DNA of 64,000 bases from Dehalogenimonas formicexedens (lineage in GTDB: Bacteria > Chloroflexota > Dehalococcoidia > Dehalococcoidales > Dehalococcoidaceae). A model generated the notes under the pieces. That model was not told where the DNA came from. It saw only the letters and a program-made list of their open reading frames with translations, and made no database searches. The translations under genes and the position numbers were made by a program. The stretch is taken from positions 1,144,210 to 1,208,209 of the forward strand of contig NZ_CP018258.1 in assembly GCF_001953175.1 (NCBI RefSeq), written 5' to 3'. Of the stretch, positions 1-64,000 are shown piece after piece (the stretch's first letter is position 1; the number at the start of each line of letters is the position of its first letter).

Positions 1-491
1 ATCGAGGCAAATGAATCAAAGCCCTTAGCCCGCGTCCATTGTCCATCGATCTTTTGAAGATCACGGGCGGTGATATCGTTAAAGCAGGTATAGCCCAGCA
101 CGTGGCTAAGGGCGTTTTCCCGGCTGATTCGCCAACCGGATTTCTTGATGACCACCGCCAGTTCCGCCTCATAGTCGACTCGCTGCGACATCGGAGGATA
201 AATGATACCCTCCTCCGGACCTATTACCGTCGTTGATGGTTTGAGGAAAATCAACGGCGCGGTAGGCAGCGTGTGCCCCATCTCTCTGGCATGGCCGTGA
301 TAATTAACTCCCAGGCAGACAATCTTTGAAGGTGCGCATGGCGCCAGCAATTTCACCGAATGTAACGGATATACCGCGCCGGAATAATCAAGGCTTTTGT
401 ACGGCGTGCCATTTATCCCAAGAATATTTTTACCATCAATGACACCATAGGATTCCGACCCATCGGGCGTAGAAAAACGAGCAATTTTCAT
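1..491 (-). CDS. Fumarylacetoacetate hydrolase family protein (partial, C-terminus beyond window)
   Basis: The first ~163 residues of an FAH-family hydrolase/isomerase run off the left edge. The N-terminal leader module is followed by the family's catalytic core: a CLGVNYHGHAREMG stretch, then 'DYEAELAVVI' with the acidic metal ligands, then 'GYTCFNDITARDLQ'. Members act on acylpyruvates or 2-oxo-hept-ene-dioates in aromatic breakdown or as oxaloacetate decarboxylases; the substrate here cannot be told. ATG at 489-491 is used. An in-frame ATG three codons upstream (498-500) also fits, and the weak GAAGG site nearby does not decide between them. It is transcribed away from efp. Confidence 0.85.
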   Translation of the reverse strand, partial: MKIARFSTPDGSESYGVIDGKNILGINGTPYKSLDYSGAVYPLHSVKLLAPCAPSKIVCLGVNYHGHAREMGHTLPTAPLIFLKPSTTVIGPEEGIIYPPMSQRVDYEAELAVVIKKSGWRISRENALSHVLGYTCFNDITARDLQKIDGQWTRAKGFDSFAS

Positions 492-558
492 GGGTGGCAT
501 TGTACCTTCAAGGCGGTGAGCTATACAAGCAGCGACTTATAAAATACTTAAAACAGTT

Positions 559-587
559 TTGGTTCCAAACCTGATGGTACTTATAAT
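559..587 (+). promoter_or_regulatory. Candidate sigma-70 promoter upstream of a short leader
   Basis: TTGGTT (559-564), a 17-nt spacer and TATAAT (582-587). It would start a short transcript near 594 that meets a small hairpin at 641-656 followed by TATTTTT. This is separate from the efp promoter at 690-718. Confidence 0.4.
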
Positions 588-606
588 GGAACTGATGGAG
601 GAAATA

Positions 607-664
607 TTGACCCTGCCCTTAGGAGTCGCTATGGTGGTATCTGCTTTGTGAAGCAGTATTTTTC
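607..664 (+). other. Possible leader peptide ORF with overlapping terminator-like hairpin upstream of efp
   Basis: GGAGG (597-601) sits 5 nt before a TTG (607) that opens a 14-codon ORF ending at TGA 649-651. The end of this ORF overlaps a 6-bp hairpin (CTGCTT/AAGCAG, 641-656) followed by TATTTTT. The layout resembles an attenuator or a small RNA of about 70 nt. The stem is short, and an independent efp promoter lies just downstream, so function is uncertain. The rest of 492-690 shows nothing else recognisable. Confidence 0.25.
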
Positions 665-689
665 GAAACCTGTCTGAACATTCGGATAT

Positions 690-718
690 TTGCGCCGCCT
701 ATTTGAACGCCCTATAAT
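690..718 (+). promoter_or_regulatory. Sigma-70 promoter for efp-epmA
   Basis: TTGCGC (690-695), a 17-nt spacer and a perfect TATAAT (713-718), placed about 55 nt before the efp start. Confidence 0.55.
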
Positions 719-772
719 AACGTCCGGTTTTAGAACTAATGAATAATATAACTGGAGGATGTCCCAAAATCT

Positions 773-1333
773 GTGGAAGTCTCTGAGGTTTCAAAGAACA
801 AAAAACTGCTCATCGACGGTGTCCCATTCAACGTTGAAGGCGTCGATTTCGTTAAACCCGGTAAAGGCCGGGCCATTTACCATCTCAAATTGCGCAATTT
901 GATCAACGGGACATTATCCGAGCCGACTTACCATTCCGGCGACAAGTTTGATGAAGCCACGATCACCGTCAGAGATATGCAATACCTCTACGAGGAGCAT
1001 GGCCATTACACCTTCATGGATGCCGAGAGCTACGAACAGCACGTCATGGGCGAAGAAAATGTCGGCGACAAAAAGCTTTACCTTAAAGACAGCCTCGGTG
1101 TCCAGGTGATGATGTGGGAAGACCGCCCTATCGACCTCATCCTGCCCAAAGCTGTCGAACTTAAGGTAATAGAGACCGAATCCGCCCTCAAAGGCGCCAC
1201 GGTTACGGCACAGCAGAAAATGGCAAAGCTTGAAACCGGTATGTCCATAGGCGTTCCCGCCTTCGTCAAGGAAGGCGATGTTATCCGGATCAGCACCATT
1301 ACCGGATCATACGTCGAGCGTGTCGGCGGCTAG
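773..1333 (+). CDS. efp: Elongation factor P
   Basis: EF-P (186 aa, typical length) binds between the P and E sites of the ribosome and relieves stalling at polyproline stretches. The N-terminal KOW-like domain carries the tip loop 'VKPGKGRA'; K31 of PGKG corresponds to the lysine that is beta-lysylated in E. coli (K34). Two OB-fold domains follow, ending in 'GDVIRISTITGSYVERV'. The start is GTG at 773. A GGAGG at 754-758 is 14 nt away, longer than ideal, but the frame has no other usual start after the stop at 749-751; the nearby ATG at 759 is out of frame. epmA follows after 6 nt, so the modifying enzyme and its substrate are co-transcribed. Confidence 0.95.
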   Translation: MEVSEVSKNKKLLIDGVPFNVEGVDFVKPGKGRAIYHLKLRNLINGTLSEPTYHSGDKFDEATITVRDMQYLYEEHGHYTFMDAESYEQHVMGEENVGDKKLYLKDSLGVQVMMWEDRPIDLILPKAVELKVIETESALKGATVTAQQKMAKLETGMSIGVPAFVKEGDVIRISTITGSYVERVGG

Positions 1334-1339
1334 AATCCC

Positions 1340-2245
1340 GTGGACCTGGGTGTTCTTTCAGGTAAAAAAGGAAATCTGAAACGCCGGGCTGAGATCTTGA
1401 ATCTCACCCGGCGTTTTTTCATCGAACGGGGTTATCTTGAAGTTGAAACGCCTTCATTAGCGCCCTGTCCGATCCCTGAAGCCTTCATCGAACCCATTAC
1501 CAGCGAATGTGGCTGCCTCCTCCCTTCCCCCGAACTCTATATGAAACCCCTGCTGTCAGCCGGTTATGGCGACATTTTTCAAATATGCCACGCCTTTCGC
1601 AGGGGAGAAAAAGGTGCCCGGCACCGTGAAGAGTTCACACTTCTCGAATATTACCGGATCGGTAGAACCTATCTCGATCTCGCAATCGAAACGGAATCGT
1701 TAATCATTAATTTGGCAGAATGTCTTATCGGGTCAGCCAAGATCCAGTACCAGGGTAAGGAGATCGACCTGACGCCGCCGTGGCCCCGTGTTACCGTCAG
1801 TGATTCTTTTATGTCCACCTGTGGCTGGGATCCTGTGAACGTCCACGACGACGAAAAATTCGACTTCGAACTGGCGACCAGGGTCGCCGCCATGTCGAAT
1901 GAGCGCCCCCTGATCCTTTACGATTTTCCATCCAGGATGGCTTCATTGGCCCGCCTTAAACCAAGCGACTCGAAATTAGCGGAAAGAACCGAGATATTCA
2001 TCGGCGGGCTGGAACTTGCGAATATTTTTTCGGAATTAACCGATCCCGAAGAACAGCGCCGGCGGTTCGAAAATGAACTTGATGTCGCCCGTTCGCGGAG
2101 AAAAGACGCCAAAATGCCCGAGGATTTCCTTGAATCTCTAGCAAAACTTCCGGAAGCGGCGGGTGGGGCGTTGGGGATGGACCGATTGGTGATGCTGTTG
2201 TGTGATGCCGGTACGATAGATGAAGTCACCGCATTCCCGGTTTAG
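1340..2245 (+). CDS. epmA: EF-P lysine ligase EpmA (GenX/PoxA/YjeA), LysRS paralogue
   Basis: A class II aminoacyl-tRNA synthetase catalytic core (301 aa) without the anticodon-binding domain, which sets EpmA apart from lysyl-tRNA synthetase. Motif 2 is 'FQICHAFRRGEKGARHREEF' and motif 3 is 'GGALGMDRLVMLL'. EpmA activates (R)-beta-lysine (or lysine) and transfers it to the EF-P loop lysine. It starts at a GTG 6 nt after efp, with no strong Shine-Dalgarno site, suggesting translational coupling. No EpmB (lysine 2,3-aminomutase) or EpmC gene is adjacent. Function is secure from the motifs plus the efp linkage; the actual donor amino acid is not. Confidence 0.92.
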   Translation: MDLGVLSGKKGNLKRRAEILNLTRRFFIERGYLEVETPSLAPCPIPEAFIEPITSECGCLLPSPELYMKPLLSAGYGDIFQICHAFRRGEKGARHREEFTLLEYYRIGRTYLDLAIETESLIINLAECLIGSAKIQYQGKEIDLTPPWPRVTVSDSFMSTCGWDPVNVHDDEKFDFELATRVAAMSNERPLILYDFPSRMASLARLKPSDSKLAERTEIFIGGLELANIFSELTDPEEQRRRFENELDVARSRRKDAKMPEDFLESLAKLPEAAGGALGMDRLVMLLCDAGTIDEVTAFPV

Positions 2246-2357
2246 CGATTCTCGAACCGCCTCTCCCTGGTGTTAACGTCCCAGCAAAAACCGGCAACGC
2301 CTGAAGACCCCACTGGCGGATCTAAGGTTTCGGCAATCGTTCTTATGAGTCCAATTT

Positions 2358-3065
2358 TTAGGGAACTTCGACGACTTCGAAGTATTCCTGGGCATCGGGG
2401 GCTTCCCAAATCGTCCCGGACGGGTTGGTAATCGCGCTGCGGGAGGAAAGAATCTTCCCGCCGAAGGTGCCGACCCGGGTAATCTTGATCACCGTTGAGC
2501 CGTATTTTTTTGCGATAATGTCGGAAACGGGATGGCCTGTAAAAGGGGGGTGATTAGGATCGGTTAACGACACCGGTAAGAACACCAATCTCGAACCGGC
2601 GCAGGCGGCGTCAACCACGTCCCATGAGATACAGTCGGCGCAGATCATCAGCCCCACTGTGCCGAACGATGTTTCGAATTTCACCGGTTCATTGCCCCGG
2701 CAAAGGTTTAAGGCTACCTCTTCGTGGGTCAGGTTGATCTTGCGGTATTTGGCGACCTGTTCGCCGCCCTTGAAAACGTAGCAGGTGTTGTAATAACAAT
2801 CGCCTTCGCGCTCCACGATGCTGCCGCCGATGATATAGCCGTGGAAAATCGTGCTTGCTTTTTTGAACATCTCCAATGCGGGCAAAGCCGTAAGCTCAAG
2901 GCTGCTCTGGAGCGTATAAGGCCGCCGGTTATCGCCCCCGGGGATAGTGAAAAACTCGGGCAAAGCAAAAAAATCGGCGTCGGTGTTGATTATTTTATCG
3001 TAAGCCTTGGCGATGTTGAGATCGGGATCACCGGCATCGGCGATTTGGTAGACGGCAATCCTCAT
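2358..3065 (-). CDS. Carbon-nitrogen hydrolase (nitrilase superfamily)
   Basis: A 235-residue nitrilase-fold amidase. The catalytic triad is visible: E37 in 'ALPEFF', K109 in 'YRKINL' and C142 in 'GLMICADC'. The superfamily hydrolyses amides, N-carbamoyl compounds or nitriles through a cysteine thioester. The protein is shorter than the usual ~260-280 aa. Its ATG overlaps the stop of the upstream nitronate monooxygenase-like gene at 3065, so the two are translationally coupled and probably act on related small nitrogen compounds. The substrate is not predictable from sequence alone. Confidence 0.85.
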   Translation of the reverse strand: MRIAVYQIADAGDPDLNIAKAYDKIINTDADFFALPEFFTIPGGDNRRPYTLQSSLELTALPALEMFKKASTIFHGYIIGGSIVEREGDCYYNTCYVFKGGEQVAKYRKINLTHEEVALNLCRGNEPVKFETSFGTVGLMICADCISWDVVDAACAGSRLVFLPVSLTDPNHPPFTGHPVSDIIAKKYGSTVIKITRVGTFGGKILSSRSAITNPSGTIWEAPDAQEYFEVVEVP

Positions 3066-4273
3066 CAGGCCAGGCTCATTCCATTGGCGGGCGAGATCAT
3101 CAGCCCATTCATATAACGCGTCATAGCCTCGATAAGTTCCTGGACAGCTTTGGTCTTGTATTCCTTGACCAGTGAGCCTATCAGTTTCTTAACCGTTGTT
3201 ATCTCCTTGACCCGGTGTACGTTCGCGCCGCAGAAAGCAAACCCTCCGGATAGACGCCCCCGCTGTGCGTTGATCAGCGCGAGGAATATGCAATACGGGC
3301 TCTGGGCGATATCGCAGGTCTTGACGCAGTGTTGGGGACATTTGAAAGGCTTTTTATTCCCGGCAGCCACGCTTTCGATAAAAGCGTTTCGGATAGCCCG
3401 GCCCGGCATGCCAACCGGACTCTTGATGATGACGGCATCACCTTCTTGGGAATCAACGTAGGTTTGTTTGAAAGCAGGTGAAGCGTCACATTCCTCGGTA
3501 GCTACAAATCTGGTAGCCATCTGAACGCCGCTGGCGCCGAGTTTCAAAAGGTCGTAAATGTCCTCACCCGTGAAGACTCCTCCGCCGCCGATCACCGGGA
3601 TGGGGCGTCCGGCGGCTTGTTCAAAAGGTTTCACCGCCTCCAGCACTTCGGGAACCAGGTGCTCAAGACGATTTTGGGGCAGGCCCAATTCTTCGGCTTT
3701 AAATCCGAGGTGCCCGCCCGCCAGGGGGCCTTCGACGACGAAGGCGTCGGGAGTATAGTTGAAATCATCCTGCCACTTTTTGCACAAAATCCTGGCCGCG
3801 CGGCCGGATGAAACAATCGGCACTAGTTTGGTGTGCCGGTTCTTCCCAAGAATTTCAGGGAGGCGCAGAGGCAGCCCGGCGCCGGCGAAAATGATGTCGA
3901 TACCCTCTTCGATAGCGGCTTTCGCCAACTCGGCAAAATCGGTAAGAGCGACCATGATGTTCACGCCCAGTACGCCCCTGGTTTTGGAACGGGCTAAACG
4001 GATTTCTTTACGCAGTCCGCGGATATTGGCTTCGAAGAAATTGGTAAAATAGTCGGCCTCGAAAAGCCCGATGCCCGGCGCGGCAATGACGCCGATACCA
4101 CCAGCGTTCGCTACGGCTGACGCCAGTCCGGATAGTGAAATGCCGACGGCCATGCCGCCTTGAACAATGGGCAGACGCGCCGTGTGCTGGCCGATTCTCA
4201 AGGGAGGCGGCCGGTGCCATTTCAGAATTTCTTCTATCTCGGCAATGGCGGAACGGCCGAAAGGAATATCCAT
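3065..4273 (-). CDS. Nitronate monooxygenase / FabK-like NAD(P)H:flavin oxidoreductase
   Basis: A 402-residue FMN-dependent TIM barrel. It opens with 'LPIVQGGMAVGISL' and 'ANAGGIGVIAAPG', carries the phosphate-binding glycines 'PVIGGGGVFTGEDI' and 'LGASGVQMATRFVATEEC', and belongs to the nitronate monooxygenase/2-nitropropane dioxygenase/FabK group. The C-terminal part (about residues 305-350) carries a cysteine-rich segment, C-x3-C-x3-C-x7-C and one more Cys, not found in classical NMO; it could bind metal or an Fe-S cluster. Activity may be nitronate oxidation or a reductase reaction in an anaerobe. It leads a two-gene unit with the nitrilase-like gene. Confidence 0.85.
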   Translation of the reverse strand: MDIPFGRSAIAEIEEILKWHRPPPLRIGQHTARLPIVQGGMAVGISLSGLASAVANAGGIGVIAAPGIGLFEADYFTNFFEANIRGLRKEIRLARSKTRGVLGVNIMVALTDFAELAKAAIEEGIDIIFAGAGLPLRLPEILGKNRHTKLVPIVSSGRAARILCKKWQDDFNYTPDAFVVEGPLAGGHLGFKAEELGLPQNRLEHLVPEVLEAVKPFEQAAGRPIPVIGGGGVFTGEDIYDLLKLGASGVQMATRFVATEECDASPAFKQTYVDSQEGDAVIIKSPVGMPGRAIRNAFIESVAAGNKKPFKCPQHCVKTCDIAQSPYCIFLALINAQRGRLSGGFAFCGANVHRVKEITTVKKLIGSLVKEYKTKAVQELIEAMTRYMNGLMISPANGMSLA

Positions 4274-4360
4274 TAAGACTCCAAGGTTAGCAAATATAAG
4301 GAAGGGTATCGTATTTTGACGGGTTACGTCAAGTTGACGGCCGAATCCGGAAACTGCCCC

Positions 4361-5059
4361 CTAACCGGGAGGACCTCCGGCCGGAACATAATATCCCTGC
4401 CCGGCTTTTGACAGAATAAACGCGGGGCTGGCGGCGTCAGTTTCAAGTTTGCGCCGCAGCCGGCCGATATAAACGCGCAAGGCATTGACTGAACCGGGAT
4501 AATCCTCGCCCCAGATAATTTCGGCTAATTTACTGTGGTCAACCACCCGACCGCAATTCCTTATCAGTTGGGCAAGGATTATACTCTCCGTTCGGGTAAG
4601 TTCGATCCGACTCCCCGATGAGGTAGAGATGTCGTTTCTTCCGGTGTCCAAAGTCAATTTTCCGCAATGGAGAACTTCCTGCTCCGGTACGCCCGGCTGA
4701 CGCCTGAGCAATGTCCTCACCCTGGCGATCAGTTCAAGTTGCCGGAACGGCTTAACCACGTAATCATCCGCCCCCAGTTCAAGACCCTTGACGATATCTT
4801 TCTCGTCGCTCCTGGCTGTGAGAATGACAATCAGGATCCTGGGAAATTTTCGCAGCGTTTTCAAAACTTCGAAGCCATCGATGTCAGGGAGCCCCAGATC
4901 AAGGATTACCAGATCCGGGCTTTCGGCTTGCGCCCTGGCTATTCCTTCGATACCGAATCCGGCGCTGGCAAACTCAATCTCCGGCCAGTTCACCTGGAAC
5001 GCCGTTCGCAGGTAGTCAACGATCGCCGGATCATCTTCGATAATAAGGATCTTGCTCAT
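4361..5059 (-). CDS. OmpR/PhoB-family response regulator
   Basis: A 232-residue two-domain regulator. The receiver domain (1-~120) has acidic pocket residues 'IIEDD', phospho-acceptor D54 in 'VILDLGLPDIDG', and the switch lysine in 'DDYVVKPF'. The C-terminal winged helix (~135-228) contains 'NALRVYIGRLRRKLE' and the wing 'SKAGQGYYVP'. It resembles KdpE/PhoB types. Its ATG overlaps the stop of the upstream sensor kinase by 4 nt, so the pair forms one two-component operon. Target genes are not evident. Confidence 0.92.
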   Translation of the reverse strand: MSKILIIEDDPAIVDYLRTAFQVNWPEIEFASAGFGIEGIARAQAESPDLVILDLGLPDIDGFEVLKTLRKFPRILIVILTARSDEKDIVKGLELGADDYVVKPFRQLELIARVRTLLRRQPGVPEQEVLHCGKLTLDTGRNDISTSSGSRIELTRTESIILAQLIRNCGRVVDHSKLAEIIWGEDYPGSVNALRVYIGRLRRKLETDAASPAFILSKAGQGYYVPAGGPPG

Positions 5060-5856
5060 GTCACCCCCGTCGCGACAACCGATTCTGCTGCCGGAAGACC
5101 AAACCAGAAGGTATTACCCTGGTTGCGGAAATTCCTGGCGCCGATGGAACCCCCCTGAAGTTCAACCAGCCGTTTGGCCAGCACCAGGCTGTTATTGGCT
5201 GCCCGCCGTCTTTGCGCTTCAGGCGAACGATAGGGCTCGAAGAGATAAGGCCAGTCTGATTCAGGGACGGAGTTGCCGTCGTCTTCTATCTCGAAGGTTG
5301 TGGTGCTTCCGCCCCCGGAGATGGTCACCGAGATTTTGCCGCCGCTACGGCTTGCTTTCAACGCGCTATAGATAAATATTGATATCACCTGTCGCAACCG
5401 CTTTTCGTCGGCCCAAACGTAAACCGGGACATCAGGTGAATTCATGGTGAGAATTACGCTCTTTGTAGGCAATTCGGCCTCAATCCTTCTTGCCTCTTCA
5501 CTGACCGGCTTGACCGGATCGAACCGACATAGATTGAATTTGATTTTCCCGCATTCACAGAGTTCAAGATCCATTAGATCATTGACCATCCGGAGCAGCT
5601 TTTCGGCGCTTATCTTGATGCTCAACGCCAGGTCGGACCATGGTTGCTCATTAAACCCCGATGCCAACAATTCACTGGCGCCGGCTATAGGGGTCAGTGG
5701 TGTTTTCAGATCATGAGCCAGTTGCTTGATGTAATCTTCAAGGTTTTTTACCCGCTGTTCCAGGATCGCATTCTGGTTTCTGAGCCTGTTTAATTCTTCA
5801 TTCATTAAAGAATGCTCTTGCGGCGTTTCCCGAGCGTTCCGGGGCGGACTATTCAT
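5056..5856 (-). CDS. Soluble sensor histidine kinase with degenerate ATP-binding domain
   Basis: An N-terminal coiled coil (about residues 18-45) runs into a HisKA dimerisation domain with H48 in 'QLAHDLKTPLTP'. There is no membrane segment or recognisable sensor domain, so the protein is cytosolic. In the HATPase domain the N-box asparagines are missing ('VISIFIYSALKAS' where 'NLLxNAxKF' is usual), the G1 box reads 'DDGNSVP' rather than D-x-G-x-G, and the G2 glycines are replaced ('AANNSLVLAKRL'). The F box 'LFEPYR' survives. ATP binding may be lost or altered. ATG at 5856 is chosen; an earlier in-frame start at 5958 would overlap the preceding gene. Confidence 0.8.
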   Translation of the reverse strand: MNSPPRNARETPQEHSLMNEELNRLRNQNAILEQRVKNLEDYIKQLAHDLKTPLTPIAGASELLASGFNEQPWSDLALSIKISAEKLLRMVNDLMDLELCECGKIKFNLCRFDPVKPVSEEARRIEAELPTKSVILTMNSPDVPVYVWADEKRLRQVISIFIYSALKASRSGGKISVTISGGGSTTTFEIEDDGNSVPESDWPYLFEPYRSPEAQRRRAANNSLVLAKRLVELQGGSIGARNFRNQGNTFWFGLPAAESVVATGVT

Positions 5857-5938
5857 TATTACTTCTCGATTACATTCAATAATTGGCGTGTTGTGAACAA
5901 CTAATCGGCGGTCAAACAAAAATAATTCAACCGAACGT

Positions 5939-7336
5939 TTATTCCGCCTCCGCAGCATTGAACAACGCCTTGACTATCAATTCCGAAAGAGCAGGATGGA
6001 TATGAATTCCGGCCGCGATGTCATCCATGGTACCTCTTCGAGCCATCGCATTGATCACTTCTTGTATCAGCACCGAGGCCCAGGGACCGATAATGTGGCA
6101 ACCTAAGATCCGGTTGTTCCGCGCCTCCATTATGATCTTGGCAAAGCCTTCGTCCTGCATCATCGCTGAACCCAGGGCGATATCCCCGTAATCGGCCCGC
6201 CCAACTTTAATCTTGAATTTTTGCGCCGCCTGCTCTTCCAGCAAACCCACCGAGGCGATCTGGGGGTGGGTGAATACGGCATGCGGTGAAGCGGTAAAGT
6301 CCATTCTCAGGTGTTGCCCGTGAATGCCGTTGGCGCCGGCTATTTCCGCTTCCGCATGAGCGGTGTGGGTGAACATTTCTCTGCCGATGGCATCGCCCAG
6401 GGCATAGATACCTTTGACGTTGGTCTCCAAACGCGAATTGACTTTGATATAGCCGTTTTTAGCGATGGCGATACCGCTGCGGCTTACTTTCAACAGGTCG
6501 GCGTTGGAACGGCGCCCGGTAGCCATCAGTAGCCTCTGGGCTCGAATTTCCGCCTTCATCCCCGTCCTGGAATGACCGGTATGGATTATTACCCCGCCGC
6601 CCGGAGCTTTTTCCACGGATTCAGCGGTACACTCGGTTTGAACGGTCATCCGTCGGGACAGGGCCATCTGCAAATAAGCCGAAACTTCCGGTTCCTCGTT
6701 AGGCAGGAGGCGGGATCTCATCTCAATTATCGTGACATCCGTGCCCATCGCCTCGAAGAAATGGGCGTACTCTACGCCGATGTATCCCCCACCCAGGACT
6801 ACCATGCTTTTTGGAACCTCTTCCAGGTCCAGCAAGGTCTCGTTAGTTAAATATTCTACCGTGTCCAAGCCTGGTATAGGGGGGATAAGAGGCCGGGATC
6901 CGGAGACCAAATATATCTGTTTCCCCTTGATTGTTTCGTCGCCCACCGCGAGGGTAAAATCGTCGATGAATTCCGCTTCGCCGTGATAAAAATCTAACGC
7001 CTTGGATTCCTTCAGGTATTTTTCGATCTTTGCGCTGTCACTGTTTACCAAATGGCGCATGCGGTTCATGATGGCCTTGAAATCGATAGCCGGTATTGCG
7101 GTGTCGATGCCAAGCTTGGCCGACTCACGTATCTCCATGATGCGGTCGGCGGGAAAGATGAGCATTTTGGAGGGGATGCAGCCAACGTTAAGGCAGGTGC
7201 CGCCGATAGGGCCGCGATCGATCAGGGCTACAGTATGCCCGTGTTCGACCGCCATATCGAGAATATCCAATCCGGCTCCCGAACCGACGATGATGATATC
7301 GTATTCTCTGACCGGTGAAACCCTGGGTTTATTCAT
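5939..7336 (-). CDS. FAD-dependent NAD(P)-disulfide oxidoreductase (dihydrolipoyl/mycothione/mercuric reductase family)
   Basis: A 465-residue group I pyridine nucleotide-disulfide oxidoreductase. The FAD site is 'IIIVGSGAGLDIL', the redox-active disulfide is C48-x4-C53 in 'GGTCLNVGCIPSKML', the NAD(P) site is 'VVLGGGYIGVEYAHF', and the C-terminal dimerisation domain ends with the acid-base pair in 'HIHPALSELI'. The unusual FAD motif GSGAGLDIL is closer to mycothione reductase (GTGSGNSIL) than to lipoamide dehydrogenase (GGGPGGY). No lipoyl-dependent 2-oxoacid dehydrogenase lies nearby. The physiological disulfide is unknown; a low-molecular-weight thiol is possible (see 24619-27507). Confidence 0.85.
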   Translation of the reverse strand: MNKPRVSPVREYDIIIVGSGAGLDILDMAVEHGHTVALIDRGPIGGTCLNVGCIPSKMLIFPADRIMEIRESAKLGIDTAIPAIDFKAIMNRMRHLVNSDSAKIEKYLKESKALDFYHGEAEFIDDFTLAVGDETIKGKQIYLVSGSRPLIPPIPGLDTVEYLTNETLLDLEEVPKSMVVLGGGYIGVEYAHFFEAMGTDVTIIEMRSRLLPNEEPEVSAYLQMALSRRMTVQTECTAESVEKAPGGGVIIHTGHSRTGMKAEIRAQRLLMATGRRSNADLLKVSRSGIAIAKNGYIKVNSRLETNVKGIYALGDAIGREMFTHTAHAEAEIAGANGIHGQHLRMDFTASPHAVFTHPQIASVGLLEEQAAQKFKIKVGRADYGDIALGSAMMQDEGFAKIIMEARNNRILGCHIIGPWASVLIQEVINAMARRGTMDDIAAGIHIHPALSELIVKALFNAAEAE

Positions 7337-7495
7337 AACTTAATTGTAACACCGGGCATTTTGAATCCCTAACAAGAATGCCGGTCGGCAATTAAATAGT
7401 TATGGCTTTTGTAACCGGTTGACTATCTGAAGCTCCGGAGAATAAAGCGGCGCGACCGATTCGGGCGGCAAGGGTAACGGAGACGGAAGAAAAAG

Positions 7496-8779
7496 CTAAA
7501 TCAGCTTTTTCAATTCGATAGTCTGTTCCCTGACGGGTCCTATGCAGACATAACAGGCGGGGCAACCGGCCAGTTCCTCGAGGCGGGCTATAAACGCCCG
7601 GGCTTCCCGCGGCAAGCTTTCCAGTCGCGTCAGCCCCGTTGTCGATTTCTTCCAGCCCTGTAGGGTCTCGTAAACAGGTTTGCACTTATTGAGCAGCGCC
7701 GGTTCGGCGGGGAAATCGTTGAGGGTTTGTCCGTCGAGTTGGTAGGCAGTACATACCTTGATTTCATCGAATGAGTCCAGGATGTCCAATCGGGTGATAG
7801 CCATACCGGTCATGCCGTTTATCCGTGTAGAAAAACGTGCGGCAACTCCATCGAACCACCCGATTCGCCGCGGCCGCCCCGTGGTGGTGCCGTACTCGTG
7901 AGCCAGGTCGCGAATGCGGTCGCCGGTGGCATCCAGCAGTTCGGTCGGGAACGGTCCGGCGCCCACCCGGGAACAATATGCTTTAAACACTCCCAGGACA
8001 TCGTTGACCCTGGTCGGTCCGATTCCCGCGCCCAGGCAACCGCCGGCTGACAGCGGTGAGGATGAAGTAGCGTATGGATAGGTACCGAAATCGGTGTCCA
8101 GGAGCGCCCCCTGGGCGCCTTCCAGCAGCACCGCCTTACCCTCATCCACCATGTCGTTTAACATGGTGGAGGTTTCCCGGATATTGCTCTTGAGCGCTTC
8201 GGCGTAGCCGCGGCACCGTTCATAAAGGTCGTTGATGTCGATGGGCTTTTCGCCGTACAAACGGGTCAGGATCTGATTTTTGTATTCCAGGACATACTCC
8301 AGCCGGTTCCGGAGAATGCCCGGATCAAGGAGGTCACCCGCCCGGATACCCATGCGCGCCACCTTGTCGGCAAACGCCGGCCCGATGCCTCTGAGAGTAG
8401 TCCCCAAAGATTTCTTGCCTCGGGCCTGCTCTTCCAGCCCGTCAAGTTGAATATGGTAAGGCATCACCAGGTGGGCCCGGTCGCTGATGAAGACATTATC
8501 GGTGCTGACGCCCCTCGTGTTGAGCTCGCGTCTTTCGCTTACAAAAATTTCAGGATTGACAACGACACCGTTACCGATGACGCAGGTGCAATGGGGATAG
8601 AAAACGCCCGAGGGTATGAGGTGCAGTTTAAAAGTGCCTTGGGGGTTGATAACGGTGTGGCCGGCATTATCGCCGCCGGAAAAACGGACAACAGCGTCCG
8701 CCCGTTCGGCCAGCATATCGATAACTTTGCCTTTGCCTTCGTCACCCCATTGGGCGCCGACGATAATGGTTACTGCCAT
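7496..8779 (-). CDS. purA: Adenylosuccinate synthetase
   Basis: Joins IMP and aspartate using GTP in the first committed step of AMP synthesis (cytosol, homodimer). The protein is 427 aa, normal for the family. It opens with 'MAVTIIVGAQWGDEGKGK', the IMP/GTP P-loop with catalytic Asp, followed by 'SGGDNAGHTV' and the 'LLEGAQGALLD' stretch; 'TTTGRPRRIGWFD' is the usual late motif. ATG at 8779 is chosen because the protein then begins exactly at the conserved N-terminus and an AGGGGGG ribosome-binding site lies 6-7 nt upstream; the frame is open 20 codons further but without such support. No other purine gene adjoins. Confidence 0.96.
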   Translation of the reverse strand: MAVTIIVGAQWGDEGKGKVIDMLAERADAVVRFSGGDNAGHTVINPQGTFKLHLIPSGVFYPHCTCVIGNGVVVNPEIFVSERRELNTRGVSTDNVFISDRAHLVMPYHIQLDGLEEQARGKKSLGTTLRGIGPAFADKVARMGIRAGDLLDPGILRNRLEYVLEYKNQILTRLYGEKPIDINDLYERCRGYAEALKSNIRETSTMLNDMVDEGKAVLLEGAQGALLDTDFGTYPYATSSSPLSAGGCLGAGIGPTRVNDVLGVFKAYCSRVGAGPFPTELLDATGDRIRDLAHEYGTTTGRPRRIGWFDGVAARFSTRINGMTGMAITRLDILDSFDEIKVCTAYQLDGQTLNDFPAEPALLNKCKPVYETLQGWKKSTTGLTRLESLPREARAFIARLEELAGCPACYVCIGPVREQTIELKKLI

Positions 8780-8876
8780 GTCAATCCCCCCTTGATCCGC
8801 CCTGGCCGGATGAACTACCCAAACCGGCGCGGCAAACAAACCAAGGAGTTATTGTATCAGAGTGGAGAGGTAGAAG

Positions 8877-9479
8877 TCACTTGCCACCGAGCTGCCGGTA
8901 GGCCGATGCCAGACGCTGGCCGATGGTGAAGAACGACAATACGCAAATAACCGCCAGAGCCGGAATCAGCCAGCCGGTGATCAGCCCGATGCCCAGAACG
9001 ATAACCCGCTCAGGCCGAGTAAAAATCCCTTCCTTGCCTTCCAACCCGCTGGCCTCGGAGCGGGCGCGAAGGTAGCTGACAACCTGGGAACCGGCCAGGG
9101 TCAGCCCTACCAAAAGCAAAGCCCAGGAGTTGGCTTGCGGGGCGTAATAGACCATGATCGCGATAAAAACGGCGGCTTCAGACAAACGGTCGAGGGCTGC
9201 GTCGAGGATACCGCCAAATTTGGTGATCTTCCCGGTCGCCCGGGCAACGGCGCCGTCCAGCATGTCGAAAAAACTGGAGAACAGAAATACCAAGCCGCCC
9301 GCAAGCAGTGAACCGGTGGAGATCATATAGGCGGCAATAAGGGTGATCAAGAATCCGATCACGGTAACCGCGTTCGGAGTAATCCCGGATTTTGCTAAAA
9401 TACGGGACAATCCGCCGGTCAAGCCCCGGCCAATCCGCCGGCGGGTATCGTTCAGCGTCATCTTGTCTTCCAAGGTCAT
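8877..9479 (-). CDS. CDP-alcohol phosphatidyltransferase, likely phosphatidylinositol-phosphate synthase
   Basis: A 200-residue membrane enzyme with about six hydrophobic segments and the full CDP-alcohol transferase signature D-x2-DG-x2-AR-x8-G-x3-D-x3-D ('FFDMLDGAVARATGKI...GGILDAALD'). The family swaps CMP in CDP-diacylglycerol for an alcohol phosphate. Because it overlaps a PimA-like glycosyltransferase by 4 nt and sits two genes after an inositol-phosphate synthase, the substrate is inferred to be inositol-1-phosphate (PIP synthase, as in Actinobacteria and Archaea) rather than glycerol phosphate. That inference rests on neighbourhood. The family is certain. Confidence 0.85.
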   Translation of the reverse strand: MTLEDKMTLNDTRRRIGRGLTGGLSRILAKSGITPNAVTVIGFLITLIAAYMISTGSLLAGGLVFLFSSFFDMLDGAVARATGKITKFGGILDAALDRLSEAAVFIAIMVYYAPQANSWALLLVGLTLAGSQVVSYLRARSEASGLEGKEGIFTRPERVIVLGIGLITGWLIPALAVICVLSFFTIGQRLASAYRQLGGK

Positions 9480-10660
9480 GCCGAAATTGCGGTCAATTCG
9501 GGAATCCGCCCGGAAACATCCGCAGGGGTTTTTCCCATTTTAAGAAGCACCTGATGGTAGTACTGTTCCACGCGGCGGGCGACTTTCTCCCAGGAATATT
9601 CCTGAACCGTAACCAACCCCTGTTCTCCCAGTCTGGTGCGTAACGCTTTATCTTCGATCAGCCTGTTGATGCCGTCGGCCAGGTGGTGGGCGCTTGAGGG
9701 TTTGACCAGCAAACCTTCTTTTTCATGGTTGACCACGCAGGCATAACCGGGGATATTTGATGCCACCAGCGGTTTCCCCAGGGCCATGGCTTCCAACAGC
9801 ACGATGCCGAAACTTTCCTTTCCGGTAGCCGGGGCGCAGCAGATGTCTGCGGTCTGATAATAACGCGGTAAATCGGCGTAGGATACCCCGCCGGTGAAAA
9901 CGACGCTGTCCTCAAGATGCGCCCGGCGAACCATCTTTTCATATTTCGGCCTTAGGCGGGTCCCGGGGCCGACAATAAGCAGCCTGGTGTCGGGGTGCGC
10001 CTTGTGCACTTTCTTGAAGGCGTCAATCAGGTAATTCACGCCTTTGCGTTTTTCCAGCCGGCCGACGAAAACGATGTTAGTCTTGCCATCGCGGTACTCG
10101 TATACCGGCTCTACCGAAGGCTTAAAATGGGACAGGTCGATGCCGTTAGGAATGATTGTGTAGTCCGCCTTGACGAACCTGGAATGAAAGCTCTCGGCAG
10201 CCCGGGATACGGCGATATGCCCGTATAATTTCCGGGACCGGCGGTTCAGCATCCAGCGGCTGATCGGCCAGGCAAAATTGTACCCCGGTTTAGCTTCGAA
10301 AGAGTGAAAGGTCCCGATATTGACCGTATTTGAAAACCGGAGAATGGCGGAGCACAGCATGATCATGAACGGCTCATGCAGGTGGATGACGTCAAATTGT
10401 TCCTTGGCCAGGACGGCTTTTATTTTATTCGCCAGCCTGACCGAAAGGGTTATCCTGGCCACCGAACCGGAACCGGGTACCGGCCTCGGCGTGCCGATGT
10501 GGATGAACCGGTTGCCATACTGGCTGACCGGACGTGAAGTCGGCGCGATGATCTTGACCTGGTGCCCGAAAGCGGTGAGCTGTTTCTCCAGGGAGGTGAC
10601 GTGATTTGCCACCCCTCCCGGGTAGGCAAAATCATAAGGCACCACCAGGGCGATTTTCAT
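9476..10660 (-). CDS. GT4 glycosyltransferase, PimA-like (phosphatidylinositol mannosyltransferase family)
   Basis: A 394-residue GT-B retaining glycosyltransferase. The N-terminal acceptor domain starts 'MKIALVVPYDFAYPGGVANH', very like PimA, and has 'DVIHLHEPFM'. The C-terminal donor domain has 'VFVGRLEKRKGVNYLI' and the nucleotide-sugar motif 'ESFGIVLLEAMALGKPLVAS' (E-x7-E). PimA adds mannose from GDP-Man to the inositol ring of phosphatidylinositol at the inner membrane face. It overlaps the downstream phosphatidyltransferase gene and lies 33 nt after ino1. The acyltransferase found between these genes in Actinobacteria is absent. The sugar added is not proven. Confidence 0.85.
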   Translation of the reverse strand: MKIALVVPYDFAYPGGVANHVTSLEKQLTAFGHQVKIIAPTSRPVSQYGNRFIHIGTPRPVPGSGSVARITLSVRLANKIKAVLAKEQFDVIHLHEPFMIMLCSAILRFSNTVNIGTFHSFEAKPGYNFAWPISRWMLNRRSRKLYGHIAVSRAAESFHSRFVKADYTIIPNGIDLSHFKPSVEPVYEYRDGKTNIVFVGRLEKRKGVNYLIDAFKKVHKAHPDTRLLIVGPGTRLRPKYEKMVRRAHLEDSVVFTGGVSYADLPRYYQTADICCAPATGKESFGIVLLEAMALGKPLVASNIPGYACVVNHEKEGLLVKPSSAHHLADGINRLIEDKALRTRLGEQGLVTVQEYSWEKVARRVEQYYHQVLLKMGKTPADVSGRIPELTAISA

Positions 10661-10693
10661 CGTCCGCTTCCCCCGCCGTTCAATAGACCGGCC

Positions 10694-11809
10694 TTACTTG
10701 CCTTCTTTGGCTGGCTTCTTGGCGGATTGAAGTTCAGCCACGCTCTCGGCGATAAAGCACTCCGTGGCCTCATGGGCTTCGGAATCAGAATATTGTTCAG
10801 GCGGTGATTTCATGAAATAGGAAGACGGGGCAAACAGCGCGCCTTTCAAGCCACGCTCCAGAGCCAGCTTGGCGCACCGGACGGCATCGATAACGACACC
10901 GGCGGAGTTGGGGCTATCCCAGACTTCCAGTTTGCATTCAAGCAGCAGCGGGACATCACCGAAGGTGCGGCCTTCCATGCGGATGTGGCAGAACTTGCGG
11001 TCGAGCAGCCACGGTACGTAATCGGAAGGACCGACATGGATGTCGCCGGGACTCATCTTGTAATCAAGTTGAGAAGACACGGCGTTGGTCTTGGAGATCT
11101 TCTTGCTTTCCAGGCGTTCGCGTTCCAGCATATTCATGAAATCGGTGTTGCCGCCGAAGTTCAACTGGTAGGTTCGTTCCAGTTTGACGCCGCGCTCGCG
11201 GAAAAGGTGGGTCAAGACGCGGTGGACGATAGTGGCGCCGACCTGGCTTTTGATATCGTCGCCGATAACCGGAAGTCCTTTGTTGATGAAGCGGTCCTGC
11301 CAGTATTTTTCCCGGGCGATAAATACCGGGATGCAGTTGATCAGGGCGCAGCCGGCCTCAAGCACCTGCTCAACATACCACTTGGTGGCTTCTTCGGAGC
11401 CGACCGGAAGGTAGTTGATCACCACGTCGACTTTCTTGGCTTTCAGGATACCGACAATATCCGCCGTCGGTCCGGGGGCTTTTTCGATGACCTGGGAAAG
11501 GTACTTGCCAAGGCCGTCATGGGTCATGCCACGTTCGACCTTGACCCCGGACAGCGGGACATCGGTAAATTTAAAGGTATTGTTGGGAGCGGTAAAAATC
11601 GCTTCCGAAAGATCCTTGCCGACTTTATTCTTATCGACATCGAACGCCGCCACGAATTCGATATCCGAGACGTGGTAGCCGCCCAGGTTGACGTGCATCA
11701 AGCCCGGAACAAATTCGGTTTCTTTAGCTTTGCGATAGTAATAGACTCCCTGAACGAAAGATGAGGCGCAGTTGCCGACGCCGATAATGGCGACATTAAT
11801 CTTACCCAA
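10694..11809 (-). CDS. ino1: Inositol-3-phosphate synthase (Ino1)
   Basis: Isomerises glucose-6-phosphate to L-myo-inositol-1-phosphate with NAD+. The 371-residue protein shows the Rossmann motif '[20 protein letters not shown]', '[16 protein letters not shown]', the catalytic-core lysines in '[15 protein letters not shown]', and '[13 protein letters not shown]', all typical of the short bacterial/archaeal form. The start is TTG at 11809, ten nucleotides after AAAGGAG. It is the first gene of a three-gene set with the PimA-like and phosphatidyltransferase genes, giving a path from glucose-6-phosphate to a glycosylated phosphatidylinositol. It could also supply inositol for the MshA-like enzyme at 25313. 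Confidence 0.94.
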
Positions 11810-11929
11810 GTGATGAGAACTCCTTTCTAAATTTGCCGATGGTCATTCCCTTGCTTGACCAGGGTTGCTCACAGTAACCGTAATTTCAGCCCCATATCAT
11901 TATCTATTGGAGTGACGTTGTCAAGCTAT

Positions 11930-12820
11930 TTAGGTATCACCGGCCGTCAGATTGAACACCTTTAACCGTAAATCCGCGCCGGTAGCATCGATTATCGCCA
12001 GCAGCGCCCCGTCCTGGCTGCAAAGGCGGTACGTCCTGGCTTCGGTGATCTGGGACTGCACCTCCGCGGGTATTACTCCGTGGGTAATCCTTTCGGTTGA
12101 TTCAAAACCGGCGTACACCGCCGGACAGTGCGCCAAGGGATACCCTGGCGGTAAAAGCCGCGCTGCAACCATGCCCGCCGTTTCCAAACTTGCAAGTTCA
12201 ATGCTTCCTTTTATGTCAAATACACCATACCTGGTACGCCTCAAGGATTTCAGGCAAGCCCCCACCCCCAGAACCTGTCCCAGGTCTCGGGCGATAGACC
12301 TGATATAAGTGCCGGAGCCGCAATCGACCTCGAGCGTTACAAAAGGCGGATCGAAGGCCAATAGCTGGATATTATAGACGGTCACCGTCCTGGGTTTAAG
12401 TTCGACCGTCTCGCCCCGGCGGGCGATTTCATATAAGGGAACGCCGTTTCGCTTGAGCGCGGAAAACATCGGCGGTACTTGCTGGATGGTGCCGGTGAAA
12501 CTCTCCAGGGCTGAGTTCACCATCTCATGGCTTACGCTTGAGGCATCGCGCCTGAACAGGATGTTGCCCTCGGCGTCCAGTGTATCGGTCTCGACCCCGA
12601 GTTCAATCACGGCGCGATATGTTTTGGAGACCTGGTGAAGAAACTCGATAGTGCGGGCTGCCTGGCCGAAAGCTACCGGAAGGATGCCGGTAGCCAAGGG
12701 GTCAAGGGTCCCTGCATGGCCGATATGTCTTTGGCCTGTCAGCCGTTTCAGCCGGGCGATTACCCCGTAAGAGGTCATACCCGGGGGTTTATCGATGTTC
12801 AACCAGCCGTCGAGCAACAT
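11930..12820 (-). CDS. truB: tRNA pseudouridine(55) synthase TruB
   Basis: Makes pseudouridine 55 in the T-loop of tRNAs. The 296-residue protein begins 'LLDGWLNIDKPPGMTSYGV', contains the catalytic aspartate in 'GHAGTLDPLATGILPV', the 'YRAVIELGVETDTLDAEG' strand, and 'CGSGTYIRSIARDLG'; a small C-terminal PUA-like domain follows. It is the last gene of the nusA-infB transcription unit, 66 nt after rbfA, the usual place for truB in bacteria. Confidence 0.95.
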   Translation of the reverse strand: MLLDGWLNIDKPPGMTSYGVIARLKRLTGQRHIGHAGTLDPLATGILPVAFGQAARTIEFLHQVSKTYRAVIELGVETDTLDAEGNILFRRDASSVSHEMVNSALESFTGTIQQVPPMFSALKRNGVPLYEIARRGETVELKPRTVTVYNIQLLAFDPPFVTLEVDCGSGTYIRSIARDLGQVLGVGACLKSLRRTRYGVFDIKGSIELASLETAGMVAARLLPPGYPLAHCPAVYAGFESTERITHGVIPAEVQSQITEARTYRLCSQDGALLAIIDATGADLRLKVFNLTAGDT

Positions 12821-12886
12821 ATGCTACCTACAAATTCCGGGGATTGGTGACTGGATCTTGGAATTGGGCGGGTGTTTGTACCGTGG

Positions 12887-13252
12887 TTATTGGTTGTCCA
12901 GCCGGGCATCGGCGGCCTTGGCCTGGTCTATGAGCTGGCTCAGACGGGCGCCGCGCTCAATGGACTCGTCCCAATAGAAATGGATCTCCGGGACGTAACG
13001 CATTGTAAGGACTCTGCCTAATTCGCCGCGAAAAAACCCGGCGGCGGAATTTAAAGCGCTCAGGATTTCATCCCGGCGCTCGGCGCCGGCCAGGTGGCTC
13101 ACGTAGACTTTGGCGAATTTGAGGTCGGGGGCGGTCTCCACGGCGGTGACCGAGATAACCCCGGACAAACGGGGATCATTCACTTCACGCTGGAGAGACT
13201 CGCTTATCTCTTTGCGGATCAATTGGTTGACCCGCTCGATGCGGTGGCTCAC
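12887..13252 (-). CDS. rbfA: Ribosome-binding factor A
   Basis: A 121-residue KH-fold protein that binds the 30S subunit and helps 16S rRNA 5'-end maturation. The start '[20 protein letters not shown]' and the core '[18 protein letters not shown]' match the family. Its ATG overlaps the infB stop by 4 nt, so translation is coupled. The nrnA-type phosphoesterase often found between rbfA and truB is missing here. Confidence 0.95.
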
Positions 13253-15012
13253 CCGCTCTTTTCCTTACGCACGAACTCCAGCACGTCGCCCGGCTGAAAA
13301 TCATTGAACGTTTCCAGTCCCACGCCGCATTCAAACCCCGCGGCAACCTCGCGGACATCGTCCTTGAACCGCCTGAGTGAAATAATGGCGCTTTCAGCGA
13401 GCTGGGCAGCTCCCCGCATAACCCGGACCCGGGCGCCGCGTGAGGCCTTGCCTTCGGTGACGTAAACCCCGGCGACTTTGGCTTTCTTACCAGCCGGGAA
13501 AACGGCCCGGACTTCAGCCCGGCCTTCCACCACTTCGACAAGTTCCGGTTCGATCAAGCCTTTTAGAGCCTTGTCGACGTCTTCGATCAGGTTGTAAATA
13601 ATGTCATAGCGCTTGATATCGATCTTTTCAGTTTCGGCCAGCTTCAGTGCGCCGGCCTCGACACCGGTCGAGAAGCCGATAACCAGGCCGTGAGAGGCAA
13701 TAGCCAGCATGACGTCATTTTCGGTAACGTTACCGGTGCCGGCGTGAATAATGTGCACCGTCAGGTTTTCGGTGGCCAGTTTCTCCAATGAGGTGCGGAT
13801 GGGTTCGATTGAGCCCTGGACATCGGTCTTGAGGACGATATTTAGCTCCTTGACCTTGCCCGCGGCGATCTGGTCGTGCAGGCTGGCCAGGCTGACAGTG
13901 GCCGGTTTTTTGACCGTCCGCTCTGAAATAATCTGCCGGGCCTGGCGTTCCGATTCGACAGCGGAGAAGCTGTCACCCACGCCGGGGACGGACGGCAAAC
14001 CCAAGATAGCCACCGGGGTCGAAGGGTCGGCCTTGCGAAGGTGTTTACCCTGGTCGCTGAACATCGCCTTGACCTTGCCGAAGGTATCGCCGACGACGAT
14101 GGTGTCGCCGATCTTCAGAGAACCGTTTTGTACCAGGACGGTAGCCATGGCGCCGCGGCTCTTGTCCATTTCCGCTTCGATCACCACGCCGGTCGCCGGC
14201 GCGTTCGGATCGGCGTGCAGGTCTTCCATCTCGGCTACCAGCAGGAGGTTTTCCAGCAGGTCGTCGATACCCTTGCGCTCCTTGGCGGAGGTCCCGACGG
14301 CGATGGTATCGCCTCCCCAGTCCTCCACTACCAGGCCGTGGTCAGCGAGTTGCTGCTTGACCCGGTCGGGATTGGCGGTTGGTTTATCAATTTTGTTTAT
14401 CGCCACGACAATGGGCACGCCGGCGGCACGGGCGTGATCTATGGCTTCCAGCGTCTGAGGCATGATGCCATCATCCGCAGCGACCACCAGTACGGTAATG
14501 TCTGTAGAACGGGCGCCCCGGGCCCGCATCGCGGTGAAAGCCTCATGGCCGGGTGTATCGAGGAAGGTTATCTTCTGGCCCTTGACCTCGACCTGGTAGG
14601 CGCCGATATGCTGGGTAATGCCTCCGGCCTCGCTCTCCATAACATGGGTCTGGCGGATGGCGTCCAAAAGGCGCGTTTTGCCATGGTCTACATGGCCCAT
14701 GATAGTGACCACCGGTGGCCTCAGCGGCAGGTTTTTGGTTTCTTCATGTTCCGGCTTCTTGCGCTTGGTGGCGGCGCGTACGGTCTGAGGCCGCGCCTCG
14801 ATGCCAAAATCCGCGGCGATCCGGGCGGCTGCTTCGTAATCGATGACTTCGTTGATATTGGCCATAAGGCCGTTGCGCATCAACTGTTTGATGACTTCAA
14901 TGGGGTTCTGGCGAATAGTTTGGGACAGTTGACGCACGCTTATCGCGGCCGGTAATTCGACCGCCTTGGACTGAGGCGCCCGCGTGGAAACATCTTTACG
15001 TTCCTCAGACAA
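13249..15012 (-). CDS. infB: Translation initiation factor IF-2 (short form)
   Basis: A GTPase that brings initiator tRNA to the 30S subunit. At 587 aa it is short: the long variable N-terminus of E. coli IF-2 (890 aa) is missing, leaving a compact IF2_N helix domain ('[20 protein letters not shown]'), then G domain with G1 'GHVDHGKT', G3 'DTPGHEAF' and G4 'NKID', followed by domains II, III and the C-terminal fMet-tRNA-binding barrel ending '[14 protein letters not shown]'. The ATG overlaps the end of ylxR by 8 nt. Confidence 0.97.
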
Positions 15013-15295
15013 CGGCCTGCTCCTTAATATATTCGCCGATAGCGGTTTTCAAACTTTCCCGGTCTTCCGGGCTGATCTTTACCTTCAATATATGCTCTAT
15101 CTTGTTATCTTTCAAAGCCATGTTGAGGCATCTGCCTTCACGGCACAGATACGCTCCCCGGCCGGAAAGGCGTCCCGAAGGATCGACCTGGACATGACCC
15201 TCGGGAGTCCTGACCACCCTTAGTAACCCGCGTTTGCTGCCCACGGTCCGGCAGATAACGCAGGTACGCTGGGGCGTCTTTTTAATCGTATTCAT
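15005..15295 (-). CDS. ylxR: YlxR/RNase P modulator family RNA-binding protein
   Basis: A 96-residue DUF448 protein with the conserved '[20 protein letters not shown]' start and the '[17 protein letters not shown]' motif. Its constant place between nusA and infB supports a role in RNA metabolism; in B. subtilis YlxR (RnpM) tunes RNase P. ATG at 15295 is chosen, overlapping the nusA stop by 14 nt; the frame is open further upstream but only as an antiphase shadow of the nusA C-terminus. The C-terminus is extended by about 20 residues beyond the YlxR core. Confidence 0.9.
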
Positions 15296-16772
15296 CGGTG
15301 TCGAACTCGCCGGCGCCGCCGGAGCGTTTCTTCTTGCCGCGGCCGCCTTCGTCATCCTTACCTTTTCGCTTCTTCTTCTCGGCGCCACGGTCACCTGAAC
15401 GTCCCAGGATATCCTCGGCAAAGCGTACCCCGGACTTGCTGCCGGCGCCGACAGGCGCGCGTTCGGGCGCGTTGAGCGATAGTTTAAGGCCGACTTCTTC
15501 TTCGACCGGGCCAGGCGCCACCGGCGCAGCCGCAGCCACAGGTTCCGGTATCACCGGTTCGGCGGCCGGAGCCGCGGGCGCTGCCTCAACGGGCTTTTCA
15601 GGCTTTTCAATATGCTTGACCGGGGTCTTCTCGGCTGCCTTTTCGACCGGTTTTTCCGGCGCTTTTTCCACGGCCGCCGGGGTTACGACCTCAGGTGTCC
15701 TGACCACAGCTTCAGGCGTGACCACCGGGTGAGCCGCTTCATAATCCGAGACGCTCTTGATATCTATGCGCCAGCCGGTCAGTTTGACCGCCAGCCGGAC
15801 ATTCTGGCCTTCCTTGCCGATAGCCAGGCTTTGCTGCCGGTCGGGGATGACGGCGGTGGCCGACTTATCGGATTCGGACAGGATGACCCTGACCACCTGG
15901 GCCGGAGATAAGGCGCTGGCGATAAACACCGCCGGGTCCGGGCTCCAGGCGACGACATCGATCTTTTCCCCGCTTAGCTCGGAGACAATATTCTGGATGC
16001 GGATCCCGCGAAGTCCCACGCAGCAACCGACGGGGTCGATCCCTGTCTGCCGGGCGGCGACGGCGACCTTGCTTCTAGCGCCGGCTTCCCGGGCGACAGA
16101 TTTGATTTCCACCATGCCGCTGAAAATCTCCGGGATCTCCATCTCGAACAAACGCCGCAGCAGCCCCGGGTGCGATCTGGACAGCACCACGGTGGGGCCT
16201 TTGATACCCTTGGCGACTTCAACAAGGTAAGCGCGGATGCGCTGTCCCGGCCTGTAACGCTCGGTATGTACCTGTTCCTGGAGGGGCATGACCGCTTCAG
16301 CGCGTCCCAGATCGACGATGATCTGCTTGGGTTCGATCCGCTGAATGACGCCCGAAACGATATCTCCGGCTTTTCCGGCGTATTCATCGACAATAGCGGT
16401 ATTTTCCGCTTCATGAAGCCTCTGCAGGATTACCTGCTTGGCAGTTTGAGCCGCGATGCGTCCGGCGTCGGCGGGGGTGGCTTCGACCACGACTGGTTCG
16501 CCCAGCTGGATGCCCGGTTGAACGCGCTTGGCTTCGGCGAGGGTTATCTCCTTGCGGGGATCCTCGACTTTTTCGACGACTGTTTTTTCAGCCCAGACCT
16601 TAACCCGCCCGGTGGCGGGATCGATCTTGGCCTGGATATTTTGATTGGGGGCAAAACTCTCTTTGCGGTAGGCGGAAACGAGCGCCGCCTCAACCGCCGC
16701 CAGTACCACCTCTTTGGAAAGGTTTTTCTCGGCGGAGAGTTGAGTGATAGCGAGCATGAAGTCGCTTTTCAT
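15282..16772 (-). CDS. nusA: Transcription termination/antitermination protein NusA
   Basis: A 496-residue RNA polymerase-binding factor. Order: N-terminal polymerase-binding domain (1-~130, '[20 protein letters not shown]'), S1 domain ('[20 protein letters not shown]'), then KH1/KH2 with '[20 protein letters not shown]' and '[20 protein letters not shown]'. After about residue 325 a long low-complexity tail rich in Ala, Pro, Glu and Lys replaces the acidic repeats of E. coli NusA and ends with a Lys/Arg/Gly-rich basic stretch. ATG at 16772 is preferred over an in-frame ATG at 16829, which lies inside the leader hairpin region. rimP, normally just upstream, is absent. Confidence 0.93.
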
Positions 16773-16800
16773 CTCGTATTTGCACTCCTTATCTCTTACA

Positions 16801-16826
16801 ATAAAAAAGTGGGATTTAACCCACTT
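16801..16826 (-). terminator. Leader terminator/attenuator upstream of nusA
   Basis: On the minus strand AAGTGGG (16820-16826 side) pairs with CCCACTT (16807-16813 side) over 7 bp with a six-base loop, followed by a run of T (complement of 16801-16808). It lies between the nusA promoter and its start codon, so it can only work as an attenuator. NusA stimulates termination, so feedback control is an attractive inference. Confidence 0.6.
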
Positions 16827-16852
16827 CACAGGTTCTCTTCAACTAGCTTTGG

Positions 16853-16881
16853 AGTATAACACGATTTTCATACGAATGCAA
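16853..16881 (-). promoter_or_regulatory. Sigma-70 promoter of the nusA-ylxR-infB-rbfA-truB operon
   Basis: On the minus strand TTGCAT (16876-16881), a 17-nt spacer and TATACT (16853-16858). It lies about 80 nt upstream of the nusA start, just before the leader hairpin. Confidence 0.65.
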
Positions 16882-16951
16882 TAGACGTAAGTTCTGATAA
16901 CCTTTGAAACCATCAAATACAAGGACGTTAAACCGGAGATGAATTTCCCGT

Positions 16952-16980
16952 TTGACACCGAAAGAACGTCTGGTTAACAT
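16952..16980 (+). promoter_or_regulatory. Promoter for comM, overlapping an apparent upstream start
   Basis: TTGACA (16952-16957), a 17-nt spacer and TAACAT (16975-16980). The -35 box coincides with the first possible TTG of the comM frame, which argues that translation starts at the downstream ATG 16994. Confidence 0.5.
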
Positions 16981-16993
16981 AGGGGACACATCT

Positions 16994-18514
16994 ATGTTAG
17001 CCAAAGTCCTGACCTGCGCTCTCCTCGGTCTGGAAGGCACCATCGTCGAGGTCGAAGTCGATACCGCCCCCGGCTTGCCCAACTTCACCGTCGTCGGACT
17101 GCCGGACACCGCCATCCAGGAAGCCCGGGAACGAGTCCGCTATGCCGTCCGTAACTCCGGTTTCTTTTTTCCAAACAAGCGGGTGGTGGCCAGCCTGGCG
17201 CCCGCCGACTTCAAGAAAACCGGTCCCGCTTATGATCTGCCTATTGCCCTGGGCATAGTCATGAGCTCCGGGCAGCTTTCGGCTGACGTGTCTGACCTGA
17301 TTCTGCTCGGCGAACTCTCACTGGAAGGCAAATTGCGCCACACGACCGGTATCCTGCCCATGGTTGCCCTGGCGTATCAAAAGGGCTTTAAAAGGGTCGT
17401 GGTACCGGCTGAAGACGCACTGGAGGCTTGCCTGGTTGACGGCGTCGAGATCATACCCATCGAAAGCCTGGCCCAACTCGCCGCTTTTTTGTCAGGAGAG
17501 ATTGAAGCCCCCGCCTGCCCTGCCCGCCCCTTGGAGGAAGGGACTGTCCAAACCGCCAAGGGCGTCGACATGACTTTTATCAAAGGCCAGGAGCATGTCA
17601 AGCGGGCCCTGGAGGTGGCGGCAGCCGGCGCTCATAACGTCGTCATGTCGGGACCGCCCGGCTCAGGCAAAACCATGCTCGCCCGGGCGCTGACCACCAT
17701 CCTGCCGCCATTGACCAATGAAGAAGCCCTTGAAGTTACCAAAATATTGAGCGTCGCCGGCTGTCTCAGACCGGGTACCGCCCTGGTCAAGGAACGCCCC
17801 TTCCGGACGCCGCATTACACCACTTCAGCGGCGGGCCTGGTCGGCGGGGGACATTGGCCCCGGCCGGGTGAAATCACCCTGTCGCACCGCGGCGTGCTCT
17901 TCCTGGATGAGCTGCCGGAATTCGGCCATAATATGCTTGAAGTGCTCCGCGCCCCGCTTGAAGACCGGGTGGTGACCATATCCCGGTCCCAGGGCTCGGT
18001 GACTTTCCCGGCTAATTTCATGATGGTCGGCGCCATGAATCCCTGCCCGTGCGGCTATTACGGCGACAGCCTGAAAGAGTGCCGCTGCCAGCCTTCCGCT
18101 ATCACCCGCTACCAGGCCCGGCTATCGGGACCTTTTATTGACCGCGTCGATATTTTCATCGACGTGCCGAGGGTCGATTTTGACAAACTGTCGGGCGGAC
18201 ACAACGGTGAAGCCTCAGCGGTCATCGCCGGGCGGGTCATGGCCGCCCGCCAGGTCCAGACCGGCCGTTTCCGGGGCACCCGCCTCAATGCCAATAATGA
18301 TATGACCGCCCCCGAGATTAAAAAGTATTGTGTCCTTGATCCGGCGGCTGAAAGCCTGCTGCGCACCGCCATGCGCCAGCTTTCGTTATCCGCCCGGGCC
18401 TTTCACCGGACGCTGCGGCTAAGCCGCACCATCGCTGATCTTGAATCAAGCGAGATAATAAAAGCCCATCATATGGCTGAGGCGCTGCAATACCGGCCTC
18501 GGCTCAGCCCGTAG
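16994..18514 (+). CDS. comM: YifB/ComM family Mg-chelatase-like AAA+ ATPase
   Basis: A 506-residue three-part protein: N-terminal Lon-protease-like ChlI domain ('LPNFTVVGLPDTAIQEARER'), central AAA+ domain with Walker A 'GPPGSGKTMLARAL', Walker B 'GVLFLDELPEF' and the sensor 'AMNPCPCGYYG' with a conserved Cys group, and the C-terminal Mg_chelatase_C domain. In transformable bacteria ComM is a hexameric helicase that extends branch migration during uptake of DNA. The ATG at 16994 is chosen; the protein then begins 'MLAKVLTCALLGLEG' as in the family. It is divergent from nusA. Confidence 0.93.
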   Translation: MLAKVLTCALLGLEGTIVEVEVDTAPGLPNFTVVGLPDTAIQEARERVRYAVRNSGFFFPNKRVVASLAPADFKKTGPAYDLPIALGIVMSSGQLSADVSDLILLGELSLEGKLRHTTGILPMVALAYQKGFKRVVVPAEDALEACLVDGVEIIPIESLAQLAAFLSGEIEAPACPARPLEEGTVQTAKGVDMTFIKGQEHVKRALEVAAAGAHNVVMSGPPGSGKTMLARALTTILPPLTNEEALEVTKILSVAGCLRPGTALVKERPFRTPHYTTSAAGLVGGGHWPRPGEITLSHRGVLFLDELPEFGHNMLEVLRAPLEDRVVTISRSQGSVTFPANFMMVGAMNPCPCGYYGDSLKECRCQPSAITRYQARLSGPFIDRVDIFIDVPRVDFDKLSGGHNGEASAVIAGRVMAARQVQTGRFRGTRLNANNDMTAPEIKKYCVLDPAAESLLRTAMRQLSLSARAFHRTLRLSRTIADLESSEIIKAHHMAEALQYRPRLSP

Positions 18515-18521
18515 GAGCCCC

Positions 18522-19181
18522 ATGGATAAGCCTATCTCAATAGAAGACAGACCCCGGCAGAATTGGTTCGGGAAGAATCTGCGGCGTAATTTTCTGGCCG
18601 GACTCCTTGTCCTGGTGCCCGTGACCATTGTCATTTTCGTCATCCTCTGGTTCTTTCACGCCATCGACGGCATACTCCAACCGGTGATAAGGCTCCTTTT
18701 CGGACACACCATTACCGGCCTGGGATTTGCGATCACTTTCGTATTGATTTATCTCGTCGGCGTACTGGCATCCAACATCGTCGGGCGGCGGATCATCCAG
18801 TTTGGAGAATGGCTCGTTTGTAAACTGCCGGTGCTCGGACAGTTGTACAATGCCGCCAAGCAGGCAATGTCCAGTATTTCCGGCCTGTCCCGGACTAAAG
18901 CGGCTTTCCGGGAGGTCGTCCTGATCGAATATCCCAGAAAAGGCCTGAGATCGATCGGATTCGTCACCAACGAAATTATCGACTCCGGCGGCCGAAAATT
19001 GACGGCCGTTTACCTGCCGACAACCCCGGTGCCGACTTCCGGATGGTTGATCCTGGTCACCGATGACCAGTTGATCCGTACCGATATCTCTGTGGATACG
19101 GCTATGAAAATGGTTATTTCGGGGGGAATCGCCTCACCGCCGGAACTGGGGGCCAGGGTAAAAGAACCGGAAATTTCCTAG
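18522..19181 (+). CDS. DUF502 family membrane protein
   Basis: A 219-residue protein with two transmembrane segments (about residues 22-46 and 58-85) and a C-terminal cytosolic or extracytoplasmic beta-rich part containing 'VVLIEYPRKGLRSIGFVTNE', 'VYLPTTPVPTSGWLILV' and 'MKMVISGG', the signature of DUF502 (LIKE COV in plants). Its role in bacteria is unknown. It begins 8 nt after comM and is likely in the same transcript. Confidence 0.88.
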   Translation: MDKPISIEDRPRQNWFGKNLRRNFLAGLLVLVPVTIVIFVILWFFHAIDGILQPVIRLLFGHTITGLGFAITFVLIYLVGVLASNIVGRRIIQFGEWLVCKLPVLGQLYNAAKQAMSSISGLSRTKAAFREVVLIEYPRKGLRSIGFVTNEIIDSGGRKLTAVYLPTTPVPTSGWLILVTDDQLIRTDISVDTAMKMVISGGIASPPELGARVKEPEIS

Positions 19182-19423
19182 TGAAGCCAGATCCAGAGCC
19201 CCAGGATCAGCACGCCAACGGCGATAGCGATCCAGCCGCCCATTCGCAGTGACCCGGGTTCGGGACGTTCCGGATTGTGGGTGACAAACTCCCTCAGGTC
19301 CCGCTTTCGCGACAGCGCGTTGTAGTAGCCGCGTTCCTCGGCAATTCCGCTGAGAATCATGACGAGGCCGACCGCCAGGAACAAAAAGCCCAAGACGAGG
19401 ACGATAACGCTTTGTCCCGACAC
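19178..19423 (-). CDS. Small two-helix membrane protein, hypothetical
   Basis: An 81-residue protein with a transmembrane helix at each end (about 5-25 and 60-80) joined by a charged loop containing 'EERGYYNALSRKRDLREF'. No family is recognised. The GGAGGC just upstream of the ATG at 19423 supports it as a gene. It converges on the DUF502 gene and overlaps its end by 4 nt. Confidence 0.65.
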   Translation of the reverse strand: MSGQSVIVLVLGFLFLAVGLVMILSGIAEERGYYNALSRKRDLREFVTHNPERPEPGSLRMGGWIAIAVGVLILGLWIWLH

Positions 19424-19561
19424 GTTCAGCCTCCTTTGTGTTTTTCGGGTAGGAATCCAATTTGGTGATTTTCAGAATTATAGTTCGTCGTCTGCCGGTT
19501 ATCAAGAATCATCTCAACCGGGACCTGGCGGGTAATCTCCCGCTCAACGTCTTGAAACACA

Positions 19562-19591
19562 AACTGGAAGCCCCGAACGGGGCTTCCAGTT
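19562..19591 (-). terminator. Hairpin terminator after rplL
   Basis: A perfect 13-bp inverted repeat (19562-19574 with 19579-19591) around a GTTC loop, placed 22 nt after the rplL stop. The following minus-strand bases (TGTGTTTC) are only moderately T-rich. Confidence 0.65.
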
Positions 19592-19613
19592 GACTCGGAT
19601 TTCGATTGTTGTG

Positions 19614-19994
19614 TTATTTGACTTCGACGGTAGCGCCGACGGCTTCCAACTTGGTTTTGGCGGCGGCCGCCTCATCCTTGCTGACCGCTTCTTTAACCGC
19701 TTTCGGAGCGGCCTCAACCAGGTCCTTGGACTCTTTCAGACCCAGGTTGGTGAGTTCGCGAACGACGCGGATAACGTTGATCTTGTTGGCGCCGACGTCT
19801 TTCAGAACAACATCAAACTCGGTTTTCTCTTCCGCGGCGGGAGCAGCTTCGGCGGCGGCGGCGGGAGCGGCGGCGGCCATCATCGGGACGGCGGCGCTAA
19901 CCCCGAATTTCTCTTCAATACCCTTTTTAAGTTCAGCGACTTCGAAAAGGGTCATTTTTTCAATTAGTGCCAGGGCTTCGGTTACGTTCGACAT
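19614..19994 (-). CDS. rplL: 50S ribosomal protein L7/L12
   Basis: The 126-residue stalk protein that recruits translation GTPases. It has the N-terminal dimerisation helices, an Ala/Glu hinge (about 37-55) and the C-terminal domain with '[20 protein letters not shown]' and '[19 protein letters not shown]'. ATG at 19994 has AAGGAG 4-5 nt upstream and gives the standard N-terminus; longer starts are rejected. It is the last gene of the tuf-to-rplL unit. Confidence 0.97.
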
Positions 19995-20021
19995 GTTTCT
20001 CCTTATTTCTTTTTCAGTCAT

Positions 20022-20561
20022 TTATTTTGCTTCTAATTGCTTGATTCTGGCTTCCAGGACACCTACCAGACCGGCAGCCGGAGCGTTGAGCACGCCGACC
20101 AGCCCATACAGAGGCCCCTGTAAAGCGCCCAGGACCTGACCGATGACCACCTTCTTGGGCGGCATTTTTGACAATTCCGTCACCTGGGGTACCGTGATCG
20201 GCTGGTCTCCCAGGAAACCGCCGGCGACAGTCATGGTGGACTTGGCGCTGGTGATGTGGTCAAGTATCAGCTTGGCGGGCGCGGCGACATCTTCACCATA
20301 GCCGTAAGCCATCGCGATCGGTCCGTCAAAAACGCTTTTCAGCGCCGCTTTCTTGGCTCCTCCGGCGGCGTTCCGGGCCAGCGTATTCTTGACTACCTTG
20401 AAGCCCATCTTGGCATTGCGGAGTTTTACTCTGAGGGCGGTCAGTTCGGCTGTCTTGATGCCGCGATAGTTGGTGATGATGGCAACGCTTGACTCGCCGA
20501 TAATCTTTTGCAGCTCGTCGATAGCCTGGCTCTTCTTAAGCCTTACCTTGGCATTTGGCAT
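20022..20561 (-). CDS. rplJ: 50S ribosomal protein L10
   Basis: The 179-residue stalk base protein carrying the L7/L12 dimers. The N-terminal rRNA-binding domain has 'SSVAIITNYRGIKTAELTAL' and 'KVVKNTLARNAA'; the C-terminal helix 'LVGVLEARIKQLEAK' is where L12 dimers bind. ATG at 20561 follows an AAAGGGG site. It follows a leader hairpin separating it from rplA, and rplL follows after 27 nt. Confidence 0.97.
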   Translation of the reverse strand: MPNAKVRLKKSQAIDELQKIIGESSVAIITNYRGIKTAELTALRVKLRNAKMGFKVVKNTLARNAAGGAKKAALKSVFDGPIAMAYGYGEDVAAPAKLILDHITSAKSTMTVAGGFLGDQPITVPQVTELSKMPPKKVVIGQVLGALQGPLYGLVGVLNAPAAGLVGVLEARIKQLEAK

Positions 20562-20580
20562 TCTAATATCACCCCTTTCA

Positions 20581-20613
20581 ATAAAAAAGTCCCTGTGCCA
20601 TGCACAAGGACTT
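20581..20613 (-). promoter_or_regulatory. L10 leader with intrinsic terminator (attenuator)
   Basis: A 12-bp hairpin on the minus strand (20602-20613 pairing with 20587-20598, loop ATG, one G-U pair), followed by TTTTTTAT, lies 20 nt before the rplJ start in a 192-nt rplA-rplJ spacer. In this place bacteria usually have an L10(L12)4-binding leader that controls rplJL. The stem and T-run are seen; control by L10 is inferred. Confidence 0.7.
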
Positions 20614-20753
20614 AGAATCAACTCTTATGAGTCTGATTTTTTCCTCGGCTGGCGTTCATTAAGTCCCGAACAAGCGGGACACCGGCTGTCTCAGGATATT
20701 CAATTTTCCAGTGGCTATAATAGCACCCGGCGCTGCCGGGTACAACTCAGGGT

Positions 20754-21467
20754 TTAGGCGCCGCCGAGGGCCATGGTCGGCCTCAAGTCCAGTTTGAATC
20801 CGGGCCCCATGGTCGTGGTCACGTAAACGCTTTTGACATACTGCCCTTTAGCCCCTGAAGGCTTGGCGCGCACAATGGCTTCCATCAGGGAGGTCAGGTT
20901 CTGCATCAGGCCGGCTTCGTCGAAACTGGCCTTGCCCAGGACAGTGTGAATGATGGCGCTGCGATCCAGTTTGAACTCAACGCGTCCCATCCTGGCTTCT
21001 TTGATGGTTTGGGGCAGGTCGCCGGCGGCCACAACGGTACCCGCCTTGGGATTGGGCATCAGGCCTTTGCGGCCGAGCACCTTACCCAGTTTGCCGACTT
21101 TACCCATCATGTCCGGAGTGGCGATGGCCATGTCGAATTCTGTCCAACCTTCGTTGATCTTGGCGATCAAGTCATCGGCGCCAACAAAATCGGCTCCGGC
21201 ATCGCGGGCGATTTTTTCGGCATCACCCTGGGCGAAAACCAGGACTCGCACCTGCTTGCCCAAACCGGCGGGCATCAGGGCAACCCCGCGGACCACCTGC
21301 GCCGAATTGCGCGGGTCCAGACCCATTCGAAGATGAACCTCGACCGTTTCATCGAATTTAGCGGTGGCGGCCTTTTTGGCAAGGGCGATGGCCTCTGCGG
21401 GAGTGTACTCTTTGCCCGCCTCTACCAATTTTTCAACTGCGTCAAAACGTTTGCCGTGATCAACCAT
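20754..21467 (-). CDS. rplA: 50S ribosomal protein L1
   Basis: The 237-residue L1-stalk protein, also a translational repressor of the rplK-rplA mRNA in many bacteria. It shows the family motifs '[18 protein letters not shown]', '[20 protein letters not shown]' and '[20 protein letters not shown]'. It follows rplK by 1 nt. Confidence 0.97.
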
Positions 21468-21468
21468 A

Positions 21469-21891
21469 TTATTCTACCTTTATCCCCATACTTCGGGCTG
21501 AACCTTCGATAATGCGTTCCGCCCCGGCCAAATCGGCGGCATTCAGATCCTTCATCTTCAACGCGGCGATCTCTTTGAGTTTTGCCCGGCTCAACACCGG
21601 AGCGGTGTTATGGCCCGGATTACCCGCGCCTTTATCCAGGGCGAGAGCCTTTTTCAAAAGGTCGGTAGCCGGGGGCGTCTTGGTAACGAAAGTGAACGAC
21701 CGGTCATCGAAAATGGTAATCTCGACGGGTACGACCGTTCCGGCCATAGAGGCGGTACGCTCGTTGTATTCTTTGCAGAAACCCATGATGTTGACGCCGT
21801 GCTGACCCAGGGCCGGGCCGATTGGCGGCGCCGGATTGGCCTTACCAGCCGGAATCTGAAGTTTTACAATTGCCTTGATTTTCTTAGCCAA
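21469..21891 (-). CDS. rplK: 50S ribosomal protein L11
   Basis: The 140-residue protein of the GTPase-associated centre. It opens '[20 protein letters not shown]' with '[20 protein letters not shown]', and the C-terminal rRNA-binding domain ends '[14 protein letters not shown]'. It lies between nusG and rplA as usual. Confidence 0.98.
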
Positions 21892-21914
21892 CTATGTCTC
21901 CCCCAGGTGAAGCG

Positions 21915-22448
21915 CTAGAGCTTCTCTACCTGTAAAAAGTCTAATTCCACCGGAGTTTCCCGGCCGAATAAGGACAAGAGCACCTTGATCTTGCCTTTTT
22001 CGGTGTTGACCTCGTCGATCACACCGATAAAATCGATAAACGGACCATCGATAACCCTGACGCTTTGGCCTTTCTTGAATCCCACTTTGACCCTCGGGGC
22101 TTCGGCTTCCATCTGAGTTATGATGCGTTGTACCTCGTGGTCTTGAAGAGGTGTCGGCTTACCCGCGGTGCCGACAAAGCCGGTGACACCGGGCGTATTG
22201 CGGACGATCTGCCAGTTGCGATCGCTCATGTTCATCTGGACGATAACGTAACCGGGAAGGATCTTGCGCCGGACGCTGCGCCGCTGGCCGTTTTTGACCT
22301 CCACCTCTTCTTCGGTGGGAACTTCTACGCGGCCGATTTCGCTTCCCAGGTCAAGCGTCTGGATCCGTTCGCCAAGGTTCTTCTTGACCCGTTCCTCATG
22401 CCCGGAATAGGTATGAACGACATACCACTTCATGTTGTTTTCAGTCAA
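21915..22448 (-). CDS. nusG: Transcription termination/antitermination protein NusG
   Basis: A 177-residue protein with the NGN domain ('KWYVVHTYSGHEERVKKNL', 'ILPGYVIVQMNM', 'NTPGVTGFVG') that binds RNA polymerase, and a C-terminal KOW domain ('VRVIDGPFIDFIGVIDEV', 'LFGRETPVELDFLQVEKL') that links to Rho or ribosomal S10. The start is TTG at 22448 because AAGGT sits 8 nt upstream; the ATG five codons later would be more than 20 nt from that site. Confidence 0.96.
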   Translation of the reverse strand: MTENNMKWYVVHTYSGHEERVKKNLGERIQTLDLGSEIGRVEVPTEEEVEVKNGQRRSVRRKILPGYVIVQMNMSDRNWQIVRNTPGVTGFVGTAGKPTPLQDHEVQRIITQMEAEAPRVKVGFKKGQSVRVIDGPFIDFIGVIDEVNTEKGKIKVLLSLFGRETPVELDFLQVEKL

Positions 22449-22480
22449 TTTACAATACCTTTAAGATGCCGTTAAGCCTG

Positions 22481-22708
22481 TTATTTCAACAGGAAGTGGT
22501 CAACCAGGAAAGAAAGCCCGTAATCCAGCGCGCCCAAAACGGCGCCGACACCGAAAGACACCACAAGGACCATGACGGTCAGTTTGCGGATCTCGTCGCG
22601 GGTGGGCCAGTTAACTTTCTTCAGCTCGGCGATTATGTCGCCGAAAAAACTGGGTCTGGCGGGAGTCACCGGCTTGGCAGCCGGCGACTTTGAAGCCGTG
22701 TTTTGCAT
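22481..22708 (-). CDS. secE: Preprotein translocase subunit SecE
   Basis: A 75-residue short-form SecE with the amphipathic helix 'FFGDIIAELKKVNWPTRDEI' and one membrane span ('LTVMVLVVSFGVGAVLGALDY'), stabilising SecY in the translocon. ATG at 22708 is used; no strong ribosome-binding site is seen. It lies between rpmG and nusG, the standard order. Confidence 0.94.
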   Translation of the reverse strand: MQNTASKSPAAKPVTPARPSFFGDIIAELKKVNWPTRDEIRKLTVMVLVVSFGVGAVLGALDYGLSFLVDHFLLK

Positions 22709-22731
22709 AGTGTCAGTGTGCCCCCGCGGCG

Positions 22732-22896
22732 TTACTTCGTCTCCTTGAATTGACGATGGGTCTGGCAACGGGGACAATACTTCTTGATCTCCAGGCGCCG
22801 GGCGTCATTACGCTTGTTCTTGGAAGAAGTATAAACCCGCTCGCTGCACTCGGTGCAGGCAAAGGTCACTACAATCCGGTTTTCCGATTTAGGCAT
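22732..22896 (-). CDS. rpmG: 50S ribosomal protein L33 (zinc-binding type)
   Basis: A 54-residue protein with two CxxC pairs ('FACTECSER' and 'KYCPRCQTH'), so it is the zinc-containing C+ form. ATG at 22896 sits 1 nt after the tuf stop, so the genes are coupled. Confidence 0.96.
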
Positions 22897-22897
22897 A

Positions 22898-24100
<1,203 letters not shown>

Positions 24101-24135
24101 GGTATCCTTTTATCTCCCTCTTTAATTTTCTTTAC

Positions 24136-24211
24136 TGGAGCCCACAATCGGATTCGAACCGATGACCCCGTTCTTACCAAGAACGTGCTCTACCTACTGA
24201 GCTATGTGGGC
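24136..24211 (-). tRNA. tRNA-Thr (GGT)
   Basis: A full cloverleaf with a 7-bp acceptor stem (GCCCACA/TGTGGGC), loop TTGGTAA giving anticodon GGT, T-loop GGTTCGAATCC, and an encoded CCA end. It lies 35 nt upstream of tuf. Confidence 0.95.
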
Positions 24212-24267
24212 AACCCTGCTATTATAGGTTTTCCGTTTCAAGTTGTCCAGCAAGTAAAGCCAAAATC

Positions 24268-24352
24268 TGGAGAGGACTGGATTCGAACCAGTGAAGCCCT
24301 TTCGAGCGGCAGTTTTACAGACTGCTCCGATTAGCCACTCCGGCACCTCTCC
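24268..24352 (-). tRNA. tRNA-Tyr (GTA)
   Basis: An 85-nt class II tRNA with a long variable arm. The acceptor stem is GGAGAGG/CCTCTCC, the anticodon loop CTGTAAA gives GTA, discriminator A, no encoded CCA. Cotranscribed with the flanking tRNA-Thr genes. Confidence 0.95.
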
Positions 24353-24365
24353 ATGTGTTGAGGCA

Positions 24366-24438
24366 AGCCCGAGAGGGGAGTCGAACCCACTAACCTACCG
24401 ATTACAAGTCGGTTGCGCTGCCATTGCGCCACTCGGGC
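24366..24438 (-). tRNA. tRNA-Thr (TGT)
   Basis: A 73-nt cloverleaf with acceptor GCCCGAG/CTCGGGC, anticodon loop TTGTAAT giving TGT, T-loop GGTTCGACTCC, no encoded CCA. It is the first gene of the tRNA-tuf-ribosomal transcript. Confidence 0.95.
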
Positions 24439-24491
24439 AGAAAGCTGGTTACTCTGGTAAAGCACCAGTTCCTGCATTCAAACAGAAAGAT

Positions 24492-24521
24492 ATTATACGT
24501 AACTTGACAAGGTCAAGTCAA
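24492..24521 (-). promoter_or_regulatory. Promoter of the tRNA-tuf-secE-nusG-rpl operon
   Basis: Minus strand TTGACT (24516-24521), an 18-nt spacer and TATAAT (24492-24497), 54 nt upstream of tRNA-Thr(TGT). The position suits a strong stable-RNA promoter. Confidence 0.7.
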
Positions 24522-24618
24522 GACTTTGAGCTTTAATACCCCAATCCCAAACAATCGGTGTTTTGAGACAGGTGCGTTTTGAGATTTCGGATTTGTTTGC
24601 GATTTGGTATTTGCATGA

Positions 24619-25311
24619 TTACCAGGGTATTTCTACCCGGCGGAAGGCTTCTGCCATCAGGAATTCCTCGCCCTCAGCCGCCGCCGAAGCCCTGGCCTTG
24701 ATACGGTCCAGCCGTTGAAAGAAATCTTCCTCGACCTGGCTTTTGTGGCACTTGATGGCATCTATCTTCTGGGCAAAAGTCTGCGTGATATCTGATTTGT
24801 AGTTGGCGTCATCTGCGCCGGTCAGCCAGATTTCGTTCACTTTGTGCGGCTCCAAACCTTTGGCCAGCAGGTCGGGAAAAGCCATGTGGTCGCGGGCCAG
24901 CGGGAAGATCGCGTCCATGACCGCCTCGCCGCATTTCCGGTGGTCCCGGTGCCACCAGATGTAACGGGTGTACGGAGAGTGGGTGATAACCAGGTTCGGC
25001 CGGTAGGTTCGGATAATTTCGACCAGCTCTTTTCTAAGTTCGGCGTCAGCCTCCAGCGCCTGGTCAGGATGTCCCAAAAAGATAACGTCATCAACCCCCA
25101 GGGTTTTCGCCGCGGCCCTCTGTTCCCCCATCCTGATTTTCACCAGCCGGGCCGGTGTCATATTCCGGTCAGCGGATCCCTTGTCCCCGGTGGTACAGAT
25201 AACGTAAACCACCCTCTTCCCCTCGCGGGTCAGCCGGGCGATAGTCGCGCCCGCCCCGAACTCCGGGTCGTCGGGGTGAGCCATGATCACCAGCACATCC
25301 GCGGCACTCAT
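24619..25311 (-). CDS. PIG-L family N-acetylglucosaminyl deacetylase (MshB/BshB-like)
   Basis: A 230-residue LmbE/PIG-L zinc deacetylase. The catalytic motif 'IMAHPDDPEFGAGATIARL' and the later metal ligands in 'WWHRDHRKCGEAVMDAIFP' are present. The family removes acetyl groups from N-acetylglucosaminyl conjugates (GlcNAc-PI, GlcNAc-inositol, GlcNAc-malate). It starts 1 nt after the MshA-like gene ends, so the likely substrate is that enzyme's GlcNAc product. ATG at 25311 gives the family N-terminus; an upstream in-frame start would overlap the previous gene by 47 nt. Confidence 0.88.
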   Translation of the reverse strand: MSAADVLVIMAHPDDPEFGAGATIARLTREGKRVVYVICTTGDKGSADRNMTPARLVKIRMGEQRAAAKTLGVDDVIFLGHPDQALEADAELRKELVEIIRTYRPNLVITHSPYTRYIWWHRDHRKCGEAVMDAIFPLARDHMAFPDLLAKGLEPHKVNEIWLTGADDANYKSDITQTFAQKIDAIKCHKSQVEEDFFQRLDRIKARASAAAEGEEFLMAEAFRRVEIPW

Positions 25312-25312
25312 T

Positions 25313-26533
25313 TCATTTGACTCCAACTGGGGTCTTCGACAAAACGTTTCTATAAACATGCTCCATTCTCCCGGCTACCGCGTCCCAGCCGAAACCCGCC
25401 ACGGAACCGTGGAGTTTCATCCTATCCATGTCCCGGTTTTCCAGCCACGGCGCCAGCGCCCTTGCCAGCACGGATGGCTCGTTACCCGGAACGACGGAGC
25501 CGGACAGTCCTTCTTTAATAATGATCCTGGCGGCGCCGACATCGGTTGAGACAACCGGAGTGCCGCACGAAACGGCTTCAAGCGCCACCATGCCGAAAGT
25601 TTCGGAATATGAGGGCACGGCCACCACGTCAGCCGAGCTATAGTACAACGGCAGTTTCGGCTGGGGGACGGCCCTGATGAACTCCACCCGCCCGGAGATG
25701 TTCAGCCTGGCGGCCAGGTCTTTGAGGCGTTCCAGGGCGGGCTTTGAGTATTCGTCGCCGCCGATGATCGCCAGCCGGCATGCCGGTGCCTCAATCAGGC
25801 TGATGGCTTCGATCAACCGGTCGATGCCCTTCAGTTTATCCAGCCGGCCTACAAACAGGACCAGCGGTTCATCCGAAAAACCCAGCGCCGTCCGCGCCTG
25901 TCGTTTGTCGACCGGTTTGAAAAGCGCCGGATTGACCCCGCAGGGAACGACGGATATGTTAGCACCATCACATCCGTGATGCCGCAGTATGGCATCTTTT
26001 TCAGCCGCCGTCCCGGCGGTGATGTGCTGACAACCGGTGGCCACCTCTTTTTCAGTGATGAGCCTGATGGCCGGTTCGTTTTCTCCCAGGTCAAGCTCAT
26101 CCTTGGCGGCGCCGATAGTATGGAAGGCAAAAATCTGCGGTACGCGCCATTCTTGAGCAAGCCTCAGGCCAACCTCCCCGGAAAGCCAGTAGTGGCTGTG
26201 GACAAGGTCGTAAGAAGCGCCGTCGCCAAAGCGGAATTTCTCAAGGTTGTCGTGAAATTCCCGCAGGTGATTGTACTGGGTCAGTTTACCCATCTCCTCG
26301 ACGGCGCCCGCCCTGATATGGATGAGCCTGGCCCCGGGCGCCAGGTATTCCAACTCAGCGTCTCTGGGGTCATGGGCGCGGGTGTATACATCTACAAGGT
26401 GGCCGCGACGCCCCAGGGCTGCCGCCAGTTCCCGAATGTAAACATTCATCCCGCCGGTATCCCGCCCGCCCAACTGCCCGATGGGGCAGGAATGGACCGA
26501 CAACATGGCGATACGAAGCTGTTGGGCTATCAT
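25313..26533 (-). CDS. MshA-like GT4 glycosyltransferase
   Basis: A 406-residue GT-B enzyme closely resembling MshA (UDP-GlcNAc:inositol-3-phosphate GlcNAc transferase, first step of mycothiol). It shares 'GGRDTGGMNVYIRELAAALG', 'YDLVHSHYWLSGEVG' and the donor motif 'ETFGMVALEAVSCGTPVVST'. The same fold also occurs in BshA and sucrose-phosphate synthases, so the acceptor is not certain. It overlaps the upstream acyltransferase-like gene by 4 nt (ATGA) and is followed immediately by a PIG-L deacetylase, the MshA-MshB arrangement. The ino1 gene at 10694 could supply inositol phosphate. No MshC (cysteine ligase) is in the window. Confidence 0.85.
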   Translation of the reverse strand: MIAQQLRIAMLSVHSCPIGQLGGRDTGGMNVYIRELAAALGRRGHLVDVYTRAHDPRDAELEYLAPGARLIHIRAGAVEEMGKLTQYNHLREFHDNLEKFRFGDGASYDLVHSHYWLSGEVGLRLAQEWRVPQIFAFHTIGAAKDELDLGENEPAIRLITEKEVATGCQHITAGTAAEKDAILRHHGCDGANISVVPCGVNPALFKPVDKRQARTALGFSDEPLVLFVGRLDKLKGIDRLIEAISLIEAPACRLAIIGGDEYSKPALERLKDLAARLNISGRVEFIRAVPQPKLPLYYSSADVVAVPSYSETFGMVALEAVSCGTPVVSTDVGAARIIIKEGLSGSVVPGNEPSVLARALAPWLENRDMDRMKLHGSVAGFGWDAVAGRMEHVYRNVLSKTPVGVK

Positions 26534-27507
26534 TTGAGCTCGATTCGCAGGCGTGAAATCGGCATTTCGACTCCACCGAGATGGTATTTGTACGTTTCGG
26601 TGCCTTTCAGAAAATCGTAGCGGTTCATTTTCTGTTCGATGGCGTCTTTGATCGAATAAATTTTCGACAGCAAACCGACCGAAAGCGATGAATATTGCGG
26701 ATCATACCCGCTGTTGTAGAGATAACGGGTTCCATTATAATCAAAACACATAATACTGGCTACAATTTCCCGGCCCATTCGGAGATGCCCGAACCGCAGG
26801 TACCCTGAGCGGTTCATCGATTCGGCCAGGTTCTTGAAATACGACTCCATCGCCGCGGTCATGAAACCGGCTTTGTCCGCCCTGCTGGCACGCAACAACC
26901 TGATAAACGTCGCCAGCTCCGTATCGGTGTCGACGGGTACCGTTATGTCAAACCGGATATCGCCCGCCTCTTCCAGGCGCCTCATCTTGCGGCCGATTTC
27001 GTGCCGCTGATGAGTGGTCAATGAAGACCGGTAGGCGTCCCAGGTTGGAGCTAAGGGCATATCCAGCGACACATCGGTATCTGCCACATCGACTCTCAGG
27101 CCTCTGGATTTTGCCATGGGTAACAGGTGTTTCAACGCCGTGGAGTCCGGGCGGAGTGATTCCAATTCGACCGTTTTAGTGTTCGCGTGATCGAGGCTTT
27201 CCAGGAGAGCCTGGAAGAATTCGTTCTCGGAGCCCTCTTTTACCATGAAATCAAGGTAGTCGCAGACATCGGCGCTGCCGATGAAACGCGTGGTGTCCCC
27301 GCCGGTGCGTAGCGGCGCGATACCGATAACATCGTTACCGGAAGAGATCTCAGTCAGGAATAGATCATCGCCGCCCCGGAAGTTCGCCCACCACGCCTCG
27401 AGCCACCCGGGGGTGATGAAAGGAATTGGCACATGGAAATTTTTCTGATATTTCGGCCAGTTGTCTTTTAACTCGGTAAGAGTCAACGGTTTCAGGTGGG
27501 TCGGCAT
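26530..27507 (-). CDS. BioF2/FemAB-like GNAT-fold acyltransferase
   Basis: A 325-residue protein with the Acetyltransf_6 (CelD/BioF2-like) arrangement: an N-terminal GNAT half ('TPGWLEAWWANFRGGDDLFL', 'IGIAPLR') and a C-terminal half with 'HQRHEIGRKMRRLEEAG', 'ADKAGFMT' and 'LKGTETYKYHLGG'. Such proteins transfer acyl or aminoacyl groups to sugars or cell-wall precursors. As first gene of the operon with MshA-like and PIG-L genes it may modify the same sugar conjugate. The start has no visible ribosome-binding site, and a possible -10 lies only a few bases upstream, so a leaderless mRNA is possible. Confidence 0.75.
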   Translation of the reverse strand: MPTHLKPLTLTELKDNWPKYQKNFHVPIPFITPGWLEAWWANFRGGDDLFLTEISSGNDVIGIAPLRTGGDTTRFIGSADVCDYLDFMVKEGSENEFFQALLESLDHANTKTVELESLRPDSTALKHLLPMAKSRGLRVDVADTDVSLDMPLAPTWDAYRSSLTTHQRHEIGRKMRRLEEAGDIRFDITVPVDTDTELATFIRLLRASRADKAGFMTAAMESYFKNLAESMNRSGYLRFGHLRMGREIVASIMCFDYNGTRYLYNSGYDPQYSSLSVGLLSKIYSIKDAIEQKMNRYDFLKGTETYKYHLGGVEMPISRLRIELK

Positions 27508-27546
27508 TCTATAAAGGATAACACGCGGTGCCGTTCAAGCCAAGTC

Positions 27547-27575
27547 TTGACCATAGAGGGCATTTAACGTATACT
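27547..27575 (+). promoter_or_regulatory. Promoter of the candidate selenoprotein gene
   Basis: TTGACC (27547-27552), exactly 17 nt, then TATACT (27570-27575). The heptamer ATACTAG occurs at 27571 and again at 27592, a possible operator pair. The transcript would start about 55 nt before the ATG at 27638. Confidence 0.6.
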
Positions 27576-27637
27576 AGTTGCGTGGTTGCGCATACTAGAG
27601 AGTATATCAAATCACCATATAGGGTAAGGGAGTAATG

Positions 27638-27988
27638 ATGGCTGAACTCAAGGTGAAGATCGTGGTACTTCCACAGGATGGCTGCGGCGGCGGTTGAAGC
27701 CCGGTGGGACAATCGTCGGAGACGATTGAAGCTATCAAGAAATTGGTTGACTCCAAAACGGGGACGGTTTCCGAGGTCGTCGATATCGAATCGATAGACA
27801 CTGAAGATGAAAACTACGCCCCGGTTGTTAAACTGTTTGATTCACACTCGATCTGGTCTTTGCCGGTTGTCTTTATCGATGGAAAAATAGTGTCATGGGG
27901 AACCTCGCGATTGGACCGCATCGAAAAATCGCTTGGGGAAATGTTCCCTGCCAGTAAAGAAACCGCGCCTTCAACAAGCCGGACGTAA
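27638..27988 (+). CDS. Candidate selenoprotein, thioredoxin-fold (UGA = selenocysteine at residue 20)
   Basis: Read through one in-frame TGA (27695-27697), this gives a 116-residue thioredoxin-like protein. The first beta strand 'KVKIVVLPQ' leads to an active site C16-GGG-U20-S, and a cis-proline loop 'SIWSLPVVFIDGKIVSWG' follows at about residues 75-92. The frame before and after TGA is the same, and the 19 codons before it already form the expected strand and Cys. AAGGGAG lies 5 nt before ATG 27638 (an ATG one codon earlier is possible). A hairpin 12 nt after TGA fits a bacterial SECIS. A gene finder would wrongly call only the part from GTG 27704. The DNA evidence is good; incorporation itself needs sel genes elsewhere in the genome. 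Confidence 0.75.
27710..27728 (+). promoter_or_regulatory. Bacterial SECIS-like hairpin
   Basis: CAATCGTC (27710-27717) pairs perfectly with GACGATTG (27721-27728) around GGA. The loop begins 20 nt after the TGA, inside the usual window for bacterial SECIS elements, and holds the GG typical of SelB-binding loops. Confidence 0.7.
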
Positions 27989-28015
27989 CGCCCCTGCCTG
28001 GTTCGCCAACCTGGT

Positions 28016-28201
28016 CTACGGCCAGGACGTCTTGTGCAGCAGGCAGGCGACGAAATGGCCGTCCCCGGCGTCGTTCAGCAGCGGCACCACGCTTTTACAC
28101 TCCTCGAACGCCTTGGGGCAGCGGGGATGAAAAACGCATCCGGAAGGCGGGTTCAACGGGCTGGGCGGTTCGCCCTGTAAGAGGATGACCTTGCGCTTTG
28201 C
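28016..28201 (-). pseudogene. C-terminal oligopeptide-transporter domain cut off from OppF by an amber codon
   Basis: These 62 codons directly continue the OppF frame after TAG (28202-28204). They encode the usual oligo_HPY tail, with '[19 protein letters not shown]', 'PKAFEEC' and 'GHFVACLLH', and end at a second TAG. No other stop or frameshift occurs. The amber could be a recent C-to-T change of CAG, a sequencing error, or a readthrough site. Confidence 0.75.
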
Positions 28202-29008
28202 CTACACCTTGGGGTCGGGCACCGGTACGGCGGACAACAATGCCTGGGTGTATGGGTGAAGGGGCCGATCGTACAGCGCGTCGCGGGGCGCGATCTCCAT
28301 GATCTTGCCCAGGTACATCACCGCAACCCGGTGGCTGATATGCCTGACCACGGACAGGTCATGCGAAATAAACAGGTAGGCGACGCCGAATTGCCGCTGG
28401 AGGTCATCGAGCAGGTTCAGAACCTGCGCCTGGATAGAAACGTCGAGGGCGGATAATGGTTCGTCGCAGACGATGAATTCAGGCTGCAGCGCGAGCGCCC
28501 GTGCCACACCGAGCCTCTGCCGCTGTCCCCCGGAAAATTCGTGCGGATACCGTTCGGCCATATAGGGAGCCAAGCCCACAATGTCCAGGAGTTCTTTTAC
28601 CCTGTTGCGGCATTCCGTTTTCGTGGCATGGTGCAGCCTGAGGGGCTCGGTGATGATGTCGTAGGCGGTGAAGCGGGGATTCAAGGATTCATAGGGATCC
28701 TGGAAGATGACCTGGAGTTTCGGTCTAAACGGCCGCAATTGCTTGTCGGTCAGATCGACCAGGTTCTTACCCTTGAAACTGACTTCACCGGAGGTAGGAC
28801 GGTGGAGTTGGAGCACACATTTGCCTACGGTGGTCTTGCCGGATCCGGATTCCCCTACCAGGCCGAGCGTTTCCCCATGGTGAACGGCAAAAGTCACACC
28901 ATCAACCGCTTTAAGTTCGGTGACTTTTTTGCGTAAAAATCCTCCCGACCCAATCGGGAAATATTTAGTCAGGTTGTTGACTTCGACTAGGACGTTGTCT
29001 TTTGCCAA
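28202..29008 (-). CDS. Peptide ABC transporter ATP-binding protein, OppF/DppF type, truncated by in-frame TAG
   Basis: A 268-residue ABC ATPase with Walker A '[12 protein letters not shown]', the Q-loop '[14 protein letters not shown]', signature '[16 protein letters not shown]', Walker B '[12 protein letters not shown]' and H-loop '[14 protein letters not shown]'. All catalytic parts are intact, but the usual C-terminal ~60 residues lie after an in-frame amber codon. The start is TTG 29008, set by GGAG 7 nt upstream; it overlaps the end of the OppD-type gene by 22 nt. It pairs with the OppD-type ATPase to energise the OppBC channel. It is the last gene of the five-gene peptide transporter operon. 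Confidence 0.88.
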
Positions 29009-29988
29009 GGTTTTTCTCCGTTGATAGCGACCAAACAACTGGTGAAATGCCCGGGCGTCATCTCTACCATGCGGAATTTCATGACGTCGCATTCACCCTT
29101 GATGAAATAATTGCACCGGGCGGCAAATGCGCAACCCGAAGGCGGACAGATCAGGTCCGGCGGTTGACCTTCGATGGAACGCAGGCGCATTTTCCGTGGT
29201 TCATCCAAGCGGGGGACCGAACCGAGAAGTCCGACAGTGTAAGGATGCAATGGGTTGTGGAAAATATCGACCGATGTCCCGTATTCCACTACCCGTCCGG
29301 CATACATGACATATACGCGGTGCGCGTATCTGGCGACGACTCCGAGATTATGGGTAATGAGTATGAGGGCGCTGTTCAGGTCTTTGACGATGCCTTTTAG
29401 AAGTTCGAGCAACTGGGCCTGAATTGTGACATCGACGGCTGTGGTCGGCTCGTCAGCGATGATCAGCTTTGGCTGGCATGAAATCGCCATGGCGATCATC
29501 ACCCTCTGCCTCATGCCGCCGGAGAAATGGTGAGGATAGCTTTTCAGGCGTTTGTCAGCCTGCGGAATGCCGACCTTTTGCAGCAGGTTAGCCGCCTCGT
29601 CCATGGCATCTTTCTTTTTCATGCCTTTATGCAGCATTATCGATTCAGTAAGCTGCCTGCCGATGGTCAAGACAGGATTAAGCGATGTCATCGGTTCCTG
29701 GAAGATCATCGAAATCTTGCAGCCCCGGATCTTGCGCATTTCGTCTTTTGGAAGACGCAGCAGATTAACCCCGTCAAACATAATCTCGCCGCTGGCAATC
29801 TTGCCGGGCGGTTCGGGTATCAGGCGCATGACTGAAAGGGAGCTTACCGTCTTGCCGCAGCCGCTCTCCCCGACGAGTGCTACCAATTCACCGCTGTTGA
29901 CGGTGAAAGAAACATCATTGACCGCGTGAACGACGCCGTCCTGAGTGTGGAATTCGGTAACGAGGTGTTTTACGTCAAGTAGAGCCAT
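28987..29988 (-). CDS. Peptide ABC transporter ATP-binding protein, OppD/DppD type
   Basis: A 333-residue ABC ATPase: Walker A '[14 protein letters not shown]', Q-loop '[14 protein letters not shown]', signature '[16 protein letters not shown]', Walker B '[12 protein letters not shown]', H-loop '[14 protein letters not shown]'. Unlike its partner it keeps the C-terminal oligo_HPY domain with the cysteines in '[20 protein letters not shown]', which in several Opp/Dpp systems bind an Fe-S cluster. It starts 1 nt after the OppC-type gene ends. Confidence 0.94.
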
Positions 29989-29989
29989 G

Positions 29990-30901
29990 TTATCTTCTCA
30001 TCCTGGGGTCGAGCGCATCCCGTAAGCCATCGCCGAGGAAAGTAAATGCCAGCATCAGAATCGCGATAGCTGCCGCCGGAATGATGACCAAATGCGGGTA
30101 AGCATTCAGGACGGCGAAGCCGTCTCTTATCATGGCGCCCCAGCTCGGTGTCGGCGGTTTGATACCTATGCCGATGTAGCTTAGCGCCGCCTCGGCGAAA
30201 ATAGCTCTCGGTATGCCAAAGGTTATCGCCACGATGACAGGACCCAAAGCATTAGGTAGCACGTGCCTCAGGGTGATATAACCGCTGCCCCCGCCCAGAG
30301 AACGGGCTGCGGCGACGAAATCTCGCTGTTTAAGAGAAAGGACCTGCCCGCGGATCAAACGCGAGATCCCTACCCAATTTACAAAGCCGATGGCAAGGAA
30401 GATCACGAAAATACCGCCGCCGAATTTGGCGAAACTCGTATCTCTCATGACCGCGCTTAACAGGATGATCAACAAGATGTCTGGGAAAGCGTACATGATA
30501 TCGACAAAGCGCATCAGTACGTTGTCAACCTTGCCCCCGATAAATCCGGCAAAAGCGCCGATAGGCATACCAATAAGAATCACGATGAATTGGGTGAAAA
30601 CACCGACCATTAGAGAAGTTCTGGCGCCGTAGAGCATCCTGGCGAATACGTCACGCCCCAGCTCATCGGTTCCGAACCAGTGGGCCGCGCTCGGCGGCTG
30701 CATCACCGCGGAATAATCCTGGAAGGCATAATTATAATGGGTGATCCATGGAGCAAAAATCGCAGCCAACGCGACTACAATGATGGTTATGCCCCCAGCC
30801 ACCGCCAGTTTATTTCGACGCAGCCTGATCCACGCATCGGCCCATAACGATCGATGTTGGCGCATGCTTAAAGGTGCGGCCGCGGCTACATCAACGGCCA
30901 T
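29990..30901 (-). CDS. Peptide ABC transporter permease, OppC/DppC type
   Basis: A 303-residue inner-membrane permease with an N-terminal OppC_N segment and about six transmembrane helices. The EAA loop that docks the ATPases is 'FVAAARSLGGGSGYITLRHV'. 'HWFGTDELGRDVFARMLYG' is the typical DppC/OppC motif. It follows oppB-type gene by 11 nt. Confidence 0.94.
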   Translation of the reverse strand: MAVDVAAAAPLSMRQHRSLWADAWIRLRRNKLAVAGGITIIVVALAAIFAPWITHYNYAFQDYSAVMQPPSAAHWFGTDELGRDVFARMLYGARTSLMVGVFTQFIVILIGMPIGAFAGFIGGKVDNVLMRFVDIMYAFPDILLIILLSAVMRDTSFAKFGGGIFVIFLAIGFVNWVGISRLIRGQVLSLKQRDFVAAARSLGGGSGYITLRHVLPNALGPVIVAITFGIPRAIFAEAALSYIGIGIKPPTPSWGAMIRDGFAVLNAYPHLVIIPAAAIAILMLAFTFLGDGLRDALDPRMRR

Positions 30902-30912
30902 TGGTAACTTCC

Positions 30913-31830
30913 TTAGTCATATCGAATCCTTGGATCTATAGCAGCGTAAATTACGTCCGCCGCGAGGTTAACAATGGCTACTGCAAACGCATAAAAAAGT
31001 ATTGATCCCATGATTAACCCGTAATCACGCTGGAAAACTCCGGCTACAAATAGCCTGCCGATACCCGGCACCGAAAAGAGCGTCTCAATGATGAATGAAC
31101 CCGTGATAAGAGCAGCAAGTTCCGGACCGGCTACCGTCACCACCGGGATCATCGCGTTCCGTCCGATATGGCGAATCAACACCCAACGCTCTGGTAAACC
31201 CTTGGCTCTAGCCGTTCGAACGTAATCTTGACGTATTACATCAAGCATGGAAGCGCGGGTGATTCTGGCGATATACGCTCCCGGTAACGCCGCCAATGCG
31301 ATTGCCGGCATTATGACATGATTTACACCCCCCCAACCACCTGTAGGCAGCCAGTGTAATTGAATTGAAAGTAGATACATCAGGAAAATACCAAGGACAA
31401 ACCCTGGAACACTCGCGAATATGGTCGCGTAACCAACGGAAAAATAATCGATCCAGGAGTTCTGTTTTAGGGCTGCTGCGACTCCAAGCGTGATTCCCAT
31501 GATAATCGCCAGAGCGAAGGCAGTCAGCCCAAGGGCGGCGCTGACCGGAAGACCCCCCAGGATAATATCGGTAACTCCACGGTCCTGAAAAATATAGGAT
31601 ACCCCAAGGTTACCGTGAAGCGCATTCCAGATGTAGGTGCCAAATTGAACGATCAGGGGTTTATCGAGACCATATTTCTCATTCAGGTTTTCGATAACCT
31701 GAGGAGCCAATGCTTTCGCCCGGTCCCATGGTCCGCCGGGTACCAGGTGCATAAGAATAAAGGTGATTGTCGCGACTGCGAACAGGACGACCAGCATCCA
31801 TAACAGGCGACGGGCAATAAATTTAGCCAT
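30913..31830 (-). CDS. Peptide ABC transporter permease, OppB/DppB type
   Basis: A 305-residue permease with six predicted transmembrane segments, N-terminal 'FIARRLLWMLVVLFAVATIT', and the EAA loop 'YVRTARAKGLPERWVLIRHI'. It forms the channel with the OppC-type protein. An 81-nt spacer with a strong hairpin separates it from the binding-protein gene. Confidence 0.94.
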   Translation of the reverse strand: MAKFIARRLLWMLVVLFAVATITFILMHLVPGGPWDRAKALAPQVIENLNEKYGLDKPLIVQFGTYIWNALHGNLGVSYIFQDRGVTDIILGGLPVSAALGLTAFALAIIMGITLGVAAALKQNSWIDYFSVGYATIFASVPGFVLGIFLMYLLSIQLHWLPTGGWGGVNHVIMPAIALAALPGAYIARITRASMLDVIRQDYVRTARAKGLPERWVLIRHIGRNAMIPVVTVAGPELAALITGSFIIETLFSVPGIGRLFVAGVFQRDYGLIMGSILFYAFAVAIVNLAADVIYAAIDPRIRYD

Positions 31831-31849
31831 TCACTGTTCCTGGATAAGA

Positions 31850-31882
31850 AGCAGGGGATTGGGATGATCCCAATCCCCTGCT
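31850..31882 (-). repeat. Perfect 15-bp inverted repeat between binding-protein and permease genes
   Basis: 31850-31864 pairs with 31868-31882 around TGA, with no mismatch. It lies 29 nt after the binding-protein stop. There is no proper T-run afterwards, so it more likely protects the upstream mRNA from 3' decay or allows partial termination than acts as a full terminator. Confidence 0.7.
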
Positions 31883-31911
31883 CGAATCTGTAAAAGTAAA
31901 CCAGGGGCTCA

Positions 31912-33597
31912 CTACGGCGTGTAACCAGCCTGAGTCAGCAGTTGCTTAGCCTTGGCGGCATCAAACTTGTAGGCAGCGCCAATCGTGGCATCGTAACCCG
32001 GCATCCCGGGCGGAATCCAGCTGGTGGTTGCATGTCCGACGCCGCCGCGAATGTTGTTGATATAGGCATCGCGGTCAATGGCGGTTGCCAGAGCCTGCCG
32101 TAGGGTCTTATTTGTAAGCGGTGACTTGGTGATGTTGAACTGGAAAGCGTAAGTCGTGAGATCAGCTCCCCGAACGATCTGAGATCCGTAAGTAGGATCC
32201 GCTATAGTGGCTTTTTCCGTGCCGGCTGGAACGCCGGTCATATCAAGTTCGCCATTCTTGTAGGCGGCGAGCGAAGCCTGAATATCCGTGATCTGCTTGT
32301 AGGTGATTTCCGTTAATGAGGGTTTTGTGCCCCAGTAATTCGGATTTGCTTTGAGGGTCATATGATCCAGAGGAACCCATTCCGTCAACATGAATGGCCC
32401 ATTGCTGACGAGATTCGGAGGCTGGAAAGCGGCTGTCGGACCCTTAGCATCAATGATGTCCTTTCGGACCGGGTAAACGGGCCATAAAGCCATTACCTGC
32501 GGGAAGGTAGGTTGAGCAGCGACGATCTTGATCTCCAGAGTGGTAGCGTTCAATGCCGTGACCCCAACACCGCTTGCCGAACCTGTGCCTGCGTTGTAAG
32601 CTTCACCACCTACGATGGCGAAGTACATTGAGGCATATTCAGCGGCTGTATCTTTAGCTAACATTCGCTTAATGCTATACTCAAAATCACTAGCGGTTAC
32701 CGGTTTGCCATCGCTCCAGGTAACATTACTCTTTAGTTTGAAGGTATAGGTCTTCCCGTCAGCCGAGATGCCACCGTTGGCTATGCTAGGAATCTCAGCA
32801 GCTACCACGTTCACGAGGTTCAAATTCTGATCAAAACCCAACAGACCATCATAGATATTAAAAAGAATTGACAGACTGCTCGCCCATGAGGCGATGTTTG
32901 TGTCCAGGGTATTACAATCGCCGCCGAGGTTCAGGCGAAGCTTTCCATTCGGCATGCTGACATTGCGCAATAGGCGATCGCCCATGATCTGGCCGTCTTG
33001 ACCGGTGGGCTTCAAGGTTGGTTTCAAGGTTGGAGCGACAAGATTGAAGCGCTCGCGGTTAAAAACATAAATCGCGGGGCAGTCGTCAACGACCTGCTTG
33101 TGGACTGAGTCCCACAATGCCAGGCGTTTGGTATTGTCCAGTTCTTTCATGGCGCTGGCGATGTTCGCATCGACAGTAGCGTTTGAATAACCGGATTTGT
33201 TGTTGCCCTGGTTAGTCCCGTAAATGGTCTGGAGGAAGTTTTCTGGATCCGGGTAGTCGGCGCCCCAGCCGTAAAATGACCAGGTGTGGTTCTTGGCATT
33301 GACCAGGTTCTGGAAGGCGGCGGATTCCATGGGTTCGAGAGTAAGATCGATGTTTAGATTCTGTTTCAGTTGCCCTTGAAGGAAGGCGGCGATGTTCGGG
33401 TTAGTGCCGGTGTTAGAGAACTGGAATTTGAGTTCTGGCAGCTTCTGCAGTGGAACAGTGGTAGTTGGCGGGACGGTTGAGGTTGCCGGGTTGTTGTTAC
33501 CACAGGCTTCCGCGCCGAAGACCAGAATGCCGCCGGTGATAACCGTGGCGCCTTTGACGAAGTCCCTTCGGGTGAATTCCATGCCATGTTCGGCCAT
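31912..33597 (-). CDS. Peptide ABC transporter substrate-binding protein, apparent circular permutation
   Basis: A 561-residue SBP_bac_5 (cluster C) protein with a Tat signal ('TRRDFVKGATVITGG', cleavage region near A31/C32). The order is unusual. Residues ~53-215 are the module that normally ends the family: 'LPELKFQFSN', 'WSFYGWGADYPDPENFLQTI', 'KSGYSNATVDANIASAM', 'DDCPAIYVFNRERF'. Residues ~216-561 are the normal beginning and middle: 'GKLRLNLGGDCNTLD', 'YTFKLKSNVTWSDGKPVTAS', 'NPNYWG', 'RQALATAIDRDAY', stopping right after 'AKQLLTQAGYTP', exactly where the displaced module would follow. Both joins fall in linkers. ATG at 33597 is chosen to place the Tat motif at residues 9-16. A rearranged tandem duplicate or an assembly error are the alternatives. 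Confidence 0.88.
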   Translation of the reverse strand: MAEHGMEFTRRDFVKGATVITGGILVFGAEACGNNNPATSTVPPTTTVPLQKLPELKFQFSNTGTNPNIAAFLQGQLKQNLNIDLTLEPMESAAFQNLVNAKNHTWSFYGWGADYPDPENFLQTIYGTNQGNNKSGYSNATVDANIASAMKELDNTKRLALWDSVHKQVVDDCPAIYVFNRERFNLVAPTLKPTLKPTGQDGQIMGDRLLRNVSMPNGKLRLNLGGDCNTLDTNIASWASSLSILFNIYDGLLGFDQNLNLVNVVAAEIPSIANGGISADGKTYTFKLKSNVTWSDGKPVTASDFEYSIKRMLAKDTAAEYASMYFAIVGGEAYNAGTGSASGVGVTALNATTLEIKIVAAQPTFPQVMALWPVYPVRKDIIDAKGPTAAFQPPNLVSNGPFMLTEWVPLDHMTLKANPNYWGTKPSLTEITYKQITDIQASLAAYKNGELDMTGVPAGTEKATIADPTYGSQIVRGADLTTYAFQFNITKSPLTNKTLRQALATAIDRDAYINNIRGGVGHATTSWIPPGMPGYDATIGAAYKFDAAKAKQLLTQAGYTP

Positions 33598-33669
33598 TAC
33601 TAGGTTCCTCCTTCTAAAATTTTGGACCGGGGACAGGGCGAAAGGCACTGTCCATTTTGAATAACTTCT

Positions 33670-33697
33670 ATTATATCTTGCAATGGTTAAATGTCAA
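33670..33697 (-). promoter_or_regulatory. Consensus sigma-70 promoter of the peptide transporter operon
   Basis: Minus strand TTGACA (33692-33697), a 16-nt spacer and TATAAT (33670-33675), about 70 nt upstream of the binding-protein start. Both boxes are perfect. Confidence 0.8.
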
Positions 33698-33920
33698 TAC
33701 GCAACATCAGCATCGAGCAGTGATTCCCAAGAATTCTGGGTGGTAGTTAATTTACCATAAAGCCGTCTTTATGTCACCTTCAGGGTAACCACCCGATCAT
33801 AACCGCGTTTCAGATCTCACCTACTCTTCAATTACCCTGGAGAAAAGCGCGGCAACAACGGCGCGGTGGTCATCGACTTGGAAATATTTTGAAGAAGGCC
33901 CCTAAAACGTCACGAGACGC

Positions 33921-33952
33921 TTGACAGGTCATAGGAACACTGGTGCTATAAT
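33921..33952 (+). promoter_or_regulatory. Perfect -35 and -10 boxes with a long (20-nt) spacer
   Basis: TTGACA (33921-33926) and TATAAT (33947-33952) on the plus strand. The 20-nt spacing is outside the optimum, so activity may be weak or need an activator. It faces the structured, gene-free stretch before pilT. Confidence 0.35.
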
Positions 33953-33959
33953 ACCAGTA

Positions 33960-34500
33960 TGTATATTAGCACGCTTGTACCTTCCTGCCGCGGGAATCTG
34001 ATCCCGCCTACCAGCCGACGGTGCCTGTGATGAACATAACGGCACGTTTCTATGTCCTTTTTGGGATCGTGGATGACGGCTCCGGCGTCTGGACCGGGAT
34101 TCGTAATGGTTCGCCATCTAAAACGAATCTTACGATTGAGCCAAAGCTGTTTTTCAGGGATTCGTTTCGCAAAAAAGGTTTTTCGGAACGCCGAAAAACA
34201 AATGCCACCCGCCGCCTGCGCTAATCAGAACGAATTGTTCCGTTTGTTTTTCATGCCTATCGCCTTATTGGGAGTATTGGCAGTATTTCTAGCGGGCGAG
34301 ATTCGTTCCATTCGTTTTCGTATATATTACGGTTAGGGAAAGCGCTGAGTCGGCCTGCAAAGAATGAGGCAGGGACATGCTGGCGGTCCGTGGAACAGAA
34401 GTCTTTAGTACCATTTACTATGGTTAAACATACCTAAGTACCATTGTAAACCCGTGTCCCATCTGATACGTTTAAGGCAATATTCGACACATAGGATTGG
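33960..34500 (+). other. Long gene-poor stretch with hairpins; possible non-coding RNA or pilT leader
   Basis: No convincing protein gene is seen between the transporter promoter and pilT. The plus strand folds into GCGGGA/TCCCGC near 33990-34007 and GTGCC/GGCAC near 34020-34045. At about 34175-34200 a 9-bp repeat (GTTTTTCGG/CCGAAAAAC) followed on the minus strand by CTTTTTTG looks like a minus-strand terminator. The nonamer AGTACCATT occurs twice (34408 and 34437 region). A short ORF from GTG 34021 (67 codons, basic) has no support. Confidence 0.3.
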
Positions 34501-34503
34501 CGT

Positions 34504-35583
34504 ATGACTGTACCCATTGAAAAACTGCTGGAATTTATCGTCCTCCGAGATGCCACTGACCTCCATATCACGGTGCCGAGCGTACCGGTGCTTCGTGTTG
34601 ACGGTGAGCTTATCCCCTTGACCGAGGTGCCTCCCTTTACCCCCCAGGACATCGAGACTATGTTCAACCTGATCACCACCGAGGAACAGCGCGCCGCTTT
34701 CAAGCTGGATCGGGAATTGGACTTCTCCTACAGCATGGACGGCCTTTCCCGGTTCCGGGTAAGCGCCATTTCTCAGCGGAACTCGATCTCGCTGGCGATC
34801 AGGCCGGTGCCGTTCAAGATCCCTAGCATCGATGAGCTCGAATTGCCCCAGATATTCAAGACACTCGTGTCCAAGTCTCGCGGCCTGATTCTGATTACCG
34901 GAGCCGCCGGGGCTGGCAAGTCGACCACTCTGGCCGCCATGATCAACCATCTAAACGAGACCGTGAAACGCAATATCATCACTATCGAAGATCCGATAGA
35001 ATACCTGTTCCCGAACGTGAAGTGCCTGATACGCCAAAGGGATATGGGTGACGATGCCCATAATTTTTCCGATGCTCTGGTCCACAGTTTACGCCATGAC
35101 CCGGACGTGCTGGTCATCGGCGAAATGCGCGACCTCGACACCATGAAAACAGCGCTGACCGCCGCCGAAACGGGACACCTTGTCCTTTCGACACTGCATA
35201 CCCTGGACGCCGCGCAGACAATCGATCGCGTCGTCGACATCTTCCCGCCGGAGCAGCAGCGCCAGATCCGCTATCAGCTTTCACAGGTGCTTATCGGGGT
35301 GGTGTCTCAAAGGCTGCCCCACCGCGCCAAGGGCGGGCGCATCGCCGCTTTCGAGATCATGTTGAACAATCCGGTTATCTCACGCTTGATACGCGAGGAA
35401 AAGATCTTCGACCTGCAGGCCAACATCGAGGTCAGCCACAAAGAGGGCATGCAGACTATGGACCAGGCCCTGGCCGACCTGATCAAGCGCAAAGTGATTA
35501 CCCGGGACGAGGGCATGCTTTACAGTTCTTCTCAAGCCCGGTTACAGCAACTGCTGCAATCGGAACGCAGCACCGTTTATTAG
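34504..35583 (+). CDS. pilT: PilT-like type IV pilus retraction ATPase
   Basis: A 359-residue secretion ATPase. The N-terminal PAS-like domain ('ATDLHITVPSVPVLRVDGEL') is followed by the RecA-like domain with Walker A 'GAAGAGKSTTL', Asp box 'IITIEDPIEY', Walker B 'VLVIGEMRDLDTMKTALTAA' and His box 'GHLVLSTLHTLDA'. The retraction-motor signature corresponding to AIRNLIRE reads 'VISRLIREEKIFDLQ', which favours PilT over PilB. No other pilus genes adjoin, so the partner apparatus lies elsewhere. Confidence 0.9.
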   Translation: MTVPIEKLLEFIVLRDATDLHITVPSVPVLRVDGELIPLTEVPPFTPQDIETMFNLITTEEQRAAFKLDRELDFSYSMDGLSRFRVSAISQRNSISLAIRPVPFKIPSIDELELPQIFKTLVSKSRGLILITGAAGAGKSTTLAAMINHLNETVKRNIITIEDPIEYLFPNVKCLIRQRDMGDDAHNFSDALVHSLRHDPDVLVIGEMRDLDTMKTALTAAETGHLVLSTLHTLDAAQTIDRVVDIFPPEQQRQIRYQLSQVLIGVVSQRLPHRAKGGRIAAFEIMLNNPVISRLIREEKIFDLQANIEVSHKEGMQTMDQALADLIKRKVITRDEGMLYSSSQARLQQLLQSERSTVY

Positions 35584-35654
35584 GGTAATCGAATTTAAAA
35601 TCTCTTCTTGTACTTTTGCGATAGGGTTGATGGGAGGCCAGTGTCCCGGTCCGA

Positions 35655-35802
35655 AGAGTATGAGGACAGATAATCGGGCAAGGTTTAATGGTGGCGGTAT
35701 CCCGATCCTAATCGGGATGACCGGGCGATGCTATGGTGATTTAATGAATATATTGCAGAGTATGAGGGTAGGGAATTGGGCAGGGCTTAATGGTGGGCGG
35801 TA
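35655..35802 (+). repeat. Imperfect 45-bp direct repeat ending at the 3' end of tRNA-Val
   Basis: 35655-35699 and 35757-35802 share the start AGAGTATGAGG, the core GGGCAxGG and the end TTAATGGTGGxCGGTA; roughly three quarters of positions agree. The second copy overlaps the last bases of tRNA-Val. Between them lies a 7-bp hairpin (TCCCGAT/ATCGGGA, about 35700-35717). No integrase is near. It may be a scar from tRNA-targeted integration or a simple local duplication. The rest of 35584-35790 holds no gene. Confidence 0.45.
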
Positions 35803-35867
35803 GTGGTCTCGAACCACTGACCTCTGCGATGTCAACGCAGTGCTCTAACCAACTGAGCTAACCGCCC
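35791..35867 (-). tRNA. tRNA-Val (GAC)
   Basis: A 77-nt cloverleaf with acceptor GGGCGGT/ACCGCCC, anticodon loop TTGACAT giving GAC, T-loop GGTTCGAGACC and encoded CCA. Confidence 0.95.
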
Positions 35868-35915
35868 GAAAAGCTTAAAGATTTTAGCTGAAGTCAGGAT
35901 GAATGGCAAGCTGAG

Positions 35916-36524
35916 CTAGGTGCCCCGGTAATCGGACCTAGGGGTAATGATCTTGGAAATCGCCGCGGCGCCCATGGTTTTGATAATGTCGCCGGCGATA
36001 AACGGAACCACCCCCATACTGATGACTGAAGCGAGCGTGACCATCTTTCCCGCCATGCCCAGCCAGATAGCCAGCCAGATAGCGCCCGGAACATAGACCA
36101 ACAATAGGCCAGCGGCCGCCATAATGCCGAACATCGGGGTGAAACCCCGTGATCTGACAAAGGTCTCTGCCATATAACCGACGAACATGGCAGCCAGCAC
36201 AAACCCGACCAGGTAACCAAAGGTGGCGCCGAAACCAGAAGCGCCGTTAGCCAGCCAGGGCACACCGAGGATTCCCAGGCCGCCGTAGGCAGCCATCGAT
36301 ATTCCACCCCACCAGCGGCCGAGCGCGACACCCGCCAGCAGCACGGCGAACGTCTGAAGAGTCACCGGCACCGGCGTAAACGGCAGGTAAATCTTTACCT
36401 GGGCCAGCAATCCGGTCAGAGCGGCGAACGATAAGGCTAAAATAATCTTCGCCGGGACAGACAGGGCAGCTCGGCGGCGAAAGACATCAGTTTTTACGCG
36501 GTCGAAACGGGCGGTTAATTCCAT
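35916..36524 (-). CDS. bioY: Biotin transporter substrate-binding component BioY
   Basis: A 202-residue membrane protein with about six transmembrane helices and the BioY motifs 'VKIYLPFTPVPVTLQTFAVL', 'LGRWWGGISMAAYGGLGILG' and 'GFGATFGYLVGFVLAA'. It binds biotin as the S component of an ECF transporter or acts alone. No ecfA/ecfT genes adjoin. Biotin is needed by the carboxylase subunits at 50444 and 52747. It follows the small CxxC gene by 15 nt, likely in one transcript. Confidence 0.92.
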   Translation of the reverse strand: MELTARFDRVKTDVFRRRAALSVPAKIILALSFAALTGLLAQVKIYLPFTPVPVTLQTFAVLLAGVALGRWWGGISMAAYGGLGILGVPWLANGASGFGATFGYLVGFVLAAMFVGYMAETFVRSRGFTPMFGIMAAAGLLLVYVPGAIWLAIWLGMAGKMVTLASVISMGVVPFIAGDIIKTMGAAAISKIITPRSDYRGT

Positions 36525-36539
36525 TGAGCACTCCGGATT

Positions 36540-36776
36540 TTACTTACGAACGGTGGGTTTTTCACTGGCCAAAAGGGTGTAGGTGCTGGTCTTGCCACAC
36601 CCGGAGCAAGTAACCGAAATCGTGATGGGCTGGTTCATTACCCGCTCGGCGACATTGGTCACGATGGAATCGATATTGTCCAGGCGTTCGTCCATCATCG
36701 AGAGCTGTTGAGCCAGATTCTCAAGAGTCAATTCTGTTAACTGTCCGTGTAAATGGACTTTAGGTTTGTCTGCCAA
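36540..36776 (-). CDS. Small CxxC protein, hypothetical
   Basis: A 78-residue protein with a predicted helix/coiled coil ('LTLENLAQQLSMMDERLDNI') followed by a beta-rich end containing 'VTCSGCGKTSTYTLL', a possible zinc knuckle. No family is recognised. The start is TTG at 36776, with GGAG six nt upstream; the first in-frame TTG at 36833 is itself the -35 box of a promoter and so cannot be the start. It leads a unit with bioY. Confidence 0.7.
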   Translation of the reverse strand: MADKPKVHLHGQLTELTLENLAQQLSMMDERLDNIDSIVTNVAERVMNQPITISVTCSGCGKTSTYTLLASEKPTVRK

Positions 36777-36803
36777 GATAAGCTCCGGGGAAATAGATGC
36801 CAC

Positions 36804-36833
36804 ATTATAGGTATTAAGACTGAAGAGTGTCAA
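36804..36833 (-). promoter_or_regulatory. Consensus sigma-70 promoter of the small CxxC gene and bioY
   Basis: Minus strand TTGACA (36828-36833), an 18-nt spacer and TATAAT (36804-36809), giving an RNA start about 20-25 nt before the TTG at 36776. Confidence 0.75.
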
Positions 36834-36912
36834 AAACTTCGGGTCAGGGAATCAGCCCACCGTTGCGGTGGTGAGAGTGAAAACCCCTTTTCGAAATTAC
36901 TGGCCGATCTTG

Positions 36913-37377
36913 TCAGGCAAGAGATTTAATCAGGTTCGCCATTTCAATAGCCTGGACGGCGGCATCGAAACCCTTGTTACCCATCTTGGAACCGGCTCTT
37001 TCGATAGCTTGTTCCAGTGTTTCCGCCGTAATGACACCAAAGATTACCGGAACCCCTGAGTCGAGATTGACCGCGGCCACACCTTTGGCGACTTCGTTGG
37101 CGATATATTCGAAGTGAGGAGTATTGCCCTTGATGACTGCGCCGAGGCAGACGACGGCGTTATATTTACCGCGTTTCGCCAGTTTCTTGGCTACCAGGGG
37201 AATTTCAAAAGCGCCCGGAACCCAGGCAAAATCGACGTCGGATTCGGCGACGCCATGGCGGACAAAGGCATCTTTAGCGCCCGAAACCAGCTTGCCGGTC
37301 ATGAACTCGTTGAACCTGGAAACTACCACCGCGAATTTAAGCCCCTGGCCGATTAGAGAACCTTCGAAATTAGCCAT
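36913..37377 (-). CDS. ribH: 6,7-dimethyl-8-ribityllumazine synthase
   Basis: A 154-residue subunit of the lumazine synthase shell (condenses the RibA/RibD product with dihydroxybutanone phosphate). It has '[20 protein letters not shown]', '[20 protein letters not shown]', '[20 protein letters not shown]' and '[20 protein letters not shown]'. ATG at 37377 has AAGGAG six nt upstream; it overlaps the ribBA stop by 8 nt. Last gene of ribD-ribE-ribBA-ribH. Confidence 0.97.
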
Positions 37378-38611
37378 TTTTCGCTCCTTCAGCGCCATTA
37401 CCGTTCGGGCTCAATATATGCCCCATTTTTTGGCGTTTGGTTTCAAGATATTTAGCGTTGTGCGGGTTGGCCGGAATCTGTATTGGTACAGTTTCTACCA
37501 CTTTCAGCCCATAGCCTTCAAGCCCGACAACTTTTTTGGGGTTATTGGTCAACAGCTTGATCTCTTTAAGCCCCAGGTCGGCCAAAATTTGAGCCCCGAT
37601 ACCGTAATCCCGAAGATCGGCATCAAATCCAAGGCTCTCATTCGCCTCGACAGTGTCCAATCCCTGGTCCTGAAGGGCATAGGCGCAGATCTTGTTGTGA
37701 AAACCTATTCCCCGCCCCTCCTGCCGCATATAAAGGAGCACGCCCGCTCCGGCGGCGGCGATCTGTTTCAGGGCAAAATCCAACTGTTCGCCGCAATCAC
37801 AGCGCAGGCTGCCGAGGACGTCGCCGGTCAGGCATTCGGAATGAACCCTAGTTAAAACCGGTTGGTCGCCAGGCAAGCTGGAGGCGGCGCCATAGACCAG
37901 CGCCAAGTGCTCCCCGGGATCCACCGAACTCTTGAATCCAATGGCGGTGAACTCACCGTAACGGGTTGGCAATTTCGCCTCGGCGACACGACGCACTAAC
38001 TTTTCAGTTCGGCGCCGGTATGCGATGAGATCGGCAACGCTGCCGATTTTTAGCCCCCATTCCGCCGCCAGTTTCTCAAGCTTGGGAAGGCGCGCCATCG
38101 TGCCGTCGTCGTCCATGATTTCGCAGATGACGCCGGCAGGATAAAGCCCGGCCATTCTGGACATATCAACCGAGGCTTCAGTGTGGCCGGCTCGCACCAA
38201 AACCCCGCCTTCACGAGCTCTAAGGGGGAAAGTGTGACCTGGTTTGATCAGATCTTCCGGCCGGGACCGCGGGTCGATGAGTGTTTTGACCGTTTCCGCC
38301 CTGTCGGCCGCGGAGATCCCGGTGCTGACGCGGTGCCGCGCCTCGACGGACACCGTAAACGCGGTACAGTGCTTGGAGGAGTTCTCCTGAACCATCAGAG
38401 GAATGTTCAATGCGTCCAGCCGCTCTCCGGTGAGGGACACACAGATCAAGCCGCGGGCGTTTTTAGCCATGAAGTTGATGGCTTCCGGTGAGATCTTTTC
38501 GGCTGCTATGAAGAGGTCGCCCTCGTTTTCCCGGTCGTCGTCATCGACGATGATCACGAACTTACCGGCCTTAATATCTTCAATCAGCCCGGATATCGGC
38601 GCCATTACCAT
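37370..38611 (-). CDS. ribBA: Bifunctional DHBP synthase / GTP cyclohydrolase II
   Basis: A 413-residue fusion that supplies both precursors of riboflavin. The N-terminal DHBP synthase (1-~200) has '[20 protein letters not shown]' and '[20 protein letters not shown]'. The C-terminal GTP cyclohydrolase II (~205-400) has the zinc site '[20 protein letters not shown]' and '[12 protein letters not shown]'. Both active sites look complete. AGGAG lies 9 nt before the ATG. Confidence 0.97.
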
Positions 38612-38623
38612 TTGCTTCTTCTC

Positions 38624-39250
38624 CTATGATATGAAACCATGCTCGGCGAGGAATCCTTCGGTAACCCTAGGTTCGCTCTTCGCGACAAAACTCTCGACGT
38701 ATTTGGCGATTATGTCGACTTCAAGATTGACCCTGTCGCCGACTCTCTTGTGTCCAATCGTGGTATGAGACCTTGTAAACGCAACCAGCGAGACTTTGAA
38801 ATTCGTTTTGAATTTTGTGGTAACCGTCAGGCTGAGACCGTCCACCGCGATAAAGCCCTTCTCCACAATGTAACGCAGTATTTCAAAAGGCGCACTAACT
38901 GTGAGTATTTCGCTTTCGCCTTCCCAATCGATTCTTTCGACCGTGCCTGTCGCATCGACATGCCCCTCGACCAGGTGGCCACCGAGCCTGCCCGAGAGGG
39001 TCAGAGCGCGTTCAAGGTTTACCGAATCTCCTGCCCTCAAGCCTCCCAGTGTCGAACGTTTCAGTGTTTCAGGCATGACATCGACACTGAAAGTCCGGTT
39101 ACTGATTTTGGTGACGGTGAGACACACGCCGTCAACTGCAACAGAGTCACCAAGTTTCAGGTCGTCAAAAATAATTCCAGCCTTAATCGAAAGGAATGAC
39201 GGGGAAACGGATGCAATTACGCCTGTTTCTTCGACAATGCCGCTGAACAC
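38624..39250 (-). CDS. ribE: Riboflavin synthase alpha chain
   Basis: A 208-residue protein made of two lumazine-binding repeats, the first with '[12 protein letters not shown]' and '[13 protein letters not shown]', the second with '[14 protein letters not shown]' and '[10 protein letters not shown]'. It dismutates two lumazines to riboflavin. The start is GTG 39250, seven nt after AAGGAG, and gives the canonical FSGIVEE N-terminus; the longer frame runs into ribD. It begins 4 nt after ribD. Confidence 0.96.
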
Positions 39251-39254
39251 GGCT

Positions 39255-40364
39255 CTACTCCTTAACCACGTACCCGGAGATGACTGTGTCGTCACCGGAC
39301 CGGGTGACGCGGACATTCTCCAGGCTGAGAGCCTGCGCGATCTTCTCAACGCCCACCCCCGCCACGGGGGTTTTAGCGCCCGCCCCGCCGATAATTATCG
39401 GGGCAACAATGGCCACCACCTTATCCACCAGGCGTTCGTCGAACAGGCTGCCCAGGAGCGTGCCGCCGCCCTCCACCAGGAGGCTGGTGATCTGACGTTC
39501 GCCGAGATACCTCAGGAGTGGTTCGAGACCTACCCGCCCGTCTCTGCCAGGTAACTGCACAACCTCGGCGCCCACTTTACGATAGGCGTCCAGACGGCTT
39601 TCGGGGACGGCTCTTCCCAGTGCAATCAACGTTTTTCCGGGCTCGGTGAACACGCAAGCGTCGAGCGGTGTCCTGCCGTTGCTATCGACAATGACTCGCA
39701 TCGGTTGTTTATGTGAAGTCCCTCCGCGCCCGGCGCAACCCCTTGCGGTCAGCCTCGGGTTATCGGCCAAAACAGTGCCCACTCCGGCCATAATGGCATC
39801 AGAAGCGTGCCGTAGCGTATGGGAGAACAAGCGAGAATCGTCATTGGATATCCATTTTGAATCCATGGTGCGTGTGGCGATCTTCCCGTCGAGGCTCATC
39901 GAATACTTGGCGGTCACGAAAGGCAAACCCGTGTTTATGTATTTAAAGTAAGCTTCGTTGAGTTCTCGAGCTTCCTCGCGACGCTCGCCAATGTGGACTT
40001 CGATACCGGCGCTTTCCAATTCCGCTTTGCCACACCCGAAAACTCTTGGGTTATCATCGAGTGTCGCTATATGGACCGCTTTAATGCCGGCAGCTATTAT
40101 CGCCCGGGTGCATGGCGGAGTGCGTCCAAAATGACAGCACGGTTCTAAAGTGACGTACATCGTCGCCCCGTGACTTTGTTCACCAGCTTGCTTGAGCGCC
40201 ACGATCTCGGCGTGGTCCTGGCCCGGCGGTTGGGTAAAACCTTCCCCGACAATCTCATCGCCGCGTACTATAACCGCGCCTACAGCCGGATTGGGTGAGA
40301 CCTCGCCCAAAGCTAGTCGGGCCAATTTAAGAGCTTGTTCCATGTAATCCATTGTGAAAGCCAT
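39255..40364 (-). CDS. ribD: Bifunctional riboflavin deaminase/reductase RibD
   Basis: A 369-residue fusion. The N-terminal cytidine-deaminase-like part (1-~145) has the zinc ligands 'DHAEIVALKQAG' and 'LEPCCHFGRTPPCTRAIIAA'; the C-terminal reductase has 'FVTAKYSMSLDGKIATRTMD', 'VIVDSNGRTPLDACVF' and 'SLLVEGGGTLLGSLFDERLV'. First gene of the rib operon. ATG 40364 is used; ATG 40352 and 40343 are also possible and no ribosome-binding site decides. No FMN riboswitch is seen in the 142 nt upstream. Confidence 0.94.
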   Translation of the reverse strand: MAFTMDYMEQALKLARLALGEVSPNPAVGAVIVRGDEIVGEGFTQPPGQDHAEIVALKQAGEQSHGATMYVTLEPCCHFGRTPPCTRAIIAAGIKAVHIATLDDNPRVFGCGKAELESAGIEVHIGERREEARELNEAYFKYINTGLPFVTAKYSMSLDGKIATRTMDSKWISNDDSRLFSHTLRHASDAIMAGVGTVLADNPRLTARGCAGRGGTSHKQPMRVIVDSNGRTPLDACVFTEPGKTLIALGRAVPESRLDAYRKVGAEVVQLPGRDGRVGLEPLLRYLGERQITSLLVEGGGTLLGSLFDERLVDKVVAIVAPIIIGGAGAKTPVAGVGVEKIAQALSLENVRVTRSGDDTVISGYVVKE

Positions 40365-40506
40365 TCTAACACCCGTCATCGAACGGGCGCAAACGGGGAG
40401 CCCGCCCTTAACACGTTGGCAAGGGAACTGTTCCGGTAGCGCTTGAACGTTTACCGCTGCAGAACAGTGTGCTATCATTACGTAAATTAGCGAGGCTTGC
40501 CGATAT

Positions 40507-40830
40507 ATGAGAATTGGCCCCAGCGAACTCCTGATCGTTGCGATCATCATCATTGTCATGGTGCTGATTTCCCGCTCCAGGAAAGCCGCCGATGAAGCCA
40601 GGGCTAAGGCGGAAGCCGATCGACAGGCGAAAATGAAGGCGGTTCCCGACAAAGCGCCGATCAAACACCCGCAATTACAGCTTTTGGGCGTCCTTGTCAT
40701 GCTGGCCGGCGCAACCATGGCGGTTCTAGCTTACCTGGATGAGCAGCAATTACTTGGCACACTTTCACTTGCCGGTATCGGCGTTCTGATTGTCGGCATC
40801 GCTTTCATTATTTTGGCGCGCCGCCGGTAG
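40507..40830 (+). CDS. Small membrane protein, hypothetical
   Basis: A 107-residue protein with three hydrophobic helices. The N-terminus 'GPSELLIVAIIIIVMVLISR' followed by an amphipathic, Ala/Lys/Glu-rich helix resembles TatA, but the two extra C-terminal membrane spans do not fit TatA. It precedes nadK by 30 nt and may share its transcript. No family is assigned. Confidence 0.65.
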   Translation: MRIGPSELLIVAIIIIVMVLISRSRKAADEARAKAEADRQAKMKAVPDKAPIKHPQLQLLGVLVMLAGATMAVLAYLDEQQLLGTLSLAGIGVLIVGIAFIILARRR

Positions 40831-40860
40831 GACCGGGTCGTTGATGTACGGGCAACCGCT

Positions 40861-41703
40861 ATGACATACCAACGCATCGGCATTATCTATCACCCTCTTA
40901 ACAAGGCCGCTCACCAGCTGGCTACCGAGATTTCGGCATTTCTTGACGTCTCCGGTTGCCCGAATTGGCTCGGTTCCGCGTGGGACAACGAGAACCTCAT
41001 GAGTCAAATAGCGGGTACGGACCTGGTTATTACCACCGGGGGAGACGGAACCATTCTTCGGGCCGCCCAGGCGATTTTGCCGTTGGACATCCCCATTTTC
41101 AGCGTCAATCTTGGTAAATTGGGGTTTATGACCGAAGTCCCGGCAGCCGAGGCGATGGTCCAGATTCCCCGGATCCTGGCAGGAGAGGGATGGATCGACA
41201 CCCGGGCAACTCTCGATGTCGAGCTGAGCGAACATCAGTCCGGCTCGATATCGAATTTTATGGCGGTCAACGACGTCGTCGCCGCCCGTGGCGGCATCGC
41301 CCGGATAATTACGGTGGAGTGCCACATCGACGGGCAGCATTACACCACCTATAAAGGTGACGGGGCAATAATTTCAACCGCCACCGGATCGACGGGTTAC
41401 AATTTCGCCGGGGGCGGTCCGGTGCTCCATCCCGACTCTTCCGATATGCTGTTGACCCCGATCCTGCCCCACCTGGGACGCAGCTACAGCCTGGTGGTTC
41501 CCGCCGAAAAGACGATCGCGTTTAAAATCAGCACGTTCCACGAAGCGACATTGTGTGTCGACGGCCACATCAACCGCAGCCTGTCTACCGGGGACATCGT
41601 CCGCGCCAGGGTAAGTCATCGAAAATTGCGTTTCCTTCGCCTTCGTCCCCCGGAATCCTTTTACGCTGAACTCGACAAAAAGTTGAAAGGTAGTCTAAAT
41701 TAA
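40861..41703 (+). CDS. nadK: NAD kinase
   Basis: Phosphorylates NAD to NADP. The 280-residue protein has the family 'LVITTGGDGTILRAAQAI' motif, the diacylglycerol-kinase-like fold with 'STATGSTGYNFAGGGPVLHP', and the NE/D pair in 'FMAVNDVVAARG'. The stop is followed at once by the TTG of the next gene, so they are coupled. Confidence 0.96.
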   Translation: MTYQRIGIIYHPLNKAAHQLATEISAFLDVSGCPNWLGSAWDNENLMSQIAGTDLVITTGGDGTILRAAQAILPLDIPIFSVNLGKLGFMTEVPAAEAMVQIPRILAGEGWIDTRATLDVELSEHQSGSISNFMAVNDVVAARGGIARIITVECHIDGQHYTTYKGDGAIISTATGSTGYNFAGGGPVLHPDSSDMLLTPILPHLGRSYSLVVPAEKTIAFKISTFHEATLCVDGHINRSLSTGDIVRARVSHRKLRFLRLRPPESFYAELDKKLKGSLN

Positions 41704-42174
41704 TTGAACGTCGAAAAAGCCACTATTAAAGATGCCCCCCAGATCCAAAAACTGGTGAATTCTTTTGCCGAACGCGGTCAGATGCTGGCCCGGCCGCTGG
41801 TTGAGATCTATGAAAACCTAAGGGACTTTTTCGTCGTTCGGGAAGCAGGCAATGTTATAGCCTGCGCCGCCCTGCACATCAGCTGGTCTGACCTGGCAGA
41901 AGTGAAATCTCTTGCGGTCGAGGCTTCTCATCACCGCCAGGGAATCGGCGACGCATTAGTGTCAGCATGTATTGATGAAGCAGCGGAATTAGGCATCACT
42001 ACCGTTTTCTGCCTGACATATCAGCCGGTGTTCTTCGGTAAATGCGGTTTCAAAGAAGTAGAAAAAAAGGAACTGCCTCACAAGGTCTGGGGCGAATGCT
42101 ATCGCTGTCCCAAGTTCCCTGACTGTGACGAATCGGCGATGACATTCGCCATCGGGGCGACAGCCGATGTCTGA
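41704..42174 (+). CDS. ArgA-type GNAT N-acetyltransferase
   Basis: A 156-residue GNAT protein with acetyl-CoA loop 'EASHHRQGIGDALV' and the C-terminal 'CYRCPKFPDCDESAM' Cys pattern seen in short stand-alone N-acetylglutamate synthases of anaerobes. The N-terminal 'ATIKDAPQIQKLVNSFAERG' also matches that group. It probably acetylates glutamate for arginine synthesis, though other amino acids are possible. The start is TTG directly after the nadK stop. Confidence 0.8.
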   Translation: MNVEKATIKDAPQIQKLVNSFAERGQMLARPLVEIYENLRDFFVVREAGNVIACAALHISWSDLAEVKSLAVEASHHRQGIGDALVSACIDEAAELGITTVFCLTYQPVFFGKCGFKEVEKKELPHKVWGECYRCPKFPDCDESAMTFAIGATADV

Positions 42175-42697
42175 TCACAACGTTTTAAGTGAAATCAAGT
42201 TCGCCGGCCATTTTCGCGTTCGGCAGGACACTTTCGCCAGTTCAACAGGCGAGATCAAAACCCGGGATATAGTCGAGTACCCTGAAGCGGTCGCGATGGT
42301 GGCTGTAGATAACGGCGGCAATTTCATCCTGGAGAAACAGTACCGTCATGCGGCCGGGCGCGAACTCTTGGAAATCCCGGCGGGTGGGATAGACTCTGGA
42401 GAAACCCCCGAACAGGCAGTGTGCCGCGAGACGCAGGAAGAGACCGGATACCTGCCAAAGACGGTTGAACACCTCACCAGTTTTTATTCGGCGCCAGGAT
42501 ATTCAACCGAAATTCTTCATGTTTACCTGGTAAATAACCTGGTTGAAAGTCGGTTGACAGCCGAGGACTCCGATGAGATCACGCTGGTGCGGATGTCCAG
42601 AGCAGAAGTAGTGAAATCTATAAGGAACGGCGCTATTCGCGACGGCAAAAGCATAGCGGGTCTGCTCTATTATTTTAATGTAATCGGGTCTGCTTAA
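42167..42697 (+). CDS. NUDIX hydrolase, ADP-ribose pyrophosphatase type
   Basis: A 176-residue NUDIX enzyme. The NUDIX box 'GGIDSGETPEQAVCRETQEE' followed by TGY is complete, with the upstream 'FILEKQYRHAAGRELLEIPA' typical of ADP-ribose hydrolases. It overlaps the acetyltransferase gene by 8 nt and ends 2 nt before the converging azlD. Confidence 0.9.
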   Translation: MSDHNVLSEIKFAGHFRVRQDTFASSTGEIKTRDIVEYPEAVAMVAVDNGGNFILEKQYRHAAGRELLEIPAGGIDSGETPEQAVCRETQEETGYLPKTVEHLTSFYSAPGYSTEILHVYLVNNLVESRLTAEDSDEITLVRMSRAEVVKSIRNGAIRDGKSIAGLLYYFNVIGSA

Positions 42698-42698
42698 C

Positions 42699-43019
42699 CT
42701 ATACTCCGATAACCCCCATCAGCCAGTAGGTTGCCATCCCTATAATGACGGATCCAAACAAGTTTCTCATCTTCCATGCAAAGACAAAGACAACCAGAGC
42801 TGAAACCAGCAGCCGGGCATCAAGTCCAACTCCACCTCCATCAACTGCAAAAACGGCTGGTACAACAAGCGCCGACAAAACTGCCACCGGGATATATTCT
42901 AAGAAGGCTTTTGCCTTTTCCGGGATGACGATCCGGCTGACTAGAGCCATCGGTAAAAATCGCGGCAGGAACGTGACCGCTGCCATTCCCGTGAACAATA
43001 GAAACATTTCCAGGCGCAT
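42699..43019 (-). CDS. azlD: Branched-chain amino acid exporter small subunit AzlD
   Basis: A 106-residue membrane protein with four helices and the AzlD features 'TFLPRFLPMALVSRIVIPEK' and 'AFLEYIPVAVLSALVVPAVF'. It pairs with AzlC, overlapping its end by one base, to export branched-chain amino acids. Confidence 0.9.
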   Translation of the reverse strand: MRLEMFLLFTGMAAVTFLPRFLPMALVSRIVIPEKAKAFLEYIPVAVLSALVVPAVFAVDGGGVGLDARLLVSALVVFVFAWKMRNLFGSVIIGMATYWLMGVIGV

Positions 43020-43726
43020 CAGTTTTCCACTTCCAAACTAGCGGGGACAGCGGCTGTTCGTCTTTGGCTCAGCAGCAATCCACAAATTGGGGCAATTATG
43101 GCGGCGGCGACGATAAAGAGGTTGTTAGGCAAGACCCCCTTTAACGAGAGTGCAAGCATCCCGGCAGCCATTGCGACCAGAAGGTGGGTTCTACTCTTTA
43201 TCTGAATTACCAGCAAACATATAAACAGGGCTGTCATGGCGAAGGGGATTCCAAAAGAAGCGCTATCGATGACCGAGCCAAACACAGCGCCGGTGAGCGA
43301 ACCGGTGAACCAGGCCAGCCAGGCGGTTATCTGAAGTCCCATTTGATAGCTCGGCCGGCCGGCGATCTTGGAAGTATCAGCCATGGCCACGGCGAATGAT
43401 TCGTCGGTCAACTGCGAAGCTAGAACAACAACCCTTTTCAGCGACAAACCCTTAAAATATGGAGCGATTGCCGAACTCATAAGAAGATGGCGGGAGTTAA
43501 CTGCGAGAGTGGTTATTATTATCGGAACAGCCGCGATTCCGGCGGATAACATCCCCACGGCGATGAATTGTGAGGCGCCCGCGAACACCATGAGGCTCAT
43601 GGCGCCGGTCTCCAGAGTCGATAGCCCGGCAGCCCTGGCGAGGACGCCGTAAGCCATGCCTACCGGAAGGTAACCCAGGACAATCGGCAGAGCCGCCTTG
43701 ACGCCCTGGCGGATTTCCTTACTCAA
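43019..43726 (-). CDS. azlC: Branched-chain amino acid exporter large subunit AzlC
   Basis: A 235-residue membrane protein with the AzlC motifs 'GYLPVGMAYGVLARAAGLS', 'VFAGASQFIAVGML' and 'VNSRHLLMSSAIAPYF'. It overlaps the GNAT gene upstream by 8 nt and azlD downstream by 1 nt. Confidence 0.93.
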   Translation of the reverse strand: MSKEIRQGVKAALPIVLGYLPVGMAYGVLARAAGLSTLETGAMSLMVFAGASQFIAVGMLSAGIAAVPIIITTLAVNSRHLLMSSAIAPYFKGLSLKRVVVLASQLTDESFAVAMADTSKIAGRPSYQMGLQITAWLAWFTGSLTGAVFGSVIDSASFGIPFAMTALFICLLVIQIKSRTHLLVAMAAGMLALSLKGVLPNNLFIVAAAIIAPICGLLLSQRRTAAVPASLEVEN

Positions 43727-44213
43727 GCAGCAGCTCCATGGTGACCCCGAGGAACGGCAAGCCCGACGAAAAGTCAGCTATTTGCTTGAAGCCCAGGCTG
43801 TCATACAGATGTCGTGCGGCATCGAGTCCTTCCATGGTCCAGAGCCAAACCGATTTAAACCCTGCCTGGCGGCAAAACTCTATCGCCCGAATCAAAAGTA
43901 TCCGCCCGATGCCGCGATTTTGGCATGCCGGATCGACGTGAAACCACCGGAGCCGGGCACCGGGGCGCTCATTTTGCGAACCGAGAACGGCAATGTTTCC
44001 CGCCATAATTCCATCAACGTGGGCAGTAATCAGAAGGTCCGTTCCGGGTAAATATTGATCGTGAAAATCGCACATCTGGCGCGCCATCATCACCTCGAAT
44101 GATACGCCGGGCCTCTCCCAGGCAACGTCGTAGTACTCGCCCTGCATCTGGATCATCCGGCCTATGTAGCCGGGCTTGAAACCCTCTTCGAGTACAATTT
44201 CGGAAGAAGGCAA
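43719..44213 (-). CDS. GNAT family N-acetyltransferase
   Basis: A 164-residue protein with MarR-associated-type GNAT features: 'LRWFHVDPACQNRGIGRILL' is the acetyl-CoA loop, and 'SVWLWTMEGLDAARHLYDSLGF' is the usual beta-5/alpha-4 region. The substrate is unknown. It sits 1 nt after the HIT gene. Confidence 0.85.
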   Translation of the reverse strand: MPSSEIVLEEGFKPGYIGRMIQMQGEYYDVAWERPGVSFEVMMARQMCDFHDQYLPGTDLLITAHVDGIMAGNIAVLGSQNERPGARLRWFHVDPACQNRGIGRILLIRAIEFCRQAGFKSVWLWTMEGLDAARHLYDSLGFKQIADFSSGLPFLGVTMELLLE

Positions 44214-44214
44214 T

Positions 44215-44556
44215 TTAACCGAGTTCTCCTGACAACTGGCGTCCGCCCAGCAGATGGAAGTGCAGGTGCTGGACCACCTGTCCGCCCTCTTTTCCGGAAT
44301 TCACGGCGATGCGATAGCCGCTTTCGGCAATTCCCTCAGATCGTGCTAGATCGGTGGCGACACTGAAAATATAGGAGATTAGAGCAAAATCATCACCTCG
44401 GATGTCGTTAAGATTTGTGAAATGCTTCACTGGAATAATCACTATATGTACCGGAGCCTGGGGATGGATATCTCGGAAAGCGATTACTTTGTCATCTTTG
44501 AATAATACGGTTGCTGGAATTATACCCTCGGCGATCTGACAAAAGATGCAACTCAT
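44215..44556 (-). CDS. HIT family nucleotide hydrolase (HinT-like)
   Basis: A 113-residue histidine-triad protein: N-terminal zinc-type 'CIFCQIAEG', 'HPQAPVHIVIIPVKH', and the active-site triad 'QHLHFHLLGGR'. HinT proteins hydrolyse AMP-lysine-like phosphoramidates. It overlaps the fumarase beta gene by 4 nt. Confidence 0.93.
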   Translation of the reverse strand: MSCIFCQIAEGIIPATVLFKDDKVIAFRDIHPQAPVHIVIIPVKHFTNLNDIRGDDFALISYIFSVATDLARSEGIAESGYRIAVNSGKEGGQVVQHLHFHLLGGRQLSGELG

Positions 44557-45125
44557 TTGGTCTCCTTATCCATGGCGCGATATTGGGCTGGGCCGATTTT
44601 GCACAAATCGTTGCCCTGCGAATCGACGGCAACTACCGCCGGGAAATCCTGAATTTCTATCTTGAGTACCGCCTCGGCGCCGAGATCAGGGTAAGCCACA
44701 GCTTCACATGATTTCACCTTGAGAGAAAGAAGCGCCCCAGCCCCCCCGATTGTGATCAGATAAACGCCTTTGTGTTTTTTGATGGAATCAACTACCTGCG
44801 GTGACCGGTCGCCCTTGCCCATCATCACTCGCAATCCCTCATCCAGAAGCCTGGGGGTGTACCTGTCCATCCGGGCTGAGGTCGTGGGTCCGCAGGAACC
44901 GATGATTTCTCCCGGCCGGGTCGGCGACGGCCCCATGTAATATATAACTGCTCCCGACAGATCGATAGGTAGCTTTTCTTCCCGGTCCAAAGCGTCGATA
45001 AACCGCTTGTGGGCGGCATCCCGGGCGGCGTAAATGGTTCCATTCAGCAGCAATTTGTCCCCGGCTCTTAACTCGGCGATATTCTCTGCCGATATGGGCA
45101 AACAAATTTCGCGCCATTCGCTCAT
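44553..45125 (-). CDS. Fumarate hydratase class I, beta subunit
   Basis: A 190-residue beta subunit (FumA C-terminal domain/TtdB family) with 'LPISAENIAELRAGDKLLLN', 'YMGPSPTRPGEIIGSCGPTT' and 'LRVMMGKGDRSPQVVDSIKK'. With the alpha subunit it forms an Fe-S fumarase converting fumarate to malate; the same subunit pair in other species acts on tartrate, but mdh adjacency favours fumarase. ATG at 45125 overlaps the alpha stop by 4 nt. Confidence 0.93.
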   Translation of the reverse strand: MSEWREICLPISAENIAELRAGDKLLLNGTIYAARDAAHKRFIDALDREEKLPIDLSGAVIYYMGPSPTRPGEIIGSCGPTTSARMDRYTPRLLDEGLRVMMGKGDRSPQVVDSIKKHKGVYLITIGGAGALLSLKVKSCEAVAYPDLGAEAVLKIEIQDFPAVVAVDSQGNDLCKIGPAQYRAMDKETK

Positions 45126-45967
45126 ATCTCGGCCTCTTTGTGCCGGGCGCTGTGACATTGGAGATTGATCGCCACCGGTAAACTGGCGATATGGCATGGC
45201 ATACTCTCGACATGTACAGCGAGGGCGGTGACGCTGCCCCCAAGGCCAAGAGGTCCAATGCCGAGCTTGTTAACTCTATCCAGGATATCCCTTTCAAGAG
45301 CGGCGGAATCAACATCCTCGCTCGGTTGACCTACCTTTCGGAGCAGCGAGCGTTTGGCCATCAGCATCGACTCCTCGGCCGTCCCCCCGATACCAATGCC
45401 AATGATAATCGGCGGGCATGGTTTGCCCCCGGCTTCCTCAACGGCGCGAACTGCGGCTTCGATGACTCCGCTCCGGCCTTCCGCCGGCTTAAGCATGAAA
45501 AGGCGGCTCATGTTCTCGGCGCCGGACCCCTTGGCCATCACGCTAATCTTGAGCCGATCACCGGGTACGATGCGGTAATAGATCACCGGTGGTGAGTTGT
45601 CTCCGGTGTTATTCCTGCCGGTGAATGGCGAGGCCACCATCGATTTCCGCAGGAAACCTTCTCCGTAGCCCTTGCGGACACCCTCTTTGACTGCGGACTC
45701 GAGATCGCCCCCTGAGATATGGACTTCCTGGCCGATATCGATGAACACAACCGCCACTCCGCAGTCCTGGCACAGTGGCTTTCTTATCTCAGGAGCGTGG
45801 CTGGCGTTTTCGATAACAAGGTCTAAAATTTCGCGACCGAGCATCGATTTCTCGGCCACCCGAGCATTATTGAGGGCGCCCAGCACATCGGAAGAAAGCT
45901 CGTAGTTAGCTTTTTCGGCAAGCCTGGCCACAGTAGCTGTGACTACGGATGAATTGATTTCGCGCAT
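45122..45967 (-). CDS. Fumarate hydratase class I, alpha subunit
   Basis: A 281-residue Fe-S subunit with 'RKPLCQDCGVAVVFIDIG' (a cluster cysteine), 'FTGRNNTGDNSPPVIYYRIV', 'MAKGSGAENMSRLFML' and 'IGIGIGGTAEESMLMAKRSL'. It follows mdh by about 57 nt in a probable TCA transcript. Confidence 0.94.
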   Translation of the reverse strand: MREINSSVVTATVARLAEKANYELSSDVLGALNNARVAEKSMLGREILDLVIENASHAPEIRKPLCQDCGVAVVFIDIGQEVHISGGDLESAVKEGVRKGYGEGFLRKSMVASPFTGRNNTGDNSPPVIYYRIVPGDRLKISVMAKGSGAENMSRLFMLKPAEGRSGVIEAAVRAVEEAGGKPCPPIIIGIGIGGTAEESMLMAKRSLLRKVGQPSEDVDSAALERDILDRVNKLGIGPLGLGGSVTALAVHVESMPCHIASLPVAINLQCHSARHKEAEI

Positions 45968-46024
45968 GCCGATATTATATGGCAGGAGCGGCTATCGTGT
46001 CATTGGCTGAACGTGTGTGATCGA

Positions 46025-46948
46025 TTATTGGGCTGGCAATGCGGCGATGGTTTTGCGGACGGCCTCAGCGGATGCCTTCAAAGCCGCCAGCTCCTCAGCG
46101 TTAAGAGGGAGTTCAACGATATTCTTGATACCGCCTCTTCCCAGCTTCACCGGAACGCCGATGACCACGTCAGAAAGGCCGTATTCGCTTTCCAGGTAGG
46201 CGGCGCAGTTCATCATCGCCCCCGAATCCGTGGCGACGGCGTTGACCATGTGGGCTACCGAAGCTGACGGGGCGTAGAATGCGGAACTGGTTTTCATGAT
46301 GGCGACAATCTCGGCACCGCCGTTGACGGTTCGTTCCGCCAGTGCTTTTTGTTTCGGTTCATCAACCAGTTCGGACAGCGGCTTGCCGTTCACGATAGTA
46401 AAACGGGGATAAATCACCATGGAACCGCCGTGTTCGCCCATGACGCACGGCGTCACATCGGAGGCATTCACATTTAATTCTTCAGCGATGAAGGCCGCCA
46501 ACCTGCCGCCGTCGAGCACCCCGGAAAGACCGAAAACCCGGTTTCGCGGCAATTTGCTCACCTTGAGCGTCAGGTAGGTCATGGTATCCACCGGATTGGT
46601 AACTATGACGAATATCGCATGGGGGGACACCGCAAGGGATTTCTCGATCACTTCTCGTAGTATCTTGGCATTGATGCCCACCAGTTCGTCTCTGGTCATG
46701 CCCGGTTTGCGGGCAATACCGGCAGTTACAACTACAATATCAGATCCGGCAGTTATATCGTACGAATTTGAGCCGGTTATCTTATGGGTGAATCCCAACG
46801 TGTTGGCTGACTGCCTCATATCCAGGGCTTTACCTTGCGGGATCCCCTCGACGACGTCCACGAGGGCAACATCGGCGAAGTTTTTTTCAATAAGGCGTTG
46901 AGCCAGTGTTGCGCCTACATTCCCGGCGCCGACAACAGTGATCTTCAT
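46025..46948 (-). CDS. mdh: Malate dehydrogenase (LDH-like)
   Basis: A 307-residue NAD enzyme of the LDH-like MDH group. The Rossmann motif is 'ITVVGAGNVGATLAQRLIEK', the substrate loop 'TAGIARKPGMTRDELVGINA' has two Arg rather than the Gln of lactate dehydrogenase, and the catalytic His is in 'CVMGEHGGSMVIYPRF'. It interconverts malate and oxaloacetate. Confidence 0.95.
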   Translation of the reverse strand: MKITVVGAGNVGATLAQRLIEKNFADVALVDVVEGIPQGKALDMRQSANTLGFTHKITGSNSYDITAGSDIVVVTAGIARKPGMTRDELVGINAKILREVIEKSLAVSPHAIFVIVTNPVDTMTYLTLKVSKLPRNRVFGLSGVLDGGRLAAFIAEELNVNASDVTPCVMGEHGGSMVIYPRFTIVNGKPLSELVDEPKQKALAERTVNGGAEIVAIMKTSSAFYAPSASVAHMVNAVATDSGAMMNCAAYLESEYGLSDVVIGVPVKLGRGGIKNIVELPLNAEELAALKASAEAVRKTIAALPAQ

Positions 46949-46951
46949 ACG

Positions 46952-47185
46952 TTACTTTCTTTGTAATAATTTTTTGAATTCTTCGTCGGAGATGCAGGCA
47001 TCATCCAGCAGGGCGTCGATGGTGCCGGGATCCAATGTCTGATTGTCCTGGATTACCATGGTCGCGAAGGGTTCGGTCCGTAATAGCGCCAGGTGATGGC
47101 CCTTTTTATGGGTAACATTGAACCCGGCTTTTTGCATCAGCCGGGACATGGCGTTGCCGGTGAGCCCTCTGGCGTTCAGGGTCAT
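46952..47185 (-). CDS. hicA: HicA family toxin
   Basis: A 77-residue YcfA/HicA-type mRNA interferase with the double-stranded RNA-binding-like fold: 'MSRLMQKAGFNVTHKKGHHL' holds the G-x-H-H catalytic histidine, and the C-terminus 'TLDPGTIDALLDDACISDEE' is typical. The start overlaps the hicB stop by 4 nt; order is antitoxin first, then toxin. It is 3 nt before mdh within the TCA gene run, so any transcript of the run carries it. Confidence 0.88.
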   Translation of the reverse strand: MTLNARGLTGNAMSRLMQKAGFNVTHKKGHHLALLRTEPFATMVIQDNQTLDPGTIDALLDDACISDEEFKKLLQRK

Positions 47186-47406
47186 TTTGTTGCCTTGACC
47201 TCGATCTGCAGATAGTCCCGGCCGACTTCGATTGGAACGACATAACCTTCTTCCAAAAGAGATTCGATATATGCCTCGGCCGCTTCCTGGACGTTTTTCA
47301 TGGCTTCAACCCTGGTTTTACCCTGCGATATACACCCCTTGAGTGCCGGAACTTTGGCGATGAAGCCCGATTCCCGGCCTTTCTCGATAATGACGGTGTA
47401 TTTCAT
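47182..47406 (-). CDS. hicB: HicB family antitoxin (short)
   Basis: A 74-residue HicB with the partial RNase-H-like domain 'YTVIIEKGRESGFIAKVPAL', 'KGCISQGKTRVEAMKNVQEA'. It lacks an obvious C-terminal DNA-binding domain, so autoregulation may be absent. ATG at 47406 is chosen over 47418. Confidence 0.88.
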   Translation of the reverse strand: MKYTVIIEKGRESGFIAKVPALKGCISQGKTRVEAMKNVQEAAEAYIESLLEEGYVVPIEVGRDYLQIEVKATK

Positions 47407-47447
47407 TGGGTCCCCCAAATCTTGCCCGATCTACGGGGAATTATGGC

Positions 47448-48524
47448 TTACAATCGGGCTATTATAGCATCTGCTACCTGGGACGTCCCCACCGCCAGGC
47501 ATTGCTTCTCTGGAGGCAACAGATCATAGGTTACATGCTTCCCTTCGGCGATAACGGCGGCAATCGCCTTTTCCAGCCGGTCGGCAGCCTCGGGTTCATT
47601 GAGATGGCGCAGCATCAAAACACCGGAAAGCATCATCGCCATGGGATTGACCTTGTTCAAACCCTTGTACTTGGGGGCGCTGCCGTGGGTGGGCTCGAAA
47701 ACGGCGTACTCGTCTCCGATATTGCCTCCCGGAGCGACACCCAGTCCGCCGACAAGCCCGGCGCAAAGATCGGACAGGATATCGCCGTAGAGATTGGGAC
47801 AGACGAGTACATCGAACTGCAGCGGGTTTTTAACCAGTTGCATTGTCATATTATCGACGATGCGGTCTTCGAATTCGATTTCCGGATAAGAGGCCGCAAC
47901 GTCGCGGGCGACAGCCAGGAACAGGCCGTCCGAGAATTTCAGAATATTGGCCTTGTGGACCGCGGTGACTTTTTTCCGGTTATAGCGTCGCGCGTAATCG
48001 AAGGCGTATTTTACGATGCGCCGGGTGCCGGTTTCCGAGATCATCTTGATCGAAAAGCCGGCGTCTTCCCGGATCTGCTTTTCGCCCTTGTCCTTCAGCA
48101 TCTGCTTCAGCTTTTCGGCCCATTCGGTGCCGCGCTCGAATTCGATACCGGCGTACAGGTCTTCCATGTTTTCCCGGACGATAACCAGGTCGACGTCATC
48201 GTACCGGGACGGGATGCCCTTGTAGCTCTTGCAGGGCCTGAGGCAGGTGTAAAGGTCGAGAGCCTTGCGGATGGCGACGTTGACGCTGCGGAAGCCGGAG
48301 CCCACGGGAGTGGTAATGGGGCCTTTGATGGCGACTTTATTCTTCCGGATAGATTCAAGAACATTTTCCGGTAGAGGGGTCCCGTATTGGGCGATGACAT
48401 CGGTGCCGGCGTGAACTATTTCCCAGTTGAACTTGACTCCGGTGGCTTCCAGGACGCGCACGGTGGCATCGGAGATTTCCGGGCCTATACCGTCACCTGG
48501 GATTAACGTAACATTGTGAATCAT
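47448..48524 (-). CDS. Isocitrate dehydrogenase (IPMDH-like short form)
   Basis: A 358-residue beta-decarboxylating dehydrogenase. The N-terminus 'MIHNVTLIPGDGIGPEISDA' and length resemble NAD-type isocitrate or isopropylmalate dehydrogenases. The isocitrate-binding Ser/Asn pattern 'GFRSVNVAIRKALDLYTCLR' and 'VRENMEDLYAGIEFE' favour isocitrate over isopropylmalate. At the coenzyme site it has 'GSAPKYKG', the Lys-Tyr pair linked to NADP preference in E. coli Icd; most short forms have Asp-Ile for NAD. It lies directly after a two-subunit aconitase. Confidence 0.9.
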   Translation of the reverse strand: MIHNVTLIPGDGIGPEISDATVRVLEATGVKFNWEIVHAGTDVIAQYGTPLPENVLESIRKNKVAIKGPITTPVGSGFRSVNVAIRKALDLYTCLRPCKSYKGIPSRYDDVDLVIVRENMEDLYAGIEFERGTEWAEKLKQMLKDKGEKQIREDAGFSIKMISETGTRRIVKYAFDYARRYNRKKVTAVHKANILKFSDGLFLAVARDVAASYPEIEFEDRIVDNMTMQLVKNPLQFDVLVCPNLYGDILSDLCAGLVGGLGVAPGGNIGDEYAVFEPTHGSAPKYKGLNKVNPMAMMLSGVLMLRHLNEPEAADRLEKAIAAVIAEGKHVTYDLLPPEKQCLAVGTSQVADAIIARL

Positions 48525-48585
48525 TATGCTCCTTCAGGTGCTGTCGAAAATTGAGATTCTTCGCTGCGTTCAGGATGACAATTCG

Positions 48586-49080
48586 TCAAATCTTAAAATC
48601 GCCGTGTTTCTTGATGTACGGCATCAATCCGCCCTCATTGAGGATAGCCAGCATGGCATCCGGGATCTTGCCGAACGTCAATGTTTCGCCGTTTGTCCGG
48701 TCATGGATAACGCCGCCGGCCAAATCCACTTCAAGCTGGTCGCCGTCGTTGATTCGGTCCGTATCGCAGACCAGGACGGGCAGCCCTACGTTTATGGAGT
48801 TACGGAAGAATATCCGGGCAACTGACTTAGCCAGTACGGCGGACACGCCAGCCATTTTAAGAATTACGGGCGCGTGCTCCCGGCTTGACCCAAGTCCGAA
48901 ATTGCTACCGCCGACAACGAAATCGCCGGGCTTAACCCTTGCGGCAAAAGTGGGGTCGGCATCCTCCATCACGTGCTTGGCGAGTTCCGGTAGATTGCTT
49001 CGGAGGTGCACCAGGCGTCCGGGCGCGATCAAGTCGGTAGAAATATCATCGCCGAATTTAAAAGCTTTACCTTTGAGCAT
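48586..49080 (-). CDS. Aconitase/3-isopropylmalate dehydratase family, small subunit
   Basis: A 164-residue swivelling domain (LeuD-like) with 'KAFKFGDDISTDLIAPGR', 'FVVGGSNFGLGSSREHAPVI', 'ARIFFRNSINVGLPVLVCD'. In this cluster (before icd) it most likely works as aconitase rather than in leucine synthesis. ATG 49080 is 1 nt after the large-subunit stop. Confidence 0.92.
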   Translation of the reverse strand: MLKGKAFKFGDDISTDLIAPGRLVHLRSNLPELAKHVMEDADPTFAARVKPGDFVVGGSNFGLGSSREHAPVILKMAGVSAVLAKSVARIFFRNSINVGLPVLVCDTDRINDGDQLEVDLAGGVIHDRTNGETLTFGKIPDAMLAILNEGGLMPYIKKHGDFKI

Positions 49081-49081
49081 T

Positions 49082-50335
49082 TTATGCAACCTCCCGAGGA
49101 TCGGTGATGACACCGGTGATGGCGGACGCCGCGGCGGTCGCCGTGCTGGAAAGGAAAATCAGTCCCTCCGGGTTGCCCATCCGCCCCAGGAAATTCCGGT
49201 TGGCCGTGGACAGGCAGGTTTCGCCATCGCCCAGGACGCCCTGGTGGACGCCGAGGCATCCGGCGCATCCGGGCGGCAGGATAGTAGCCCCAGCTTGTAC
49301 CAGGTCCTGGATATAGCCCATGCGCATACCGGCCAGCACGATCTGGGGTGACGCCGGAGCGACTAACAGTCGTGTGGCCGGGTTACGCCGCTTGCCGCGG
49401 AGAATGTCGGCGGCCAGTTTCAGATCTTCAAGACGGCCGTTGGTGCAGGTACCGATAAAGACCTGGTCGACTTTGGTACCCTTGACTTCGGAGATAGTGG
49501 CCGTGTTATCAACGGTATGGGGCTTGGCTATCGTCGGTTGGAGTTTGTTCAGGTCGATTTCTATAGTACGTTCGTACCTGGCGTCGGCGTCAGCGGCGAC
49601 ATAGCGGTGATCTGCTGCGCGGCCTTGCGAGGTCAGGTATTCCAGTGTCGCATCATCGGAAGGGAAGATACCGACTTTGGCGCCGGCTTCGACAGCCATA
49701 TTGGCGATGGTTAATCGGTCAGGTACCGGGAGGCTGCTCAACCCTTCGCCGCCAAATTCAAGAGCTTTATACGTCGCGCCATCCGCGCCGATGCTGCCTA
49801 TTAGATGAAGAATGATATCTTTGGCGGTGACATATTTTTGAAGCCTGCCGGTCAGGCGGATGAAGAACGTTTCCGGGACGCGGAACCAGGTTTTCCCCAG
49901 CCCGAAAGCGGCTGCGACATCGGAAGATCCCATGCCGGTCGCAAAGGCTCCCAGACCTCCGGCCGTCACCGTGTGAGAGTCAGCTCCGACGATTACATCG
50001 CCGGGACGGGCGTATTTTTCAGCCATGATCTGATGACAGACGCCTTCGCCAACATCGGATAGCACCGCGCCGTAATCCCTGGCGAATTTCCGCAGAAAAG
50101 TGTGGTCGCAGGAAAGTTGTTTCTGGGGGGAAGGAGCGGCGTGGTCGATGAACAGTATTGTGTGAGCCGGGTTAGCCAGCTTGGGCAACCCCAGCCCAAG
50201 GAACTCGCGGACGGTAAGCGGACCAGTAGTATCCTGAACTAGCGCCCAGTCCACCGGAGACACAACGATATCACCCGGTTTGACGTCCTGTTTGGTTTTT
50301 TCTGATAGTATTTTTTCTGCTAGTGTCTTTCCCAT
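49082..50335 (-). CDS. Aconitase/3-isopropylmalate dehydratase family, large subunit
   Basis: A 417-residue LeuC/homoaconitase-type subunit. The 4Fe-4S cysteines are in 'FIGTCTNGRLEDL' and 'LPPGCAGCLGVHQG'; 'VIVGADSHTVTAGGLGAFAT' is the family motif. The pair is the only aconitase-like enzyme in the window and sits upstream of icd, mdh and fumarase, so citrate/isocitrate isomerisation is the preferred role; isopropylmalate activity cannot be excluded. Confidence 0.92.
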   Translation of the reverse strand: MGKTLAEKILSEKTKQDVKPGDIVVSPVDWALVQDTTGPLTVREFLGLGLPKLANPAHTILFIDHAAPSPQKQLSCDHTFLRKFARDYGAVLSDVGEGVCHQIMAEKYARPGDVIVGADSHTVTAGGLGAFATGMGSSDVAAAFGLGKTWFRVPETFFIRLTGRLQKYVTAKDIILHLIGSIGADGATYKALEFGGEGLSSLPVPDRLTIANMAVEAGAKVGIFPSDDATLEYLTSQGRAADHRYVAADADARYERTIEIDLNKLQPTIAKPHTVDNTATISEVKGTKVDQVFIGTCTNGRLEDLKLAADILRGKRRNPATRLLVAPASPQIVLAGMRMGYIQDLVQAGATILPPGCAGCLGVHQGVLGDGETCLSTANRNFLGRMGNPEGLIFLSSTATAAASAITGVITDPREVA

Positions 50336-50443
50336 ACAACCTCAAATACCAATATCGGAGCGCGAAATCCGAAATAAATTTTTCGCATCAACAGCCCATA
50401 ACTCTAAGTCGCCTACGACTTAAGCCTCCTGGGTTGTTATCGA

Positions 50444-52450
50444 TTACGCTGCGATGATCGCCAGCACGTCGTCCCGCGAGACCCTATCGCCTACTGCGAA
50501 CTTGATCGCCGCTACTGTGCCGTTGGCGGGAGACGGCAGATCGATAGCCATCTTCATCGCCTCGAGAACAACCACCGTGTCACCGGATTTGACCTTGTCG
50601 CCGACTTTTACCTCGTAGCGCAGAACGACGCCGGGCATAGGCGCCAGGACATCTTCTCCGCAGGGCTCTGGCCCGGCGGCGGCTTTAGCTTCGACTTTGG
50701 CCGCGGGGATTTCAACAGACTTTGGAGCCTCGACAGGCTTAGCCGTTTCTACTTGCTTGGCAGCAGGTTTTGGTTCGACGGGCGATGGAGGCGGCGGAGG
50801 CGCTGCCGGTTGGGCGAGAGCGGGCGGAGGCGCGACAAAGGCGACGGCCGGCGCAGCTGCCGCGGTGGCCTCAACACCAACGCAATAGACTTTCCCATCC
50901 AGGTGAACATTGAAATGGCGTAGGCCGGTGACTGGAGCTGGGGATGAGACAGAAGCCTGGGCAACGAGCTTTTCCGAGCCCTTCTCCACCAGTTTGCCGG
51001 CTTTGGCCTTGGCAATAATTTCGTCTTCTTTGTTTACGTCTTCGAGTGTCCTCGCCCTCGTATCAGCCGGAGGTGTTTCGAGGCCGTACTTCCACTTCAA
51101 AAACCTCAAGCCGACTTGCGGGTACAGCGCGTAGGTCAACACGTCGCCGATATCTTTGGCAATCCCCTCGGTAGCTTCCCTGGCAGCTTCGAGTTCCGGT
51201 TTCAACACGTCGGCAGGCCGGACGGTGATCGGGGTCTCACCGCGCTCATAGCCTTTGAGCGCCAATTTCTGAATCTCCGGATCAACCGGCATCGGCGGGC
51301 GCCCGTAGAGGCCATAGAAATAATCCTTGACCTGGGCGGATATAACTTTATAACGGCCAAAGAGGACGTTCTGGACTGCCTGAATGCCTACGATCTGGGA
51401 AGTCGGGGTGACCAGTGGGGGATAACCCATCTCTTTGCGTACGCGCGGAATTTCCTCGTAAACCTCGTCGATACGGTTCAAAGCGCCGGCCTCGCGGAGT
51501 TGGGAGACAAGGTTCGAGATCATGCCGCCCGGCACCTGGTGTTCCAGCACGGCGGTATCGATAACCGCTGTTTTAGTGGTATCCATGAAGTCCCGGTACT
51601 TGGGAGATATTGCTTCAAAGTATTCGCCGAGCTTCAGGAGTTGGTGCAGGTCGAGGCCGGTATCCCGCGATGTGGCGGTCAATGAGGCAACCATCGGCTC
51701 TACCGCCGGGTGGGATGTGCGTAAAGCCCAGGGGGCCAGGCAGGCATCGACAACATCGGCCCCCGCCTCAACAGCCTTAAGCATGCTCATAGAGGCCATG
51801 CCGGAGGTATAGTGCGAGTGGAACTGAATCGGGATCTTGATGGCCTTCTTCAGCGCTTTCACCAAATTGTAAGCATCGTTCGGCGCGATGATGCCGGCCA
51901 TATCCTTGATACAGAAAGAATCGGCGCCCATCGCTTCGAACTTTTTGGCCTTTTCGATGTAATAATCAAGGTTGTAAACAGGACCGCCCATGACACGCGC
52001 GGTCAGGGAATAGCTGATCGCCAGTTGGGCGTGCTTTCCTTTTGATTTGATAGCTTTGAGGGCGGTTTCAAAGTTACGCTCATCGTTCACTGCGTCAAAC
52101 ACGCGGAAAATATCAACGCCGCAATCCGCGGCATGCTCGACAAAAGCGGTGACCACGTCGTCCGCATAATTGCGGTAGCCCACCAGGTTCTGCCCGCGGA
52201 GGAGCATCTGAAGGGGAGTCTTCGGCGCCCGCTTCTTCATCTCTCGCAGGCGGTCCCACGGATCCTCGTTGAGAAAACGGATCGGCACATCGAAGGTGGC
52301 GCCGCCCCAGACTTCCATAGAGTGAAACCCAACCTCATCCATTTCGCCGATGATCCCCAGGATGTCATCGGTGCGCATCCGGGTGGCAAACAGGGATTGG
52401 TGGCCGTCGCGAAGGGTCAGGTCGGTTACTTTTAATGGCTGAGCCGGCAT
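50444..52450 (-). CDS. Pyruvate carboxylase subunit B / oxaloacetate decarboxylase alpha subunit
   Basis: A 668-residue protein with an N-terminal carboxyltransferase TIM barrel ('VTDLTLRDGHQSLFATRMRT', metal ligands in 'HSHYTSGMA', carbamylated-Lys region 'SFCIKDMAGII'), a PYC_OADA domain, a Pro/Ala-rich linker (~540-595), and a C-terminal biotinyl domain with the biotin-accepting lysine in 'VVVLEAMKMAIDLPSP'. With a separate biotin carboxylase it would carboxylate pyruvate to oxaloacetate; no biotin carboxylase lies in the window. Membrane OadB is absent, which argues against a sodium-pump decarboxylase. Confidence 0.92.
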   Translation of the reverse strand: MPAQPLKVTDLTLRDGHQSLFATRMRTDDILGIIGEMDEVGFHSMEVWGGATFDVPIRFLNEDPWDRLREMKKRAPKTPLQMLLRGQNLVGYRNYADDVVTAFVEHAADCGVDIFRVFDAVNDERNFETALKAIKSKGKHAQLAISYSLTARVMGGPVYNLDYYIEKAKKFEAMGADSFCIKDMAGIIAPNDAYNLVKALKKAIKIPIQFHSHYTSGMASMSMLKAVEAGADVVDACLAPWALRTSHPAVEPMVASLTATSRDTGLDLHQLLKLGEYFEAISPKYRDFMDTTKTAVIDTAVLEHQVPGGMISNLVSQLREAGALNRIDEVYEEIPRVRKEMGYPPLVTPTSQIVGIQAVQNVLFGRYKVISAQVKDYFYGLYGRPPMPVDPEIQKLALKGYERGETPITVRPADVLKPELEAAREATEGIAKDIGDVLTYALYPQVGLRFLKWKYGLETPPADTRARTLEDVNKEDEIIAKAKAGKLVEKGSEKLVAQASVSSPAPVTGLRHFNVHLDGKVYCVGVEATAAAAPAVAFVAPPPALAQPAAPPPPPSPVEPKPAAKQVETAKPVEAPKSVEIPAAKVEAKAAAGPEPCGEDVLAPMPGVVLRYEVKVGDKVKSGDTVVVLEAMKMAIDLPSPANGTVAAIKFAVGDRVSRDDVLAIIAA

Positions 52451-52461
52451 TTTTTCCCCCT

Positions 52462-52623
52462 TTAGACTGTGACGGTGTGTTCGGTTTCGATATAGCGGGT
52501 GATGGCCGCGCCGATGATGACACGCAGCCTGGTTTCATCCAGACCCGAGGTATCAATACCTTCGGAATCGAGGTAGGCAAGAACGGCAGCGCTTATTATA
52601 GCGATTTCAGAGCTGTCAATCAT
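52462..52623 (-). CDS. Small protein between carboxylase subunits, hypothetical
   Basis: A 53-residue ORF that opens 'MIDSSEIAIISAAVLAYLDS' and ends 11 nt before the pyruvate carboxylase subunit start. Its place between two biotin-carboxylase-system genes and the short helical 'E-x-A-x-I-S-A-A' start recall epsilon or gamma subunits of acyl-CoA carboxylases, but that link is weak. Codon pattern and tight spacing support it being a real gene. Confidence 0.6.
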   Translation of the reverse strand: MIDSSEIAIISAAVLAYLDSEGIDTSGLDETRLRVIIGAAITRYIETEHTVTV

Positions 52624-52746
52624 CTTGATACCGGAAAATAAAAACCCATGCTATTCTAGCGGAAAAGAGCCTCGGATTGAAGCGCGCAATTGACCCTCGG
52701 CTGTTAAGAAGACCGATCCCGATCGACAGATAAAATGCAAAAGCTT

Positions 52747-54294
52747 TTAGAGCGGGATATTCCCGTGCTTCTTCGCCGGATTCTTGCCTTTTTTCCCAGC
52801 CAAAACCTTCAAAGCCTGGATGAGTTTCGGTCGGGTTTCAGCCGGGATAATGACATCATCAATGTAGCCCAGAGCTGCGGCCTGGTACGGATTATCGAAC
52901 TTCTCCCGGTACTCCGAGACGCAGCGCTGCCGTTCAGCTTCAGGTTCAGTCGATTCCGTGATCTTCTTGCGATGGATCACCGCTACCGCGCCTTCCGCCC
53001 CCATGACTGCGATCTCGGCGCAAGGCCACGCCAGGTTGATATCGCCCCGCAGATGGCGGGAACTCATGACTATGTAAGCCCCGCCGTATGCCTTCCGGGT
53101 AATTACCGTGATCTTGGGCACCGTCGCCTCGGCATAGGCAAATATCAGCTTGGCGCCGTGCCTGATGATGCCGCCGTGCTCCTGATCGACGCCGGGCATG
53201 AAACCGGGAACGTCGACGAAGCTGATCAAGGGGATATTGAACGCGTCGCAGAAACGGACGAACCTGGCTGCCTTTATCGAGGCGTTTATGTCGATCACGC
53301 CCGCCAGGTAATTGGGCTGCTGCGCCACGATTCCGACGCTCTGACCGTCCAATCGGCCAAAACCGACGATCATGTTGGGAGCAAACGCCGCGTGGGTTTC
53401 CATGAAATCACCGCCATCCACCACGGCGGTGATGATCTTCTTCATGTCGTAGGCTTTTTTTGGATCATCCGGCACAACGGCGTTCAGAGTCTCATCGATC
53501 TGAAGAGCATGGGTTTTCTTAGTCCCGATGCGAGGCGGTGGATCTCTGAAACTTGATGGAATGAAAGACAGCAGGCGCCTTACCGCGTCATAGCAATCCA
53601 CTTCAGAATTGAATGTGAAATGAGAAACTCCGCTCTTCTTGGCGTGAACGTCGGCGCCGCCCAAAGCCTCATGGGTAACATCCTCGCCGGTCACCGCCTT
53701 CACAACGTCTGGGCCGGTGATATACATCTGGCCCATGCCTTTGACCATAAAAACGAAGTCTGTCAGTGCCGGACCATAGACCGCCCCACCCGCTGAGGGA
53801 CCAACGATAATTGATATCTGCGGAATCGAGCCTGAGGCCAGGGCGTTCAGCAATAAGATGTCGCCGACGCCACACAACGAGGCAACACCTTCCTGGATGC
53901 GGGCGCCGCCGGAGTCATTAATAGCGATCAGCGGAGCGTCCTGGTCGATAGCCATTTCCACTATCTGGCGTACTTTCTGCCCTACAACTTCGGAAATCGA
54001 GCCGCCCAAAACCGTAAAGTCCTGCGAATAGATGAAGACCTTCCGCCCATCGATGGTCCCGCCGCCGGTAACCACCGCGTCTCCAGGATGAACCGTGTCT
54101 CCAAGGCCAAAATCGGAGGCGCGATGAGCGCAAAACGCTGATAGTTCGACGAAAGAGCCGGCGTCAAGCAGTTTCTCGATGCGTTCACGCGCCGTCAGTT
54201 TGCCGCGGGCATGCTGCGCTTTGACCCGCGCCTCCCCTCCTCCCCCGGCAATTTCCTTCTTTTTAGCTTCAAGTTCGGTCAGTTTGTCATTCAT
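52747..54294 (-). CDS. Acyl-CoA carboxylase beta subunit (propionyl-/methylmalonyl-CoA carboxyltransferase)
   Basis: A 515-residue carboxyltransferase with two crotonase-like halves: 'GKLTARERIEKLLDAGSFVE', 'GGTIDGRKVFIYSQDFTVLG', the acyl-CoA site 'LIAINDSGGARIQEGVASL', and in the C-terminal half the biotin site 'PLISFVDVPGFMPGVDQEHG' followed by 'TRKAYGGAYIVM'. It moves carboxyl from biotin to an acyl-CoA (propionyl- or acetyl-CoA) or in reverse. It heads the long central-metabolism gene run. ATG at 54294 is chosen; an in-frame start 8 codons upstream is possible. Confidence 0.92.
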   Translation of the reverse strand: MNDKLTELEAKKKEIAGGGGEARVKAQHARGKLTARERIEKLLDAGSFVELSAFCAHRASDFGLGDTVHPGDAVVTGGGTIDGRKVFIYSQDFTVLGGSISEVVGQKVRQIVEMAIDQDAPLIAINDSGGARIQEGVASLCGVGDILLLNALASGSIPQISIIVGPSAGGAVYGPALTDFVFMVKGMGQMYITGPDVVKAVTGEDVTHEALGGADVHAKKSGVSHFTFNSEVDCYDAVRRLLSFIPSSFRDPPPRIGTKKTHALQIDETLNAVVPDDPKKAYDMKKIITAVVDGGDFMETHAAFAPNMIVGFGRLDGQSVGIVAQQPNYLAGVIDINASIKAARFVRFCDAFNIPLISFVDVPGFMPGVDQEHGGIIRHGAKLIFAYAEATVPKITVITRKAYGGAYIVMSSRHLRGDINLAWPCAEIAVMGAEGAVAVIHRKKITESTEPEAERQRCVSEYREKFDNPYQAAALGYIDDVIIPAETRPKLIQALKVLAGKKGKNPAKKHGNIPL

Positions 54295-54355
54295 TGAACA
54301 ATCATTCACCCAAACCAAATTGGGGCTATCTTAGCACAAGGTATTGGGAGGGGCA

Positions 54356-54388
54356 AACAAAAAGACGACCGCTATCCAGCGGTCGTCT
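54356..54388 (-). terminator. Intrinsic terminator after the Cys-rich small gene
   Basis: A perfect 11-bp stem (54363-54373 with 54378-54388) with a four-base loop, followed on the minus strand by TTTTTGTTTG. It lies 61 nt after the 54450 stop and isolates this gene from the carboxylase operon. Confidence 0.85.
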
Positions 54389-54449
54389 ACACGCCTGTTC
54401 AAAACGTCAGCTAAATGAAGAAATATTCAATTCTTGGGAGTTCCCCTGA

Positions 54450-54632
54450 TTAGGCGGCGATGGTTGATACCGTTTCCTGTTCCAGGACCAATTTGCCGGT
54501 CTGCTTGATCTCTTTCACGCTCTGAATGTAGGGGCAGTACCCGTCATCGAAAAAGGTACATCGGTTGGAATAGCCGGAGTAGTGGCAAAGACCGCAGTGC
54601 TGGGTAGCGACATTGAAATTGGACTGCTTCAT
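54450..54632 (-). CDS. Cys-rich small protein, hypothetical
   Basis: A 60-residue soluble protein with C-x2-C-x9-C-x7-C ('HCGLCHYSGY', 'NRCTFFDDGYCPY'), a likely zinc or Fe-S site, followed by a helical tail. No family is recognised. ATG 54632 follows GGGAGG at 9 nt. It is a single-gene unit with its own terminator and a promoter surrounded by palindromes (54672-54770), so it is probably strongly regulated; a stress- or redox-response role is possible but not shown. Confidence 0.75.
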   Translation of the reverse strand: MKQSNFNVATQHCGLCHYSGYSNRCTFFDDGYCPYIQSVKEIKQTGKLVLEQETVSTIAA

Positions 54633-54671
54633 CTGACCGTGCCTCCCGATTTGATTCCCCCTCCAGTCGCG

Positions 54672-54770
54672 GTACAATAAAGGTATTGTACTGTAGGACT
54701 AGTACCGGTCTGAGGAAGTGAGCTAATTATATAGTCCTGTTCTAGTACCTGTCAATAGGTACTAGTACCT
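54672..54770 (-). promoter_or_regulatory. Consensus promoter with multiple TAGTACC palindromic operators
   Basis: Minus strand TTGACA (54750-54755), 18 nt, TATAAT (54726-54731). Around it: AGGTACTAGTACCT (54757-54770, a perfect 14-bp palindrome touching the -35), a half-matching copy CTAGTACCT (54742-54750) in the spacer, and AGGACTAGTACC (54695-54706) after the RNA start. Further down, GTACAATA/TATTGTAC (54672-54679 with 54684-54691) forms an 8-bp inverted repeat. This spacing around a strong promoter is what a repressor binding several sites would give. Confidence 0.8.
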
Positions 54771-54805
54771 ACTATTCGATTAAACGCTACCTATTTTGAT
54801 TCAGG

Positions 54806-54845
54806 CAAAAAAATAATGCAGGAGCCAGAAATACCAGCCCCTGCA
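54806..54845 (-). terminator. Intrinsic terminator after rarA
   Basis: Minus strand TGCAGG...CCTGCA stem (54817-54845, extended by GC and GU pairs) followed by TTATTTTTTTG, about 20 nt after the rarA stop. Confidence 0.75.
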
Positions 54846-54866
54846 CGACGACCGAATTGATTTGAC

Positions 54867-56213
54867 TTATTCCGGTTTCTTCTCTTCCCTCCCGGGAAAC
54901 CAGTTCTTAAGCCTGGTAGAGATAACCTTCTCTTGCCCTATTTCGGTCGGGAAATAGAAACGCTTATTCTTGAGTGAATCCGGCAGGTTCTGCTGCTTCA
55001 CAAACCCGCCGGGGAAGTCATGGGCGTACTTGTAGCCCTTGCCGTAGCCAAGGTCCTTCATCAATCCGGTGGGAGCGTTGCGGAGGTGGAGGGGCACCGG
55101 CTCGATCGGGTTTTTGGAAATGGTTTCCTGCACTCGTTTGTATGCAACGTAAAGCGAGTTACTTTTTGGAGCCGTAGCCAGGTAAACGACGCATTGAGCC
55201 AAAGCCACGTTGCATTCAGGCATCCCCACGAAATGAACCGCCTGCTGAGCGGCCATGGCTATCACCAGGGCTTGAGGATCGGCCATTCCAATATCTTCCG
55301 AGGCAAACCGGATCAAGCGACGGACAACGTACAGCGGGTCTTCCCCCGCCTCCAGCATCCGCCCCAGCCAGTATAGTGATGCATCCGGGTCGGACCCTCT
55401 GAGAGATTTATGTAAAGCAGAGATGATATCGTAATGCTGCTCCCCTGCCCGGTCGTAAAGGAGGGTCTTTGACTGCGCGGCGTCTTCGATGGCCTCGATA
55501 GTTAACTGCCTTTTCCCTTTTTCATCGGGTGGCGTGGTGCGGGCTGACAGTTCCAGGATGTTGAGAGCTATTCTCGCGTCTCCGGATGCCAGGTTTATTA
55601 TGTGGTTGGCCGCGTCGTCGGTCAGGACGACATTCGAAGCGCCGATGCCGCGTTCTGTATCGGCAATCGTCCGGTCGAGGATGGTCCGCATTTGCTCCCC
55701 GGTCAGTCCCTTGAGGACGTAGGTGCGAGCCCTGGACAAAAGGGGAGAAATAACTTCGAACGATGGATTCTCCGTCGTTGCGCCGATAAGGGTAACTGTG
55801 CCGTCTTCTACGTAAGGGAGTATCGTATCCTGCTGGCCCTTGTTGAAGCGGTGGATTTCATCTATAAAAAGGATGGTCTTCTGGTTTTGCGCCAGCCGCC
55901 GCTGTTTGGCTTCGTCGATGTTTTTTCGCAGATCGGCGACGCCCGCGGACACCGCGCTGACCTGGGCAAAATGGGCGTTGGTAGCCTTGGCCATCAGATT
56001 AGCCAGGGTGGTCTTGCCTGATCCCGGTGGTCCCCAAAGGATTATCGAAGGCAATTCACCCGCGTCGATGGCGCGTCTCAGCGCGTGACCCTCGGCTACC
56101 AGGTGCTCCTGGCCGACGTATTCGTCGAGCGTCCTCGGGCGCATCCGGGCGGCCAGTGGCGCGGCCTGGTCCCGTAGTTTCTCAAAATGGGCTTCAAACA
56201 TATCCCGGGGCAT
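54867..56213 (-). CDS. rarA: Replication-associated recombination protein A (RarA/MgsA)
   Basis: A 448-residue AAA+ ATPase acting at stalled replication forks, related to clamp loaders. It has 'MRPRTLDEYVGQEHLVAEGH', Walker A 'GPPGSGKTTLANLMAKAT', the Walker B 'ILFIDEIHRFNKGQQD', sensor 1 'LIGATTENPSFEV', and the tetramerisation domain 'YDIISALHKSLRGSDPDASL' and 'EDIGMADPQAL'. Single gene with its own terminator. Confidence 0.95.
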   Translation of the reverse strand: MPRDMFEAHFEKLRDQAAPLAARMRPRTLDEYVGQEHLVAEGHALRRAIDAGELPSIILWGPPGSGKTTLANLMAKATNAHFAQVSAVSAGVADLRKNIDEAKQRRLAQNQKTILFIDEIHRFNKGQQDTILPYVEDGTVTLIGATTENPSFEVISPLLSRARTYVLKGLTGEQMRTILDRTIADTERGIGASNVVLTDDAANHIINLASGDARIALNILELSARTTPPDEKGKRQLTIEAIEDAAQSKTLLYDRAGEQHYDIISALHKSLRGSDPDASLYWLGRMLEAGEDPLYVVRRLIRFASEDIGMADPQALVIAMAAQQAVHFVGMPECNVALAQCVVYLATAPKSNSLYVAYKRVQETISKNPIEPVPLHLRNAPTGLMKDLGYGKGYKYAHDFPGGFVKQQNLPDSLKNKRFYFPTEIGQEKVISTRLKNWFPGREEKKPE

Positions 56214-56319
56214 TTTTCAGCCTCTCGCGAAGATTTCCCCAATCCTGGATTTGTTGGTTTGTTTCGGGTTTAAGTTGGCAACGTTCGTTAATAATTCCCC
56301 ATTGGCCCACCGGAATAGA

Positions 56320-56952
56320 TCACAACGGTATCGGGAACGGGGGAGGGCCTCCGATGCCATCCGGCTGCCCGCAGTCGCCGGAGTCGTCATCGGTTAGAAA
56401 GCTTGAGAGCTCCGATTTGCTGGCTTCGGTCTGGCGGGCCTCCCGGGACATTTTTCGAATCAGACCGAGCAGGATATCGGAATGCCGTGTTGGAAAGACG
56501 AGGTAACGCAGCTTTTCACTCTTGAGCACCAGTTCGATCCTCCGGAGAGCGCCTATGGCGTAGATAATTCCCGGTTGCCCGGCGATCTCGCCCAGGGTTG
56601 CGGTCAATGGGTTCCCCGCAGGGTGGGGACTAAGATCCTCGGCCGCTGATTCGATGTCTCTCCAAGAAACTGACTGGGCATTCATGCCGGCGCTAATGGT
56701 GAACCGCCGGTTAGTTGCGAATATCTTGAACCGACCGAAAGATGCCGCAAAAGCCGCGAGGATCAAAAATAAGGCGGCAGGTATGAATAAACCACCGGCT
56801 AAATCGGAGCCGCTTGATGCGAATGGATTGATAAAGGCCAGGACGGTCAAAACGCCTGCCCCAGTTACCAGCCCGATCGCCAACCAAACCATGGCAGGTA
56901 CCGGGATTTCCTCGCGGTACACTCCATTCTCAGTGTCAGTTTCTACGGCCAT
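56320..56952 (-). CDS. Membrane protein with PH-like domain, hypothetical
   Basis: A 210-residue protein with two transmembrane helices (about 18-42 and 52-75) followed by a beta-rich bacterial PH-like segment ('RRFTISAGMNAQSVSWRDIE', 'RIELVLKSEKLRYLVFPTR') and a Pro/Gly-rich tail. The function is unknown. Confidence 0.65.
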   Translation of the reverse strand: MAVETDTENGVYREEIPVPAMVWLAIGLVTGAGVLTVLAFINPFASSGSDLAGGLFIPAALFLILAAFAASFGRFKIFATNRRFTISAGMNAQSVSWRDIESAAEDLSPHPAGNPLTATLGEIAGQPGIIYAIGALRRIELVLKSEKLRYLVFPTRHSDILLGLIRKMSREARQTEASKSELSSFLTDDDSGDCGQPDGIGGPPPFPIPL

Positions 56953-56990
56953 TCGGCTCCGCCTGATATTACCGGCTGATTATAATCCTT

Positions 56991-58313
56991 TTACCGGTAC
57001 CGCTTCACCTGGAACGTTGAAAGCGTGATCGGCTCGTTTGGAGAAATGCCGGCTTTCTGGCAGCAGATGCTTACCTGTTCATTTGCGGTGTCAACACCCT
57101 CTAGATCAGGCAACAGTAAGCCGCGCCGCCAGCCGCATTCGGCGATCACCCCATACTTCTTGGGATCCAACTCGCTGAATTCGGCGGGTTCGGGTTTGGT
57201 AAGGACGTCCACGCTGATCGAAAGGCGATCGAGTTCCTGCGGCGTAATTGGCAAAAATCGCGGGTCGCGGGTAGCGGCGGAGATAGCGTTGGCAATGATC
57301 TCTTCAGCGACATTCGGCCGGGTCGGCTCGAACGTGCCTATGCAGCCGCGTAGTTGACCGTCTTTCTTGATCGACACAAAGACCCCCGCGCGTTCTTTCA
57401 TTTCCGGTGTTAACTCTTCGGGCGGTTTGGTGACTCTCCGTTCTGTCACGTAGGCCTCGACGGTTGCCTTGGCAAGTTTTACCAGCGGTGACATCTCGTA
57501 GCGGCTGACAATGACCCCGGCGTAACCAACTACCGCCGAATAGTCCCCGGATGCGTCCCCCGATGTTTGGTATCGCACCAGTTCGGCGGCTTTTGCGCCG
57601 AGAATTTTTGCCGCGGTCAGCATCGTCACCACGGGCGCGTAGCCGCACATCGAAATGCGCTCCTTGACCACCCTGTTGAGGAGCCCTTCTTCGTCCAGCT
57701 TGAGGATTTCTTCGATCGCCCGGTGGTCTTTTGCGGAAGCGGTTTCTTGTGATTCGTAGTGCGTCATGTCCGACGAAGCGACGATGAGTATTTTTTTCCC
57801 TTCTGATTCCTGTATTGCCTGGGCGATAGCCCCGCCGATTTCGCGGTAGATCTCAAGGGTAGCTACTGAAAGGATGATCGGTACGATCTTGAGATCCGGT
57901 TTGAAATACTGCAGCAGCGGCAACTGAACCTCTATGGCGTGCTCATTCTGGTGCGCCGTACGGTCTTCCTGTAGATTCTTGGATTTAGCCAATACGTTCT
58001 GGGCTAAAGCTGAATCTATCGGGACGTTTCCAAGGGGCGTTTGAAATGACCCCAGCGTCATTATTGAGAACGGTTTGCCCATGCCGGTGTGGTTCGGTCC
58101 CAGTATGATGTAGGTGTCAGCCGTCTCGATGCGGGAAAAAACCGCGGCAGCCACCGAACCCGAATAAATATATCCGGCGTGCGGGGCGACAACCCCTACC
58201 GCGTCGGTTTTACCCTCGATGTCTTCCGCGAAACTATCGATCAGGGCTCTGATTTGCTCGCTGGTGCCTGGATAGAACCTTCCGGAAGCGATTGGGGGAC
58301 GTACTGATGCCAT
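56991..58313 (-). CDS. AmmeMemoRadiSam fusion: MEMO (AmrB) + AMMECR1 (AmrA)
   Basis: A 440-residue fusion. Residues 1-~265 are a MEMO-like non-haem metal-binding domain ('[20 protein letters not shown]', '[20 protein letters not shown]', 'ILGPNHTG', '[12 protein letters not shown]'). Residues ~275-440 are AMMECR1 ('[20 protein letters not shown]', '[20 protein letters not shown]'). These partners are usually separate genes beside the radical SAM gene that lies 9 nt upstream here. MEMO, AMMECR1 and AmrS form a conserved but poorly understood set; a redox or RNA/protein-modification role has been suggested. Confidence 0.93.
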
Positions 58314-58322
58314 AATTAGCTC

Positions 58323-59339
58323 CTAAACCCTGAAATTCAGGTCGGTTCCGCAGTTAGCGCATTTCGACCCGTTCAAACCGATCACACGGGAAGAAAACCC
58401 GGTCCTTATGACAGCCCGGTTGCCGCAATAAGGACATATCGTATCAGAGTGTTCATTGCCGGGCACATTGCCCAGATAAACAAAGTTCAACCCGGCCGCC
58501 TTAGCGTGTTCGTAGGCGTGTTCGAGGGTGTCGATCGGCGTTGCCGGATAATCTCGCATTAGTCGGTGAGGGTGAAAGCGCGTTATGTGCCAGGGCGTGT
58601 CCTTTCCCAGTTTGCGGGCGATCCATTCCGCTATTCCTTTAATCTGAGCATCATCATCGTTGACGCCGGGGGTGACGTTTGTCACCACCTCAACGTGCAT
58701 CCCCCACTTCAATTTTGCCCGCTCCGCGGTAGACAGAATGCCCTCGAAATGGGGCACTTTGCCGATCTTTTTGTACGTTTCGTCGTTGAATCCCTTAACA
58801 TCCACCCGCCAGGCATCGAGATAGGGTCCGATGGTGTCGAGGTGCTCGTGTGAGGCATAGCCGTTAGTAACGTAAACGGTATAAAGGCCTTTTTCCTTCG
58901 CCAGTTTGGCGCATTCAAGGGTGTATTCAAGCCATACCGAAGGCTCGTTGTAGGTCCAGGCAATCCCGGCGCTCCCGGAATTTTGTGCCGTTGCTACGGC
59001 TTGCTCAGGCAAAACCTCCCGGGAGTTCTTTAAACCTTCATCCGTCTCCGGGCAGGCGATCTCCCAGTTCTGGCATCCCTGGCAGTGGAGATTGCAGCCC
59101 CAGGAGCCCAGTGAAAACACGTCGGTACCGGGATGAAAGTGATACAACGGCTTCTTTTCGATCGGATCGATAGCCAGCGACGAGACTCTGGCGTAGTTCA
59201 GGTTGAAGAGTTCGCCGCCCCGGTTCTGATACATGCGGCAGACACCGAGTTTACCCTCGTTGATCTCACAATACCACTGGCAGGTATGACATTTGACCCG
59301 TTTGTCCGGAAGTGTTTCCCACAATAGTGCTGGATGCAT
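58323..59339 (-). CDS. amrS: AmmeMemoRadiSam system radical SAM enzyme (AmrS)
   Basis: A 338-residue radical SAM protein. The cluster-binding C-x3-C-x2-C is 'GCNLHCQGCQNWE'; ahead of it is a conserved Cys region 'CHTCQWYCEINEGKLGVC', and the C-terminus carries an extra zinc ribbon ('CPYCGNRAV', 'CANCGTDL'). ATG 59339 is chosen: GAGG lies 8 nt upstream, and an earlier in-frame start (59372) would overlap a TATAAT box. It begins the two-gene amrS-MEMO/AMMECR1 unit. Confidence 0.93.
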   Translation of the reverse strand: MHPALLWETLPDKRVKCHTCQWYCEINEGKLGVCRMYQNRGGELFNLNYARVSSLAIDPIEKKPLYHFHPGTDVFSLGSWGCNLHCQGCQNWEIACPETDEGLKNSREVLPEQAVATAQNSGSAGIAWTYNEPSVWLEYTLECAKLAKEKGLYTVYVTNGYASHEHLDTIGPYLDAWRVDVKGFNDETYKKIGKVPHFEGILSTAERAKLKWGMHVEVVTNVTPGVNDDDAQIKGIAEWIARKLGKDTPWHITRFHPHRLMRDYPATPIDTLEHAYEHAKAAGLNFVYLGNVPGNEHSDTICPYCGNRAVIRTGFSSRVIGLNGSKCANCGTDLNFRV

Positions 59340-59473
59340 GATATTCGCCTCAATTTCGATTATATCACTCAATCGGGCTTAATCCGGAAGGCCGACTAAA
59401 TATTCTCGTGAAAGTTCTATCCCGCGCCGATATAAGGTGCTATGCTTGAAGTAGTTCGGGCAGGAGGTAGATC

Positions 59474-60364
59474 ATGATCCTCATTACCGGCGCCAGCGGT
59501 TTTGTTGCCAGTCACCTGATCCCTAAACTCAGAGCAACGGGGCAGCCCCTGCGCTGCCTGGTCACCAATGAAGCGGAGGGCGCCAGGATAAAAGCCCCGG
59601 GAGCCGAACTCGCTATCGGTAACGTCACGGATCCCGGCAGCCTTGCGGCGGCTTGCCGGGGTGTGGATACGGTCATCCACCTGGTGGCGGTGATCAGAGA
59701 ACCGAAGAATGCCACTTTTGAAGATATCAATGTAACCGGAACAAGCAATATGGTTGAAGCCGCCAAATCCTCGGGTGTCCGGCGATTTATCCACATGGGC
59801 GCCTTGGGAGCGACCCCGGACCCCGCCTACCGGTACCTCAATTCCAAATGGCTGGGAATGGAAATCGTGAAGAACAGCGGCTTGGACTTCTCCATCCTCC
59901 AGCCTTCGGTAATGTTTGGCGAAGGCGCCGGATTTATCGCCTCGCTGGTCCGTTCGATCCACATCGCTCCGTTTATCGTGCCCATCGCGGGAGACGGCAA
60001 GAGCGAGCTGCAACCCATCTGGGTTGGCGATGTGACAAGTTGCGTGATGAAGTTGGTATCAGGGGAGAAAAGCGGTCGAAGCATCGAGATCGGCGGGCCT
60101 GAGATTTTGACCTATGAGGAGACTATCGATGCGATCCTGGCGGCTCTTGATGAAAAGAAAGCCAAGATACATGTTCCCCGGTGGTTGATGCGGCCGGGGG
60201 TGGCCGTGATGGATGCTTTGTTAAAGAACCCTCCGATCACCATGGTTGAATTCAAGTCGATGGAGATCCCCAACATCACCGGCGTTGATTCGGTGGAAAA
60301 AGAGTTCGGCTTTAAACCCTTGGCTCTGAAAGAAGGTCTGGGTTACCTGAAAGTCAGACCTTGA
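59474..60364 (+). CDS. NAD(P)-binding epimerase/NmrA-like protein (NDUFA9-type SDR)
   Basis: A 296-residue atypical short-chain dehydrogenase. The nucleotide motif is 'MILITGASGFVASHLIPKLR', followed by 'GVDTVIHLVAVIREP' and 'FIHMGALGATPDPAYRYLNS', with the YxxxK catalytic pair kept only in part ('YRYLNSKW'). The family includes complex I NDUFA9-like and nucleoside-sugar epimerase proteins. AGGAGG lies before the ATG. Its end overlaps coaE on the opposite strand by 11 nt. Confidence 0.85.
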   Translation: MILITGASGFVASHLIPKLRATGQPLRCLVTNEAEGARIKAPGAELAIGNVTDPGSLAAACRGVDTVIHLVAVIREPKNATFEDINVTGTSNMVEAAKSSGVRRFIHMGALGATPDPAYRYLNSKWLGMEIVKNSGLDFSILQPSVMFGEGAGFIASLVRSIHIAPFIVPIAGDGKSELQPIWVGDVTSCVMKLVSGEKSGRSIEIGGPEILTYEETIDAILAALDEKKAKIHVPRWLMRPGVAVMDALLKNPPITMVEFKSMEIPNITGVDSVEKEFGFKPLALKEGLGYLKVRP

Positions 60365-60947
60365 GCGCCCGGTACATGCCGGTGACTTTGGCCTTGAGTT
60401 CGTCAATTGAGGTGTTGGTGTCGATCACCGCGGTGGCGTGACGCCTCCGGTTTTCGTCCGAAGTCTGGCAGGCGATCCGGGACCGGGCCTCGGCATCCGA
60501 GTAACCCATCCGGTCCACCAGCCTTTGCAGGATGACGTCGCCGGGAGCGACGGTAAGCCAGATTACGTCGGTCTGCTCCATCCAACCCGCTTCGACCAGC
60601 AAAGCCGCTTCGACGACGACCGCTTTTAATCCTTGGGAACGTAGCTCCGCCACTTCTTCTGACACCGCCTGGCTTATCGCCGGGTGGGTAATAGCGTTGA
60701 GCCGTTTCAGCGCTTCGGGATCGCAGAAAACTATCCCCGCCAGTGTTTTCCGGTCAATGGCTTCATTGGCGTCGAGGATTCCTTCCCCGAAGGCGGAGAC
60801 GATGGCCCATTTGATATCGTTGTCTTCCCTGAGCAATCGGTGGCCGACCTTGTCGGCGTCGATAAATGCCGCGCCCAGGTCTTTGAGCATGGCGCCGACG
60901 GTGCTCTTGCCGCTGCCGATACCGCCGGTTAATCCGATAACGATCAT
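60354..60947 (-). CDS. coaE: Dephospho-CoA kinase
   Basis: The last step of coenzyme A synthesis. The 197-residue protein has the P-loop 'IGLTGGIGSGKSTVGAMLKD', 'DADKVGHRLL', 'HPAISQAVSEEVAELRSQG' and the lid 'RMGYSDAEARSRIACQ'. ATG 60947 gives the canonical N-terminus; an in-frame start 13 codons upstream is less likely. Confidence 0.95.
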   Translation of the reverse strand: MIVIGLTGGIGSGKSTVGAMLKDLGAAFIDADKVGHRLLREDNDIKWAIVSAFGEGILDANEAIDRKTLAGIVFCDPEALKRLNAITHPAISQAVSEEVAELRSQGLKAVVVEAALLVEAGWMEQTDVIWLTVAPGDVILQRLVDRMGYSDAEARSRIACQTSDENRRRHATAVIDTNTSIDELKAKVTGMYRALKV

Positions 60948-61043
60948 ATGAGGTATGAGTCTAATCAGGGCGACATCCAAAGTCAAGGCATAAAGTACTT
61001 TCTGTCGATTGACATGGCTTCAACCTGAGGCTATCCTGAAGCG

Positions 61044-61844
61044 ATGTCGACACAAGAGACCCCTTCGAAACCGGGGGAGGATACGGCCCTTCTCCCGGAA
61101 TCATCAGCGGAACTCGCTGAGGCGCCAAGCTTATCCGTTTGGCATTTTTGGGCGACTCTTGGTTTCAGCCTGGTGATCGGTCTCGTCAACGGTATCGCCG
61201 GGATATTGGCCGTGCTCGCCGTGATCGACTTGAAACTTATTTCCAATCCCAATTTCAACTGGACGGACTACATTTTCAACAGCCTCGGCACCCAGTTCAA
61301 CGCGGTGGTGGTCACCTCTGTCATCGTCTCGGACATCGTTTCGGTGGCGGTTATCGGCGGGTTGATCCTCGCCCGCCGCGGCGCGACCATTAAGGAATAC
61401 CTGGCTCTGAAGCCGATTCCATTGAAAACGATCGGTCAACTTATCATCCTGACTCTCGGACTTATCGGTGTGAGCGCGCTGGTTGACTCCTTCAGGAACG
61501 CGCCAAACCCTCAGACAGGTCCGGTTTACGAAGGAGTGTGGCCGGTTTTCGTTTGGTTTGCCGTGGTTGCGGTTGCGCCGGTTTTTGAAGAGGTCATGTT
61601 CCGCGGTTTCATGTTTCAAGGATTCCTCCGGACCCGCCTTGGTCCCGCGCTCGCCATAATCCTGCCATCCGTATGGTGGGGGCTGCTGCATGCCCAGTAC
61701 GGCGGCTTCGACAGGGGCGTGATCATGGTCCTCGGACTGGTGCTGGCCACCGTCCGGCTGAGGACGGGCTCTTTGTATGCTCCGCTTGTAATCCACGCCA
61801 CCTGGAACCTGGTGTCCATGATCCAGGTCAGTTTTATGACCTGA
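61044..61844 (+). CDS. CPBP (Abi/CAAX-type) intramembrane metalloprotease family protein
   Basis: A 266-residue membrane protein with about seven helices. The conserved acidic/histidine motifs are present: 'PVFEEVMFRGFMFQGFLRTR' (EExxxR), 'WWGLLHAQYGGFDRG' with the first His, and 'YAPLVIHATWNLVSM' with the second. These place it in the glutamic intramembrane protease family; the substrate is unknown. The N-terminal ~30 residues are Pro/Glu/Ser-rich and cytosolic. Confidence 0.88.
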   Translation: MSTQETPSKPGEDTALLPESSAELAEAPSLSVWHFWATLGFSLVIGLVNGIAGILAVLAVIDLKLISNPNFNWTDYIFNSLGTQFNAVVVTSVIVSDIVSVAVIGGLILARRGATIKEYLALKPIPLKTIGQLIILTLGLIGVSALVDSFRNAPNPQTGPVYEGVWPVFVWFAVVAVAPVFEEVMFRGFMFQGFLRTRLGPALAIILPSVWWGLLHAQYGGFDRGVIMVLGLVLATVRLRTGSLYAPLVIHATWNLVSMIQVSFMT

Positions 61845-61908
61845 ACGGCCTCACCCCGGTTATCAATGGTATACTTAGATACGCCGCCAAAACACTGGAG
61901 AAAATCTG

Positions 61909-62361
61909 ATGGCCAATAAATCGCAACCCGCCGGAATACTGACCATAATTACTGGCAGTATCGGGATTCTGGGTTCCCTGGCTTTACTCGCCTTTATTCC
62001 TTTGATCCACCGGACCATGACCGATCCGGCTTTTCAACCTGATACCACCCTCACTCCGGCTGAGATACAGGCGGCCGCAGATTTGATGACCGGGGTTTTC
62101 TCCTTCATGGCTGTAGCGGGCATACTTCTCTCCATTTTCATTATCGTGGCAGGTGCTTATGCCCTCAAACGTAGGGCATGGGGTTTGGGTTTGGCGGGTT
62201 CGATCGTTGGCTTGTTTGTCTTTTTACCCACCGCTATTCCCGCCCTGGTTTTCATGGCCCTGTCCAAACCGGAGTTTGAATCTAGGGCTTCCCGGCAGAC
62301 TTTCCCGGGCGAAGATCAACCAAACCGTCTAAATCCCCCGGGAACCCCGCACGGCGGCTAG
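61909..62361 (+). CDS. Small multi-span membrane protein, hypothetical
   Basis: A 150-residue protein with about four hydrophobic helices (near 8-28, 50-75, 78-92, 95-118) and a polar C-terminal tail. No family is assigned. It begins 64 nt after the CPBP gene. Confidence 0.6.
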   Translation: MANKSQPAGILTIITGSIGILGSLALLAFIPLIHRTMTDPAFQPDTTLTPAEIQAAADLMTGVFSFMAVAGILLSIFIIVAGAYALKRRAWGLGLAGSIVGLFVFLPTAIPALVFMALSKPEFESRASRQTFPGEDQPNRLNPPGTPHGG

Positions 62362-62415
62362 TCTCTTGCTGCCCGCCGAAGGCGGATCCGGGGCGCAAGC
62401 ACCGGTTTATTTCCG

Positions 62416-62444
62416 TTGCCCGGCTTATGGCGTTGTGATATACT
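62416..62444 (+). promoter_or_regulatory. Promoter of rpsB-tsf
   Basis: TTGCCC (62416-62421), 17 nt, TATACT (62439-62444), about 59 nt before the rpsB start codon. Confidence 0.5.
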
Positions 62445-62502
62445 GCTGTGTTATACTTACCACTTGGCTAAATACGCGTGCCTAAATTTAGGAGGAGATC
62501 AC

Positions 62503-63279
62503 TTGCCGACCACAACCACCATTAAGGAATTACTAGAGTCCGGGGCGCACTTCGGTCACCAGACCAGCCGCTGGCACCCCAAAATGAAGAAGTACATCTT
62601 CACCAAGCGTAACGATATCCACATTATCGACCTGGAAAAGACGGTCGTCATGCTGGATAAGGCGCTGGCGTTTGTCGATAAAATTGTGTCCGAGGGCGGC
62701 AAAATCCTCGTCGTGGGCACCAAAAAGCAGGCCCAGGAAATCGTCGCTGAGGAAGCCAAGCGCGGCGGCCTGTACTACATTAACCAGAGATGGATCGGCG
62801 GTATCCTCACCAATTTTGCCGCCATTCAAAACCGGATTGATTACCTGGTCAGGCTGGAAGACCAGCAGGCCCGGGGCGAATTGGCCCGCCTGCCCAAGAA
62901 GGAACAGCAGAACCTGGCCGATGAAATGGCCCGTCTGAACAAGATGATGGGCGGCTTCAAAGAAATGACTGCCTTACCGGATGTCATTCTCATTGTTGAC
63001 CCGACTAAAGAGAAGATCGCCCTGGCGGAAGCCCGGCGCATGGGTATCCCGATCGTCGCCATGGTCGACACCAACTGCAGCCCGGAGGGTATTGATTATC
63101 CGATTCCCTCGAACGACGACGCCATGAGGGCCATCAAGCTGGTTCTCGGCAAAGTCGCCGACACCGCTATCGCCGCCAGAGAAGGGCTTTCCAAGGTCGA
63201 GGTCGAACAGGTGAACAATGCCCCGGCCGAGGCCGAACTCCTTGAAAAACAGGCTGCCGACGCCGAACTCGGTGCCTAA
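62503..63279 (+). CDS. rpsB: 30S ribosomal protein S2
   Basis: A 258-residue protein with 'IKELLESGAHFGHQTSRWHP', 'FTKRNDIHIIDLEKTVVML', 'RWIGGILTNFAAIQNRI' and 'PIVAMVDTNCSPEGIDYPIP'. The start is TTG 62503, seven nt after AGGAGG; the upstream in-frame extension covers the promoter. tsf follows after 20 nt. Confidence 0.97.
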   Translation: MPTTTTIKELLESGAHFGHQTSRWHPKMKKYIFTKRNDIHIIDLEKTVVMLDKALAFVDKIVSEGGKILVVGTKKQAQEIVAEEAKRGGLYYINQRWIGGILTNFAAIQNRIDYLVRLEDQQARGELARLPKKEQQNLADEMARLNKMMGGFKEMTALPDVILIVDPTKEKIALAEARRMGIPIVAMVDTNCSPEGIDYPIPSNDDAMRAIKLVLGKVADTAIAAREGLSKVEVEQVNNAPAEAELLEKQAADAELGA

Positions 63280-63299
63280 GCTGAATTAATTAGAGGTTT

Positions 63300-63809
63300 A
63301 TGAAATTGCAGATATCAGCCGAACAAGTAAAAGAACTGCGCGAAAAATGCGGCGCGGGCGTTATGGAATGCCGGAATGCCCTGGTCGAATCGCAGGGTGA
63401 CGTCAACAAAGCATTCGAGGCCCTTCAGGCCAAGGGCTTTTTAAAGGCTGCCAAAAAAGCCGAGAGGGTCACCGGACAGGGCCTGGTTGAAGCGTACGTG
63501 CATACCGGCGGGCGCGTTGGTTCCCTGATCGAACTCAATTGCGAAACCGACTTTGTCGCCAGGACTGACGAATTCAAAAAACTGGCTCATGACGTTGCGA
63601 TGCAGGTGGCCGCTATGTGCCCGATCTACGTCAACGAGTCCGACCGTCCGGAGACCTGTGAAGTTGAAGCCAGCAGCGCTTGCTTGATGCTTCAACCTTT
63701 CATCAAGGATCCTTCGAGGACGATCAAAGATCTTATTACCGAGGGTATTGCGCGCACCGGTGAGAATATCCGCCTTAAAAGGTTTGTCAGGTTCGAACTG
63801 GGCGGTTAA
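63300..63809 (+). CDS. tsf: Elongation factor Ts (short form)
   Basis: The nucleotide-exchange factor for EF-Tu. The N-terminal UBA-like domain ('QVKELREKCGAGVMECRNAL') and the core 'GGRVGSLIELNCETDFVART' are clear. At 169 aa it lacks the second half of the core and coiled-coil of E. coli EF-Ts (283 aa), resembling the compact forms of Thermus and cyanobacteria, which act as dimers. Confidence 0.94.
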   Translation: MKLQISAEQVKELREKCGAGVMECRNALVESQGDVNKAFEALQAKGFLKAAKKAERVTGQGLVEAYVHTGGRVGSLIELNCETDFVARTDEFKKLAHDVAMQVAAMCPIYVNESDRPETCEVEASSACLMLQPFIKDPSRTIKDLITEGIARTGENIRLKRFVRFELGG

Positions 63810-63822
63810 CCTAGGCTTGATC

Positions 63823-63860
63823 TCGCGGCGCGCGTGTCCTCTGGGACTACGGCGCCGCGA
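63823..63860 (+). terminator. Hairpin between tsf and pyrH
   Basis: TCGCGGCGC (63823-63831) pairs with GCGCCGCGA (63852-63860), with an inner GTCC/GGAC. The T content afterwards is modest (TTGTTAAT), so partial termination or an mRNA processing site is as likely as a full stop. Confidence 0.5.
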
Positions 63861-63919
63861 TTGTTAATAAGCGCCTTTCGTCCTCCGGGACGTGTAATAA
63901 AAAACGGGAGCCGACTGAC

Positions 63920-64000
63920 TTGACCGAACTGAAATACCGTCGGGTTCTCCTTAAACTTTCCGGCGAAGCGTTCGCCGGAACCGGCAACTCTATCATCGAC
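63920..64000 (+). CDS. pyrH: UMP kinase (partial, runs off the right edge)
   Basis: Only the first 27 codons lie in the window: 'YRRVLLKLSGEAFAG' is the amino-acid-kinase nucleotide motif of PyrH. The start is TTG at 63920, nine nt after GGGAG. The rpsB-tsf-pyrH order is the usual one (frr would be next). Confidence 0.88.
   Translation, partial: MTELKYRRVLLKLSGEAFAGTGNSIID

Follow-up and report, generated by a model that had tools for sequence, protein, structure and literature searches.

Close to its start, a short gene of Dehalogenimonas formicexedens is interrupted by a TGA codon, which raises the question of whether this codon ends translation or is read as selenocysteine (Sec), and, in the latter case, what the resulting protein might do. 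The window analysed here, i.e. the whole stretch of DNA under study, comprises 64,000 nucleotides (positions 1144210-1208209) of the host genome, which consists of one contig of 2,092,789 bases. A preliminary description made from the sequence of this window had proposed a new thioredoxin-fold selenoprotein. Taking all lines of evidence together, we consider it likely that the gene encodes a genuine selenoprotein, which is ArsD-like and probably serves as an accessory in the handling of trivalent arsenic.

The local features of the gene (Table 1) all agreed with what had been described. One continuous frame of 116 residues runs from the ATG at 27638 to a TAA at 27986-27988 and is split by a single in-frame TGA. 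The proposed ribosome-binding site AAGGGAG ends 5 nt before this ATG and 2 nt before an alternative in-frame ATG at 27635. A standard gene caller reported only the shortened frame from GTG 27704 to 27988, as had been anticipated. The promoter postulated upstream was also found, although it is weak evidence alone because shuffling of the region gives 0.4 sites of this kind by expectation, as compared to the one seen.

Table 1. Features of the predicted selenoprotein gene, with positions given in the window and + denoting the forward strand.
Feature	Position	Strand	Basis
Predicted ArsD-like thioredoxin-fold selenoprotein gene, with read-through (Cys16, Sec20)	27638..27988	+	continuous frame, homologues; TAA included
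In-frame TGA, probable selenocysteine 20	27695..27697	+	TGA in 9/9 homologues, Cys in G382
Ribosome-binding site AAGGGAG	27626..27632	+	seen directly in sequence
Promoter-like site TTGACC-17-TATACT	27547..27575	+	1 found, 0.4 expected by chance
Putative bacterial SECIS hairpin, 8-bp stem CAATCGTC/GACGATTG, GGA loop	27710..27728	+	conservation; bSECIS model

The search of the host genome for selA, selB, selC and selD that the preliminary description had suggested found all of them at a single locus, with tRNA-Sec, selD, selA and selB lying inside 2056145-2061160. SelA was matched with an E-value of 4e-127, and tRNA-Sec scored 70 bits and carries the anticodon TCA. The selD gene has an in-frame TGA of its own near the start (SGUAAKIGPGDL; L015 1727-2779); SelD itself is probably a selenoprotein that is called shorter without read-through. 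Another in-frame TGA was found in the gene for the alpha subunit of formate dehydrogenase. A true selB was present in all eight Dehalogenimonas genomes but in none of three genomes of the sister genus, which are presumably Dehalococcoides judging from kinship, and which also lack the selenoprotein gene. Matches to selB in a whole-genome search of the sister genus were rejected, being below the cut-off and similar to EF-Tu-type GTPases. The selCDAB genes together with a Sec-containing FdnG have been described for all Dehalogenimonas analysed (PMC13390414).

Each of the seven other Dehalogenimonas genomes encoded a homologue whose frame contains a single TGA, and a paralogue, again with one TGA, was found in the host at 1436824-1437135 on the minus strand. 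The TGA occupied the same alignment column in all nine genes (the window gene, those of the seven genomes and the paralogue), and the homologues shared 39-53% identity with the window protein. Beyond the genus, profile searches across the class, the phylum and the order returned one close Cys homologue, restricted to Chloroflexota, and a few weak matches, of which those translated were ArsD proteins. The Cys homologue is encoded by G382, a genome of the same class, and reads SCCGPAVGQ where the family has SCUGPKGQ. It was recovered with an E-value of 6e-20 by a profile that did not contain the G382 sequence, and its locus includes ArsR- and ArsP-type genes. A G382 frame with a 'TAG inside' was rejected, as this TAG is the ordinary stop codon of the G382 gene. 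Scanning 84,980 genome records twice, a set from which near genomes were possibly excluded, revealed no further relative, and neither did the plasmid records searched.

At residue 20, for which a search for Cys in homologues had been recommended, all nine genes had the predicted Sec, while Cys stood at this place in G382 and, as Cys18, in ArsD. The active-site arrangement C16-GGG-U20 given in the preliminary description held for the window gene and for G003, its nearest orthologue, which are the only two genes with Cys at -4 (C-x3-U), and Cys16 is the sole cysteine of the window protein. It did not hold for the family, whose motif is instead the vicinal Cys-Sec pair SCUGP: Cys directly precedes Sec (SCUGP or GCUNP) in seven of the nine genes. 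A lack of sel genes together with homologues without Cys or Sec had been named as evidence against a selenoprotein; both points came out in favour of it.

The hairpin was found as described, with the stem CAATCGTC (27710-27717) and GACGATTG (27721-27728) starting 12 nt after the TGA and enclosing a GGA loop. Folding of the TGA region, another check that had been advised, reproduced this structure, but its stability was only mildly unusual given the base composition (z -1.53). The two strands of the window hold 2175 TGAs; such a hairpin followed 7 of them, 31 lay in frames capable of read-through and 2 combined both features; because of this and of the mild signal of the lone hairpin, the case for Sec rests on comparison. 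The sole other TGA that combines an 8-bp hairpin with a frame capable of read-through, at window position 34227 on the minus strand, is probably due to chance because its translation looks non-coding.

Across the family, CAATCGTC-GGA-GACGATTG was nucleotide-identical in eight of the nine genes. The ninth gene, the host paralogue, carries CAATCGTC-GTC-GACGATTG, i.e. the stem is kept and the loop changed from GGA to GUC. In every case the distance from the UGA to the start of the loop was exactly 20 nt, with minimum free energies (MFE) from -9.2 to -12.3 kcal/mol across all nine genes; the best fold of G007 had a stem of 7 bp instead of 8. A published model of bacterial SECIS elements (bSECIS) describes a loop of 3-9 nt with G within the first two positions (usually G[G/U]), a stem of 4-16 bp, a loop position 16-37 nt after the UGA and an MFE <= -7.5 (PMC13188914). 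All nine genes agreed with every one of these constraints (loop of 3 nt, stem of 8 bp or 7 bp in G007, GGA or GUC, distance of 20 nt). In gene pairs encoding the same residue, the codons under the hairpin were identical in 208 of 208 cases (100%), versus 631 of 1503 (42%) elsewhere, and 0 of 2000 shuffles reached the hairpin-codon identity (shuffle maximum 0.56). Since the stem is invariant in all nine genes, it provides no compensatory base-pair evidence; the excess synonymous conservation and the tolerated loop change nevertheless support a putative SECIS function. The hairpin sequence was confined to these genes among 41 genomes scanned, and the window hairpin had no meaningful match in Rfam. 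Such a hairpin was missing from the DNA of the G382 Cys homologue, as would be expected if it serves Sec. We regard the conservation of both TGA and hairpin in nine of nine homologous genes as the decisive evidence, and from these comparisons the UGA is almost certainly read as selenocysteine by means of the predicted SECIS hairpin.

Should the TGA be a real stop instead, the locus would represent either a decayed gene in two halves or a short working protein starting at GTG 27704. Gene callers do give 27704-27988 only, and the window gene lies apart from the usual operon. We nevertheless hold a real stop to be very improbable, because nine divergent genes share the same single TGA with a conserved upstream part, synonymous conservation is confined to the hairpin and the full Sec machinery is present; the decayed gene was accordingly rejected. 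Equally, the open frame itself is all that speaks for a UGA read through by a tryptophan code, a suppressor or a frameshift rather than as Sec. The presence of tRNA-Sec, SelA, SelB and SelD, the Cys that the G382 homologue has in this column and the agreement with the bSECIS constraints all argue against this, so that frameshift and alternative code were rejected and read-through of this kind appears practically negligible.

Regarding the protein itself, the description as thioredoxin-like with a cis-Pro loop agreed with the modelled fold, but the protein is ArsD-like rather than a generic thioredoxin. AlphaFold models (pLDDT 76 and 86) have a thioredoxin-like fold in which Sec is placed after the first strand and before the first helix, at the end of the first loop, and an invariant Leu-Pro precedes a strand at the cis-Pro loop position. 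Profile-profile comparison (hhalign) with three Chloroflexota ArsD sequences gave a probability of 96% and an E-value of 2e-9, with Sec aligned to ArsD Cys18. Sub-threshold matches were obtained to Pfam ArsD (PF06953) in six of ten members (best E 1e-5) and to NCBIfam ArsD (NF033727) in three members (best E 4e-5); the window protein reached 12.5 of 27 bits against Pfam ArsD, and no member attained the curated cut-off of the ArsD family models among the matches listed, which give bits for two members, the window protein being one of them. The profile scan also contained Thioredoxin_3 matches, and sequence searches of the PDB gave weak matches only. ArsD chains were the best Foldseek matches for the models. 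VIA-align Z against ArsD chains was 6.5-7.5, tied with other thioredoxin folds (best Z 7.5), and because all Z values were under 8 the fold match to ArsD was not used alone. The metalloid site of ArsD is formed by Cys12-Cys13-Cys18 (PMC6683785). The Cys12-Cys13 pair was missing from the family alignment, leaving only Sec at the Cys18 position, and because this site is not intact we term the protein ArsD-like and not an ArsD. A small thioredoxin-like fold and a relationship to ArsD are well supported, the ArsD type of this fold being probable.

Each of the seven other Dehalogenimonas genomes has the selenoprotein gene 8-23 nt downstream of acr3, which encodes an arsenite exporter and was identified in G001 with an E-value of 1e-139 and named from sequence similarity in the remaining genomes. 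Further genes of these loci encoded ArsP-type permeases, some of them present as separate half-length genes, along with an ArsR-type regulator. Both arsD and arsA occurred nearby in G004 and G007, the only genomes with arsA close by. The host paralogue likewise adjoins ArsP-type permeases. Two adjacent half-length ArsP-type genes were seen beside a full-length ArsP in L050 (2403-3439), L055 (2720-3780) and L057 (3769-4895), and such pairs might perhaps form a two-subunit transporter. The window gene is an orphan that lies apart from acr3 and no longer within an ars operon. The window gene is flanked by oligopeptide-transporter genes, and these also adjoin, tail to tail, the operon of G003; because of this shared flank we regard the window gene as the syntenic orthologue, split from acr3. 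The only acr3 of the host is found at 2087242 (L060 7174-8259; G000:C1 about 2087173-2088258), where it stands alone at the site of the full ars operon of G004 (selenoprotein, arsD, arsA), with similar flanking genes. As a separate observation, oppF, encoding the oligopeptide-transporter ATPase, has an in-frame TAG at window positions 28202-28204 (minus strand) in place of Glu in the G003 orthologue; about 60 further codons past the TAG are open and similar to that orthologue, and the TAG may be either a nonsense change or a sequencing error.

Selenolates bind trivalent arsenic strongly, which fits the location of the genes in arsenic loci. We infer metalloid handling as well as Sec insertion, and on balance favour an As(III)-handling role of the family, in which it assists the efflux system. 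SelB with Sec-tRNA would be recruited by the mRNA hairpin that follows the UGA, upon which the UGA would be decoded as selenocysteine. Sec would then sit where the first loop ends, usually within a vicinal Cys-Sec pair, and the soft, deprotonated selenolate and the neighbouring thiol might capture or relay As(III) or methylated As(III) and pass it on to Acr3 or ArsP. The host orthologue, separated from acr3, would act as a stand-alone gene, apparently with its own promoter. A more specific version, in which the protein is a Sec-based arsenic metallochaperone related to ArsD, whose Cys-Sec captures As(III) or methylarsenite for Acr3 or ArsP without an ArsA ATPase, appears less likely.

The main rival to metalloid handling is a genuine selenoprotein acting as a redox enzyme, i.e. 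a thioredoxin- or glutaredoxin-like reductase, and not as a metalloid carrier. Its Cys-Sec pair would cycle as a selenenylsulfide, for example in the reduction of arsenate or methylarsenate for the efflux pumps. The thioredoxin fold, the invariant Leu-Pro at the place of the cis-Pro loop and the Thioredoxin_3 matches would suit such an enzyme, and a redox function is presumed for the majority of selenoproteins in bacteria (PMC13188914). On the other hand, the closest profile relative, ArsD, is a binding protein, and neither the vicinal Cys-Sec nor the C-x3-U of the window protein is a CxxC-type motif. We therefore see the redox role as a credible possibility but not the expected one; the two roles are not exclusive.

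An apparently uncatalogued, genus-wide selenoprotein family is added to the organohalide-respiring Dehalogenimonas, and arsenic efflux would be linked to the use of selenium. Provided that the ArsD-like role is true, the protein would represent a selenol-based arsenic carrier. For the annotation of Dehalogenimonas genomes, we suggest that a TGA be read through when CAATCGTCGNNGACGATTG follows 12 nt later.

The arrangement had been noted as an unrecognised one, and indeed no catalogued family of ArsD type or with CxxxU was found. A catalogue from 2026, which covers 119 families of prokaryotic selenoproteins, has no ArsD-type or CxxxU entry in its family table (PMC13188914), and only SelD and formate dehydrogenase are named as Dehalogenimonas selenoproteins (PMC4918011, PMC13390414). 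Scans of all members with NCBIfam 20.0 and Pfam gave weak E-values only for any selenoprotein model, this sequence comparison covering the catalogue entries that have a model. Within this scope, the family was met with neither in selenoprotein catalogues and NCBIfam nor in Dehalogenimonas papers of the open literature, and an earlier description may exist elsewhere.

Among known systems, MTH895/ArsE (TIGR00412) is small and thioredoxin-like with weak similarity (E 0.016), the score of 15.6 of 62 bits being far below the cut-off. SA0789-type proteins (DUF1462, PF07315; 1xg8) have a similar predicted fold (Z 7.0-7.3), but only two members matched them in sequence, below the threshold. The organometal-linked SAO/Tso families (SaoT, SaoC, TsoC and others), reportedly described by Haft and Gwadz in 2023 and Haft and Tolstoy in 2025, are listed in PMC13188914. 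Some of these selenoproteins are believed to handle metals or metalloids, and the permeases neighbouring the ArsD-like selenoprotein genes resemble SaoE. However, in a comparison made via NCBIfam only, no SAO/Tso family model was over the cut-off (the best being TsoC, with E 0.07 in a single member), and motifs and gene sets differ. The Brachyspira proteins Sec.1 and Sec.2 (PF13192, 'redox-active disulfide protein 2') are also small and Thioredoxin_3-type with a bSECIS, but carry Sec as CxU or UxC ahead of the thioredoxin domain, within a short extension of the N-terminus, with no ars operon reported (PMC5330540), whereas here Sec follows the first strand in a CU or CxxxU motif. From ArsD (PF06953, NF033727; 3mwh, 3kgk, 3ktb) the family differs in that Sec replaces Cys18, the Cys12-Cys13 pair is missing and the window protein has no C-terminal Cys pairs; moreover, in most genomes its gene has acr3 and not arsA as neighbour, and G004 and G007 encode a true ArsD alongside it. 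With ArsD it shares size, a predicted thioredoxin-like fold, ars-operon location, a Cys/Sec-Gly-Pro element at the same place and profile similarity.
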